From NCBI GenBank assembly GCA_016930365.1, contig JAFGGY010000124.1:1-43522 (forward strand): 43,522 nt of DNA. The letters run 5' to 3'. The translations under genes and the position numbers were made by a program. This stretch comes from Prolixibacteraceae bacterium (GTDB lineage: Bacteria; Bacteroidota; Bacteroidia; Bacteroidales; Prolixibacteraceae). This document shows, piece after piece, positions 1-43,522 of this stretch (position 1 is the stretch's first letter; each line of letters starts with the position of its first letter). Below the pieces are notes generated by a model that was not told the DNA's origin, ran no database searches, and worked only from the letters and a program-made list of their open reading frames with translations.

Positions 1-33
1 AAAGATTTTCTATGGAAGCTCCACTTCGTTTCG

Positions 34-173
34 GCTTCGCTGTGCTCGCAATAACGTCATTATGTGTTTATTATCGGTGTGGGAGGAGGGTTGGTTGGCG
101 GCTACGCCGCCAACCAACCCTCCTCCCACACCTAAATGCCATTAAAGCCACGTCATTGCGAGCCTTGCGAAGC
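34..173. repeat. Long imperfect inverted repeat with a 27-bp perfect hairpin core
   Basis: The centre is a perfect inverted repeat with 27-base arms at 76-102 and 106-132 around a 3-base loop (TAC, 103-105). Outside it, positions 34-56 and 151-173 form a second inverted pair matching at 19 of 23 positions. The outer arms resemble the intergenic CATTGCGAGC..GAAGCAATC repeat common in many bacterial genomes. The rest of 1-314 shows no gene. Whether this is a mobile element, a palindromic unit or a transcription barrier cannot be told from one copy. Confidence 0.8.
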
Positions 174-314
174 AATCTTAAATTTTAACCGTACAACAAT
201 GATTGTTATTATCAAATTTAAATCTCATCACCAGTTTTTGGTCAAAAAAAATTACCTTTATGTTTTTGAAATTTACCTAACAGCTAATAACTAATCAATT
301 AAAATCGTCTAAGT

Positions 315-1544
315 ATGGTTAAAAAAAAATCTTATCTATCAATTGTATCAATGCTTTTGTTGATAATTGTATCAATATCGTGTACAAACAACAAACCAAT
401 CCCCTTAGTATACGACGTAGAAAATACGGGTATTGATTGTCCAAAACCACCTCTGCCCTCTTTCGATCAATTACCTGTTGTTGAACTCTTACCCGATCCA
501 TTTTTAAAGTCTGATGGAAGTAAACGTTACACTTCATTTAAAAAATGGGCTTGCAGACGAGCCGAAATCAAAGCTGAAATCGAACATTACGAAATTGGCC
601 CCAAGCCGGTTCGCCCCGATTCAATTAATGCCAGTTTTGATAACGACATATTAACGGTAAACATTACAGTAAATGGCAATACACTTACCTTAACATCTAC
701 CGTTAAATTACCCGAAGGCGAAGGACCTTTCCCTGCTGTAATTGGGATGGATATGCTTGCTTTACCCAACCATTTATTTACTGAACGTAATGTGGCAATT
801 ATTGGATTTCGTTCGGCACAGGTAATGAGCCATACTCAAACCCGCGGACAAGAACCCATTAACAAATTATACCCCGAATTGGAATACATGGGCGCATACA
901 ATGCATGGTCGTGGGGTGTTAGCCGCTTAATTGATGGTTTGGAGTTAACAAACAACGAACTACCTATCGACTTAAAACACCTGGCAGTTTCGGGATGCTC
1001 GTATGCCGGTAAAATGGCATTGTTTGCAGGCGCATTCGACGAACGTATTGCGCTAACAATTGCCCAGGAGCCAGGCGGTGGAGGTGCTGCAGCATGGCGT
1101 GTTTCCGAAACATTGGGAAATGTTGAAACACTTGGACGAACAAACTACGCATGGTTTGTAGAGTCGATGAAAGCTTTTTCTGAAGAGAATGTAGCGCGTT
1201 TGCCACACGATCATCACGAGCTGATGGCCATGGTCGCCCCACGTGCTTTGTTGGTGTTGGGCAACCCCGATTACGAATGGTTAGCCGATGAGTCAGGTTA
1301 CGTATCGTGTATGGCAGCTCGCGAGGTTTGGAAATCTTTTGGTATTGCCGATAGGTTTGGCTTTTCGATTGTTGCCGGGCACGGCCATTGCCGCCTACCC
1401 GAAAGCCAATACCCTGAAGTAGAGGCTTTTATCGAAAAATTCTTACTGGGTAATACTACGGTTGATACCCATGTAGCTAAAAGTCCGTTTGAAGATGTCG
1501 ATGCTGAAAAATGGTACAGTTGGTGGGGAACTGAAAAACCCTAA
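315..1544 (+). CDS. CE15 glucuronoyl-esterase-like alpha/beta hydrolase lipoprotein
   Basis: A 409-residue protein with a lipoprotein signal: a hydrophobic stretch at residues 8-22 and Cys23 in a lipobox-like SIS-C context, so it is probably attached to a membrane after secretion. The body matches carbohydrate esterase family 15. The nucleophile motif GCSYAGK lies at 227-233 (Ser229). The QEPGGGGAAAWR segment follows at 251-262 and carries the conserved Glu252. The likely catalytic His is in AGHGHC at 354-359 (His358). CE15 enzymes cleave the ester between glucuronic acid of xylan and lignin alcohols; bacterial members may act on other uronate esters. No other carbohydrate-active gene lies beside it, so the substrate is open. 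A bidirectional terminator follows at 1729-1767. The family call is secure, the exact substrate is not. Confidence 0.85.
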   Translation: MVKKKSYLSIVSMLLLIIVSISCTNNKPIPLVYDVENTGIDCPKPPLPSFDQLPVVELLPDPFLKSDGSKRYTSFKKWACRRAEIKAEIEHYEIGPKPVRPDSINASFDNDILTVNITVNGNTLTLTSTVKLPEGEGPFPAVIGMDMLALPNHLFTERNVAIIGFRSAQVMSHTQTRGQEPINKLYPELEYMGAYNAWSWGVSRLIDGLELTNNELPIDLKHLAVSGCSYAGKMALFAGAFDERIALTIAQEPGGGGAAAWRVSETLGNVETLGRTNYAWFVESMKAFSEENVARLPHDHHELMAMVAPRALLVLGNPDYEWLADESGYVSCMAAREVWKSFGIADRFGFSIVAGHGHCRLPESQYPEVEAFIEKFLLGNTTVDTHVAKSPFEDVDAEKWYSWWGTEKP

Positions 1545-1580
1545 TCATATATTACAGGTGTTTATATATTTAACCAATAA

Positions 1581-1714
1581 ATCAATAGTACGTTAGATTT
1601 TACAAATTAGGCTTTGCTTGTAATGCGCTTAATATCAATATTTTAGGTGGTCAAATTAGCATAACACAAACGACTTACTGTCAACGACTTAAATAATATT
1701 GATGAACTATTGAT
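1581..1714. repeat. MITE-like dispersed repeat, copy A
   Basis: About 134 bp with ends ATCAATAG and CTATTGAT. The left end carries CAATAGTACGTTAGA. The interior contains the ACACAAACGA..TTACTGTCAACGACTT core shared with copies at 8.2, 9.7, 14.6, 15.5 and 17.6 kb. It lies between the esterase gene and the terminator at 1729-1767. No open reading frame. Confidence 0.75.
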
Positions 1715-1728
1715 ATATAACGCTCAAC

Positions 1729-1767
1729 AAAAAAGTCTGCCCAGGTGAAAACCGGGCAGACTTTTTT
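1729..1767. terminator. Bidirectional intrinsic terminator
   Basis: The stem GTCTGCCC (1735-1742) pairs with GGGCAGAC (1754-1761). It is flanked by A6 on the left and T6 on the right, so it can end transcripts from both the plus-strand esterase and the minus-strand biotin-carrier gene. Confidence 0.85.
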
Positions 1768-1811
1768 GTAATTATACGATAGAAATCAGGAAAGAAACCC
1801 GAAGGTCTATT

Positions 1812-2144
1812 TTATGCGATTTCAATCATCAGATGTTGTTTTTTTATCACTTCGTCGGGCTGAATATATACTTTTTTAATTTTACCATCGAAAGGCATGG
1901 TAATCTGGTTCTGCATTTTCATGGCTTCCAGAATAAGTAGGGTTTCACCCTTTTTCACACTCTGCCCCGATTTCACATACACATCGAGTATCGTTCCCGG
2001 TATAATTGCATATATTTTTTTCGGATTAGGTACAACCCAATTTTTTCGTTCTTTAAATTTTTTGGTTAGCTCGGTTTTATACAAACCGCTACTAATCGAA
2101 AGCGTTGGGTACTCACCGTAATCTTTTTCATCAATATTTTCCAT
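1812..2144 (-). CDS. Biotin carboxyl carrier protein of an acyl-CoA carboxylase or decarboxylase
   Basis: A 110-residue protein whose C-terminal half is a biotinyl/lipoyl domain. The biotinylation motif EAMKMQ is at 73-78, so Lys76 is the expected biotin site. The N-terminal 40 residues are polar and probably serve as a linker or docking segment. Biotin on this domain carries carboxyl groups between active sites. It lies 12 bases downstream of a carboxyltransferase gene on the same strand, so the two almost certainly work as one complex. There is no biotin carboxylase subunit or membrane decarboxylase subunit nearby, so a carboxylase (propionyl- or acetyl-CoA) and a decarboxylase (methylmalonyl-CoA) both remain possible. 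Confidence 0.9.
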   Translation of the reverse strand: MENIDEKDYGEYPTLSISSGLYKTELTKKFKERKNWVVPNPKKIYAIIPGTILDVYVKSGQSVKKGETLLILEAMKMQNQITMPFDGKIKKVYIQPDEVIKKQHLMIEIA

Positions 2145-2156
2145 AACGATTGTAGT

Positions 2157-3701
2157 TTAAAATGGTGGAATTCCGTGTTTTTTACGTGGCATCGATACCG
2201 ATTTATTCTCGGCAACACTAAGCGCATGAAGCAACATCGAGCGTGTTTCGGCAGGTTCTATTACCTCGTCGATATACCCTTGAGCAGCTGCTACAAACGG
2301 ATTTGCAAATTTCTCTTTGTACTCTTCAATCTTTTGCTTACGCATAGCCTCGGGATCGCTGGCTTCTTGTATCTCCTTCCGGAATACAATGTTCGCTGCA
2401 CCCTCGGGACCCATAACTGCAATTTCGGCTGTAGGCCAGGCAAATACAAAGTCGGCACGTAAATGTCGCGAGTTCATGGCAATATAACCACCACCATAGG
2501 CTTTGCGAATTATTACCGTAATTTTGGGTACCGTAGCTTCGCTGTATGCATACAGTATTTTGGCACCATGGCGAATTACCCCCATGTGTTCCTGATCAAC
2601 ACCGGGCAAATATCCAGGCATATCTTCAAGCGTGATAATCGGGATGTTAAACGAGTCGCAATAGCGAATAAAACGTGCAGCCTTGTCCGAGCTGTCGCAA
2701 TCGAGCACACCCGCCAGGTATTTGGGCTGATTGGCTACAAAACCACAGGTTTGCCCATCCATACGTCCAAAACCAATCACAATATTTGGGGCATAAAGCT
2801 CCATAATTTCGAAAAAATCCGAATCGTCGGTAATCGAACGAATCACATCTTTAATATCGTAAGGCAGACGTGGGTTTTCGGGAACAATTTCCTCGATATT
2901 GTATTTCTTTTGTGGTTCTTTGGTTTCAACACGCTTTGCCTTTTCGGTATTACTGCGCGGAATTAACTCAATGAGCTTTTTAATTTGATCGAAGCATTCC
3001 TGTTCGTTTTTTGCGTAAAAATGTGCATTACCGGCTGTTTCGCAATGCACACGAGCACCGCCCAATTCTTCCATCGAAATTTCTTCGCCCAACACCGTTT
3101 TAATAACACTCGGCCCGGTGATAAACATTTTTGAAATATTTTCGACTACAAAAACAAAATCGGTTAATGCCGGCGAATAAACAGCACCACCGGCACAAGG
3201 GCCAAGTATTACTGAAAGCTGCGGAATAACGCCCGAAGCAAGTGTATTTCTGAAAAATATTTCGCCATAACCGGCTAACGAGTTAACCCCCTCCTGGATA
3301 CGTGCACCGCCTGAGTCGTTGATTCCAATTAACGGAACTCTCATTTTCAGCGCATGATCCATAATTTTAGTAATCTTGCGGGCATGCATCAACCCCAGCG
3401 AACCGCCAGCCACGGTGAAATCCTGGGCATAAATACATACCGGCGAACCGTGTATAGTGCCTGTTCCGGTAATAACACCATCGCCGTGCAACACTTTTTT
3501 CTCCATGTTGAAATCGCGCGCCAGATGCGCCACAAACATATCATATTCGTGAAACGAATTTTCGTCGAGAATGGCAAGGATGCGTTCGCGGGCAGTAAGT
3601 TTACCCATTGCAACCTGCTTTTCGATGGCTTTGTCGCCACCACCTTTTTGAACTTCTATTTTTCGTTTGCGAAGTTCCTGGATGTTTCTTTTTAGTGTCA
3701 T
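2157..3701 (-). CDS. Acyl-CoA carboxylase beta subunit / methylmalonyl-CoA decarboxylase alpha subunit
   Basis: The ATG at 3701 gives a 514-residue carboxyltransferase of normal family length. The frame stays open to a GTG at 3860, but those 53 residues do not resemble the family, and a TAACTTTGC promoter element at 3773-3781 would lie inside them. The N-terminal half has SGGARIQEG and the acyl-CoA loop GPCAGGAVYSPA. The C-terminal half has EDMPGYLPG, AYGGGYIAM and AVMGPEGAANI. It moves a carboxyl group between biotin and propionyl/methylmalonyl-CoA or a similar acyl-CoA. The biotin carrier gene follows after 12 bases. Sequence alone does not separate PccB from MmdA. Confidence 0.9.
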   Translation of the reverse strand: MTLKRNIQELRKRKIEVQKGGGDKAIEKQVAMGKLTARERILAILDENSFHEYDMFVAHLARDFNMEKKVLHGDGVITGTGTIHGSPVCIYAQDFTVAGGSLGLMHARKITKIMDHALKMRVPLIGINDSGGARIQEGVNSLAGYGEIFFRNTLASGVIPQLSVILGPCAGGAVYSPALTDFVFVVENISKMFITGPSVIKTVLGEEISMEELGGARVHCETAGNAHFYAKNEQECFDQIKKLIELIPRSNTEKAKRVETKEPQKKYNIEEIVPENPRLPYDIKDVIRSITDDSDFFEIMELYAPNIVIGFGRMDGQTCGFVANQPKYLAGVLDCDSSDKAARFIRYCDSFNIPIITLEDMPGYLPGVDQEHMGVIRHGAKILYAYSEATVPKITVIIRKAYGGGYIAMNSRHLRADFVFAWPTAEIAVMGPEGAANIVFRKEIQEASDPEAMRKQKIEEYKEKFANPFVAAAQGYIDEVIEPAETRSMLLHALSVAENKSVSMPRKKHGIPPF

Positions 3702-3772
3702 AAAATTAATATTTATACAACCTTTCTTATTTGTAAGAAATCCGATTAAATAAAGGTGTAATTTTTCGGGGA

Positions 3773-3781
3773 GCAAAGTTA
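3773..3781 (-). promoter_or_regulatory. Candidate -7 element for the carboxyltransferase gene
   Basis: Read on the minus strand it is TAACTTTGC, an exact match to the Bacteroidota TANNTTTGY -7 consensus. It lies about 72 bases upstream of the ATG at 3701. No good TTTG -33 element was found 19 bases upstream, so this is a moderate call. Confidence 0.5.
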
Positions 3782-3941
3782 TAAACTTTCTATCGATGCC
3801 CTTTAAAAATGCTACGACTATATGATTTATGTTAACTGCGGAAACGGATATAATTACCACACATTCAGAATAATGCGCAGCTATAGGCTATTCTTCTAAT
3901 AATTAAAGAAATGAACTTTTGCATCAGATGTTCGTAAAATA

Positions 3942-5033
3942 TTAGCGCGAAGCCCAGCGGTACAATACAAATCCAATACCTGCATACAAAATATTGGGCA
4001 ACCACATGGCTAAAAAGGGCGCCATAGTACCGCTAAGTGCAAATATTTTTGTAACCTGTTGAAACATAAGGTACGAAAAGGCTAACAACAAGCCCAAACC
4101 AAGATGTAGCCCCAAACCACCCCTAATTTTGCGCGAAGCCAGCGAGGCTCCAATCAAGGTAAGTATAAACGAAGAAAACGCAATTGCAGCACGCCGATGC
4201 CGCTCAACGGAATATTGCTCGATGGTATCGATGCCACGCATTTTTTGCAAATTGATAAAATCGATCAGCTCAAAAAGATTCATTGATTCCATATCGTCTT
4301 TTGTCGATACAAAATCGGATGGATTCATGGCTAAAGTGGTATCAATTCTGCTACCATGTGTCAAAAACTCCTTATCCCCAACAATATCCCGAATAGTATA
4401 GTTGCTGATTGTCCATGTTTTTTTCTCTCGATCCCAGCGAATATGATCCGCCGACAATTTCGACACCAGTTTATCATTATCAAATTTTTCGATTGTAAAT
4501 TTGATTCCTAAGTCGTTTGTCGAATTGTATCTATCCATGTATATGTAAATGTTGGGCTCGAGCTGAATGTGGATGTTTTTATCGCGGTTTACCGGGGGCG
4601 ATTTCACATAGGTATATTTAAAATTGTTCATCTCGAGGTTAGCTGGTGGAATAATAAAATTGGCCAGCGCATACGAGAAAACGGCAATAACGCCCGCTGA
4701 AATCATATATGGACGCAGCATGCGTTTAAAACTAATGCCACTGCTAAGTATGGCAATTATTTCGGAATTAAAAGCCAGTTTGGATGTAAAGAAAATTACA
4801 GCTATAAACGTAAATAACCCGCTAAAAAGATTGGCAAAATAGGGAATAAAATTTAGGTAATAATCAAAAACAATAGCTCTGAACGGAGCTTCTTTTTCGA
4901 TAAAGTCATCAATTTTTTCGCTAATGTCGAAAACTACACTAATTCCAATAATCAGGGCTATGGCATAAAAAAAGGTACCAAGGAATTTTCGTATAATATA
5001 AAGGTCAAACTTTTTTAACGGTTGAAATCGCAT
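3942..5033 (-). CDS. lptG: LptF/LptG family permease (YjgP/YjgQ), lipopolysaccharide export
   Basis: A 363-residue inner-membrane protein of the YjgP/YjgQ family. A transmembrane helix lies near residues 18-35, more hydrophobic segments follow around 60-130, a long periplasmic domain spans roughly 135-275, and further helices occupy 285-360. LptF and LptG form the membrane channel of the LptB2FG ABC transporter that extracts LPS from the inner membrane. The gene starts 11 bases after the tgt stop codon, which implies a tgt-lptG operon, an order commonly seen in Bacteroidota. Only one permease gene is present here, so its partner must be elsewhere. The choice of lptG over lptF is tentative. 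Confidence 0.85.
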   Translation of the reverse strand: MRFQPLKKFDLYIIRKFLGTFFYAIALIIGISVVFDISEKIDDFIEKEAPFRAIVFDYYLNFIPYFANLFSGLFTFIAVIFFTSKLAFNSEIIAILSSGISFKRMLRPYMISAGVIAVFSYALANFIIPPANLEMNNFKYTYVKSPPVNRDKNIHIQLEPNIYIYMDRYNSTNDLGIKFTIEKFDNDKLVSKLSADHIRWDREKKTWTISNYTIRDIVGDKEFLTHGSRIDTTLAMNPSDFVSTKDDMESMNLFELIDFINLQKMRGIDTIEQYSVERHRRAAIAFSSFILTLIGASLASRKIRGGLGLHLGLGLLLAFSYLMFQQVTKIFALSGTMAPFLAMWLPNILYAGIGFVLYRWASR

Positions 5034-5044
5034 AACAATTCGGT

Positions 5045-6175
5045 TTAGAGCCTTACAGACAATTGTTGTACCATCTGTTCTTTCCAGGTTTTAAAAGTAT
5101 CATTTTTTATTTGCCGGCGAGCTTCCTGACTTATCCAAACATAAAATGCCAGGTTGTGAATGCTGGCAATCTGGGCTCCGAGCATTTCTTTCGAAATAAT
5201 TAAATGCCTGAGGTAAGCCCGGCTGTATTGATGATCGACATACGAGGTGCCATCCGGATCAACCGGTGTAAAATCGCTTTCCCATTTTTTATTTCGAATG
5301 TTGATAATGCCTTTTTGTGTAAAAAGCATACCGTTTCGCCCGTTGCGTGTTGGCATAACACAATCGAACATATCAACGCCCCTATCGATGGCTTCCAGTA
5401 TGTTAACCGGGGTGCCAACGCCCATCAGATAACGTGGTTTATTGGTCGGCAAAACGGCATTTACCACTTCAATCATGGCATACATATCTTCCTCTTTTTC
5501 GCCTACGGCCAGCCCGCCAATGGCATACCCGTCGGCATGGTAGCTGCTAACCTGCTGAGCCGCCATTTTACGCAAATCGGGGTAAACACAGCCCTGTACA
5601 ATAGGAAAAAGTGATTGCGTGTGCCCATACAAGGGTTGTGTTTTACCGAGCTGTACAAAGCAACGTTCGAGCCAGCGCTGCGTAAGATCCAACGATTTTT
5701 TAGCATAGGTATAATCGGCATCGCCCGGGGTACACTCGTCGAAAGCCATGATAATATCGGCACCAATGGAGCGCTGAATATTCATCGAATTTTCGGGACT
5801 AAATAAATGATACGAACCATCGATGTGCGATTGAAAACGAACACCCTCTTCGCTCAGTTTGCGAATATCGCCTAAAGAAAAAACCTGGAAACCACCACTG
5901 TCGGTCAAAATAGGCTTATCCCACCCGTTAAATTTATGCAGCCCACCGGCAGCTTCCATTATGGGCATGCCGGGTCTTAGGTACAAATGGTAGGTGTTTC
6001 CAAGAATAATTTGTGCTTTAATATCCTCTTTTAATTCTTTTACATGAACGCCCTTAACCGACCCGGCTGTACCCACCGGCATAAAAATGGGAGTTTTAAT
6101 ATTTCCATGCGGCGTTTCAAGCGTACCTGCCCTTGCTTCCGATTGACTTGCGGTATGTTCTAATGTATATTGCAT
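5045..6175 (-). CDS. tgt: Queuine tRNA-guanine transglycosylase
   Basis: A 376-residue enzyme that exchanges guanine-34 of tRNAs with GUN anticodons for the queuosine precursor preQ1. Visible motifs are TDSGGFQVFSLG at 91-102 (Asp92 general acid/base), GGLAVGE at 220-226 and the nucleophile region DMFDCVMPTRNGRNG at 268-282 (Asp271 by alignment to the E. coli nucleophile). The canonical zinc site CxCxxC is absent: Gly309, Ser311 and Asp314 stand where the three cysteines should be, while the fourth ligand His340 (SIHNLAFY) remains. I recall the same loss in other Bacteroidota Tgt proteins, so this is probably a lineage trait and not damage. It heads the tgt-lptG operon. Confidence 0.95.
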   Translation of the reverse strand: MQYTLEHTASQSEARAGTLETPHGNIKTPIFMPVGTAGSVKGVHVKELKEDIKAQIILGNTYHLYLRPGMPIMEAAGGLHKFNGWDKPILTDSGGFQVFSLGDIRKLSEEGVRFQSHIDGSYHLFSPENSMNIQRSIGADIIMAFDECTPGDADYTYAKKSLDLTQRWLERCFVQLGKTQPLYGHTQSLFPIVQGCVYPDLRKMAAQQVSSYHADGYAIGGLAVGEKEEDMYAMIEVVNAVLPTNKPRYLMGVGTPVNILEAIDRGVDMFDCVMPTRNGRNGMLFTQKGIINIRNKKWESDFTPVDPDGTSYVDHQYSRAYLRHLIISKEMLGAQIASIHNLAFYVWISQEARRQIKNDTFKTWKEQMVQQLSVRL

Positions 6176-6192
6176 CAGCGTTATTTAAACGC

Positions 6193-6201
6193 ACAAAATT
6201 A
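6193..6201 (-). promoter_or_regulatory. Candidate -7 element for tgt-lptG
   Basis: The minus strand reads TAATTTTGT, matching TANNTTTGY, 18 bases upstream of the tgt ATG. No matching -33 TTTG was seen at the usual spacing. Confidence is limited because the region is A/T-rich. Confidence 0.4.
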
Positions 6202-6311
6202 GAAATAATTACCTTTTATTAGCCGTTCGAAATAAAATCTCACAGATTAATCGGTGCAACCCGATCGAAATGAGAATTATTTGTAATTTACTCGCCCTAA
6301 CATTTATATTT

Positions 6312-6920
6312 ATGACAAATAGCGAGCATAAAACCATACGCAATAATATTGAAGAAGATCAAACGCTGGTAAAAGAAGCTATTGATGGCAATGAGCAGGC
6401 TTTTGCACGACTTCTAATTCGCTATAAAGATTCGATTTATTACCTGCTACTAAAAATGGTGAACAATAAAAACGATGCCGAGGATTTAACCCTCGAAGCT
6501 TTTGGCAAAGCTTTTTCGAATCTTAACCTTTATTCGTTCGACTATGCGTTCAGCACCTGGCTTTACCGCATAGCACAAAACAATTGCATCGATTTTTTAC
6601 GACGAAAAAAAGGAGTACACTATTCAATCGACAGTCATACGGATGACGAAAACGAAAGCAATGGGCTTCATTTGCAATCGACATTACCCGACCCCGAACA
6701 ACACCTGATTATTAAACAACGGGGCTTACTGTTGAAACATTTTATCAATAAACTTTCGCCTCAATACAAACAGCTTATCGAATTGCGATATTTCAGAGAG
6801 TTTTCGTACGAAGAAATTGCAAAATCCTTAGATTTGCCCCTTGGTACGGTTAAGGTGCAACTATTCAGAGCCCGAAACCGATTGTACGAACTGATTGGCG
6901 AAGCCGATGTAAAAGAGTAA
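6312..6920 (+). CDS. RNA polymerase sigma factor, sigma-70 family (ECF-type)
   Basis: The ATG at 6312 gives 202 residues. An in-frame ATG at 6270 would add a hydrophobic 14-residue leader that does not fit a cytoplasmic sigma factor. Region 2 includes DAEDLTLEAFGKAF and FSTWLYRIAQNNCIDFLRR, which contact core polymerase and the -10 DNA. Region 4 near the C terminus includes YEEIAKSLDLPLGTVKVQLFRAR, the helix-turn-helix for the -35 region. There is no region 1 or region 3, as in ECF factors. No anti-sigma gene is adjacent; rsmG follows after four bases and is probably co-transcribed. Its regulon cannot be inferred. Confidence 0.9.
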   Translation: MTNSEHKTIRNNIEEDQTLVKEAIDGNEQAFARLLIRYKDSIYYLLLKMVNNKNDAEDLTLEAFGKAFSNLNLYSFDYAFSTWLYRIAQNNCIDFLRRKKGVHYSIDSHTDDENESNGLHLQSTLPDPEQHLIIKQRGLLLKHFINKLSPQYKQLIELRYFREFSYEEIAKSLDLPLGTVKVQLFRARNRLYELIGEADVKE

Positions 6921-6924
6921 AAAA

Positions 6925-7545
6925 GTGGATAGTATTCTGAAATATTTTAAGGAACTTACAAACCGGCAAATTGAACAGTTCGAAATGCTGGAATCCTTGT
7001 ATAACGAGTGGAATTCGAAAATCAACGTGGTATCGCGTAAAGACATCGATGAACTATACACCCGGCATGTACTCCATTCGCTTGCCATTGCTAAGCTGGT
7101 ACAGTTTAAACCCAACACCACAGTGCTCGATGTTGGCTGTGGCGGCGGCTTCCCGGGTATTCCGCTTGCCATTTTATTTCCCGATGTTCAGTTTACCCTA
7201 ACCGACTCGATAGGGAAAAAAATCAAAGTAGTAAACGAAGTGGCTAAAGCACTCGGGCTATCTAATGTACATGGCATTCAGTCGCGCGCCGAAAAACTCC
7301 CCTACCGGTATCACTTTATTGTAAGCCGCGCGGTTACTGCCTTTCCAAAGTTTGTGGCTCTAACCCGAAAGCTAATTGACAACCAGCAAATTAACGATAT
7401 TAAGAACGGAATTATCTACCTAAAAGGAGGCGATTTCTCGGACGAAACGGCTTTGTTTGCCAAAAAACTAACCGTTTATCCGATTTCAGACTATTTTGAA
7501 GAAGATTTTTTTGAAACCAAAAAGGTGATTTACCTACCACTATAA
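6925..7545 (+). CDS. rsmG: 16S rRNA (guanine-527-N7)-methyltransferase RsmG
   Basis: A 206-residue SAM-dependent methyltransferase (GidB) that methylates G527 in the 530 loop of 16S rRNA. The start is a GTG at 6925, four bases after the sigma-factor stop, with the purine-rich AAAGAGTAAAAAA ahead of it. The SAM-binding motif LDVGCGGGFPGIPLAI is at about 68-83. NVVSRKD, HVLHSL and IVSRAV are the other RsmG signatures. Length is normal. The tight spacing suggests translation coupled to the sigma factor. Loss of this enzyme is known to give low-level streptomycin resistance in other bacteria. The call is secure. Confidence 0.95.
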   Translation: MDSILKYFKELTNRQIEQFEMLESLYNEWNSKINVVSRKDIDELYTRHVLHSLAIAKLVQFKPNTTVLDVGCGGGFPGIPLAILFPDVQFTLTDSIGKKIKVVNEVAKALGLSNVHGIQSRAEKLPYRYHFIVSRAVTAFPKFVALTRKLIDNQQINDIKNGIIYLKGGDFSDETALFAKKLTVYPISDYFEEDFFETKKVIYLPL

Positions 7546-7551
7546 AAAGCC

Positions 7552-7620
7552 CAATAGATTGTCAGATTTTAGTAATGAGACAAAAGACTTGTCTGCAAGC
7601 AAGTAGTGCTATAAGATTGA
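7552..7620. repeat. Truncated copy of the MITE-like repeat
   Basis: Begins CAATAGATTGTCAGATTTTAG and continues through AATGAGACAAAAGACTTGT. This resembles the left half of the repeat (CAATAGTACGTTAGATTTTAG then ATGAGA..AGACTTTG). The right half is missing. It lies between the convergent rsmG and the exported-protein gene. Confidence 0.55.
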
Positions 7621-7640
7621 TTTTTTAAAGAATGTTCGAA

Positions 7641-8117
7641 TTATTCGAGCCTTTTTAATTCTCCTTTATAAGATATGGTTACCCATTTTGGACTTATCGT
7701 TACTATACTCATTGTTATATAGCCATCGTTCCGAATCGTTAGCTCAAAACTTATTCCATCAGAAGCTCTCTGAGTTGAAGATAGTTTAACTTCAACCTGC
7801 TTCCTGCCTTCAACAAGCTCCTTATTATAATAAACACCTTCGTACTTAATTACTCCTATTCTGTTTTTCACTTTGTAGTGAAGGTTTACAAAAACAGAAT
7901 CGCCTTTAATTTGAAAATAATTTTGAGCTTCGGGTATTGCTTGCCAGGCTGTGTGTTCACCTACACTAATAAAACTCTCGGGAACGAATTTGTATTTATC
8001 CTGTTTGACAATGCTTTTGTTATTCTCGAAATTCTGTTTTAATTCTTTTTTTGATTGAGCATTTATAGTGGTAAAACTAAGTAATGCTATTGCAATTAGG
8101 AAAAGCTTCGTTTTCAT
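7641..8117 (-). CDS. Unrecognised small exported protein
   Basis: A 158-residue protein with a clear Sec signal peptide: KTK, a hydrophobic core at 5-15 and likely cleavage after TTINA at residue 20. The mature part begins with a charged helical stretch (SKKELKQNFENNKSIVKQDKY) and continues as alternating polar/hydrophobic segments typical of beta strands, ending WVTISYKGELKRL. I do not recognise a named family; it loosely recalls small secreted Bacteroidota proteins of the DUF4251 type, but key features do not match well enough to assign it. The next gene upstream on the same strand also encodes an exported protein, and a MITE-like repeat separates the two, so co-transcription is uncertain. 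Confidence 0.75.
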   Translation of the reverse strand: MKTKLFLIAIALLSFTTINAQSKKELKQNFENNKSIVKQDKYKFVPESFISVGEHTAWQAIPEAQNYFQIKGDSVFVNLHYKVKNRIGVIKYEGVYYNKELVEGRKQVEVKLSSTQRASDGISFELTIRNDGYITMSIVTISPKWVTISYKGELKRLE

Positions 8118-8162
8118 TTGTTTTTTGTTTAATTTCTTAGTGATTACTTTTTGTTTGTATTT

Positions 8163-8301
8163 ATCAATAGCTCGTTACTGTTTTTTAATTCATTGGCAAT
8201 GAATCGTTCGTGTTTTGCTGATTTAATTATCTATAATGCTGATATTTTGTCTATTACAAACAAAGTCTCATGTCTCATGTATAAATTTAACTTAGTATTA
8301 A
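8163..8301. repeat. MITE-like dispersed repeat, copy B (reverse orientation)
   Basis: About 139 bp. It starts ATCAATAGCTCGTTACTG and ends AAATTTAACTTAGTATTA, the reverse complement of the usual left end with several changes. The interior holds TTCATTGGCAATGAATCGTT and the CTGATATTTT..TACAAACAAAGTCT block. Its right end lies one base from the stop codon of the lipoprotein gene at 8303. Confidence 0.75.
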
Positions 8302-8302
8302 A

Positions 8303-8923
8303 TTAATAGCTTTCTCTAAAAATATCGAATGTCCCGTTGATTACAGGTTTATTTACATTAGTAATTTCCTCGTCAATGGTTTTGTGTTCAATGCCTTCAA
8401 TGGTTTCAATATTGTAATAAACCAAATCGCCTGTAAAACTTCCTTTAATTCGGTCATCGGTTATTTCGGTAATGGTAACCGATAATTTTGTACCCGTTGA
8501 CCCCCATTTTGCATAGCCTCCTTCTAATTTTGATTGATAGGTGGTTTCAATAAATAACCAAAAAGCTTTTTCGCTTGATGTTTCAGGATTAAAAGTGTAG
8601 GTTTTTATACCTTCACTTGGTAGTCGCAGGTTAATTTTTTTCACTTGCGGGTGTATGTTGTTTCCCCAACCAACAATATCAATTACTTCGCCATTTCCAT
8701 CGGAGTATGTTTTAATGCTGCCATACGTACCATGTTCATCATCAGCCTGGTATTCTTTGGTTTTACGTGTTAAGGTGTGTTTTTCGCCAAATATGCCACC
8801 ACTTAAGTTTCCAATGGTTTGTATCTCAAATTCAATTACACTTGGAAGATACGATTCATCATTGTCTTTTTCGCAGGACAATAATGCAATGCAAATAGCA
8901 AAAAGGATGAGTTTAATTTTCAT
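8303..8923 (-). CDS. Unrecognised lipoprotein
   Basis: A 206-residue predicted lipoprotein: hydrophobic signal at 4-16 and lipobox LLSC with Cys17, followed by an acidic linker EKDNDES. The mature part is rich in short beta-like segments, with VSVTITEIT-type strands and a C-terminal FTGDLVYYNIET..NGTFDIFRES. That is the kind of ending seen in small Bacteroidota beta-sandwich lipoproteins, but I cannot name a family. The stop codon lies one base from the end of a MITE-like repeat (8163-8301), so any native terminator may have been displaced. The upstream neighbour on the same strand is a Crp/Fnr regulator at a distance of 79 bases. Function unknown. Confidence 0.75.
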   Translation of the reverse strand: MKIKLILFAICIALLSCEKDNDESYLPSVIEFEIQTIGNLSGGIFGEKHTLTRKTKEYQADDEHGTYGSIKTYSDGNGEVIDIVGWGNNIHPQVKKINLRLPSEGIKTYTFNPETSSEKAFWLFIETTYQSKLEGGYAKWGSTGTKLSVTITEITDDRIKGSFTGDLVYYNIETIEGIEHKTIDEEITNVNKPVINGTFDIFRESY

Positions 8924-9002
8924 AAATACCTGATTTTAATTAATTAATCACGTAAAATAAGGAAATCTCAACTACTTTTGAATTGATTGAAATCAATAAG
9001 TG

Positions 9003-9611
9003 CTACTGTTCTTTTAAATATTGAGCTTTGACCCTGCAAAAAGTTTCGGATGCCAGCCCTAAATATTGGGCAAGTAAATTTTGAGGTACTTCCTGCAAAT
9101 AACGTTGAGAATTGCTTATGGTATTCATAAAAAGTTCAAAACGCTTTAATGCACTTTTGTATTGCAATAACAATGTTCGGTGTTCGCGTTCGCTTAATTG
9201 AAATTCAAAAAGTTTTGCATAAATATAACTGAATGCATTGTTGTTTTTCAGCAGTTTATCAACATCTGATTTTTCGAGGTAAATCGTTTCAACATCGGTA
9301 ATTGCCTTTTGAATGTCTGTGCTTGGCCGGTTGTATATGTAACTGTCGAGTGAGTTAAAAAGCATTCCGGGAAGGGATATGTTTATGGTGAATACTTCTC
9401 CATCAATAAAGGTGTACAAATGAACAATTCCTGTTTTTACCAGGTTCACCCGGGTGTCTGTTTGCCCTAAGTCGATAATTGTATCATCTTTTTTGTATGA
9501 TGCTTTTTTAAGACAAGCGCCAATTAGCTCAATATCGCTTAACGAAACAGGAGCTATCTGCGAAAACAGGTTCTGAACTAATTTAATATCGGATTGTGAG
9601 AGTTCTGACAT
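9003..9611 (-). CDS. Crp/Fnr family transcriptional regulator
   Basis: A 202-residue regulator. Residues about 25-115 form a cyclic-nucleotide-binding-like beta barrel (KKDDTIIDLGQTDTRVNLVKTGIVHLYTFIDGE). It lacks the conserved Arg-Ala phosphate cassette of true cAMP receptors, so its ligand is unknown. A dimerisation helix follows around 120-150. The C-terminal helix-turn-helix is PQNLLAQYLGLASETFCRVKAQY at 175-197. There are no clustered cysteines, so no Fnr-type iron-sulphur centre. A candidate -7 element TACTTTTGT lies 20 bases upstream (9631-9639, minus strand), next to MITE copy C. The likely targets are unknown; the downstream lipoprotein gene is a candidate. Confidence 0.85.
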   Translation of the reverse strand: MSELSQSDIKLVQNLFSQIAPVSLSDIELIGACLKKASYKKDDTIIDLGQTDTRVNLVKTGIVHLYTFIDGEVFTINISLPGMLFNSLDSYIYNRPSTDIQKAITDVETIYLEKSDVDKLLKNNNAFSYIYAKLFEFQLSEREHRTLLLQYKSALKRFELFMNTISNSQRYLQEVPQNLLAQYLGLASETFCRVKAQYLKEQ

Positions 9612-9649
9612 TTAATAAAACTATTATTCTACAAAAGTAGTTAATCTAT

Positions 9650-9791
9650 ACTAATAGTTCGTTACTATTTTTTATCTCATTGACAATGTGTTGTTTGTGT
9701 TTTGATAATTTAACTTTCTAAATTACTGATATTTAATTTATTACAAAACAAAGCCTAATATCTCATGTCTATTATCTGATGTACGATTGTA
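9650..9791. repeat. MITE-like dispersed repeat, copy C (reverse orientation)
   Basis: About 142 bp, starting CTAATAGTTCGTTACTATTT and ending ATCTGATGTACGATTGTA. The interior has CATTGACAATG, TTTGTGTTTTGATAATTTAAC and TACTGATATTTAAT, the family core in reverse complement. It lies upstream of the Crp/Fnr gene, with the probable promoter at 9631-9639 just outside its edge. Confidence 0.8.
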
Positions 9792-9991
9792 TACAAAACA
9801 ATTGTATATTAGGCATGTTAATATTTCTCTTTGCACCAACCATTAATCAATGAAACAATATTATCGATCTTTTTTCAATTTTTTTAGCTTATAACGTTGA
9901 AGTTTTTCTTCGCACTTGCTGACAACTAAAGATTAAAAAAACCCTCACCAACGAAAAAAGCATCTTTAGCAGGAAAAATTCACTGAAAAAA

Positions 9992-10023
9992 TTTCTTTCA
10001 CCAGAAAAAACTATTATTTTTGC
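9992..10023 (+). promoter_or_regulatory. Candidate rpmH promoter
   Basis: The -7 element TATTTTTGC at 10015-10023 matches TANNTTTGY. TTTC at 9992-9995 lies 19 bases upstream in the -33 position, one base off TTTG. It predicts a leader of about 125 bases. The stretch 9792-9991 before it is A/T-rich with nothing else recognisable. Confidence 0.55.
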
Positions 10024-10137
10024 ACTCCGTTTTTCGGGAGTTTTAGAAAGCTGAAACCACGAAACACAAAAAAGTCAGCACGTTATGCTGCATAAGATAT
10101 TAATTTGTTGAATAAGACGATTACGGGTAAACCGTAA
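10024..10137 (+). promoter_or_regulatory. Structured rpmH leader with three hairpins
   Basis: Three short hairpins can be read: ACTCC/GGAGT at about 10024-10041 followed by TTTT, CAGCA/TGCTG at 10076-10080 and 10086-10090, and TTACGG/CCGTAA at 10121-10126 and 10132-10137. The last is 17 bases before the rpmH ATG. Autoregulation by L34 or attenuation is an inference only. Confidence 0.4.
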
Positions 10138-10154
10138 CTAAAAAATCAAATACG

Positions 10155-10313
10155 ATGAAAAGGACATTTCAACCTTCGAACAGAAAAAGAAAAAATAAGC
10201 ACGGTTTCCGCGAGAGAATGTCAACGGTTAACGGTCGCAAAGTTGTAAAAGCACGACGTGCCAAGGGAAGAAAAAAATTAACTGTTTCTGACGAGCCTCG
10301 TCACAAACGTTAA
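10155..10313 (+). CDS. rpmH: 50S ribosomal protein L34
   Basis: A 52-residue, very basic protein read directly from the bases: it starts [19 protein letters not shown] and ends DEPRHKR. The N-terminal half ([19 protein letters not shown]) and the core [18 protein letters not shown] are the universal L34 signature. L34 is the smallest protein of the large subunit and binds 23S rRNA. The C-terminal tail [10 protein letters not shown] is the short extension seen in Bacteroidota. In many bacteria rpmH sits beside dnaA and rnpA near the origin; neither is present here. A strong terminator follows at 10338-10382. Confidence 0.97.
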
Positions 10314-10337
10314 GAGAGATAATAACTTTTTCATAAC

Positions 10338-10382
10338 ACACAACAAGGCGAAGAACTCCGGTTCTTTGCCTTGTTGTGTTTG
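10338..10382 (+). terminator. rpmH intrinsic terminator
   Basis: A 19-bp stem (10338-10356 with 10361-10379, one G-U pair, tetraloop TCCG) followed by T residues. Its end overlaps a GTG at 10376 that could be mistaken for the start of the nuclease gene. Confidence 0.85.
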
Positions 10383-10411
10383 TACGTATCTTATTCCTAC
10401 ATCAATCGTTT

Positions 10412-11161
10412 ATGCGCAGATTTACAGTTCTCTTACTGGTTCTTGTTTGTTTTTCGGGTTGTGTAATCCTTCACAACCATCAATCGGCAAAGCTTTACCC
10501 GAAATCAAAAACACAAGGCGAAATTGTGGTGCACCAAAACTACCGCCTGGCATATTCCGAAACCCACGAAGGAGCACTGTGGGTGCAATACAAATTAAAC
10601 GCCGACATGCTAAGCGGGCTGGCACAGCGAAAAGATAATTTCAGAAGCGACCCCAACGTTACAAGCGGATCGGCCTCGCCCGACGATTACCGAGGCTCGG
10701 GATACGATCGCGGTCATCTTTGCCCGGCAGCGTCTATGTCTTACAATCAGCATGCAATGGACGAAACTTTCTACATGTCGAACATGGCGCCACAAGTTCC
10801 AGGGCTTAATCGTGGCCGATGGAAGACCCTCGAAGAACATGAGCGGGAGTGGACAGCAAAGTATGGTAAAATGCATGTGGTTACCGGGCCTGTGTATCGG
10901 CAAATTATAGAAACCATTGGCGAAAACGAAATAGCTGTGCCGGCTCAGTACTACAAAATTATATGGAACGGCTCCGACCGCATCATTGCTTTTTTAATGC
11001 CTAACCAAAAATGCGAAAATGGCTTAAAGTGGTATGCCGTACCTGTCGATTCGGTTGAAGTGCTTACCGGTTTCAATTTTTTCAGCATCATTCCCAATAA
11101 AATTGAAAATAACATTGAAGCCATCGTCGATTTTGATTATTGGTTTTCTGAAAAAAACTAA
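10412..11161 (+). CDS. DNA/RNA non-specific endonuclease lipoprotein (beta-beta-alpha metal, NUC1 type)
   Basis: The ATG at 10412 gives 249 residues with a lipoprotein signal (hydrophobic 5-14, FSGC with Cys17). The frame is open back to a GTG at 10376, but that lies inside the rpmH terminator stem. The catalytic motif DRGHLCPA is at 99-106, with His102 as general base. The metal-binding Asn is in GLNRGRW (Asn133), preceded by MSNMAPQ. These define the Serratia/EndA-like nuclease family, which cuts single- and double-stranded DNA and RNA with Mg2+. A lipid-anchored form probably acts outside the inner membrane, in nucleic-acid scavenging or defence against external DNA. A terminator follows immediately. 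Confidence 0.92.
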   Translation: MRRFTVLLLVLVCFSGCVILHNHQSAKLYPKSKTQGEIVVHQNYRLAYSETHEGALWVQYKLNADMLSGLAQRKDNFRSDPNVTSGSASPDDYRGSGYDRGHLCPAASMSYNQHAMDETFYMSNMAPQVPGLNRGRWKTLEEHEREWTAKYGKMHVVTGPVYRQIIETIGENEIAVPAQYYKIIWNGSDRIIAFLMPNQKCENGLKWYAVPVDSVEVLTGFNFFSIIPNKIENNIEAIVDFDYWFSEKN

Positions 11162-11194
11162 AAGAGGGCTTCCTTTTTAGGCAGCCCTCTTTTG
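11161..11194 (+). terminator. Terminator after the nuclease gene
   Basis: AAAGAGGGCT (11161-11170) pairs with AGCCCTCTTT (11183-11192) and is followed by T. The stem begins at the last base of the nuclease stop codon. The A-run on the left gives weaker termination for the opposite strand, where the DUF4412 gene ends at 11220. Confidence 0.8.
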
Positions 11195-11219
11195 CACATA
11201 AAATATACTCTGTTTTTTA

Positions 11220-12173
11220 TTAGTCCATCCCAAACGAGAAACTTGATATCTCGTAATCGTTGGTTGAGAATGTGTTCTTTTTGTTCCAATCGACACTGGT
11301 AACAGTCATTATACTCGACGATTTATCCTCCTTCGAGAAATTTTCGGCACGAATAATCATGCCTTCGAAGGCGGTGGTTGAAAAATTACCAATCCACGAA
11401 ACCTCTTTCATGTTTTCATTAAAACTAACATCTTTGGTTGTCCACAGCACATCAATTTCGGTATCGGTTTCGCAACGGTACTCCTGGCATTTAAACCCGC
11501 TAATGGTTTTGGTTTTACCGGTTTTTACCGGTTTACATTCATCCTCTTCCTCATCCATACCATAGGTAAAGGCATCCAATGGCACGGTTACATTTTCAGC
11601 AATACTGTCGGGGTTATCGATATTAACCTTTGTGGCAACGCCGCTTTTTTCCCCGTTATTGTTGGTTAAAATTAACATGCAAGCGTTGCTGTTGTCTATA
11701 ATGGTTATGGCTTGTTGTCCATCGCCATTTACTACAATCATTACATCTTCGTTTTTCTCGTTAACAGCCATTACCGTTTCGACCTTCGGAGCAACTTTAC
11801 CGTCGGATTCGGTCGATTCGGTAAGGGTTACAATTTCGGATGTAAAATCATAGCTGTCTTTAAAATCGATGGCTTCGGTTGAAATTCCAATGGCACTCAT
11901 CAGTGCTGAAGCGCGTTTTGAATCGGAGCTTTTAGAGCTTGCTTGTTTTTCTTCTTGGGGTTCAACAGCAGCGGAGTCACTTTCCAGCACTTCATCAATG
12001 GCTTTATTCACCTGCTTATCTACTTCTTCCTGAACCTCTTTAGTGGCTCTCTTTTCGGCCGATCGTTCGGCTTGCCTTACTGCTTCGCGTGCCAAACGGT
12101 CGAGAAACTGTGCCTGACCCGTAACCACTGTAAACATTAACACGCTTGTTAATACTACAAATATTCTACTCAT
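11220..12173 (-). CDS. DUF4412 domain-containing exported protein
   Basis: A 317-residue protein with a Sec signal peptide (hydrophobic 4-18, probable cleavage after TGQA near 21). A charged helical and probably coiled-coil segment spans about 25-80, rich in Ala, Glu, Lys and Arg. The rest is a beta-rich domain with KTGKTKTISGFKCQEYRCETDTEIDVLWTTKD-type sequence, where two cysteines flank the ISGFKC turn. This matches the DUF4412 family of Bacteroidota, whose function is not known; members look like LolA/LolB-type lipid carriers by fold, which I state as a guess. A candidate -7 element TAACTTTGA lies at 12203-12211 on the minus strand. It stands alone between a terminator and a sensor kinase. 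Confidence 0.8.
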   Translation of the reverse strand: MSRIFVVLTSVLMFTVVTGQAQFLDRLAREAVRQAERSAEKRATKEVQEEVDKQVNKAIDEVLESDSAAVEPQEEKQASSKSSDSKRASALMSAIGISTEAIDFKDSYDFTSEIVTLTESTESDGKVAPKVETVMAVNEKNEDVMIVVNGDGQQAITIIDNSNACMLILTNNNGEKSGVATKVNIDNPDSIAENVTVPLDAFTYGMDEEEDECKPVKTGKTKTISGFKCQEYRCETDTEIDVLWTTKDVSFNENMKEVSWIGNFSTTAFEGMIIRAENFSKEDKSSSIMTVTSVDWNKKNTFSTNDYEISSFSFGMD

Positions 12174-12248
12174 TTTTAAATGGTTTTAGTTTATGAATGG
12201 CCTCAAAGTTAAGCAAAAAACAAATATCATAATGCTTGCTAACGATGT

Positions 12249-14363
12249 TTAGCCAAGAGGTATCGAAAAACTAAATGTACTACCTTTCCCTTCGTCGCTT
12301 TCGACCCAAATACGCCCTCCATGTTTTCCAACAAGTTCGTAGCAAAGCAACAAGCCCAAACCAGTACCCTCTTCATTGTAAGTTCCCTTTGTGCTTATGT
12401 TTTGGTCAATTCGAAACAAAGCCTTCTGAACCTTTTCGGATAAACCAACTCCGGTATCGGATACTGAAACAATGATTGCGTCGCCTTCATTCTTCGATGA
12501 GATTTCAATGATTCCGTTGGTGTATGAAAATTTAATGGCATTAGACACCAGGTTTCGTAACACCGTATTCAGAATTGCTTCGTCGGCATAGCATTTAACT
12601 TGCTGGCTAATGTTATTCTTAATTGAAATATGTTTCAACCCAGCTTCGTTCGACAATAACGAAACCACATTGGCGACCACGACCGATAAAGAAAATTTGT
12701 GGGGATTGAAATTAAGTCGACCGGTTTGAGCACGCGACCATTCGAGCAGGTTGGTAAGCAGGTTCATGGCTTTTTCAGACGAGTCGTATATTATTTTGGA
12801 ATAATCGGCCATTAGCTTATCCCCGGTAGCCTCGGCTTCTTCAACCAACAACCTGCTCATGCCCATAATGCTGTTAAAGGGGCTTTTTAAATCGTGCGAA
12901 ATAATGGAGAAAAATTTATCTTTAGTTGCATTAAGTTCACGCAGCCGAATGGTATTTTCATCAATTTCGTGCTCCATTCTTTTTCGTTCTTCAATGTTTC
13001 GGCTCACGCCTACTACTTCAATATTGCCATTTTTGTCATATCTAAAGCGGGTCGATATTTCAACCCAAATAACAGAACCATCGTTGCATGGTTGCTGTAT
13101 TTCGTCAATATAAAAATCGTTTTCTATTGTATTGTTAATAAAATGCCCAAGGTTTACCTCCAATGCCTTTTGAACTTTGAGGAACGAATCGGGAGTAACA
13201 GCCTGTTGCAGCGTTTCGTTCATCGCCTCTTCGGGTGTAATTCCGCGCAACAATTTTATGGCTGGGCTTATATACGTAAAACGCATGGTTTTAACATCAA
13301 GTGACCAAATCACATCTGAGGCATTTTCGGTTATCAGGCGGTATTTCTCTTCGCTTTCTTTCACCTTTGCTTCTGCATCAACTTTTACATAAGCATCGGC
13401 AACTATGTTTGCCAAAACTTTCAAAAACCCAACCTGGTAATGATTCCAGCTCTTGTAACTCCTCACGGCATCGAAACCAAAAAACCCGGTTATCCGCTCA
13501 CGCGTTACAATCGGCACCGTTAAAAGTGATTTTATTTGCTGCTGCCTAAAAATCTCCTTTTCGGTGGCTGCCTCAGACGGAAGTTTTTCGATGTCGGGAA
13601 CATTAATTGACTTTTCGTTTAGAATTTGCTGTTTCCACCAAGGGATACTATCGATTTTGAATTGCTGCATGGTTTCTTTAACCGATGGAGTTCCCAGGCT
13701 ACACCATTCGTGTGTATTGCTGAATATTTCGTAATTATTATCGAAAAAGAACACGTATGTGCGGTCAACATCGAAAAAGCTCCCGAGTTTTTGCAACATC
13801 CGTAGAATAATTTCGTCGATATTTGCCACATTTGCCTGTACAAAATCCGAAGAAATTTCGGCTACCATTTTTTGAAACTTCAGCTGATATTCAAGATTGG
13901 TCTTTGCGTCAATTCTTTCGGCAATGCGGCCAATACGCTCAGCAATTCCATTTAAAAGACTTCGTTCATCATTCAAAAAAGGCTCAAGTGTTATTTGCTG
14001 TATCTCATAGGTATATCCAATTTCGAGATATCCACTTTCGATTCCATTTACAAATATCGATGCGCGTTGCACCCATGCCCCATTCTCTCTATAATTTGAA
14101 GTTTTAAAATCGAAATCGTCCAACACCACTCTTGCATAAGCCAACGATGGATATTGCCAACCTTGAACTATATTACTGGTTAATTTCCGTAGAATTGCAG
14201 GCAGATTGTTTTCTTCAGCATCAACAAGTTGCCCTAATCGATAATAAACCTGAAGCTCTTTCAATCGTTCATTGGCATCGCGTTCTGCCTTCTCTTTTTC
14301 CAATTCAATAAGACGCTTTCTGAGTTTTTTCGTCTCATTGGTTTTATTCATTACTTCACTCAT
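12249..14363 (-). CDS. Sensor histidine kinase with GAF and PAS domains
   Basis: The ATG at 14363 gives 704 residues; an upstream TTG at 14387 is less likely. Order: a coiled N-terminal helix; a sensor-kinase-associated domain at about 40-150 (LPAILRKLTSNIVQGWQYPSLAYARVVLD); a GAF domain at about 162-327; a PAS domain at about 335-457 (NASDVIWSLDVKTMRFTYISP); then HisKA with the phospho-acceptor His490 in SIISHDLKSPFNS. The ATPase domain has the N box at about 603-613 (LVSNAIKFS), DTGVGL at 636-641 and GTGLGL at 666-671. No transmembrane helix is visible, so it senses an intracellular signal. No receiver domain and no adjacent response regulator: it is an orphan kinase. Confidence 0.93.
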   Translation of the reverse strand: MSEVMNKTNETKKLRKRLIELEKEKAERDANERLKELQVYYRLGQLVDAEENNLPAILRKLTSNIVQGWQYPSLAYARVVLDDFDFKTSNYRENGAWVQRASIFVNGIESGYLEIGYTYEIQQITLEPFLNDERSLLNGIAERIGRIAERIDAKTNLEYQLKFQKMVAEISSDFVQANVANIDEIILRMLQKLGSFFDVDRTYVFFFDNNYEIFSNTHEWCSLGTPSVKETMQQFKIDSIPWWKQQILNEKSINVPDIEKLPSEAATEKEIFRQQQIKSLLTVPIVTRERITGFFGFDAVRSYKSWNHYQVGFLKVLANIVADAYVKVDAEAKVKESEEKYRLITENASDVIWSLDVKTMRFTYISPAIKLLRGITPEEAMNETLQQAVTPDSFLKVQKALEVNLGHFINNTIENDFYIDEIQQPCNDGSVIWVEISTRFRYDKNGNIEVVGVSRNIEERKRMEHEIDENTIRLRELNATKDKFFSIISHDLKSPFNSIMGMSRLLVEEAEATGDKLMADYSKIIYDSSEKAMNLLTNLLEWSRAQTGRLNFNPHKFSLSVVVANVVSLLSNEAGLKHISIKNNISQQVKCYADEAILNTVLRNLVSNAIKFSYTNGIIEISSKNEGDAIIVSVSDTGVGLSEKVQKALFRIDQNISTKGTYNEEGTGLGLLLCYELVGKHGGRIWVESDEGKGSTFSFSIPLG

Positions 14364-14558
14364 TTCTATAAATTTCACTTTCGACAAAGAATTGGTAATT
14401 TATGAAAATGAGGCTATCAATTTTTCCAAAAAACTATACAAAATATGCTCAAACACCATGTTTTTGATGAATTTCGCCCGAAAAGGATACCGTTTCGTTT
14501 AAAAGCGTTTTCGTCTTATATGGTCTTCGGAAAAAATACAGTTATATCGCTATAGAAT

Positions 14559-14618
14559 GTTAGGTTTTTGTCCTGAGACTATCGACTCATTTGTTATGCG
14601 CTAAATATTAGCAGTTAG
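14559..14618. repeat. Fragment of the MITE-like repeat
   Basis: The run GTTAGGTTTTTGTCCTGAGACTAT, ATTTGTTATGCGCTAAATATTAGCAGTTAGA parallels the left-centre of the repeat (TTAGA, ATGAGA..AGACT, TTAATATCAGC). It directly precedes copy D. The remainder of 14364-14558 is A/T-rich with no recognised feature. Confidence 0.45.
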
Positions 14619-14619
14619 A

Positions 14620-14812
14620 ATCAATAGTACGTTAAATTTTAGTACCCCAGCCGCTATGCGGCATATTCATAGTTCTAACATTAGCGAGTTAGATAAAAGA
14701 CATGAGACAATAGACCTGTAATAAGTTGGATATCAGTAATTTATATGAACAAACATGGCAAAACACAAACAACTCGAGGTCAGCAACATAAAAAAAAGTA
14801 ACGAACTATTGG
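14620..14812. repeat. MITE-like dispersed repeat, copy D with internal module
   Basis: About 193 bp, starting ATCAATAGTACGTTAAATTT and ending AGTAACGAACTATTGG. It has the family core (GACATGAGACAATAGAC, GGATATCAGTAATTTA, CAAAACACAAACAA). An extra block of about 57 bases at 14641-14697 (AGTACCCCAG to AGATAAA) is also found in copy F. Positions 14813-14937 hold nothing recognisable. Confidence 0.8.
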
Positions 14813-14937
14813 AAATAAAACGTCGTGGAAATATATCAACTCATTATCAATGTTTTAGAAGATGCAAACAAACTATTATTTTGGTAACTTGATGTTACAA
14901 ATAAAAGGAATGAATGAGCTTTTTATTGAGCAATATA

Positions 14938-14965
14938 AGCCCCCTTTTCCGAAAGGGGGCTTTTT
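14938..14965. terminator. Intrinsic terminator beside the GNAT gene
   Basis: AGCCCCCTTT (14938-14947) pairs with AAAGGGGGCT (14952-14961), followed on the plus strand by T5. On the minus strand the stem is 8 bases after the GNAT stop codon but its U-tract (TATATT) is weak. Confidence 0.7.
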
Positions 14966-14969
14966 GAAA

Positions 14970-15422
14970 TTACTTCATCCACTCGAAAACACGATAGTGT
15001 TCGCCATCCATTCCAAGACGGGAATATACTTTCTGTGCAGCTTCGTTCGTTTTGTCAACGTACAACCTTACCCCACATAGCGTTGCATCGTTTTCGACCT
15101 TATTTTTCACATGGTTGTATAGCATTGCATAAACACCACGTTTTCGGAAATCGGGCGCAACAAAAACCGATTGAATCCATATTACGGTCCCGTTTCTCCA
15201 GTCGCTCCATTCGTATGTTGTAAATAACGAACCAACAATTGTATGGTTAACTTCAGCAACATAGTATTCACCAAGGCTCTTATCTTTCAAGGCATTCTCA
15301 ACCCCCGACATTACAGCATCAAAATCAAGCTTGTAATGTTCGGTTTCCCAAGCCATATCAACCTGAAAACGGGCAATTGTGTCCCTGTCAGCAAGTAATC
15401 CCCTACGAATATTTATTTGCAT
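14970..15422 (-). CDS. GNAT family N-acetyltransferase
   Basis: A 150-residue protein of the Gcn5-related acetyltransferase fold. It opens INIRRGLLADRDTIARFQVDMAWETE. The central strand YYVAEVNHTIVGSLF at about 53-67 is followed by the acetyl-CoA binding motif IQSVFVAPDFRKRGVYAMLYNHV at 83-105, in which RKRGVY stands for the usual Q/RxxGxG/A. The C-terminal LYVDKTNEAAQKVYSRLGM is the classic Asn-Ala-Tyr helix of the family. It transfers acetyl from acetyl-CoA to an amine; the substrate cannot be inferred. It is a single-gene unit between a terminator and a repeat-rich spacer. Confidence 0.9.
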   Translation of the reverse strand: MQINIRRGLLADRDTIARFQVDMAWETEHYKLDFDAVMSGVENALKDKSLGEYYVAEVNHTIVGSLFTTYEWSDWRNGTVIWIQSVFVAPDFRKRGVYAMLYNHVKNKVENDATLCGVRLYVDKTNEAAQKVYSRLGMDGEHYRVFEWMK

Positions 15423-15461
15423 ATTATTCTTTTATGAACAGTACATTATACATTATACTTT

Positions 15462-15502
15462 AAACATAAGACAAAAGACTTGTTTGCAATATGCTAAGTA
15501 TT
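15462..15502. repeat. Fragment of the MITE-like repeat, tandem with copy E
   Basis: ACATAAGACAAAAGACTTGTTTGCAATATGCTAAGTATT repeats the centre-left block of the element. It stands immediately before the intact copy E, a head-to-tail arrangement like the fragment preceding copy D. Confidence 0.5.
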
Positions 15503-15641
15503 TACAATAGTACGTTAGATTATAGACATGAGATATTAGACTTTTGTTTGCAATAAATTTAATATCAGCAATTTAGATAGTTAAATTATGAAAACACAGG
15601 CGACTCATTGTCAATGACTTAAAAACAATAACGAACAATTA
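15503..15641. repeat. MITE-like dispersed repeat, copy E
   Basis: About 139 bp, starting TACAATAGTACGTTAGAT and ending AATAACGAACAATTA. It contains GACATGAGATATTAGACTTT, TTAATATCAGCAATTTAG and CTCATTGTCAATGACTTAA. It is the simplest complete form in the window. It abuts the stop codon of the tryptophanase-family gene at 15643. Confidence 0.8.
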
Positions 15642-15642
15642 C

Positions 15643-17109
15643 TTATAAACTATCGCCAAAATCTTCTCTGAATTTTGCCTGAAGTTTTTCGGCCCAATCG
15701 CCAATAGGTTTAAGTTTACCAACAAAGAAACGCAGCACTGGTGGTTCTTCAACCCACTGAAGGCCGCCAATAAGATGCCTGTTGTCGTAGAGCCATTGTA
15801 CACGGTCTTCGACATACTTTATTTGCGAGAGCGTAAACACCCTACGAGGGAAAGCCAAACGAAGCAGTTCAACATCGGCAGGGATATCTTTCCCATTTTC
15901 GTCGCGAATACTCGATATGGTACCACGTTCCATGCCCCGAACCCCCGATGCGATAAAAAGAGCTCCGGCTAAAGCTCCGGCAGGATATTGTTCTTGAGGA
16001 ATGTGCGATAAAAATGCCCCGGCATCGAGGTGGCAACCTAAACCACCGGCCGGTGTTATTACCGGAATTCCTCGTTTATCTAATGTATTTACTAAATATT
16101 TTATAAAGCTTGGCGAATGACTAATGACATCAAAGTCGAGTGTTTCGTATAAACCAACAGCCATTGCTTCAATTTCGCGCACACTCATTCCGCCGTATGT
16201 AAGGAAACCTTCGAAAAGTGGCACTAAATCACGCATTTGCATATATATATCGTGGTTGTTGGTGCAAATACCTCCACCGCGAGTACAGCTTACTTTTCGG
16301 CCCGAGAAGTACGAAAAATCGGTGTAACTTAACATCTCGTGCAAAATATCTTTTAATGGTTTGTCATGATAACCTTCTTCGCGGGTTTTAATAAAATACA
16401 AGTTCTCGTTAATCAAACTGGTATCCATTAAAAGCTTAATGCCATGTTTTTTGGCAATTGCCGAAACTTCGCGCAGATTTTGCATCGAAAAAGGCTGTCC
16501 GCCAATGAGGTTTGTACCAGCTTCAAATCGTATATATGCAACTTTATCGGCGCCCCATTCATCGATAATTTTATTGAGTTTATCAATGTCGATATTGCCT
16601 TTAAACGGAAAATCACTCTTAATTTTTAGAGCTTCGTCGGTAAATATTTCGGCAACAGTACCTCCGGCCAATTGAATATGTGCCAAAGTGGTTGTAAAGT
16701 GATAGTTCATTGGAACCACCATGCCTTTTTTCACAAATACCTGCGAAATAATATGCTCGGCAGCCCGTCCCTGGTGAACAGGCAAAAAGTATTTTTGATT
16801 AAAAACATCGCTTACAGCTTTCTCGAGTTTTGTATAACTGGCCGAACCGGCATACGAATCGTCGGCAACACTCATGGCAGCAACCTGGTTGTCGCTCATG
16901 GCATTTGTGCCCGAATCGGTCAGCATGTCGAGATAAACATCCCGGTTTTGAAGAAGAAAGGTATTGAATCCGGCTTCGTATATGGCTTTTCTTCTCTCTT
17001 CAACGGGTAAAAGATTTAGTTTTTGTACTACACGAACTTTGTGCATTTCGAGGGGAGTTTCATCTCCGCTGTAAAACTTTACAGTTTTTAATTGCTCTAC
17101 GTTACTCAT
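15643..17109 (-). CDS. Divergent tryptophanase / tyrosine phenol-lyase family PLP enzyme
   Basis: The ATG at 17109 gives 488 residues, close to tryptophanase length; a TTG at 17166 adds 19 unlikely residues. Family landmarks are LTDSGTNAMS at about 63-72, the PLP phosphate loop VHQGRAAEH at 111-119, GGQPFSM at 203-209, Asp229 that pairs with the PLP ring, the Schiff-base Lys272 in SGRKVSC, and PRRVFT near 421-426 for substrate carboxylate. Two regions differ from TnaA: AKKDA(M/I) is GRKVSC here, and the conserved Arg of DSARFAEN or DATRCVEN is Leu232 (DTSLINEN). This is a beta-eliminating lyase whose substrate may not be tryptophan or tyrosine. It lies alone, flanked by repeats. Confidence 0.8.
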   Translation of the reverse strand: MSNVEQLKTVKFYSGDETPLEMHKVRVVQKLNLLPVEERRKAIYEAGFNTFLLQNRDVYLDMLTDSGTNAMSDNQVAAMSVADDSYAGSASYTKLEKAVSDVFNQKYFLPVHQGRAAEHIISQVFVKKGMVVPMNYHFTTTLAHIQLAGGTVAEIFTDEALKIKSDFPFKGNIDIDKLNKIIDEWGADKVAYIRFEAGTNLIGGQPFSMQNLREVSAIAKKHGIKLLMDTSLINENLYFIKTREEGYHDKPLKDILHEMLSYTDFSYFSGRKVSCTRGGGICTNNHDIYMQMRDLVPLFEGFLTYGGMSVREIEAMAVGLYETLDFDVISHSPSFIKYLVNTLDKRGIPVITPAGGLGCHLDAGAFLSHIPQEQYPAGALAGALFIASGVRGMERGTISSIRDENGKDIPADVELLRLAFPRRVFTLSQIKYVEDRVQWLYDNRHLIGGLQWVEEPPVLRFFVGKLKPIGDWAEKLQAKFREDFGDSL

Positions 17110-17562
17110 AATTGGTTTTGAAAGGTTAATAATTTGCTTTAAACCCGAAACTCCATTCTTATACAATAGTTCATTGTTAGATTGGTTTTCGGCTTTGCGA
17201 TAATACTAAAAAATAATTTGTAATCAAAACCCATTAAATATTTTCAATATGAAACTTACCGGGTGTAAATAAAAATAAATCGCAAGCACGTCTGCATTAA
17301 CACCACGCTGAAATAGTTTAAAAAAGATTTTTCAAAAATTTTTGTGATATTGAAACGGAAGTGTTCATTCTATGAATGATTGATTAAAATATAGATACAC
17401 TATACTGGAGATTAATATTGGAAATAGAGATTTATACAATACGAAAACCAGATAGATGATTCTCAAAATGACAAGAAACATAAATAAAAGAAGCGATACA
17501 TATAACGAATTTCATTAAGCTTTCAATTAGTAGCCTAAACCATTACATGTATCACTCCTTAA
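17110..17562. other. Long A/T-rich spacer upstream of the tryptophanase-family gene
   Basis: About 450 bases without a supportable gene. No leader peptide with a Trp codon, no Rho-site-like run and no consensus -7/-33 pair were recognised. A single CAATAGTTCATTGTTAGA at about 17164-17181 resembles a solitary end of the dispersed repeat. The rest looks unstructured. Confidence 0.4.
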
Positions 17563-17807
17563 TTCAATAAATACGTTAGATTTTAGTACCCCACCCTCTT
17601 TGCGGCATATTCATGGTTCTAACATTATCGAGTTAGATAAAAGTATTCCAGCCGCTCATGGTTCTAACGTTCGAGAGTTAGATAAAAGATATAAGAAAAT
17701 AGACGTTTTGAATGTAACAAGTTAAATATCAGCATTAAATAGCCAAATTATCAAAACACAAACAATTCATTGTCAATGGCTTAAAAAATAGCAACGAACT
17801 ATTGTAA
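17563..17807. repeat. MITE-like dispersed repeat, copy F with duplicated internal module
   Basis: About 245 bp, starting TTCAATAAATACGTTAGATT and ending AGCAACGAACTATTGTAA. The extra module of copy D occurs here at about 17585-17642 and again, shortened, at about 17643-17686 (AGTATTCCAG to AGATAAA). The family core follows (GTTAAATATCAGC, ATCAAAACACAAACAATTCATT, CATTGTCAATGGCTTAAAAA). Its end lies about 17 bases from the stop codon of the permease gene. Confidence 0.8.
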
Positions 17808-17824
17808 TTCACAAACAAAGCATA

Positions 17825-19117
17825 TTACAAAAAGAAATTCGCAATAAACAATACAGCCAACACCCACATTACAATCGAAACGTCTTTTAAACGTCCCGAC
17901 AATGCTTTCAGGAATACAAACGAAAGAATTCCAAATACAACACCTTCGGCAATGCTATATGCAAACGGCATCATCACAATGGTAAGAAATGCCGGGATAG
18001 ACTCGGTATAATCGTCGAAATTTATTTTGAGCACAGGCGACAACATAAACGAACCAACCAAAATAAGGGCAGGTGCGGTTGCAGCTCCGGGTACCATTAA
18101 GAATAAGGGAGCAAGAAACAAGGCCAGGAAAAACATACCGGCTGTGGTGAGCGAAGTAAGGCCGGTTTTGCCACCCTCGGCAACGCCCGAAGCACTTTCG
18201 ACATAGGTTGTTACAGTACTGGTTCCCAATATTGAACCTACGGTGGTGCCAATTGCATCGGCAAATAGCGCCTGCTTAACTCGCGGTACGCGCCCTTCTT
18301 TATCGAGCATATTGGCTTTGGATGAAACACCCACCAAGGTTCCTACGGTATCGAACATATCGACAAAGAGGAAAGTAAACAGCACAATCAGCATGTCGAG
18401 CGTAAAAATTTGCGAGAAATCGAATTTAAAGAAAATAGGTTCGAGCGATGGCGGTGCCGACAAAACGCTCCCTTCGGGCCAAATGGTAATTCCCATCGGT
18501 ATGCCAACAAGCGTTGCCACAAAAATACCAATAAGCAGGGCGCCACGCACCTTTAAAGCAAGCAACACCCCGGTAAGAATTAAACCGATGGCTGCCACCA
18601 GCACTGTGGGCGAACCCATATCGCCCAGTCCAACCAAAACCGAATCGTTGTTAACAATCAACCCGGCATTTTGCATGCCGATAAAAGCGATAAACAAACC
18701 AATACCCGCCGAAATGGCGTGTTTTAGATTTATTGGAATGGCATTTACAATTATTTCGCGAATATTAAACAATGTAAGCAGCAGAAATATAATTCCTTCG
18801 AGAAAAACAGCCGTTAAAGCAAACTCCCAACTGTAACCCATACCGAGCACAACAGTAAAGGCAAAGAAAGCATTCAGCCCCATACCCGGAGCCAGGGCAA
18901 AAGGCAGTTTAGCCCACAAGGCCATTACCAGGGTAGCCACCACCGCCGACAAAGCAGTAGCAGTAAAAAGTGCATTTTTATCCATGCCCGTTTCACTCAA
19001 AATATTGGGGTTAACCGCCAAAATGTAGGCCATGGTCATAAACGTGGTAATCCCGGCAACAACTTCGGTTTTAACCGACGTTTTATTCTTATCCAAATTG
19101 AAAAACTTTTTAAGCAT
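17825..19117 (-). CDS. NCS2 family purine permease (AzgA/PbuG type)
   Basis: A 430-residue inner-membrane transporter with a dozen or more hydrophobic segments. The AzgA-like signatures are the opening KTEVVAGITTFMTMAYILAVNP, then FALAPGMGLNAFFAF near 72-86, DMFDTVGTLVGV at about 252-263, and the TSTVTTYVESASGVAEGGKTGL loop. Relatives import hypoxanthine, guanine, adenine or xanthine with protons. The gene starts 12 bases after the stop of a Tsx-like DUF5020 gene, so the pair likely formed an outer- plus inner-membrane purine/nucleoside uptake operon. It is intact although its neighbour carries an internal stop. Specific base preference cannot be read from sequence. Confidence 0.93.
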   Translation of the reverse strand: MLKKFFNLDKNKTSVKTEVVAGITTFMTMAYILAVNPNILSETGMDKNALFTATALSAVVATLVMALWAKLPFALAPGMGLNAFFAFTVVLGMGYSWEFALTAVFLEGIIFLLLTLFNIREIIVNAIPINLKHAISAGIGLFIAFIGMQNAGLIVNNDSVLVGLGDMGSPTVLVAAIGLILTGVLLALKVRGALLIGIFVATLVGIPMGITIWPEGSVLSAPPSLEPIFFKFDFSQIFTLDMLIVLFTFLFVDMFDTVGTLVGVSSKANMLDKEGRVPRVKQALFADAIGTTVGSILGTSTVTTYVESASGVAEGGKTGLTSLTTAGMFFLALFLAPLFLMVPGAATAPALILVGSFMLSPVLKINFDDYTESIPAFLTIVMMPFAYSIAEGVVFGILSFVFLKALSGRLKDVSIVMWVLAVLFIANFFL

Positions 19118-19129
19118 ACGATTTACTTT

Positions 19130-19813
19130 TTAATTAAACGTCCATTTGGCACCCACGGTTGGAAACACATTGAATCCGGGCATTGTACCAAAGTTATAGC
19201 TCAACTCCACTTCGGTACCCAGCGAAAATTTCTGGTTGAAATTATACCACAACTGGGGCTCGGTTATAAACACATAATTTGCCTCCTGAAAGTCAGCCAC
19301 AAATCCATCGTTCGAAACAGTATGCTTTTCTTTCCAGAAATCGGCAAAACCGGTAAACGACACTTTGTTATTCAGCAAATGAAGATACCAAACAGCCGTA
19401 AGCTGAAAATTATGAGGCTCATCATTCTTCTGAATGTGCTTGTACATAGCTGAAAATGATACGCCTTTTGTAAAATCAGCAGCATTCCACGAATAGGTTC
19501 CTCCAAGCAAATAAGCATTGTTTATCGAGAAGCCTGTGCCTAAGCCTCCATTGTACTCAACATGAACCGAAATCGGGCCGTTCCATTTTTTCAACTCGCG
19601 GGCAATTTCCCAGTAAGCTTCGATGGGACCGTTGTCGCCGTAATTAAAATCGACAAAGAAAAATGTGCTTCCGTAAGCATCGGGTGCAAATTTTTCGATG
19701 GTTGAAGTTAGATAGTTCCGATCGGAACTAAAATCGTAATGCAACTGTAGGTTTTAAGATTTTGCCAGCACCGATACTACTACCAGCATCACAACTAAAG
19801 TAATTCGTTTCAT
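19130..19813 (-). pseudogene. DUF5020 (Tsx-like) outer-membrane protein gene with an in-frame ochre stop at the signal-peptide boundary
   Basis: From the ATG at 19813 the frame reads a signal peptide (MKRITLVVMLVVVSVLAKS), then TAA at 19756-19754, then continues without frameshift as NLQLHYDFS and a further 200 residues to 19130. A single C-to-T change from CAA (Gln) would explain the stop, and Gln is what such a cleavage site usually carries. The remaining protein is beta-strand rich with aromatic strand ends (YVFITEPQLWYNF, YNFGTMPGFNVFPTVGAKWTF), as in the nucleoside channel Tsx/DUF5020 family. A TTG at 19744 could start an open frame but would yield a form without a signal, unfit for the outer membrane. 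The purine permease follows after 12 bases. Recent mutation and sequencing error are both possible. Confidence 0.75.
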
Positions 19814-19911
19814 TTAAAAATAATTTTAGGGCATCGGCAACATCTTAATCGTCCAAATAAGCCGAGTTAACCAATGCTTGTTCGTAAAATTCAGAATCGT
19901 GTATTTGGCTC

Positions 19912-19920
19912 GCAAAAATA
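19912..19920 (-). promoter_or_regulatory. Candidate -7 element for the DUF5020-permease operon
   Basis: The minus strand reads TATTTTTGC, matching TANNTTTGY, 98 bases before the ATG at 19813. A TTG lies 16 bases upstream, closer than the usual 19. No purine riboswitch fold was recognised in the leader. Confidence 0.45.
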
Positions 19921-19933
19921 TTCGTTCTTTTTA

Positions 19934-20593
19934 CTACAATATATGATCAATGACATGGTTTAGGTAATGATTTAGGGGAGTTATTTTTCGAAAACCCGAA
20001 ACTACAATATTCAACATATCGGGGCTTAAAAGCTCCTCGTCGCTAAGGTTCATCATGGGCGAAAAGGATTTGTACCTCAACAAATCGATGTGTTCAAAAT
20101 CTTTTGGAAAACCTTTGGGAGCTATTTTCAGCTTATCACCATCGAAAAGCGTAAACATCCGGATAAACGCTTCATCTTCTAATATTTCGAGCAAATCGTA
20201 AGGGTTTTGGTAAATATCGTTTCGTATGGCTTTAAGCCTTGGCGCGTCGGGCATAAAGAGACCGCCAGCAATGAAAGAAGCACCGGGTTGTATGTGAAAA
20301 TAATACCCCGAATTGCCTCCTTTCCGTCCATCGCGGGCTATAAATGCGCCAAAATTGTTTTTATACGGAAGCTTGTCTTTTGAAAAACGCAAATCGCGAA
20401 AAATACGAAAAACACATTTTCGGGGATCCTGATATGGAATTTGTTGATCGAACGACCGGATTTCGTGAATCAGTAACTCGGTAATTTGCAAAAACTTTTG
20501 GCGCATTTCCTGATAATTTTCCCGGTTTGCATCAAACCATGCCTTGTTATTATTCGATTGAAGTGTTTCTAAAAAACGTAATATTTCTTTCAT
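19934..20593 (-). CDS. DUF2461 family protein
   Basis: A 219-residue protein of the DUF2461 (TIGR02453) family. Its signatures are the opening LRFLETLQSNNNKAWFDANRENYQE, the central RIFRDLRFSKDKLPYKNNFGAFI at about 63-85, and GYYFHIQPGASFIAGGLFMP at about 96-115, ending in a helical region. No signal peptide or transmembrane helix, so cytoplasmic. The biochemical role is not established; no catalytic motif can be named with confidence. It is upstream of the DUF5020 gene on the same strand, but a candidate promoter (19912-19920) separates them, and it is divergent from the PHP phosphatase gene. Confidence 0.9.
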   Translation of the reverse strand: MKEILRFLETLQSNNNKAWFDANRENYQEMRQKFLQITELLIHEIRSFDQQIPYQDPRKCVFRIFRDLRFSKDKLPYKNNFGAFIARDGRKGGNSGYYFHIQPGASFIAGGLFMPDAPRLKAIRNDIYQNPYDLLEILEDEAFIRMFTLFDGDKLKIAPKGFPKDFEHIDLLRYKSFSPMMNLSDEELLSPDMLNIVVSGFRKITPLNHYLNHVIDHIL

Positions 20594-20750
20594 ATTCGTA
20601 ATATTTTCACGTTAAGCCTCTGATTTATTGAACCCATAAAAATTAAATCGACCATACTATAGTGAACATTAAAACTAAACAAAAAAGGCGATTTATAAAC
20701 TTCATTTTGACAAACAAAGTTTTAACTTAGCACGAAACAATTACGCAATT

Positions 20751-21533
20751 ATGAGTTTTTTAGTCGATTATCACATGCATACATCGTTTTCCGATGGTAG
20801 CGACACGTATCCCGCTTATCTCGAAAAAGCCCGAAAAAAAGACTTGGCAGAAATTGGCTTTACCGACCACATTACCCTGAATCCCGTCGATTGGAGTGTA
20901 CAGGAAATTGATTACCCGGTGATGAAAGAAAACCTGAAAAGTTTATGCAACGATTTTTCGGAAGATGTGCAAGTACGTTTTGGCATTGAGGTTGACTATT
21001 TTGAAGGGCGTGAACTGGAACTGAAGCAGCTCATAGCCTATTTCCCAGCCGATTATGTTATTGGTTCGGTTCATTTTTTGGGCGACTGGAATTTCGATAC
21101 CGATCGCTCGCTGTATGGCAAATGGCCCAACGATGTGCTGTACAAACGATATTTCAAACAGGTGCAAAATGCCGCTAAATCGGGTTTGTTCGACGTAATT
21201 GGGCATTTCGATTTAATAAAAAAACTGCAATGCTGGCCCGAACACGACCAAACGGAATTGTACGAAGAAACGCTAAAGATACTTAAAGAAGCCGATGTTG
21301 TTATGGAGCTCAACACCAGTGGCATTTATCGTCCATGCGGGGAATTTTTCCCTAACCGGAAAATACTGGAGATGGCCGCAAAAATTGGCGTGCCGCTAAC
21401 CCTTGGTTCCGATGCCCATAAACCTGAACAGGTAGCCCGCCATTTCGACCAGGCCGTAGAACTTCTGAAAGAAACAGGCTATACACGCATCACCCGCTTC
21501 AGAAACCGCCAGCGAGGCGAAATTCTGCTTTAA
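20751..21533 (+). CDS. PHP-domain histidinol-phosphatase family protein
   Basis: A 260-residue PHP-domain phosphoesterase. Metal-binding motifs in order: DYHMHTSFSDGS (His8, His10), GFTDHI (Asp39, His40), GIEVDYF near 78-84, SVHF, VIGHFDLIKK and LGSDAHKP near the C terminus. This is the HisK/HisJ pattern of histidinol-phosphatases, which dephosphorylate L-histidinol phosphate in histidine synthesis. No other his gene is nearby, so another phosphomonoester substrate is possible. Its stop codon overlaps the stop codon of the opposing menF gene within TTAA (21530-21533), leaving no room for a separate terminator. Confidence 0.85.
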   Translation: MSFLVDYHMHTSFSDGSDTYPAYLEKARKKDLAEIGFTDHITLNPVDWSVQEIDYPVMKENLKSLCNDFSEDVQVRFGIEVDYFEGRELELKQLIAYFPADYVIGSVHFLGDWNFDTDRSLYGKWPNDVLYKRYFKQVQNAAKSGLFDVIGHFDLIKKLQCWPEHDQTELYEETLKILKEADVVMELNTSGIYRPCGEFFPNRKILEMAAKIGVPLTLGSDAHKPEQVARHFDQAVELLKETGYTRITRFRNRQRGEILL

Positions 21534-22627
21534 ATTTTATGGATAACTGAGAGCAAGGTGTCGGCTTTAATTTCGGTTTCGTCCCACTCATCGGAAGCAA
21601 CCGAATCGGAAGTAATACCGGCACCTACGTACAACACCAGCCTATCGGGCAGAATTTGCATACACCTGAGATTTACATACAGCAACATACGCTCTTCGAT
21701 ATTTACCGGACCGAGATAGCCCGAATAATAGCGCCGGTTGTGCTTTTCGGTTCTTAGTAAATAACTCATCGCCTCTTCTTTAGGTATTCCACATACCGCC
21801 GATGTAGGGTGCAACTCGGATAGCACATTTCCTATTTGCCCATTTACAACATGTAAATCGAGCGTAAAATCGGTACGCAGGTGAACCAAATTTCCGGCTT
21901 TTTTTGTGTATGGCCCCACTTTCGAATAGCTGGTAATTCGAAATTTATTTAATGCTTTCTGAATGTAACTGGTTACCAGCTCCTGCTCAACCCGTTCTTT
22001 TGTGCTCCAATTGTGCAAGTTCAGATTTTCGGAGCTATAGCGCCGTGTGGCCGCAAGCGAAACGGTACTTAACTCGGTTTTGTTCGAGCACATCAGCGGC
22101 TCGGGCGTTGCGCCCATCCATAGTTGCGAGCCGGCGTTAACCAGGTAAACAAAAGCATTGGAATACGAAGCCGTTAGCACCTGGAATATTTCGGTAAGCC
22201 GGTGCCGGTAACTTCGTTCAATCACTTTAATACGCGAAAGCACTACTTTCTCGAAACGACCCTCGCAAATCTGCGATTTGATATTTTCAACCTGTAACAT
22301 GAAATCTTTCCGGGCAACCACACCGTTGCTGAAATCGGTCTGCTGAAGAGGAACAGGTTGGAGCAATTCAAGCTCTTTAAAATCGGTATAATCAGCACTG
22401 ATGTAATCGAAATCGGCGTGGATAAAAAGCGAACAATCGGTTTTGGATAAGGTGAACGGAGCCAGTAAAAAACCTTTACGCGACAAAAGTTTATCGTTTA
22501 TCTCGCACGATTCAACGCTCGTAGTTTTCTGAACAACAAGACGTACGGCATCGTTATGCGGTAAGCGATAGGCCGCAAATTGAAGGTTTTTATCGATACA
22601 TAGCTGAATTGCCTGAAAAAAATCCAT
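21530..22627 (-). CDS. menF: Isochorismate synthase
   Basis: A 365-residue chorismate-utilising enzyme that converts chorismate to isochorismate, the first step of menaquinone synthesis (or of a catechol siderophore). Motifs: FEKVVLSR near 134-141, WMGATPEPL near 170-178, KERVEQELVTSYI, LHPTSAVCGIP near 270-280, YYSGYLGPV and AGITSDSVASDEWDETEIKA at the C terminus. The family usually has KDRREH where KERVEQ stands here. Its start is 6 bases downstream of the MenI-like gene stop, so the two are one transcription unit, which favours menaquinone over siderophore. The other men genes are not in the window. Confidence 0.88.
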   Translation of the reverse strand: MDFFQAIQLCIDKNLQFAAYRLPHNDAVRLVVQKTTSVESCEINDKLLSRKGFLLAPFTLSKTDCSLFIHADFDYISADYTDFKELELLQPVPLQQTDFSNGVVARKDFMLQVENIKSQICEGRFEKVVLSRIKVIERSYRHRLTEIFQVLTASYSNAFVYLVNAGSQLWMGATPEPLMCSNKTELSTVSLAATRRYSSENLNLHNWSTKERVEQELVTSYIQKALNKFRITSYSKVGPYTKKAGNLVHLRTDFTLDLHVVNGQIGNVLSELHPTSAVCGIPKEEAMSYLLRTEKHNRRYYSGYLGPVNIEERMLLYVNLRCMQILPDRLVLYVGAGITSDSVASDEWDETEIKADTLLSVIHKI

Positions 22628-22633
22628 TGCGCG

Positions 22634-23068
22634 TTACTCTTCTTTTTTCGGAACTATTGCATTGGTAACACGCGCCACTGAAATTAGTTTACCCGAGTCG
22701 TCTTTTATTTCGACATTCCACACGTGCGTGGCCTGACCTTTATGTATAATTGTTGCCTTTGCATGCACTTTACCCTGCCGCACCGACGAAATATGGCTGG
22801 CCGATACGCTCATGCCAAATACATTAAATTTTTCGGGATCGATTAGGAGCAACGAAGCACCACTCCCCACTGTTTCGGCCAGTGCCAGCGAAGCACCTCC
22901 ATGCAGATACCCCATGGGCTGAACCGTACGTTCATCCACACTCATGCTGGCCTCAAGCGTTTCGTTTTGAAAACCTGTAAACACAATTCCAAGATGCCCA
23001 ATTAGCGTCTTTTCGCAAATTTTATTTATCTCCGATAAGTTCATCTGATATGGTTTTAAGCCAAACAT
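22634..23068 (-). CDS. menI: Hotdog-fold thioesterase, probable 1,4-dihydroxy-2-naphthoyl-CoA hydrolase
   Basis: A 144-residue PaaI/YdiI-like hotdog thioesterase. The active-site segment LHGGASLALAETVGS is at 55-69, with Glu65 as the catalytic base and HGG as the loop for the acyl carbonyl. It aligns closely along its length with E. coli YdiI (MenI), including HLGIVFT near 25-31 and VDERTVQPMGYLHGG. MenI releases DHNA from CoA in menaquinone synthesis, and the adjacent menF supports that role. A second ATG at 23044 would remove eight residues; a TATTTTTGT -7-like element at 23069-23077 abuts the upstream start and would fit the shorter form. A different acyl-CoA substrate remains possible. 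Confidence 0.8.
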   Translation of the reverse strand: MFGLKPYQMNLSEINKICEKTLIGHLGIVFTGFQNETLEASMSVDERTVQPMGYLHGGASLALAETVGSGASLLLIDPEKFNVFGMSVSASHISSVRQGKVHAKATIIHKGQATHVWNVEIKDDSGKLISVARVTNAIVPKKEE

Positions 23069-23184
23069 ACAAAAATAATATTCATTTGAAGAACCTGTTG
23101 CATGGCTTACGTCAAAGTATGCATGAAATATTTTTTTAGCAATTTTTACTCCTTAAATATAGCGTCCTATACGAACAAAACAAA

Positions 23185-23220
23185 GCCCGGATTTCGCATC
23201 TGTGCAAACGCAATCCGGGC
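23185..23220 (-). terminator. Terminator after the OsmC-family gene
   Basis: GCCCGGATT (23185-23193) pairs with AATCCGGGC (23212-23220). On the minus strand the stem is followed by TTTGTTTTG. It is about 30 bases past the OsmC stop codon and separates that gene from menI. Confidence 0.8.
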
Positions 23221-23250
23221 ATTTCGTAAACGCACTTTGTGTACCTTGGG

Positions 23251-23667
23251 TTATTCTACTATTTTTATCTCGTAAGTAAGTTCAATGGCCTTTTTGTAAA
23301 CTGCCGAAACGCCGCAGTACTTATCCTGTGATAGCTCGATGGCCTTTTTTAGTTTTGCTTCGGGCAAATTGGAACCTTTAAATTCATAAATGATATGCAT
23401 TTTATTGTACTGTTTTGGTTCTTCTTCGGTAACATTGGCATCTACTCGCACGTTAAATTCTTCCGGTTCAATTTTCATTTTACGTAAAATCATAATCACA
23501 TCCATTCCGGTGCAACCCGCCAACGAGGTAAGCATTAAGACTTTTGGGCGAGGCCCCTTGTTGTGCCCTCCCGATTCTTCGGATGCATCGAGCGTAAGCT
23601 TGTGTCCAAACAACTCGGTTTCAAATTCCATATCGCCTTTCCAGCTAAGTAATGTTTCCTGTTTCAT
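23251..23667 (-). CDS. OsmC family protein
   Basis: The ATG at 23667 gives 138 residues, the normal OsmC length; an upstream extension to 23739 has no family character. It carries the two OsmC cysteines: Cys52 in SLAGCTGMDV and Cys118 in DKYCGVSAVY. In OsmC/Ohr proteins this pair reduces organic peroxides, although the YhfA-like subgroup, which this resembles (LTSLAGCTGMDVIMILRKM), has an undefined substrate. It is cytoplasmic. The neighbouring divergent gene encodes a Crp/Fnr regulator (23963), so that regulator could control it across the 295-base spacer. A terminator follows at 23185-23220. Confidence 0.9.
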   Translation of the reverse strand: MKQETLLSWKGDMEFETELFGHKLTLDASEESGGHNKGPRPKVLMLTSLAGCTGMDVIMILRKMKIEPEEFNVRVDANVTEEEPKQYNKMHIIYEFKGSNLPEAKLKKAIELSQDKYCGVSAVYKKAIELTYEIKIVE

Positions 23668-23962
23668 AGGTATGTTTATTTGTTTTCTCCACAAAGAAAA
23701 GGGTTTCAGCAAAAAGACACTGTAACCTAAATCACACATCGGCTTTTCAATTTAATGCTGCCATAAAAAACGACATCCGATATTGTTATTTTTAAAACAA
23801 AAAACAGCTTCGCAGGTTTATACAATAGAGCAAATATTTGATTTTTTTGAACGTTTAGTTTCAATTTTCAACATAAGATTATATCTTAGAAAACTTTTTC
23901 CCTCTTAACAATAATTTGGTTTTACATGATTTCACTGAATCATATTTTAACACTAAAAAGTT

Positions 23963-24664
23963 ATGAGAAATTCGCTTTATACCCCCACTCCGGAAGAAAC
24001 CGACTTATCGGGTTTTAATTTTTTTAAACATCTGAACGATACCGAAATTGGCAAATTGAATTACGACAAAACATGCCAGTTATATAAAAAAGGAAGCATC
24101 ATTTATCGCGAGGGAACCCGCTTAACCGGTTTTTACTGTATAACACGAGGCATTTTAAAAATATACAAAACCGGCATCGATGGCAAAGAGCAGATTATTC
24201 GCTTTGTAAAGGCCGGCGATATTATTGCTTTTCGCTCGCTGCTAAGCCAGGAACTAGCCTGCACCACTGCAAAAGTAATCGACGATGCCGTACTTTGCCA
24301 TATTCCATATCCTACATTACTATTCATGCTTCAGAATAACTGGAAGTTTTCACATTGGATGATACAAATTCTTTGTCGTGAATTACGCGAAGCCAACGAC
24401 TATATAACCGATATTGCCCAAAAAACCGTTCGCGAACGTTTGGCCGAAGTATTGTTATTGCTGAAAGACAGTTTCGATGTTGATGAAAATAATGTATTGC
24501 AAATTGCATTAACCCGCGAAGAGCTGGCAAACATGGTTGGCACAGCCACCGAATCGGTTATCCGATTGCTGTCGGAGTTTAAGCAGGATGAGTTAATTGA
24601 GCTAAAAGGAAGAAAAATTCGTTTTCTGAATATTCCAACCCTCCGAAGAATGGCCAGCATCTAA
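23963..24664 (+). CDS. Crp/Fnr family transcriptional regulator
   Basis: A 233-residue regulator. Residues about 30-120 form the cyclic-nucleotide-like beta barrel (YKKGSIIYREGTRLTGFYCITRGILKIYKTGIDGKEQIIRFVKAGDIIAFRSLL). A dimer helix follows at about 130-165. The C-terminal helix-turn-helix is TREELANMVGTATESVIRLLSEFKQDELIELKGRKI near 190-225, with the recognition helix ATESVIRLL close to the Fnr/Crp form. No N-terminal Fnr cysteine cluster, so not an iron-sulphur oxygen sensor. Its stop codon directly abuts the stop codon of the convergent EnvC-like gene. The divergent OsmC gene is the nearest candidate target. Confidence 0.92.
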   Translation: MRNSLYTPTPEETDLSGFNFFKHLNDTEIGKLNYDKTCQLYKKGSIIYREGTRLTGFYCITRGILKIYKTGIDGKEQIIRFVKAGDIIAFRSLLSQELACTTAKVIDDAVLCHIPYPTLLFMLQNNWKFSHWMIQILCRELREANDYITDIAQKTVRERLAEVLLLLKDSFDVDENNVLQIALTREELANMVGTATESVIRLLSEFKQDELIELKGRKIRFLNIPTLRRMASI

Positions 24665-25846
24665 CTATTTCGCAATCCAGTCTTCGGGGTTTAGTTTTAC
24701 ATTTTCGCGCCATACCTGGAACTTCAGTATGGTTTTATCGTCATCATCCTTATCGACAAAGATAAGGCCGATGTCTTGTTTTACATCAAGCTCGTCACCT
24801 TGTTTTACATAAACCTCGGCCAGGTTTGAATATACACTGATGTATTCGCCATGCCTTATAATTACTGCGGTATTACCACCCGGTACAGCAAATACACGAC
24901 TAACCGTTCCTTTAAAAATTGAACGGGCTTTTTCACCCGGACGAGTAGTAATGTCGACCCCATTATTATTTACAATTATATTCTTCAAAACCGGGTGAGC
25001 ATGTTCACCAAAACGATCGGTAATGATTCCGTTTTCGGTAGGCCATGGGAAACGCCCCTTGTTCTTGGCAAAATTATCAGATGTAAGTTGATATTCAGGC
25101 GTTTTGGTCATTTCGCGGCTTTTGCGTGCTTCTTCCTCAATAATACGTTGAATTTCTTTATCCAAACGTTGAGCAATTGTTTGTTGATATTGCAGATGCT
25201 CTTTAAGCTCGCGTTGCCGTTTCTGTAGTTGGCTGTATGTAGCATTTTGCTCCTTCTTACTGTTTTTGAGCAACGAAATTTCCTGCATTTGCTGCACCAA
25301 TACCTCTTGTTTCTCTTCGCGCTGTTCGTTTAACTCCATATTTTTTTGTTGAAGCACCAATTGTAAAGCCTCAATTTGTTCAAGTTGCTTTTGCCGGTGT
25401 TGGGTCATTTGCCTGATATACAGCAAACGCTTGTAGGCCTGGTTAAAAGTCTCACTCGAGAGTAGAAAAACCAGCCGGTTATAGTCTCCACGTTTTCGGT
25501 AAGCTTGCTGAATCATTCGTGCATAGTCGCGCCTTATTTTTTCAAGGTCGCTGTTCATCATTTGTATTACACTCCGGTTTTCGTCAATCGACGATTGCAG
25601 CAGGTTAATTTGGGTATTGTAATCCCGAATGAGTTCTTCCTGAAGTTTAATTTGCTCGTTAATTAACGCCAGACGGTTAATGGTGGCCTTACTGGTTTTC
25701 CCGGTTTTTTCGAGCAAACGGTTGGTGTATTCAATTTCTTTTTGTGTTTTGTCTTTTTTCTCGCGCAATTCATTAAGTGTTTGTCCGTTAAGCGATATAA
25801 CAACAAACAAAAACATGCATACCGATATGTATAGTTTCTTCTTCAT
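24665..25846 (-). CDS. EnvC-like murein hydrolase activator (coiled coil plus degenerate M23 domain)
   Basis: A 393-residue exported protein: signal peptide 1-21, an extended coiled coil at about 22-250, then an M23/LytM-like domain at about 265-390. The metal-binding positions of active M23 peptidases are lost: NNNGVDI replaces HxxGxD-type HNGIDI, and LKFQVW replaces LHFEIW. This is the state of E. coli EnvC, which has no peptidase activity but activates amidases at the division site. It starts immediately after the DUF4292 stop codon (TAAATG), so translation is coupled. It is the last gene of the dut-TPR-DUF4292-EnvC run. A role in daughter-cell separation is inferred from the family. Confidence 0.88.
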   Translation of the reverse strand: MKKKLYISVCMFLFVVISLNGQTLNELREKKDKTQKEIEYTNRLLEKTGKTSKATINRLALINEQIKLQEELIRDYNTQINLLQSSIDENRSVIQMMNSDLEKIRRDYARMIQQAYRKRGDYNRLVFLLSSETFNQAYKRLLYIRQMTQHRQKQLEQIEALQLVLQQKNMELNEQREEKQEVLVQQMQEISLLKNSKKEQNATYSQLQKRQRELKEHLQYQQTIAQRLDKEIQRIIEEEARKSREMTKTPEYQLTSDNFAKNKGRFPWPTENGIITDRFGEHAHPVLKNIIVNNNGVDITTRPGEKARSIFKGTVSRVFAVPGGNTAVIIRHGEYISVYSNLAEVYVKQGDELDVKQDIGLIFVDKDDDDKTILKFQVWRENVKLNPEDWIAK

Positions 25847-26719
25847 TTAATTACGCGAAAACTTCATTTCATCATATCTCGAAGGAATATTCAAATCAAA
25901 ATCACGGGCTTTGTTTACATTTAAACGACTCATTTTCATTCCCAGGCTCAGACGTCCCATTGCTGTATCGACAATTACACTAGCTGTTTGTGGGAAAAAA
26001 CTTCGGCCTACCTTTCGGTAATTATCGTACAATACCGTAATATCTTGCTTGTTTTGTCCATCACGTATCAGCAACTTTCGAACAACAAAGGTTTTTGGGT
26101 CAATCCAGGCCGAATAACTCATCATTGTTGTACTGTCAATAGCTACATGGTTTTGAGTATTAAGCAAGGCATCGTCGGGTAACAAAGGATAAAAAAAACT
26201 GTTGATGCGATACATTGAACTATCGATGTCTGACTTTAATTCGCTGCTGAGTAGCAATTTACGAATAAACGAAGTAGCATCGGCAGTAAAAAGTGCCTGA
26301 AGCACCTCATATTCGAGATTAAAACCCAGAAAATACCTCAAAACACCTACATCGTCTCGAATGTAGCTTCGATCGATGTAATTCACCATTTTCAGGCTGT
26401 CGGGCGACATGTATGCCCGGGCCAGCGGCATATTCATTTTACGAACCGTAACTAGTGCCTGTTTATCTTTATCAATACGTATTTGGCCGCTAAACGAATT
26501 TTTTGTTTCGCCATCGTCAACTACTATTGACGCCCTGTCAATTTGATAGCTGCGATATTTTGGCGCTTCGCGGTTTACCTTTCGCAAAACACGAGCTGCA
26601 TCCATAGGCTTAATCACTTCGTTGGTGGTTTTCAACGCTGTGCTACACGACGAAACCAATAGCACAAACACCAATACAAATCCCCATTTCCTCTTCCTAA
26701 TATGAATCTTACCCGGCAT
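25847..26719 (-). CDS. DUF4292 domain-containing lipoprotein
   Basis: A 290-residue lipoprotein with a basic N terminus (KIHIRKRKWG), hydrophobic stretch 13-22 and lipobox VSSC with Cys25. The rest is a long beta-rich domain (SFSGQIRIDKDKQALVTVRKMNMPLARAYMSPDSLKMVNYID) matching DUF4292. The fold resembles the LolA/LolB lipoprotein carriers, so a role in outer-membrane lipoprotein or lipid handling is plausible but unproven. It is packed tightly: two bases after the TPR gene and zero bases before the EnvC-like gene. The constant neighbours suggest that it works in envelope assembly. Confidence 0.85.
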   Translation of the reverse strand: MPGKIHIRKRKWGFVLVFVLLVSSCSTALKTTNEVIKPMDAARVLRKVNREAPKYRSYQIDRASIVVDDGETKNSFSGQIRIDKDKQALVTVRKMNMPLARAYMSPDSLKMVNYIDRSYIRDDVGVLRYFLGFNLEYEVLQALFTADATSFIRKLLLSSELKSDIDSSMYRINSFFYPLLPDDALLNTQNHVAIDSTTMMSYSAWIDPKTFVVRKLLIRDGQNKQDITVLYDNYRKVGRSFFPQTASVIVDTAMGRLSLGMKMSRLNVNKARDFDLNIPSRYDEMKFSRN

Positions 26720-26721
26720 TA

Positions 26722-28488
26722 TTATTTTTCCTCTTCGATGTAACGTTTTTGCTCAATTTTTTTCTTCAACAACTCAGAGCTGCTACCCATTTCGAGCGCC
26801 TTTTCCCAATATTTTACAGCATTTTCTACATCGTCCAGTTTGTAATGTATATCGCCATAATGTTCTACACATACCTCACTTTCGTCGGCTCCGTTTTGCA
26901 TAGCCGTATCCATATAAAACTTAGCCAGCCGATATTCGCCCTTTTTAAATAAAACCCAGGCATGCGTATCGAGATAAGTTGCATTATCGGGATGAGCCTG
27001 AATAACTTTAGCACTCATCACCTCGGCCTTCTCAAGTTCGATGCCTAATTCTGAAAGGTAATACGCATAATTGTTTAAAGCCATATAATTTTCGGGGTCG
27101 GCTTCAATAGCTTTATCAAAAGCCGAAAAAGCTTTATCCTTTTCATCGAGGTTATAATATGCTTCGGCACGGTACATTTCGAACTGGCTTTCCATTTGTT
27201 TATTATCGGTAACATAAAGCTGACCATTTTCGAGTGTTTTTAGCACTTTTGGATAATCCTTAAGCTGAAGATTTGCTACCGCATTTAGCACATAAAGCAA
27301 TGGCTGTGAGGGAAATAACAAAAGAGCCTTTTGGCTATGTTTGGCCATGCTTTCAAAATCAAGCAACTGGTTATCAATCATTAGCAACTGCTCCCATAAA
27401 CGGTAATTATCGGAACTGATGTCTAGTGCATTGAGCATATATTCACGCGCCTCACTTCCTCGTTCTTGCTGAACCAGATAGTCGGCCATAATGCTGTAAC
27501 TTCGGGCATCTTCAGGATGAGCTTTTATTATCAGGTTAATAAGTTCTTCGAAATCCGAATCATCCATTTTTATTTCATCGGGGGCATTAAGCAACATCAG
27601 GTAAAGCTGAATCTTGGTTTCAATGGCCACTTCGGCATTTGAAAAACCTTTTCGGGCATGGTCGTAACCTTTCTCAATTTCGTTGTTTTGCAAGTAAAAT
27701 GAGGCCAGCGAAAAGTGTACAAATCCGTTCGATGGATTCATATCGAGTACTTTATGATAATGCTCAAGCGCCTCATCCATCTTTCCATCCTCCTTATACA
27801 TATCGGCCAATATACCATGATATTCAGGAATGTCGGGGAATGCTTCAATTAATTTTTGAATTTCGGAATACGCTTTTTTGTTGTCGCCCATTTCGCGGTA
27901 CAATTGCTGCCGGGCCAGTGCAATTTGCTCGTTATAGCCTACTACCCGCTCCATTTCGTTGTATGCATCAATTGCCCTTTGTGGCTGATCCGACGATGCC
28001 ATTAATAAAGCATTCCGGTACAAATAATCAACATTGTTCGGATCGTCTTTCAATAAGATGGCATAAATATCGCCGGCTTTTGAATACTCGTTGTTGTTTT
28101 GATAAATCTGTGCCAGCAAGATTTTATACCACCGATTTTCAGGTTCGATTTGTATGGCACGCTCAAGTAATAATTTAGCGCTTACCACTTCTCCTTTTGC
28201 GGCATAAATTCCAGCCAGTTCGTACAACGAAGCAGCCGATTGCGGATTAATATCGAGACAACTATTCAGGTATTGAACGGCCAAATCATGGTTGCCCAGC
28301 ATTTTTTGTTTCAAGCCTTCGATAAACAAAAATTCGAACTCGATTCGTTTATCCTCTGAAAGTTCCGGCCCTAAATCGGCTTGTTTCTCTTCGTCCTTAC
28401 TTCCGGTATTTGCAACCTGCTTTGATGTACTACATGCCATCAACACCATAGCCAACAACGATATAAGTACGTATTTTTTTATGGTCAT
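26722..28488 (-). CDS. TPR-repeat lipoprotein
   Basis: A 588-residue lipoprotein: signal with lipobox LMAC (Cys19), a short acidic linker, then tandem tetratricopeptide repeats from about residue 50 to the end (for example DLAVQYLNSCLDINPQSAASLYELAGIY, AISAYN-type helices and MALNNYAYYLSELGIELEKAEVMS). TPR arrays are protein-protein interaction scaffolds, so it likely holds a complex at the inner leaflet of the outer membrane or at the inner-membrane surface. It lies 11 bases after dut and two bases before the DUF4292 gene. I recall the same order in other Bacteroidota, but its partners are not known to me. Confidence 0.88.
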   Translation of the reverse strand: MTIKKYVLISLLAMVLMACSTSKQVANTGSKDEEKQADLGPELSEDKRIEFEFLFIEGLKQKMLGNHDLAVQYLNSCLDINPQSAASLYELAGIYAAKGEVVSAKLLLERAIQIEPENRWYKILLAQIYQNNNEYSKAGDIYAILLKDDPNNVDYLYRNALLMASSDQPQRAIDAYNEMERVVGYNEQIALARQQLYREMGDNKKAYSEIQKLIEAFPDIPEYHGILADMYKEDGKMDEALEHYHKVLDMNPSNGFVHFSLASFYLQNNEIEKGYDHARKGFSNAEVAIETKIQLYLMLLNAPDEIKMDDSDFEELINLIIKAHPEDARSYSIMADYLVQQERGSEAREYMLNALDISSDNYRLWEQLLMIDNQLLDFESMAKHSQKALLLFPSQPLLYVLNAVANLQLKDYPKVLKTLENGQLYVTDNKQMESQFEMYRAEAYYNLDEKDKAFSAFDKAIEADPENYMALNNYAYYLSELGIELEKAEVMSAKVIQAHPDNATYLDTHAWVLFKKGEYRLAKFYMDTAMQNGADESEVCVEHYGDIHYKLDDVENAVKYWEKALEMGSSSELLKKKIEQKRYIEEEK

Positions 28489-28499
28489 TATTGTTCTCG

Positions 28500-28943
28500 T
28501 TAATGTTTGCCGGTATGGCCAAAACCACCTTCACCCCGTACCGATTCTTCTAATATTTCTACCTCGTTCCATTCAGCATGCTCATGCCGCGCAATAACCA
28601 TCTGGCAAATGCGCTCGCCAGGTTTAATGGTATATTCGTCGTTCGACAGGTTGACAAGAATAATACCAATTTCGCCCCGGTAATCGGCATCGATGGTTCC
28701 GGGCGAGTTGAGTACCGAAATACCGTGTTTCAGAGCCATGCCACTTCGGGGACGAATCTGGGCTTCGAAACCTTCGGGCAACTCAATAAACAAGCCGGTT
28801 AGTACCAAGGTTCTTTCAAGCGGTTTAAGAACAACATCCGCTTCGAGTAAGGCACGAATATCCATTCCGGCCGATAAAGCAGTGCTGTATTCGGGCAACG
28901 GATTATTTGATTTATTGATTATTTTAACGCTTATTTTCTGCAT
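28500..28943 (-). CDS. dut: Deoxyuridine 5'-triphosphate nucleotidohydrolase
   Basis: A 147-residue trimeric dUTPase that hydrolyses dUTP to dUMP and pyrophosphate, keeping uracil out of DNA and supplying dTMP synthesis. All five motifs are present: AGMDIRA 25-31, RPRSGMA 64-70, [17 protein letters not shown] 82-98 (Asp86-type catalytic Asp in TIDADYRG), ERICQM 110-115 and [10 protein letters not shown] 136-145. In the last motif His replaces the usual Ser of GGFGSTG. It opens the tight run dut-TPR-DUF4292-EnvC and follows yraN after 95 bases, which may hold its promoter. Confidence 0.96.
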
Positions 28944-29038
28944 CGTTCTGTCTGTTTGTTTAAAATCTGCTAAGATATATAATCTATCGACAAAATCGAA
29001 AAGCTCATTTTACGAATAAACCCTGTGCATATACAAAA

Positions 29039-29407
29039 TCAGTTAACCAAAGGGGTAAAAGCATCTTCGATATGGTTCAACTCGTACTTATTTTCGCCAA
29101 ACCATTTAATAGCAACTACATCGAAACGGGTTTCAAAATCGATATTTTTCTCTTCGATATAGGCTTCGGCAGCATTCACCAGGAAACGAATTTTCCGGTC
29201 GGAAATGGTTTCGCGGGGTTCTTCGTATATAGCCGCACTGCGTGTTTTCACCTCAACGATAACTAAAACATTCTTAATCCGTGCAATGATGTCTATCTCA
29301 GCATGGTCGTATCGCCAGTTTCGTTCCAGAATTTTATAGCCTTTTTGTACTAAATGAAGGAAGGCCAGCTCTTCGCCTTTTTGGCCTAAATCGTTATGCT
29401 GTGCCAT
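29039..29407 (-). CDS. YraN family (UPF0102) endonuclease-like protein
   Basis: A 122-residue protein of the UPF0102/YraN family, with a Holliday-junction-resolvase-like nuclease fold. The family motifs are GQKGEELAFLHL near 8-19, ILERNWRYDHAEIDIIA near 27-43 (Glu and Asp of the active site) and VIVEVKTR at about 49-56 (Glu and Lys). The pattern E-x-D..ExK is that of PD-(D/E)xK nucleases. Its cellular job is unsettled; family members are linked to DNA repair or recombination. It is four bases after the LD-carboxypeptidase gene, so co-transcribed with it. Confidence 0.92.
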   Translation of the reverse strand: MAQHNDLGQKGEELAFLHLVQKGYKILERNWRYDHAEIDIIARIKNVLVIVEVKTRSAAIYEEPRETISDRKIRFLVNAAEAYIEEKNIDFETRFDVVAIKWFGENKYELNHIEDAFTPLVN

Positions 29408-29411
29408 AATG

Positions 29412-30314
29412 TTACTTTTGAGTGAATTTTGTTCCTTGTTCCGACACTTCCAGTTTTGCCACGCAGCCGGTCTTCAGTGCGAAATTATCGGGCTGATGGC
29501 CAATGGGAAAATCGAAGGCTACCGGGAATTGATATTCTTTTACCGCGTCGAGTATAATTTGCTGTAAGGTATAACCATACGGGGTTTCGTTGTCGAGCAA
29601 ACCTGAAAAACCACCTACAATAAGCCCTTTCAGCCCCGACAAAACACCACCGGTTTTCAGGTTCATCATCATTCGGTCGATATGGTAATAATATTCAGCC
29701 AGGTCTTCGATAAAAAGAATTTTTCCACGAGTATCGATATCGAAAGGCGTTCCTCTTAAACTAAACAATATTGACAGGTTTCCACCAACCAGTTCGGCTT
29801 CGGCGCTGCCTTCGATATTGTATTGCGATGCCGGTGCTGTGTATTGGTTTTCGCCTCCGGCAAGGGCATTTAACAGGGTGCGAAAGCTATTGCTTGCCTG
29901 CCCGCTTTCGACAAAATACTTAGGCATTACACCATGCAGCGAGGCTATTCGCTTGGTGTTTAATGCCAAATGCAACACCGTTACATCGCTAAAGCCGATA
30001 ATCCATTTTGGATGGGTTTCGAACTTTTTCCAATCGAGTTGCTGCAAGGTTCTCAGGGTTCCATATCCACCACGCGAACAAAGAATTGCCTTTACCCGTT
30101 TGTCGTCCATCATTTGCTGTAAATCGGCTGTCCGAAGGGCATCGTGGCCGGCAAACTGATGATTTTTTGCAAAAACGCTTGCTCCGAGACAAACTTCAAA
30201 CCCCACATTTTGAAGCAATTCGACAGCCGGCATTACAGCATCCCTTTCAATTTTCGAAGCGGTTGACACAATGCCAATGGTATCGCCGGGTTTCAAATAA
30301 GGAGGTATCAACAT
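29412..30314 (-). CDS. LD-carboxypeptidase (S66 family)
   Basis: The ATG at 30314 gives 300 residues; the extension to 30392 runs into the terminator at 30362-30386 and is rejected. The S66 catalytic triad is visible: Ser109 in GFSDVT, Glu203 in FIEDLAEY and His273 in IGHQPDN. RGGYGTLR at about 81-88 and SLHGVMP at 125-131 are further family marks. These enzymes cut the terminal D-Ala from LD-tetrapeptides in peptidoglycan recycling, although some S66 relatives inactivate microcin-type peptides. No signal peptide, so cytoplasmic. It is followed directly by yraN. Confidence 0.92.
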   Translation of the reverse strand: MLIPPYLKPGDTIGIVSTASKIERDAVMPAVELLQNVGFEVCLGASVFAKNHQFAGHDALRTADLQQMMDDKRVKAILCSRGGYGTLRTLQQLDWKKFETHPKWIIGFSDVTVLHLALNTKRIASLHGVMPKYFVESGQASNSFRTLLNALAGGENQYTAPASQYNIEGSAEAELVGGNLSILFSLRGTPFDIDTRGKILFIEDLAEYYYHIDRMMMNLKTGGVLSGLKGLIVGGFSGLLDNETPYGYTLQQIILDAVKEYQFPVAFDFPIGHQPDNFALKTGCVAKLEVSEQGTKFTQK

Positions 30315-30361
30315 AGCTTTCAGTTTTGATAAGCGTGAACAACAAAGGTAATAATAGGAAC

Positions 30362-30386
30362 AAAAAAAAGACTGCCAAAGGCAGCC
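30362..30386 (-). terminator. Terminator after the HU-SPOR gene
   Basis: On the minus strand GGCTGCC (30386-30380) pairs with GGCAGTC (30376-30370, one G-U pair) and is followed by eight U residues (30369-30362). It stands 27 bases after the stop codon at 30413, before the LD-carboxypeptidase start. Confidence 0.85.
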
Positions 30387-30412
30387 TTTCATGTATCAGA
30401 GTAATAAATTAT

Positions 30413-31306
30413 TTATCGGGTGCTTACCCACACGTTCGATCCGGGATGCCCCGAGCGGTATGCACGCATTGCATCGATAGCTTCGTTCCGGTCGAAATAC
30501 GAATCGATTACGACTCGAAACAGGCCATCGTTGTTTTGAATAATTTCGGCATTAAAACCTTTTTGAATCAGCCCCGTTTGCATCTCATGCGCGTTTGTTT
30601 GGCTGCTAAAACTTCCACCAACCAGAATGTAAGGCGCAGTTTGTTCTGCCTCATCAAAGTTGGTCGATTTAATTTTGGCTTCGTCGTTTTCGACCACACC
30701 TGCCGACTGTGTCAGAAGCAGAATGGGATTAACATTTGACGATTGCAGCGATGGATTGTCGTTTCGCAGTGGGTAGAGTGACAAGCCAAGAAGCAAGGCA
30801 ATGCCGGCCGCTATTTTAATTGCTTCGCGACGTCGGGTTACAGTATTCGAAACCCGATAAGGTTTTGCTACCTTCGTTGCTGATTCGAGAGTGGTATTTA
30901 TTGAATAAGTGAATGGCTGCAATCCATACGAGGAAGCCATTTCGAAACCCGGCACGGCATTAAATACCATGGCTCCCGAACGTTCGAGATGAAAAGCGCC
31001 TACCGATGAAATTCGTACCGACTGGCCACTATTTAAGGTCTGAAAAACGCCATCGACAAAAAGTTCTACGGCATTTTCGGCCTGTTGGTACGAGCATTTT
31101 TCGTTAACGGCAATATACCGAACCAACAAACCATCGTTATTTTTAATATTGGCATTGAAAACAAGCTCTTTGGCAGGAGGTGTAAAAATTCCGCTGCCAG
31201 AATCGCAAACCGAAGGTTTATAATTGGATATAAAAGCTCCAAAACCCGGCACTACAACACATTCGTGAAATTTCAACAAGAATGATATATGCTTTCCAAA
31301 GTCCAT
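30413..31306 (-). CDS. HU/CCDC81-like domain protein with transmembrane helix and SPOR domain
   Basis: The ATG at 31306 gives 297 residues, since the promoter at 31327-31358 covers the longer reading. Residues about 1-125 form a tandem HU-like (prokaryotic CCDC81) domain: ISFLLKFHECVVVPGFGAFISNY, then VRISSVGAFHLERSG. After a linker, RRR at 148-150 precedes one membrane helix at about 161-180. The C-terminal SPOR domain spans 224-297 (APYILVGGSFSSQTNAHEM..VVIDSYFDRNEAIDAM). SPOR domains bind denuded peptidoglycan at division septa, so this protein joins a DNA/HU-like cytoplasmic part to a septal wall-binding periplasmic part. A terminator follows. Confidence 0.9.
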   Translation of the reverse strand: MDFGKHISFLLKFHECVVVPGFGAFISNYKPSVCDSGSGIFTPPAKELVFNANIKNNDGLLVRYIAVNEKCSYQQAENAVELFVDGVFQTLNSGQSVRISSVGAFHLERSGAMVFNAVPGFEMASSYGLQPFTYSINTTLESATKVAKPYRVSNTVTRRREAIKIAAGIALLLGLSLYPLRNDNPSLQSSNVNPILLLTQSAGVVENDEAKIKSTNFDEAEQTAPYILVGGSFSSQTNAHEMQTGLIQKGFNAEIIQNNDGLFRVVIDSYFDRNEAIDAMRAYRSGHPGSNVWVSTR

Positions 31307-31326
31307 AGTTTCGATTAAATTATTGT

Positions 31327-31358
31327 TCAAAAATAGCCATTTTAAATGCCGCGTCAAA
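31327..31358 (-). promoter_or_regulatory. Promoter of the HU-SPOR gene
   Basis: On the minus strand the -33 TTTG (31358-31355) is 19 bases from the -7 TATTTTTGA (31335-31327). The predicted start lies some 12-15 bases before the ATG at 31306, so the leader is very short. The spacing is identical to the two tRNA promoters in this window. Confidence 0.75.
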
Positions 31359-31540
31359 ACTTATTTATCAACAGAAACCCGAAATTGTTAATAACTCAGA
31401 ACTGTCAGAACTACAACGCCGGGAATAATGTACTAATAGTCATTCAATTCTGAAAAATCTCTTCTTAACCATAAAATGAAAAGGCTAAACAAACACGACA
31501 CCTCTATATTTTAGCAGCAAACTCCAAATACAGCATGCTG

Positions 31541-31577
31541 CGACTTAAAATATTCGAATATTTAAGCATTTAAGTCG
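31541..31577. repeat. Nested palindrome in the spacer upstream of the nitronate-monooxygenase gene
   Basis: A 16-base perfect palindrome, AAATATTCGAATATTT, at 31548-31563, flanked by CGACTTAAA (31541-31549) and TTTAAGTCG (31569-31577), an outer inverted pair that shares edge bases with the core. It could be an operator. The rest of 31359-31715 shows only a weak TAACTTTGG -7 element at 31644-31652. Confidence 0.5.
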
Positions 31578-31715
31578 TTTATTCTCTGATATTTGTATTT
31601 TTATGCGTTTATTCATTCTAAATAAGCTTCATTCCACATAATTTAACTTTGGCATGCAACAGTCGATTTCAAATAATGGTAGGTTTGTGCTTCACTAATT
31701 CAATAATTTTACATA

Positions 31716-32825
31716 ATGAAGGGAATACAACTTGGAGGATTGAACATTCGGGTACCGATAATACAGGGCGGAATGGGAGTAGGCATATCGTTGTCGGGGC
31801 TGGCTGCAGCCGTGGCAAACGAAGGTGGAGTTGGCGTAATATCGTGTGCCGGCTTAGGATTACTTTACAAACAAAAATCGAAAGACTACATACAGGCCAG
31901 CATTGACGGGCTGAAAGAAGAAATACGCAAGGCTCGCGCTAAAACCCGTGGGGTAATTGGTGTAAATATAATGGGTGCCTTAACCAATTTCGAAGATATG
32001 GTTCGTACAACCATAGCCGAAAAAGCCGATATTATATTTGCCGGAGCCGGACTTCCACTTAACTTACCATCGTTTTTACAAGCCGATAGCGTAACCAAAC
32101 TGGTTCCAATTGTCTCGTCGGGTAAGGCAGCCCGCTTAATTTGCACCAAATGGAAAGCCGCGTTTGATTATCTGCCCGATGCTTTTGTGGTTGAGGGGCC
32201 AAAAGCCGGTGGGCATCTGGGGTTTAAACGCGAACAAATCGACAACGAGGCTTACTCGCTGGAGCAAATTGTACCCGATGTCGTTAATGAAGTACGACTA
32301 TTCGAAGAGAAATACGGCAAAGAAATTCCGGTTATTGCAGCCGGCGGTTTGTACGACGGCGCCGACGTTTATAATATTATGAAACTAGGGGCTAAAGGAG
32401 TACAGCTGGGCAGTCGTTTTGTTACCACTACCGAATGCGATGCGTCCGACACGTTTAAACAACGCTACATAACAGGCAACGAATCGGATATTGAAATTAT
32501 CCAGAGCCCGGTAGGCATGCCGGGGCGTGCTTTTGGAGGTTCGTTTATCGAAAAAGTGAAGCAAGGATTAAAAGTGCCTAAAAAATGTCCGTTCCACTGT
32601 ATAAAGAGTTGCGATATCAGCAAAAGTCCGTACTGTATCATGACGGCCTTATACAATGCGGCCAAAGGGAATATGAAATCGGGATTTTCGTTTGCCGGCA
32701 GCAACGCGTTTAAAGCATCGAAAATTTCGTCGGTAAACGAAGTCTTTACCGAGCTTATCGATGGGTTTAAGCAAAAACGCGACGAAGTAGAGGGACGACT
32801 CAGAGAAGCACTTGGGAACCTCTAA
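31716..32825 (+). CDS. Nitronate monooxygenase / FabK-like flavoprotein
   Basis: A 369-residue FMN-dependent TIM-barrel enzyme of the 2-nitropropane dioxygenase family. Markers are VPIIQGGMGVGISLSGLAAAVANEGGVG at 13-40 (FMN), VNIMGALTNF, FVVEGPKAGGHLG at 157-169 with the active-site His167, IPVIAAGGLYDGADV and GAKGVQLGSRFVTTTE. It either oxidises alkyl nitronates or acts as an enoyl reductase. The C-terminal part contains a cysteine cluster, Cys291, Cys295, Cys299 and Cys307 (KCPFHCIKSC, then PYC), suggesting a bound metal or iron-sulphur site. Single-gene unit with a 90-base leader; convergent with the pentapeptide gene. Confidence 0.85.
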   Translation: MKGIQLGGLNIRVPIIQGGMGVGISLSGLAAAVANEGGVGVISCAGLGLLYKQKSKDYIQASIDGLKEEIRKARAKTRGVIGVNIMGALTNFEDMVRTTIAEKADIIFAGAGLPLNLPSFLQADSVTKLVPIVSSGKAARLICTKWKAAFDYLPDAFVVEGPKAGGHLGFKREQIDNEAYSLEQIVPDVVNEVRLFEEKYGKEIPVIAAGGLYDGADVYNIMKLGAKGVQLGSRFVTTTECDASDTFKQRYITGNESDIEIIQSPVGMPGRAFGGSFIEKVKQGLKVPKKCPFHCIKSCDISKSPYCIMTALYNAAKGNMKSGFSFAGSNAFKASKISSVNEVFTELIDGFKQKRDEVEGRLREALGNL

Positions 32826-32872
32826 AATAATGAACACCTCAGTTCGGTAAAAGGAAATAATTTCCGGACTAT

Positions 32873-33451
32873 CTATAGACGCTCAATTTTCAAATCATAC
32901 CTGCCCAACAAACCCGGCAAACCATGAATTGAAAATTGAGCTTTTTTTACCCTGTTCCTATCCGGATCAATCGAAAAATTATACGAAGTACGAAAGTCAG
33001 CTTTTTCAATAATAGTACGGTCAAAAATGGCTCTTGACAGGTCGCAATTATCGAACAGAGCATTATTTAAATCGCACATCGTAAAATCAACCTCATGCAA
33101 CTGTGTATTCCTAAAAACAGTTTTTTTCATTCTCATTTTCAAGAACGATGAATGATTTAACCGGCAATTTTCAAATCGGAACGAAAGACCAAATTCGTTG
33201 CAATTTTCAAAACGAAGCCCCAGCATTTTACAATCTGTAAATTTAACTCCCTGGAAAAACGTATTTGCCAACATTGCCATACTCAGATTACAAGCCCTAA
33301 ACTGGCAATTTATAAACTTGAAATCCGAAAGATTGGCATCTGAAAAATCGCTGTTAAGAAACTGACAATCTTCATACTCGCCTTTCTCAATCGGGTTGAG
33401 AATAAAATCGCACTTTTCAATTACTTTATCTTCGAAATAGACCTGTTCCAT
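32873..33451 (-). CDS. Pentapeptide-repeat protein
   Basis: The ATG at 33451 gives 192 residues; the frame continues to a TTG at 33514 without family character. Residues about 10-165 follow the A(D/N)LxF pentapeptide rhythm: CDFIL, CQFLNSDFSDANLSDFKFINCQFRACNLSMAML, CRLNHSSFLKM, VDFTMCDLNNALFDNCDLSRAIF, ADFRTSYNF. Such repeats form a right-handed quadrilateral beta helix. Close relatives include McbG and Qnr, DNA-mimic proteins that shield gyrase, but most family members have no known function, so no resistance role is claimed. It is cytoplasmic and stands alone, convergent with the nitronate-monooxygenase gene. Confidence 0.9.
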   Translation of the reverse strand: MEQVYFEDKVIEKCDFILNPIEKGEYEDCQFLNSDFSDANLSDFKFINCQFRACNLSMAMLANTFFQGVKFTDCKMLGLRFENCNEFGLSFRFENCRLNHSSFLKMRMKKTVFRNTQLHEVDFTMCDLNNALFDNCDLSRAIFDRTIIEKADFRTSYNFSIDPDRNRVKKAQFSIHGLPGLLGRYDLKIERL

Positions 33452-33698
33452 GATTGTTTGCGTTTGTTGTCGTTTTAGAGATATTTGCAATATCGTTTTC
33501 GGGCATCTAAACAAACAATGTTTGCTTAGATGGACAATTCAAATATAGCCTTAAGCCAGGTAGCCGTTAATTATCTGGCAATATTAATCCTTGCTGAACA
33601 GTTTTTCAAATAAATACAGCAATATCTTGTGCGAATAATTTTGTGAAAAACGATCTATCAGAAAAAGCAGTTAAGAAAAGCGGTATTAAAAAGCAAAA

Positions 33699-34334
33699 TT
33701 AAGGCATCAGGCGCACAATATCCCATTTAGCAAAATGTTTCACAAATAAAATGCGATCGTGCAAACGGTGTTCACCCCCCTGCCAAAACTCCAAACGATT
33801 TGGCTTTATCAGGTAGCCACCCCAGTAATCGGGACGCTCGATATTCTGCTCTTCCCATTTCTTTTTCTCGTTACGCCACATTTGTTCCAGCTCTTGCCGC
33901 CCCGAGACTTCGGCACTCTGATTCGACATTATTGCACTAACCTGGCTTTCGAATGGCCGCGAAGCAAAATAAGCATCGCTGGTTTCAGCATCGGTTTTAT
34001 GCACCGTACCTTCAATTTTAACTTGCCGTTCAAGACCAGGCCAGAAGAAATGTGCTGCAATCTTATTATTAACCGACAAATCTTTTCCTTTACGGCTTCG
34101 GTAATTGGTAAAAAAAACTAATCCTTCGGGCTTAATATACTTAAGTAAAACTACGCGCATTGAGGGCTGCCCCTCGGTATTGGCTGTAGCAATAGTCATA
34201 GCAGTATGCTCGCAACACCCCGCATCATCGGCTTCTTTAATCCATTTCTCAAGTTGTAAAAGCGGGTTACGCTCTACGGTGTGCTTATTCAACTTTTGCT
34301 TATCATATTCTCTCCGTACTCCCGACAAATCCAT
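33699..34334 (-). CDS. pdxH: Pyridoxamine 5'-phosphate oxidase
   Basis: A 211-residue FMN enzyme that oxidises pyridoxamine or pyridoxine 5'-phosphate to PLP, the last step of vitamin B6 salvage and synthesis. Motifs: MDLSGVRREYDKQKL at the N terminus, MTIATANTEGQPSMRVVLLKYIKPEGLVFFTNYRSRKG at about 46-83 (FMN binding), FFWPGLERQVKIEG at about 96-109, FASRPFESQVSAI, and the C-terminal FWQGGEHRLHDRILF..WDIVRLMP with the substrate-contacting Arg-His. Normal length. Single gene with a 132-base upstream spacer and no recognised promoter. Confidence 0.96.
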   Translation of the reverse strand: MDLSGVRREYDKQKLNKHTVERNPLLQLEKWIKEADDAGCCEHTAMTIATANTEGQPSMRVVLLKYIKPEGLVFFTNYRSRKGKDLSVNNKIAAHFFWPGLERQVKIEGTVHKTDAETSDAYFASRPFESQVSAIMSNQSAEVSGRQELEQMWRNEKKKWEEQNIERPDYWGGYLIKPNRLEFWQGGEHRLHDRILFVKHFAKWDIVRLMP

Positions 34335-34466
34335 AACGCTTCGTTTTTAGTTAAAACAACGAAACAGCTATAGAGTTTAAGGATGAAAGCTAAATTTGAC
34401 GGCTTTGCATAGTAATAAGACAGAAAAACAGAATGGAAATAAGGACATTGAAAAAGACCTAACTAC

Positions 34467-35234
34467 TTAATTGTTCAGAAAAAGCTTTCTGAAAATAATC
34501 CAACCAGCAATTAGAAGGAATAATCCTGCAATATAAACATAAGGAAATGGCACTGTAGAACTCTCTCCATATAAGTTCATTACAACATTTACACCAGGAA
34601 AACCTATTGACGTAAATGTTGTTGGTTCAGAAATGGCACAATCGCCTGCAGATAAATATGATGGTGAAGATTCTCCGGAATTATTAGAACCAATAAAGAA
34701 ACTGTTTCCTATACTTTGTCCATCAGGCGTAAATATTTCTACAACAAGTATTTTTTCCGAAGTTACCAAAACTGGTTCGGTAAGTTGCATTTCGAATAAG
34801 GAAAGAGTCTGATCGGATACGGAAAAAGTTTCGGTATAAAGTAGAGTAAGGTTTGACCAGTTGAAGCTACCATCTAAAGTGTAGAAATTAGCAACTATTG
34901 GTTGGCTACCCGAAGAACCTGAAGCAGTTTCTATCCCAATTTCTAAACGGTTAATTAAAAAGTTGGATGTAATACTAAAGTCATTTGCCAGATCAAAAAT
35001 TCTAAAATACGAATTATCTGCATGAAGATTACCAGCATTGCAAGAAACCGAATTGGCTGACATAATCACATTACTCGGAGAATGCGTTATTTGTATTTCT
35101 CCTGGATCTGAAAGTTGCTGATTTATACTTGATGTTGCACCAGGTGCAAGACCCGATTTTTGAAAAGAGTGCTGTGCTTGACTGGTGAAAAAACTAAATA
35201 TACAGAATAATGCTAAAAGAGATATTGATTTCAT
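34467..35234 (-). CDS. Exported protein with a C-terminal membrane anchor, probable sorted surface protein
   Basis: A 255-residue protein with a Sec signal (cleavage likely after SQA, residue 20). A beta-sandwich domain at about 50-225 (YFRIFDLANDFSITSNFLINRLEIGIETA..NFYTLDGSFNWSNLTLLYTETFSV..LVVEIFTPDG..SSPSYLSAGDC) is like the domains that in other Bacteroidota precede a type IX sorting domain. Here the type IX domain is replaced by a short Pro-rich motif (VPFPYVY), one hydrophobic helix at about 230-248 and a basic tail FRKLF. This three-part ending resembles PEP-CTERM-type sorting signals handled by exosortases, but the exact motif is not one I can name. A simple membrane anchor is the alternative. 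Single-gene unit; no sortase gene nearby. Confidence 0.75.
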   Translation of the reverse strand: MKSISLLALFCIFSFFTSQAQHSFQKSGLAPGATSSINQQLSDPGEIQITHSPSNVIMSANSVSCNAGNLHADNSYFRIFDLANDFSITSNFLINRLEIGIETASGSSGSQPIVANFYTLDGSFNWSNLTLLYTETFSVSDQTLSLFEMQLTEPVLVTSEKILVVEIFTPDGQSIGNSFFIGSNNSGESSPSYLSAGDCAISEPTTFTSIGFPGVNVVMNLYGESSTVPFPYVYIAGLFLLIAGWIIFRKLFLNN

Positions 35235-35280
35235 AGTTTAAAGATGTTAGTTTAATTAAATGCAAATTTAATAAAAAATT

Positions 35281-35853
35281 CTATTCCCGAATTATTTTTA
35301 TTAACCCCGATGCCCCGAGTTTTATTATCGATGATGGGACACGATCTATCGTTTCCGACTGGCGATAGTGCACCGTGTAATCGACTTTCGATTTGATTTG
35401 CTCATCAATATCATCGAAACATTGTGGGCAAGGTTGCTGGCTTAAATTGGCCGAAGTTGAAACAATGGGTTTCCGAAAGCGTTGCAACAACTGTTGCGTA
35501 AATGCTTCGTTTGTTATTCGAATTCCAATGCTACCGTCGGGGGCAATAAGGTTTGATGCAAGGTTTTTTGCCTTATCGTAAATAATGGTCGTAGGCTTTT
35601 CGGCATAATCAATAATATCCCAGGCTACCTCCGGAATTTCTTCAACATACTGAGGAAGAAAATTGGGATTTTCGAGCAAAATCAGCATACTTTTGCCGGC
35701 TTCGCGCTGTTTTATGTCAAAAACGCGCTGAACGGCATCCCTGTTGGTGGCGTCGCAACCAATACCCCAAACCGTATCGCCTGGATAAAGAATTACACCA
35801 CCAGACCGGAGAACTTCCAGCGCGTTTTTGATATCATCGTTAAAATTGGCCAT
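35281..35853 (-). CDS. L-threonylcarbamoyladenylate synthase (Sua5/YciO/YrdC family)
   Basis: A 190-residue protein of the YrdC family, which makes threonylcarbamoyl-AMP for the tRNA t6A37 modification. Markers: LRSGGVILYPGDTVWGIGCDATNRDAVQRVFDIKQREAGKSMLILL at about 14-60 (substrate and ATP site) and GIRITNEAFTQQLLQRFRKPIVSTSANLS at about 110-138 (STSAN nucleotide motif). Shorter than Sua5 of other bacteria because it has only the catalytic domain. It is 3 bases downstream of lysA on the same strand, so it is co-transcribed. YciO-type function is possible but less likely, since no second copy is seen here. Confidence 0.9.
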   Translation of the reverse strand: MANFNDDIKNALEVLRSGGVILYPGDTVWGIGCDATNRDAVQRVFDIKQREAGKSMLILLENPNFLPQYVEEIPEVAWDIIDYAEKPTTIIYDKAKNLASNLIAPDGSIGIRITNEAFTQQLLQRFRKPIVSTSANLSQQPCPQCFDDIDEQIKSKVDYTVHYRQSETIDRVPSSIIKLGASGLIKIIRE

Positions 35854-35856
35854 AAA

Positions 35857-37119
35857 CTATTTAAACGAATCGAGACCCTTAAAATCGAGCGTCGCAAAAT
35901 AATCGTCGAGGGTTTCGGCACGGCGTATTTGCACCACTTCGCCATTTTCGCGCAAAAGCAACTCGGCCGAACGCAATTTTCCATTGTAGTTAAAACCCAT
36001 CGAATGGCCATGTGCGCCGGTATCGTGAATCACCACCAGGTCGTCCACTTCAATCTCGGGCAATAAACGGTTAATTGCAAACTTATCGTTGTTTTCGCAC
36101 AACGATCCGGTTACATCGTACAGCATATTGTGTGGCTGTTCTTCCTTACCCGGTACGCTAATATGATGATAAGCCTTGTACATGGCCGGTCGCATCAGGT
36201 TGTGCATGCTGGCATCGAGGCCAACGTACTTTTTATACGTTTCTTTAAAATGAAGCACACGAGCTACCAGGTATCCAAACGGACCGGTAATGGCACGCCC
36301 CGATTCAAAAAATATTTTCATAGGAGCCAAACCGTTGGCTGCAATATATTTTTCGTACAAATCTTTGATTCCGGCACTTACCCGCTGCATGTCAACCGGC
36401 TTGTGCTCGCGTTTGTAAGGTATTCCGATTCCTCCACCTAAATTGGCAAACTCGAACTTTATACCCAGTTCCTTATGTATATCGACGATGGTGTCAAAAA
36501 TAATATCGGCTGTTTCGACAAAATAATCGGCATCGAGTTCGTTCGAAGCAACCATAGTGTGAATTCCGAAGCGCTTAACCCCTTTTTCTTTTAGTTTTTT
36601 ATATCCTTCGAAAAGCTGTTCGCGGGTGAAACCGTATTTCGATTCCTCGGGATTTCCGATGATAGCGTTTCCGCCTTTCAGTGCACCGGGATTGTAGCGA
36701 AAGCATACCAACTCAGGAATGCCTACATGCTTTTCGATGTAATCGATATGACTGATATCATCGAGGTTGATGATAGCGCCCAGCTCAATTGCTTTTTGAT
36801 ATTCTTCGGCAGGTGTATCATTCGATGTAAACATAATTTCATCGCCACTCATACCCACTTTTTCGGCCAGAACCAATTCGGCCAACGAGCTGCAATCGGC
36901 TCCAAAACCTTTTTCATGTAAAATTTTCATGATATAGGGATTGGGCAATGCTTTAACCGCGAAATATTCTTTAAACCCAGAGTTCCAGCTGAAACTACCG
37001 GTAAAATATTCGGCATATTCTTTTATCCCCTTTTCATCGTAAATATGAAAAGGCGTTGGATACGTTTGTACGATTTCGTCTAATTTCTCTTTACTAAATG
37101 GTAACACTTTCTTCTCCAT
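35857..37119 (-). CDS. lysA: Diaminopimelate decarboxylase
   Basis: A 420-residue PLP enzyme (fold type III) that converts meso-diaminopimelate to lysine. The PLP lysine is Lys56 in EYFAVKALPNPYI. Other landmarks are GADCSSLAELVLAEKVG, HTMVASNELD, NLGGGIGIPYK, ESGRAITGPFGYLV (carboxylate binding) and GSLCENNDKFA near 350, where the Cys belongs to the neighbouring subunit site. It is divergent from dapL, which makes the diaminopimelate precursor, so the two flank a 233-base shared control region. The TsaC/Sua5 gene follows after 3 bases. Function is secure. Confidence 0.96.
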   Translation of the reverse strand: MEKKVLPFSKEKLDEIVQTYPTPFHIYDEKGIKEYAEYFTGSFSWNSGFKEYFAVKALPNPYIMKILHEKGFGADCSSLAELVLAEKVGMSGDEIMFTSNDTPAEEYQKAIELGAIINLDDISHIDYIEKHVGIPELVCFRYNPGALKGGNAIIGNPEESKYGFTREQLFEGYKKLKEKGVKRFGIHTMVASNELDADYFVETADIIFDTIVDIHKELGIKFEFANLGGGIGIPYKREHKPVDMQRVSAGIKDLYEKYIAANGLAPMKIFFESGRAITGPFGYLVARVLHFKETYKKYVGLDASMHNLMRPAMYKAYHHISVPGKEEQPHNMLYDVTGSLCENNDKFAINRLLPEIEVDDLVVIHDTGAHGHSMGFNYNGKLRSAELLLRENGEVVQIRRAETLDDYFATLDFKGLDSFK

Positions 37120-37295
37120 ATACCTTGTATGTATTTTGATTCAGAATGCTAAATTACAATTTTACTTTGTTTATTTAGAAATGGTCTTAAAAAGCTACGC
37201 CAATCGGTCAAGAATTAAGATTAATTAAATACGCTGTTCGACATGCGTATTTCGAAGGCTTAACAATCAGTTAATCAACAGCACTATTATTTTTG

Positions 37296-37304
37296 TATCT
37301 TTGC
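37296..37304 (+). promoter_or_regulatory. Candidate dapL -7 element
   Basis: TATCTTTGC is an exact TANNTTTGY match, 48 bases before the dapL ATG. The -33 position shows no TTTG at 19 bases. No lysine riboswitch fold was recognised in the lysA-dapL spacer. Confidence 0.55.
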
Positions 37305-37352
37305 AGGTTACAAATTCAAAGTTGAGAATATTTATTAATTAAATAGATTTAT

Positions 37353-38591
37353 ATGGCATTAATTAACGAGAATTACCTGAAACTACAAGCAGGATATCTT
37401 TTTCCGGAAATTGGACGCAGAGTGAAAGAATTTACGGATGCTAATCCCAACAAAAAAGTGATTAAAATGGGTATTGGCGATGTAACCCAACCTCTGGCTC
37501 CTTCTATTGTGAAAGCGTTTCACGAGGGAGTTGAGGAAATGGCCAGCGCCGAATCGTTCAAAGGGTACGGCCCCGAGCAGGGTTATCCTTTCCTTCGCGA
37601 AGCCATTGCCGAAAACGATTACAAAGCCAACGGCGTAAATACCATAAAGGCCGACGACATATTTATCTCCGACGGTTCGAAGTGCGACACCGGAAATATA
37701 CAGGAGATTTTTGGCAACGACAACATCATTGCCGTTACCGACCCGGTGTACCCGGTATATGTTGACACAACCGTTATGGCCGGGAAAACCGGAAAAATTA
37801 ACGACATTGGCCACTACAAGGGGATTGTTTACATGCCCTGCAACGAAGCCAACAATTTTGTACCTGCCTTACCCAACGAAAAGGCTGATTTAATTTTTCT
37901 TTGCTACCCTAACAACCCCACCGGCACCGTAGCAACTAAAGATGAGTTGAAAAAATGGGTTGATTACGCGCTTCAAAACAAGTGCATCATTCTGTACGAT
38001 GCAGCTTACCAGGCTTTTATTACCGAGGACAACATCCCACATTCGATATACGAAATTGAAGGAGCCGAAAAATGTGCCATCGAATTTCGCAGTTTCTCCA
38101 AAACAGCCGGATTTACCGGTACGCGTTGTGCGTTTACGGTAATACCCGAAACACTGGTTGCTTACGACCACGAAGGCAATACACACAAAGTAAAAACACT
38201 GTGGAATCGCCGCCAGTCAACCAAATTTAATGGCGTATCGTACCCGGTACAAAAGGCCGCAGCCGCTACTTATACGCCCGAAGGCAAAAAAGAAGTAGCC
38301 GATACCATTTCGTACTACCTCGAAAATGCCCGCATTATGCGCGAAAACCTTGAAACTGCCGGTTACAACGTATTTGGCGGTGTGAATGCACCGTATGTTT
38401 GGGTAAAAACGAAAAACAACATGAGTTCGTGGGATTTCTTCGACAAAGTACTGAATGAAGCCAATGTAGTTGGAACTCCGGGATCGGGTTTTGGTCCCTC
38501 GGGCGAAGGTTACTTCCGCTTTTCGGCTTTTGCCGACAGGGAGAACGTAATTGAAGCAATGAACCGAATTAAGAATCTTTCATACGATTAA
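37353..38591 (+). CDS. dapL: LL-diaminopimelate aminotransferase
   Basis: A 412-residue class I/II aminotransferase that makes LL-diaminopimelate directly from tetrahydrodipicolinate, bypassing the succinylase and acetylase routes. Landmarks: [12 protein letters not shown] at 39-50, the family motif [16 protein letters not shown] at 70-85, CYPNNPTGT at 194-202, DAAYQAF at 216-222 and the PLP Lys250 in [15 protein letters not shown]. DapL is frequent in Bacteroidota. Its position head-to-head with lysA links the two last dedicated steps of lysine synthesis (an epimerase DapF is also required and is not in the window). Confidence 0.96.
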
Positions 38592-38722
38592 ATTGTTTGT
38601 TTTTATGGTATCGTATAGCCTGCCCCGATTTTTCGGGGGAACTCGCATGAATTTAATCATTGCCTTGTATGTAAGTATTTTACATGCTTGTTTCATAAAC
38701 ACATTTGAACCAAATTGCTTGT

Positions 38723-38758
38723 AAAAAAGGACAGATAAAATTTTATCTGTCCTTTTTT
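38723..38758. terminator. Bidirectional terminator, 36-base perfect palindrome
   Basis: AAAAAAGGACAGATAAAA is followed directly by its exact reverse complement, so the stem ends in T6 on either strand. It lies 131 bases past dapL. Smaller hairpins at 38623-38638 (CCCCGA/TCGGGG) and 38669-38685 (ATGTAA/TTACAT) precede it. Confidence 0.85.
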
Positions 38759-38763
38759 ATGAC

Positions 38764-38793
38764 AAAAAAAAACTGTTACAATGCAACAGTTTT
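38764..38793 (-). terminator. tRNA-Phe terminator
   Basis: On the minus strand AAACTGTT pairs with AACAGTTT around a 7-base loop and continues into a run of at least eight U residues. It begins 6 bases after the encoded CCA end of the tRNA. Confidence 0.75.
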
Positions 38794-38798
38794 CTTTT

Positions 38799-38874
<76 letters not shown>

Positions 38875-38893
38875 AATTGTTGGTAAATGTGGC

Positions 38894-38925
38894 GCAAAAA
38901 TAAGTGTTTTTTCTAAAACCACAAA
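38894..38925 (-). promoter_or_regulatory. tRNA-Phe promoter
   Basis: On the minus strand TTTG (38925-38922), a 19-base spacer, then TATTTTTGC (38902-38894), both matching the Bacteroidota consensus. The tRNA begins 20 bases downstream. Confidence 0.8.
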
Positions 38926-38971
38926 CGGATTTTCGCCCAAGTGTTTATATTGAACGGGTCTAAATAAACAA

Positions 38972-41900
38972 CTATATTTCCCAGCTACGCCGAATCAAAC
39001 TACCACGTTTTTCATCATTCTCAATACGCAAATGAATGTCGATTTCCTGCTGCATTTCTTCAACATGCGATATTACACCTACCACACGGTTTTCGTTACG
39101 CAGGGATTTCAAGGTGTCGAATACCACTTCAAGCGATTCTTTGTCGAGCGAACCAAAACCCTCGTCGAGAAAGAAAAAGTTCTGGTTCGATTCGGTTATT
39201 TTCTGAATGTTATCGGCCAGCGACAAGGCCAGCGACAAGGCTGCCTGGAAGGTTTGTCCGCCCGACAGCGTTTTCACATTACGCGTTTTACCTCCATTGA
39301 GATAATCGCGCACTATAAAATTGTTTTCGTTTGTCATTTCGAGGCTTAATTTCTGGCGGGTAAGTTTGAAAAAACGGTCGTTTGCCGCATTGCAAAGGTT
39401 TTGCAGGTAAACCGACGAAATGTAATTAACAAAGCCGCTGGCCTTGAACAAGCTTTTTAGTGTTTTGATGTTCTCGCCACGCAGCTCAAGTGCGTCAAGC
39501 TGGGTACGCAATTCTTTCTGCTTTTCGATATCCGATTTCAATTTTTTGAGCAGCTCGCCAATACGTCCCAATTCACGATTCATACGACCTGTTTCGGTGC
39601 TGAGTGCCTGTATTTCGGCTTTCACTTTTTCGTGTTTTTCGGCAATGTATTCACGACCTTGCAACTGTTTCTGCAAATCGCTTGTCCGGTTCTTCCATTC
39701 GCGCCGTTTTTCATTAAAGGTGACAATATGATTCTTTTCCACCTCAACATCAAAGGCTTGCAAAAGGATGGCTTTTACTTTAGAAATCGACTCAAACGCC
39801 GATTTTTCGAGCTGTTTGCCCAGTTGTTCACTAAGCACTTCTATGTTTTCAATTTCGGTTGTCAGTTCTTTTTGGTTGGCATCGAGTGCCCCCGAAAGAA
39901 CGCTTCGTTTTTGTTGCAGCGCATTATTCTTTTGGTTCAACTCGTCGTATTGTCGTTCAATACTATCATATTTCTGTAGTAATTGTTCTTTCTCATGCTC
40001 AATGTCATCCGTTGCTTTGTTCTGGTAATCGGCGGGCAAAACAATACGTAGCTGTTCGGCCAGGGTTTTTATCACCGATCGATTTTCGGTAAGCTGCGAC
40101 CGTATTTTGTCGATTTCAAGCTGGTAACGCTCTTTTTCAACCGTCATTTTTTCAATATTCGAAGCCACTTTTTGAAGGTCAGTCTCGCTGCTATTCACCT
40201 CTTTTTGAAGTTTTAGGGCATTTGAAAATACCACTTCAAGCTGCTGGTAATCGTCAAACCGAGGCCAATTGAATTTCGACTTGTGCCGTTTAAGTTCATC
40301 ATGCAAGGCTTGCTGCTTTCGTTTCATATCCTCAGCTTGTTGCTGATTATACCGAAGCTTGTTTTGAAGTTCCTTCAGCTTTTCAATTAAACGACGCAAC
40401 TTCTCCGCTTCATTATCGTTCGTACTTTTCTGAATCGTAAGCTTCTGAAGCTGCCTATTAATTTCGCCATCGTGATATTTTTCGGGATGATGTATTGAGC
40501 CACACAAGGGACAGGGGTTGCCCTCGGTCAAATCGCGTGCATATTTCTGAAGTTCGGCTTTTACCTGCAAGCGAGTTCTTTCTTCGTCGAGTTTCTTTTG
40601 TGTTTGTGCATTATTTTCCTGCATTATTCCAAGCCTTGAAATGGCGGCTTCAATATCGGCAACCGATGACAGGAGATCCGATTCTGTGATTATTTTTTTG
40701 AACTCCTCTTGACAAAGATTTGCCTCAGAAAGATTTTTCACAAGCTCGGCATCGCTTTCTTTTTTCTGCTTATCGAGGCTTTGCTGGTGGGCATGCCAGG
40801 CTTTCGCATTAGCCAGCTCGCCCATATCGGGCATCGATAGTTTGAGTTTTTTCAGTTTCTCGTCAAGGCTTTTCTTCGATTCACGAGCTTCAAGCATTGC
40901 AGCATCTTTTTCACGAAGTGCCCGATCGCCATTTTCGAGTCGCAGTTGCTCGTTTTCAACCTGCCGACTTAGTGTATTGATTTTGATAAGAATTTGCAAT
41001 TCATCGGCCTTTTTTTTCAGCGTTTCGCGCTTGTCGTAGTCTGGTTTGAGTGCCTGCAACGATTTTTCGGCTGATTCAATTTCATTGCTTAGCAGTTTAA
41101 TTTGCGCTGCATCGCGTTCAATTTGCTTTTTACGCGCTTCGGCCTTTTTAACAGCCGCTTCGTGTGCCTCAATCAGATGTTTGAAACCGACAACACACTG
41201 CTCGTACTGCTTAACTTTTGTTTCAAGTTCGGTATAACTGGGTACTTGCTCTTCCAAATCTTTTGATACCTTGAGTGCATCGTGATAGTTTTTTTGCAAG
41301 CCGGCAAGTTGTTGCCATTGCTGCTCATCATGCTGAAACTTGACCAGCTTTTCATTCTGCATCAACAGCTCGTTTTGCAAATGCTGCTGCTGATTTTCGT
41401 ACTGTTTAACCAACTCCCTATCGACAGCACCCAATTGCTGAAGTTTTCCTTCTATATTTTGCCTTTTTTCGTTATTGACCGATTCGAGTGCTGCAACTTT
41501 ATAGTAAAACTCAAATTTTTCGAGGCCGAAAAGTTCTTTCATCATCTGGGTACGATCCTTGTTTCCAAGTTGTAAAAACTCCTGGAACTGCCCCTGTGGA
41601 ATAATGATAGTGCGTTTAAAATTTTCGTAACTAAGGCCAATGGCTTCTTCCAGTTCCGATGGCTCAAAAGGTATCCATTCGTTATTCTTTTTTTGGTAAG
41701 CCATTCGGTCGAGCTTCTTTACATCTTCGAATCGTTTTTTGTTACGCTTACCTTTCACCACGGCACGATAAGCCGTTTGGTCTTTCCCTGTTTCAAAAAT
41801 AAAGTCGATTAGCAGTTCATCCGATTTCAGGTTCATCATGTTGTAATTCCGGTTGTCGCCCGAAAGATTCAACCGGTCGGTTTTACCATAAATGGCAAAG

Positions 41901-42046
41901 GTAATAGCTTCGAGCACCGATGATTTTCCACTGCCCACGGTACCAAATATTCCAAAAAGGTGTGCCGATGTAAGCCGGGTAAAATCGATGGTTTGCTTAT
42001 CCTGATACGAATATAATCCTTGTAAAGTAAGTGAAACAGGTATCAT
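38972..42046 (-). CDS. sbcC: Exonuclease subunit SbcC (Rad50-like)
   Basis: The ATG at 42046 gives 1024 residues; a GTG at 42085 overlapping the sbcD stop is possible but the family starts at the MIPVSLTLQGLYSY sequence. Walker A is GTVGSGKS at 35-42, the Q-loop follows, a long coiled coil runs to about 880 with the zinc-hook CPLC at 512-515, then the ABC signature TLSGGQTFQAALSLALSLAD and the Walker B region FFFLDEGFGSLDKES near 960. SbcC uses ATP to position SbcD on DNA ends and hairpins, removing palindrome-derived structures. sbcD precedes it in one operon. The two genes are intact. Confidence 0.96.
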   Translation of the reverse strand: MIPVSLTLQGLYSYQDKQTIDFTRLTSAHLFGIFGTVGSGKSSVLEAITFAIYGKTDRLNLSGDNRNYNMMNLKSDELLIDFIFETGKDQTAYRAVVKGKRNKKRFEDVKKLDRMAYQKKNNEWIPFEPSELEEAIGLSYENFKRTIIIPQGQFQEFLQLGNKDRTQMMKELFGLEKFEFYYKVAALESVNNEKRQNIEGKLQQLGAVDRELVKQYENQQQHLQNELLMQNEKLVKFQHDEQQWQQLAGLQKNYHDALKVSKDLEEQVPSYTELETKVKQYEQCVVGFKHLIEAHEAAVKKAEARKKQIERDAAQIKLLSNEIESAEKSLQALKPDYDKRETLKKKADELQILIKINTLSRQVENEQLRLENGDRALREKDAAMLEARESKKSLDEKLKKLKLSMPDMGELANAKAWHAHQQSLDKQKKESDAELVKNLSEANLCQEEFKKIITESDLLSSVADIEAAISRLGIMQENNAQTQKKLDEERTRLQVKAELQKYARDLTEGNPCPLCGSIHHPEKYHDGEINRQLQKLTIQKSTNDNEAEKLRRLIEKLKELQNKLRYNQQQAEDMKRKQQALHDELKRHKSKFNWPRFDDYQQLEVVFSNALKLQKEVNSSETDLQKVASNIEKMTVEKERYQLEIDKIRSQLTENRSVIKTLAEQLRIVLPADYQNKATDDIEHEKEQLLQKYDSIERQYDELNQKNNALQQKRSVLSGALDANQKELTTEIENIEVLSEQLGKQLEKSAFESISKVKAILLQAFDVEVEKNHIVTFNEKRREWKNRTSDLQKQLQGREYIAEKHEKVKAEIQALSTETGRMNRELGRIGELLKKLKSDIEKQKELRTQLDALELRGENIKTLKSLFKASGFVNYISSVYLQNLCNAANDRFFKLTRQKLSLEMTNENNFIVRDYLNGGKTRNVKTLSGGQTFQAALSLALSLADNIQKITESNQNFFFLDEGFGSLDKESLEVVFDTLKSLRNENRVVGVISHVEEMQQEIDIHLRIENDEKRGSLIRRSWEI

Positions 42047-42081
42047 TAAATTCAAATTTTTTTTATTCACAGTTAAAAAAA

Positions 42082-43302
42082 TCACTCTCCAACAGCCAAC
42101 AATTCTTTAAAAAGGCTCAGAATTTCGGCATCGGGCTTTTGATTTCGTTCATGGGTGAAAAAATCGATAAAAAGCTCTTCCATATTACGGCTTAAGTCGA
42201 TGCCTTTTGCCTGGTTTTCTGAAAGTATTTTCGCATTACGCACTTCGGGAATAATGCTAACAATTCCGCTATGTGCAGCATACAGTTTTTTGCGTTCGCC
42301 GGCTGTTAAAAACGTATCGGTTACCAGGGTCAACTCCACCAGGCATTGGTAGTGCTGTTCAAGCCATTCTATAGCTTCATCAACGCTTTCGGCACGCTTA
42401 CGCAGCAACTTCTTTCCGGATGAAAGTTCAATTTCGCGAATGCTGGCATCTTTTCCGGGTTCGGCATCAACCAGCAGCACATATTTACGCTGGTCGGCTT
42501 CGGCAAAGCTGTAACTCAACGGGCTTCCGCTGTAATAAGCCAGAGGCAATGTTTTACCAACACGATGCATTCGGTGAAGATGCCCCATGGCCACGTATTG
42601 CACCTGGGATGGAATGTTCTCGGTATAAATGGCTTGTGCACCTCCCACATGAAGAATGGGCTTTTCATCGTCGGGCTCTACGGGCAACCTTTCACCCTTC
42701 GGAATCATAAACAAATGCGAAAGCAGCACGTTTACGCCATTTTCATCGCAATAGTTGTTAGCCAACATTTGCCATTTTTCAGCAAGCACTTCGCGCAACT
42801 CCTGCTCGCTGTTTTCGGCATCCAAAAATGTTTTCAGCCTGAATTCGTTGGCATAAGGTGTACAAATAATTCGAAGTAGACTATTGTTTCCAGGTATCGA
42901 TAATTCGATAAAACCTTTCTCTGAAAAGTTCAGTTTTAAACCCGAATCGAGAACAAAATTTTCAATTTTTGTATTGGGATATCCCACGAAAATTATCCCA
43001 CATTCGCGAGCCAGTGGGTCGGGTGTTTCAATGCGGTCGGGCGAATCGTGGTTTCCGGCTATAACAATTATAGGCCTGGTGCCGTTACACGATAAACGTT
43101 TCAGGGTTTTATAGCACAAGTTTACCGCTTCGGTAGATGGGTTGTAGGTATCGAATAAATCGCCGGCAACCAATACCGCATCGGCCTTTTGCTCGTTAGC
43201 AACCTGGCAAATTTCGTTCATTACAGCCGCTTGTTCCTCAATACGCTGAAAATTTTCAAGACGTTTTCCTAAATGCCAGTCTGAAGTGTGAAGTATCTTC
43301 AT
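42082..43302 (-). CDS. sbcD: Exonuclease subunit SbcD (Mre11-like)
   Basis: The ATG at 43302 gives 406 residues; a TTG at 43320 is rejected because KILHTSDWHLGKRL is the usual N terminus. Calcineurin-like phosphoesterase motifs appear in order: TSDWHLG (Asp8 and His10), VAGDLFDTYNP, IAGNHDSPDR, LLSHLFM and MGHLHRMHRV. These bind two Mn2+ and perform 3'-5' exonuclease and hairpin-cutting reactions with SbcC. A DNA-capping domain fills the C-terminal third. It is divergent from tRNA-Arg and 35 bases upstream of the sbcC ATG. Confidence 0.96.
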   Translation of the reverse strand: MKILHTSDWHLGKRLENFQRIEEQAAVMNEICQVANEQKADAVLVAGDLFDTYNPSTEAVNLCYKTLKRLSCNGTRPIIVIAGNHDSPDRIETPDPLARECGIIFVGYPNTKIENFVLDSGLKLNFSEKGFIELSIPGNNSLLRIICTPYANEFRLKTFLDAENSEQELREVLAEKWQMLANNYCDENGVNVLLSHLFMIPKGERLPVEPDDEKPILHVGGAQAIYTENIPSQVQYVAMGHLHRMHRVGKTLPLAYYSGSPLSYSFAEADQRKYVLLVDAEPGKDASIREIELSSGKKLLRKRAESVDEAIEWLEQHYQCLVELTLVTDTFLTAGERKKLYAAHSGIVSIIPEVRNAKILSENQAKGIDLSRNMEELFIDFFTHERNQKPDAEILSLFKELLAVGE

Positions 43303-43408
43303 TTTACAACTATTTTTCAACTCAAAAGTACCATTTATGCTAAATGAAAGGGACTTTAAGCAAAGTAAGTTTTCAACAAAATATTATTGATTGGGCATTA
43401 AAAAGAAT

Positions 43409-43440
43409 TTTGCACAGAATGGGTTTTTATCTATTTTTGC
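43409..43440 (+). promoter_or_regulatory. tRNA-Arg promoter
   Basis: TTTG (43409-43412), a 19-base spacer, then TATTTTTGC (43432-43440). The tRNA begins 16 bases downstream. Same architecture as the tRNA-Phe promoter. Confidence 0.8.
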
Positions 43441-43455
43441 AGCCTGAAACAAGTT

Positions 43456-43522
43456 GGCCTCATAGTTCAACGGATAGAATAGCAGTTTCCTAAACTGTAG
43501 ATCCAGGTTCGATTCCTGGTGG
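43456..43522 (+). tRNA. tRNA-Arg (anticodon CCT), 3' end cut by the window
   Basis: Acceptor GGCCTCA, D arm GTTC..GAAT, anticodon stem GCAGT/ACTGT with loop TTCCTAA (CCT reads AGG), T arm CCAGG/CCTGG around TTCGATT. The window ends three bases into the 3' acceptor strand, so whether CCA is encoded cannot be seen. Confidence 0.93.

Follow-up and report, generated by a model that had tools for sequence, protein, structure and literature searches.

The 43,522-nucleotide stretch of DNA analyzed here (the window) originates from an uncultured bacterium of the Prolixibacteraceae type of Bacteroidota and probably carries a very recent nonsense allele of a single-copy gene for an outer-membrane channel of the DUF5020 family. 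The ancestral codon for the glutamine that forms the N-terminus after cleavage by signal peptidase I would have been converted into a stop codon by one substitution, and translation from the ATG at 19813 would give the 19-residue leader alone. A restart at a TTG at 19744 could at most yield a leaderless barrel, which would be stuck in the cytosol. The outer membrane would consequently lack the channel, and polarity may lower the expression of the downstream permease gene, which is intact. This reading is based on the DNA sequence of one genome of the species, from which we infer that the stop is genuine and not an error of the consensus, what the channel transports and that the protein is lacking. 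Taken by itself, this is a recent pseudogene of an ordinary kind, or else an artefact of the draft genome, and it falls in a family already known.

The interrupted reading frame

The ATG at 19813-19811 on the minus strand marks the start of a leader of 19 codons with the sequence MKRITLVVMLVVVSVLAKS, which is followed at codon 20 by an in-frame TAA (19756-19754, minus strand). Past this stop, 207 further codons are open in the same frame, up to a terminal TAA at 19132-19130 (minus strand). Base shuffling of the post-stop stretch gave no open version in 2000 trials, so this long open frame is not due to chance. Start, leader and reading frame are shared with the intact relatives of the gene. 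The preliminary description of this DNA had stated that the ATG at 19813 opens a signal peptide, that a TAA at codon 20 separates it from the mature part and that more than 200 codons are open beyond the stop; all of this was confirmed, including every coordinate. The features of the region are as follows:

19757-19813, minus strand: signal peptide (leader), codons 1-19 of the DUF5020 gene, aligned with the leaders of intact relatives
19754-19756, minus strand: in-frame TAA, codon 20, at the Gln position (+1 after signal peptidase I) of the relatives; from translation, alignment and profile scan (which reports "1 TAA")
19130-19753, minus strand: mature part, 207 codons and terminal TAA; DUF5020, predicted Tsx-like outer-membrane beta-barrel of about 12 strands (PF16412, AlphaFold2, Tsx match)
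19130-19744, minus strand: longest ORF remaining after the stop (ORF list), 204 amino acids, leaderless, with a possible TTG restart
17825-19117, minus strand: NCS2-type permease (Xan_ur_permease), intact (PF00860, 3.5e-47)
19934-20593, minus strand: DUF2461/TIGR02453 gene, intact, upstream; a conserved neighbour (profile match and neighbour comparison)
19913-19920, minus strand: putative Bacteroidetes -7 element TATTTTTG (pattern match only)

The putative promoter element was recognized by means of what we take to be the Bacteroidetes -7 consensus, and a pattern match of the same kind is also found upstream of the DUF5020 gene in an intact sister (L031). The sequence just upstream of the start codon (19814-19933) exists in one copy in the genome and contains a coding-looking single frame with its own TAA; this stretch is probably a 5′ leader.

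The ancestral codon

For comparison, the window's own locus (L001) was removed from 110 loci, leaving 109 coding sequences and thereby 96 distinct relatives. All 96 carry Gln at the junction of leader and mature part. In the very column of the TAA, Gln is present in 88 of them (49 CAA and 39 CAG), and the remaining eight have the sequence A-Q-T-N with Gln one column earlier. The earlier proposal of a single nonsense change at a Gln codon is therefore borne out by the comparison with relatives.

According to two publications, most exported proteins of the Bacteroidetes follow a Q-rule, with Gln directly after the signal peptidase I site (PMC5837995, PMC10653852). The relatives resemble such proteins with N-terminal Gln or pyroglutamate in having this residue at +1 after the leader, whereas the window gene has a stop instead. 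In other exported proteins of the window, encoded at 7641-8117, 11220-12173, 24665-25846 and 34467-35234, inspection by eye also showed a Gln on or close to the probable cleavage site. The Q-rule explains why the stop lies at the boundary of leader and mature part, for which the preliminary description gave no reason: since a conserved Gln codon is one substitution away from a stop codon, a stop at exactly this place needs no special function. Moreover, 14 other codons of the window gene are likewise one transition away from a stop, so that a hit on the +1 codon, being one among about 15 such codons, is unremarkable. In more general terms, the Q-rule puts a codon that is one substitution from stop at a fixed place in most exported proteins of Bacteroidota, so that nonsense losses precisely at the junction of leader and mature part can be quite ordinary.

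Family identity and predicted fold

The mature part matches the profile of DUF5020 (PF16412) at positions 15-212 of 212 with an E-value of 3e-72 and 243.3 bits, the gathering cut-off being 36.7; in the genome-wide scan the match reached 247.8 bits over profile positions 2-212. The window copy thus shares with the family a near full-length domain match above the curated cut-off, but differs from the collected relatives in the stop at the junction, where none of them has one. With the TAA at codon 20, leader and mature part do not form an uninterrupted exported gene, and on the basis of its sequence we regard the window gene as a broken member of DUF5020.

An AlphaFold2 model of the mature part was computed from an alignment of 53 mature sequences, namely that of the window and 52 picked from 80 loci. 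The model (mean pLDDT 95.8, pTM 0.88) contains 13 strands, one of which comprises just 5 residues, giving about 12 barrel strands. The best structural match, as ranked with VIA-align 2 as the best of 999 re-aligned chains, was Tsx of E. coli (PDB 1tlw; Z 19.0, rmsd 3.0, 195 of 207 residues). The NanC/KdgM porins, PcoB and OMPLA rank below it with Z 14-16. When ranked by Foldseek E-value, KdgM and NanC stand above Tsx, which takes the fifth place. A single-sequence search of PDB chains yielded no match at E up to 1. Tsx and the predicted window model have the outer-membrane barrel fold in common, while the identity of the two proteins is just 12%. The preliminary description had called the protein Tsx-like, a label that is right at the level of the predicted fold.

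Because NanC/KdgM, PcoB and OMPLA also match at Z 14-16, the fold does not point to one particular substrate. Taken together, the modelled fold and the neighbouring permease suggest a channel by which nucleosides or nucleobases probably cross the outer membrane. Among the papers searched, DUF5020 turned up in a single one, on Staphylococcus ESS genes, where the number is seemingly unrelated. For this widespread and uncharacterised family, the predicted Tsx-like fold in combination with an NCS2 permease as neighbour represents a testable functional hint.

Distribution and gene loss in relatives

A DUF5020 gene is present in 124 of the 140 genomes examined from the same GTDB family, giving 127 matched rows. 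The 16 genomes with no match include some incomplete ones. Stops are present in two of the 127 rows, namely in the window (one TAA) and in a remnant in another genome (one TGA and one TAG), and in the 140 genomes, a gene of full length broken by one stop alone occurs only in the window. The remnant (G042, L130, C32, about 1600-1814) is a decayed DUF5020 gene that retains residues 1-49, covering the leader and the beginning of the mature part, followed by approximately residues 151-176 in another frame; judged from its sequence, it appears to be an older loss of the gene.

Within the genus, DUF5020 is missing beside DUF2461 in three of seven other genomes. These three (G001, G002 and G003; loci L115, L117 and L119), which are only 81-91% complete, contain DUF2461 with neither a DUF5020 gene beside it nor a match elsewhere. 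The sequence comparison thus indicates that the DUF5020 gene seems dispensable in the genus. The upstream neighbourhood at L115 is similar to that in the window.

Searches of the window's genome with the protein, the 5′ DNA and the family profile revealed no second DUF5020 copy. The gene is single-copy in this genome, with no further copy found that might replace its function.

Preservation and age of the loss

Apart from the stop, the gene is well preserved. Of 59 columns that are conserved in at least 90% of the sequences, the window keeps 57, departing from the conserved residue only at the stop and at a single G-to-S change; as many or more such misses are found in 43 of 97 sequences (the window counted). 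An alignment with relatives revealed no frameshift in the window gene. The earlier statement that the gene has no other damage consequently holds. When read through the stop, the gene scores 345 bits against a leader-containing profile and occupies the 44th place among the 127 rows.

The rate of protein divergence was compared with that of an intact sister (L002). The nonsynonymous distances of window and sister to five outgroups are 0.202 and 0.207, 0.200 and 0.201, 0.167 and 0.195, 0.236 and 0.249, and 0.232 and 0.245, respectively, with the window never exceeding the sister in any of the five comparisons. Since the protein has diverged no faster than that of the intact sister, little time seems to have passed since the loss. 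The time resolution of this argument is low and the age is only loosely bounded, because synonymous sites are saturated (pS 0.73-0.82 for the window against each of six relatives). On the evidence of these distances, the loss appears to be recent relative to the split from the sister. The core of the preliminary description, which offered a very recent loss or a sequencing error, is thereby supported.

Alternative explanations

The main rival is that the gene of the organism itself is intact and that the stop either reflects an assembly or consensus mistake in a draft of the metagenome type or comes from an allele of a minority strain. The genome is a draft of 216 contigs and is 88.9% complete, and the restriction of the damage to one codon is just what would be expected of an intact gene. 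On the other hand, random substitution errors rarely reach the consensus. In the same genome, none of 30 Plug and none of 49 ABC_tran matches contains a stop, so that there is no sign of false stops being frequent, and an inspection of the gaps of the window revealed no other broken frame. We therefore consider an artefact unlikely, at roughly one chance in five by our own estimate, and favor a genuine and very recent nonsense allele.

A further question is how such an allele came into being. The first base of the stop lies within an imperfect inverted repeat of 13 nucleotides, in which 19754-19766 (the stop included) pairs with 19836-19848 at 12 of 13 positions. The mutation might thus have been templated by template switching in the repeat (quasipalindrome correction) instead of being an ordinary transition. 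A repeat match of this quality is uncommon at the site, with at least 12 pairs in 3 of 400 resamples and at least 11 in 31 of 400. However, C-to-T is the commonest substitution and requires no template, one mismatch is left in the repeat, and the templated reading was formed post hoc. We consider it very improbable. It is at the same time compatible with a recent nonsense allele, as it concerns only how the mutation arose. We ascribe the inverted repeat to chance; at best it might have served as the template of the mutation.

The least probable explanation is a reversible or regulated switch, in which the channel is made conditionally, by means of an on/off allele of high frequency or by readthrough of the stop, for instance with a suppressor tRNA. 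The good preservation of the mature frame would fit such a switch, as would the arrangement of the inverted repeat, which contains the stop codon and flanks the start codon on both sides. The 5′ region also folds slightly better than shuffled versions (z -1.93), but in the intact sister the folding of this region is not out of the ordinary (z -0.29). The inverted repeat, for its part, was noticed post hoc, an equal match was obtained anywhere in the surrounding 301 bases in 23 of 500 resamples, and both arms contain TTAA, so that an inversion would retain the stop. There is no slippage tract at the stop. TAA is the ordinary terminator in the window, ending 30 of the 39 ORFs taken as genes, this one included. 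A search of the window with ARAGORN detected one tRNA-Phe. The literature search yielded no report joining a premature stop, a signal peptide and the outer membrane of Bacteroides with phase variation. For the phase-like polymorphism mentioned in the preliminary description, positive evidence is thus missing: slippage tract and second copy are absent, and the inverted repeat keeps the TAA in both orientations. Either form of switch must be viewed as highly improbable. Equally far-fetched at present is the idea that an outer-membrane channel is switched off at the +1 Gln codon in a way that is easily undone, perhaps with the help of template switching in the repeat. If true, this codon would be a standing one-step weak point of exported Bacteroidota genes, and its loss would not be a dead end. 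A recoding of TAA is likewise disfavoured, by the frequency of this terminator and by the Plug and ABC_tran matches, all free of stops.

Neighbouring genes

The NCS2 permease gene (PF00860) begins 12 bases downstream of the terminal stop of the DUF5020 gene, and this neighbour fits an uptake of nucleobases or nucleosides. In the genus, the permease is present in two of eight genomes, that of the window included. Among the loci checked, it adjoins DUF5020 only in the window, in G005 and in L004/L032. DUF2461 is located beside DUF5020 in five genomes (G004, G005, G006, G010 and G031). To regard DUF2461-DUF5020-permease as a conserved order would accordingly be too wide, given the limited adjacency of the permease.

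Related intergenic repeats occur between neighbouring genes at 14628-14815, 15493-15625 and 17572-17807. Examples are a pair of 72 nucleotides (14628 and 17572) with 92% identity and a 49-nucleotide unit that occurs four times. In addition, a small protein resembling rpmH (L34), named by eye, is encoded within 9612-10375, a gap in the list of ORFs of 60 amino acids.
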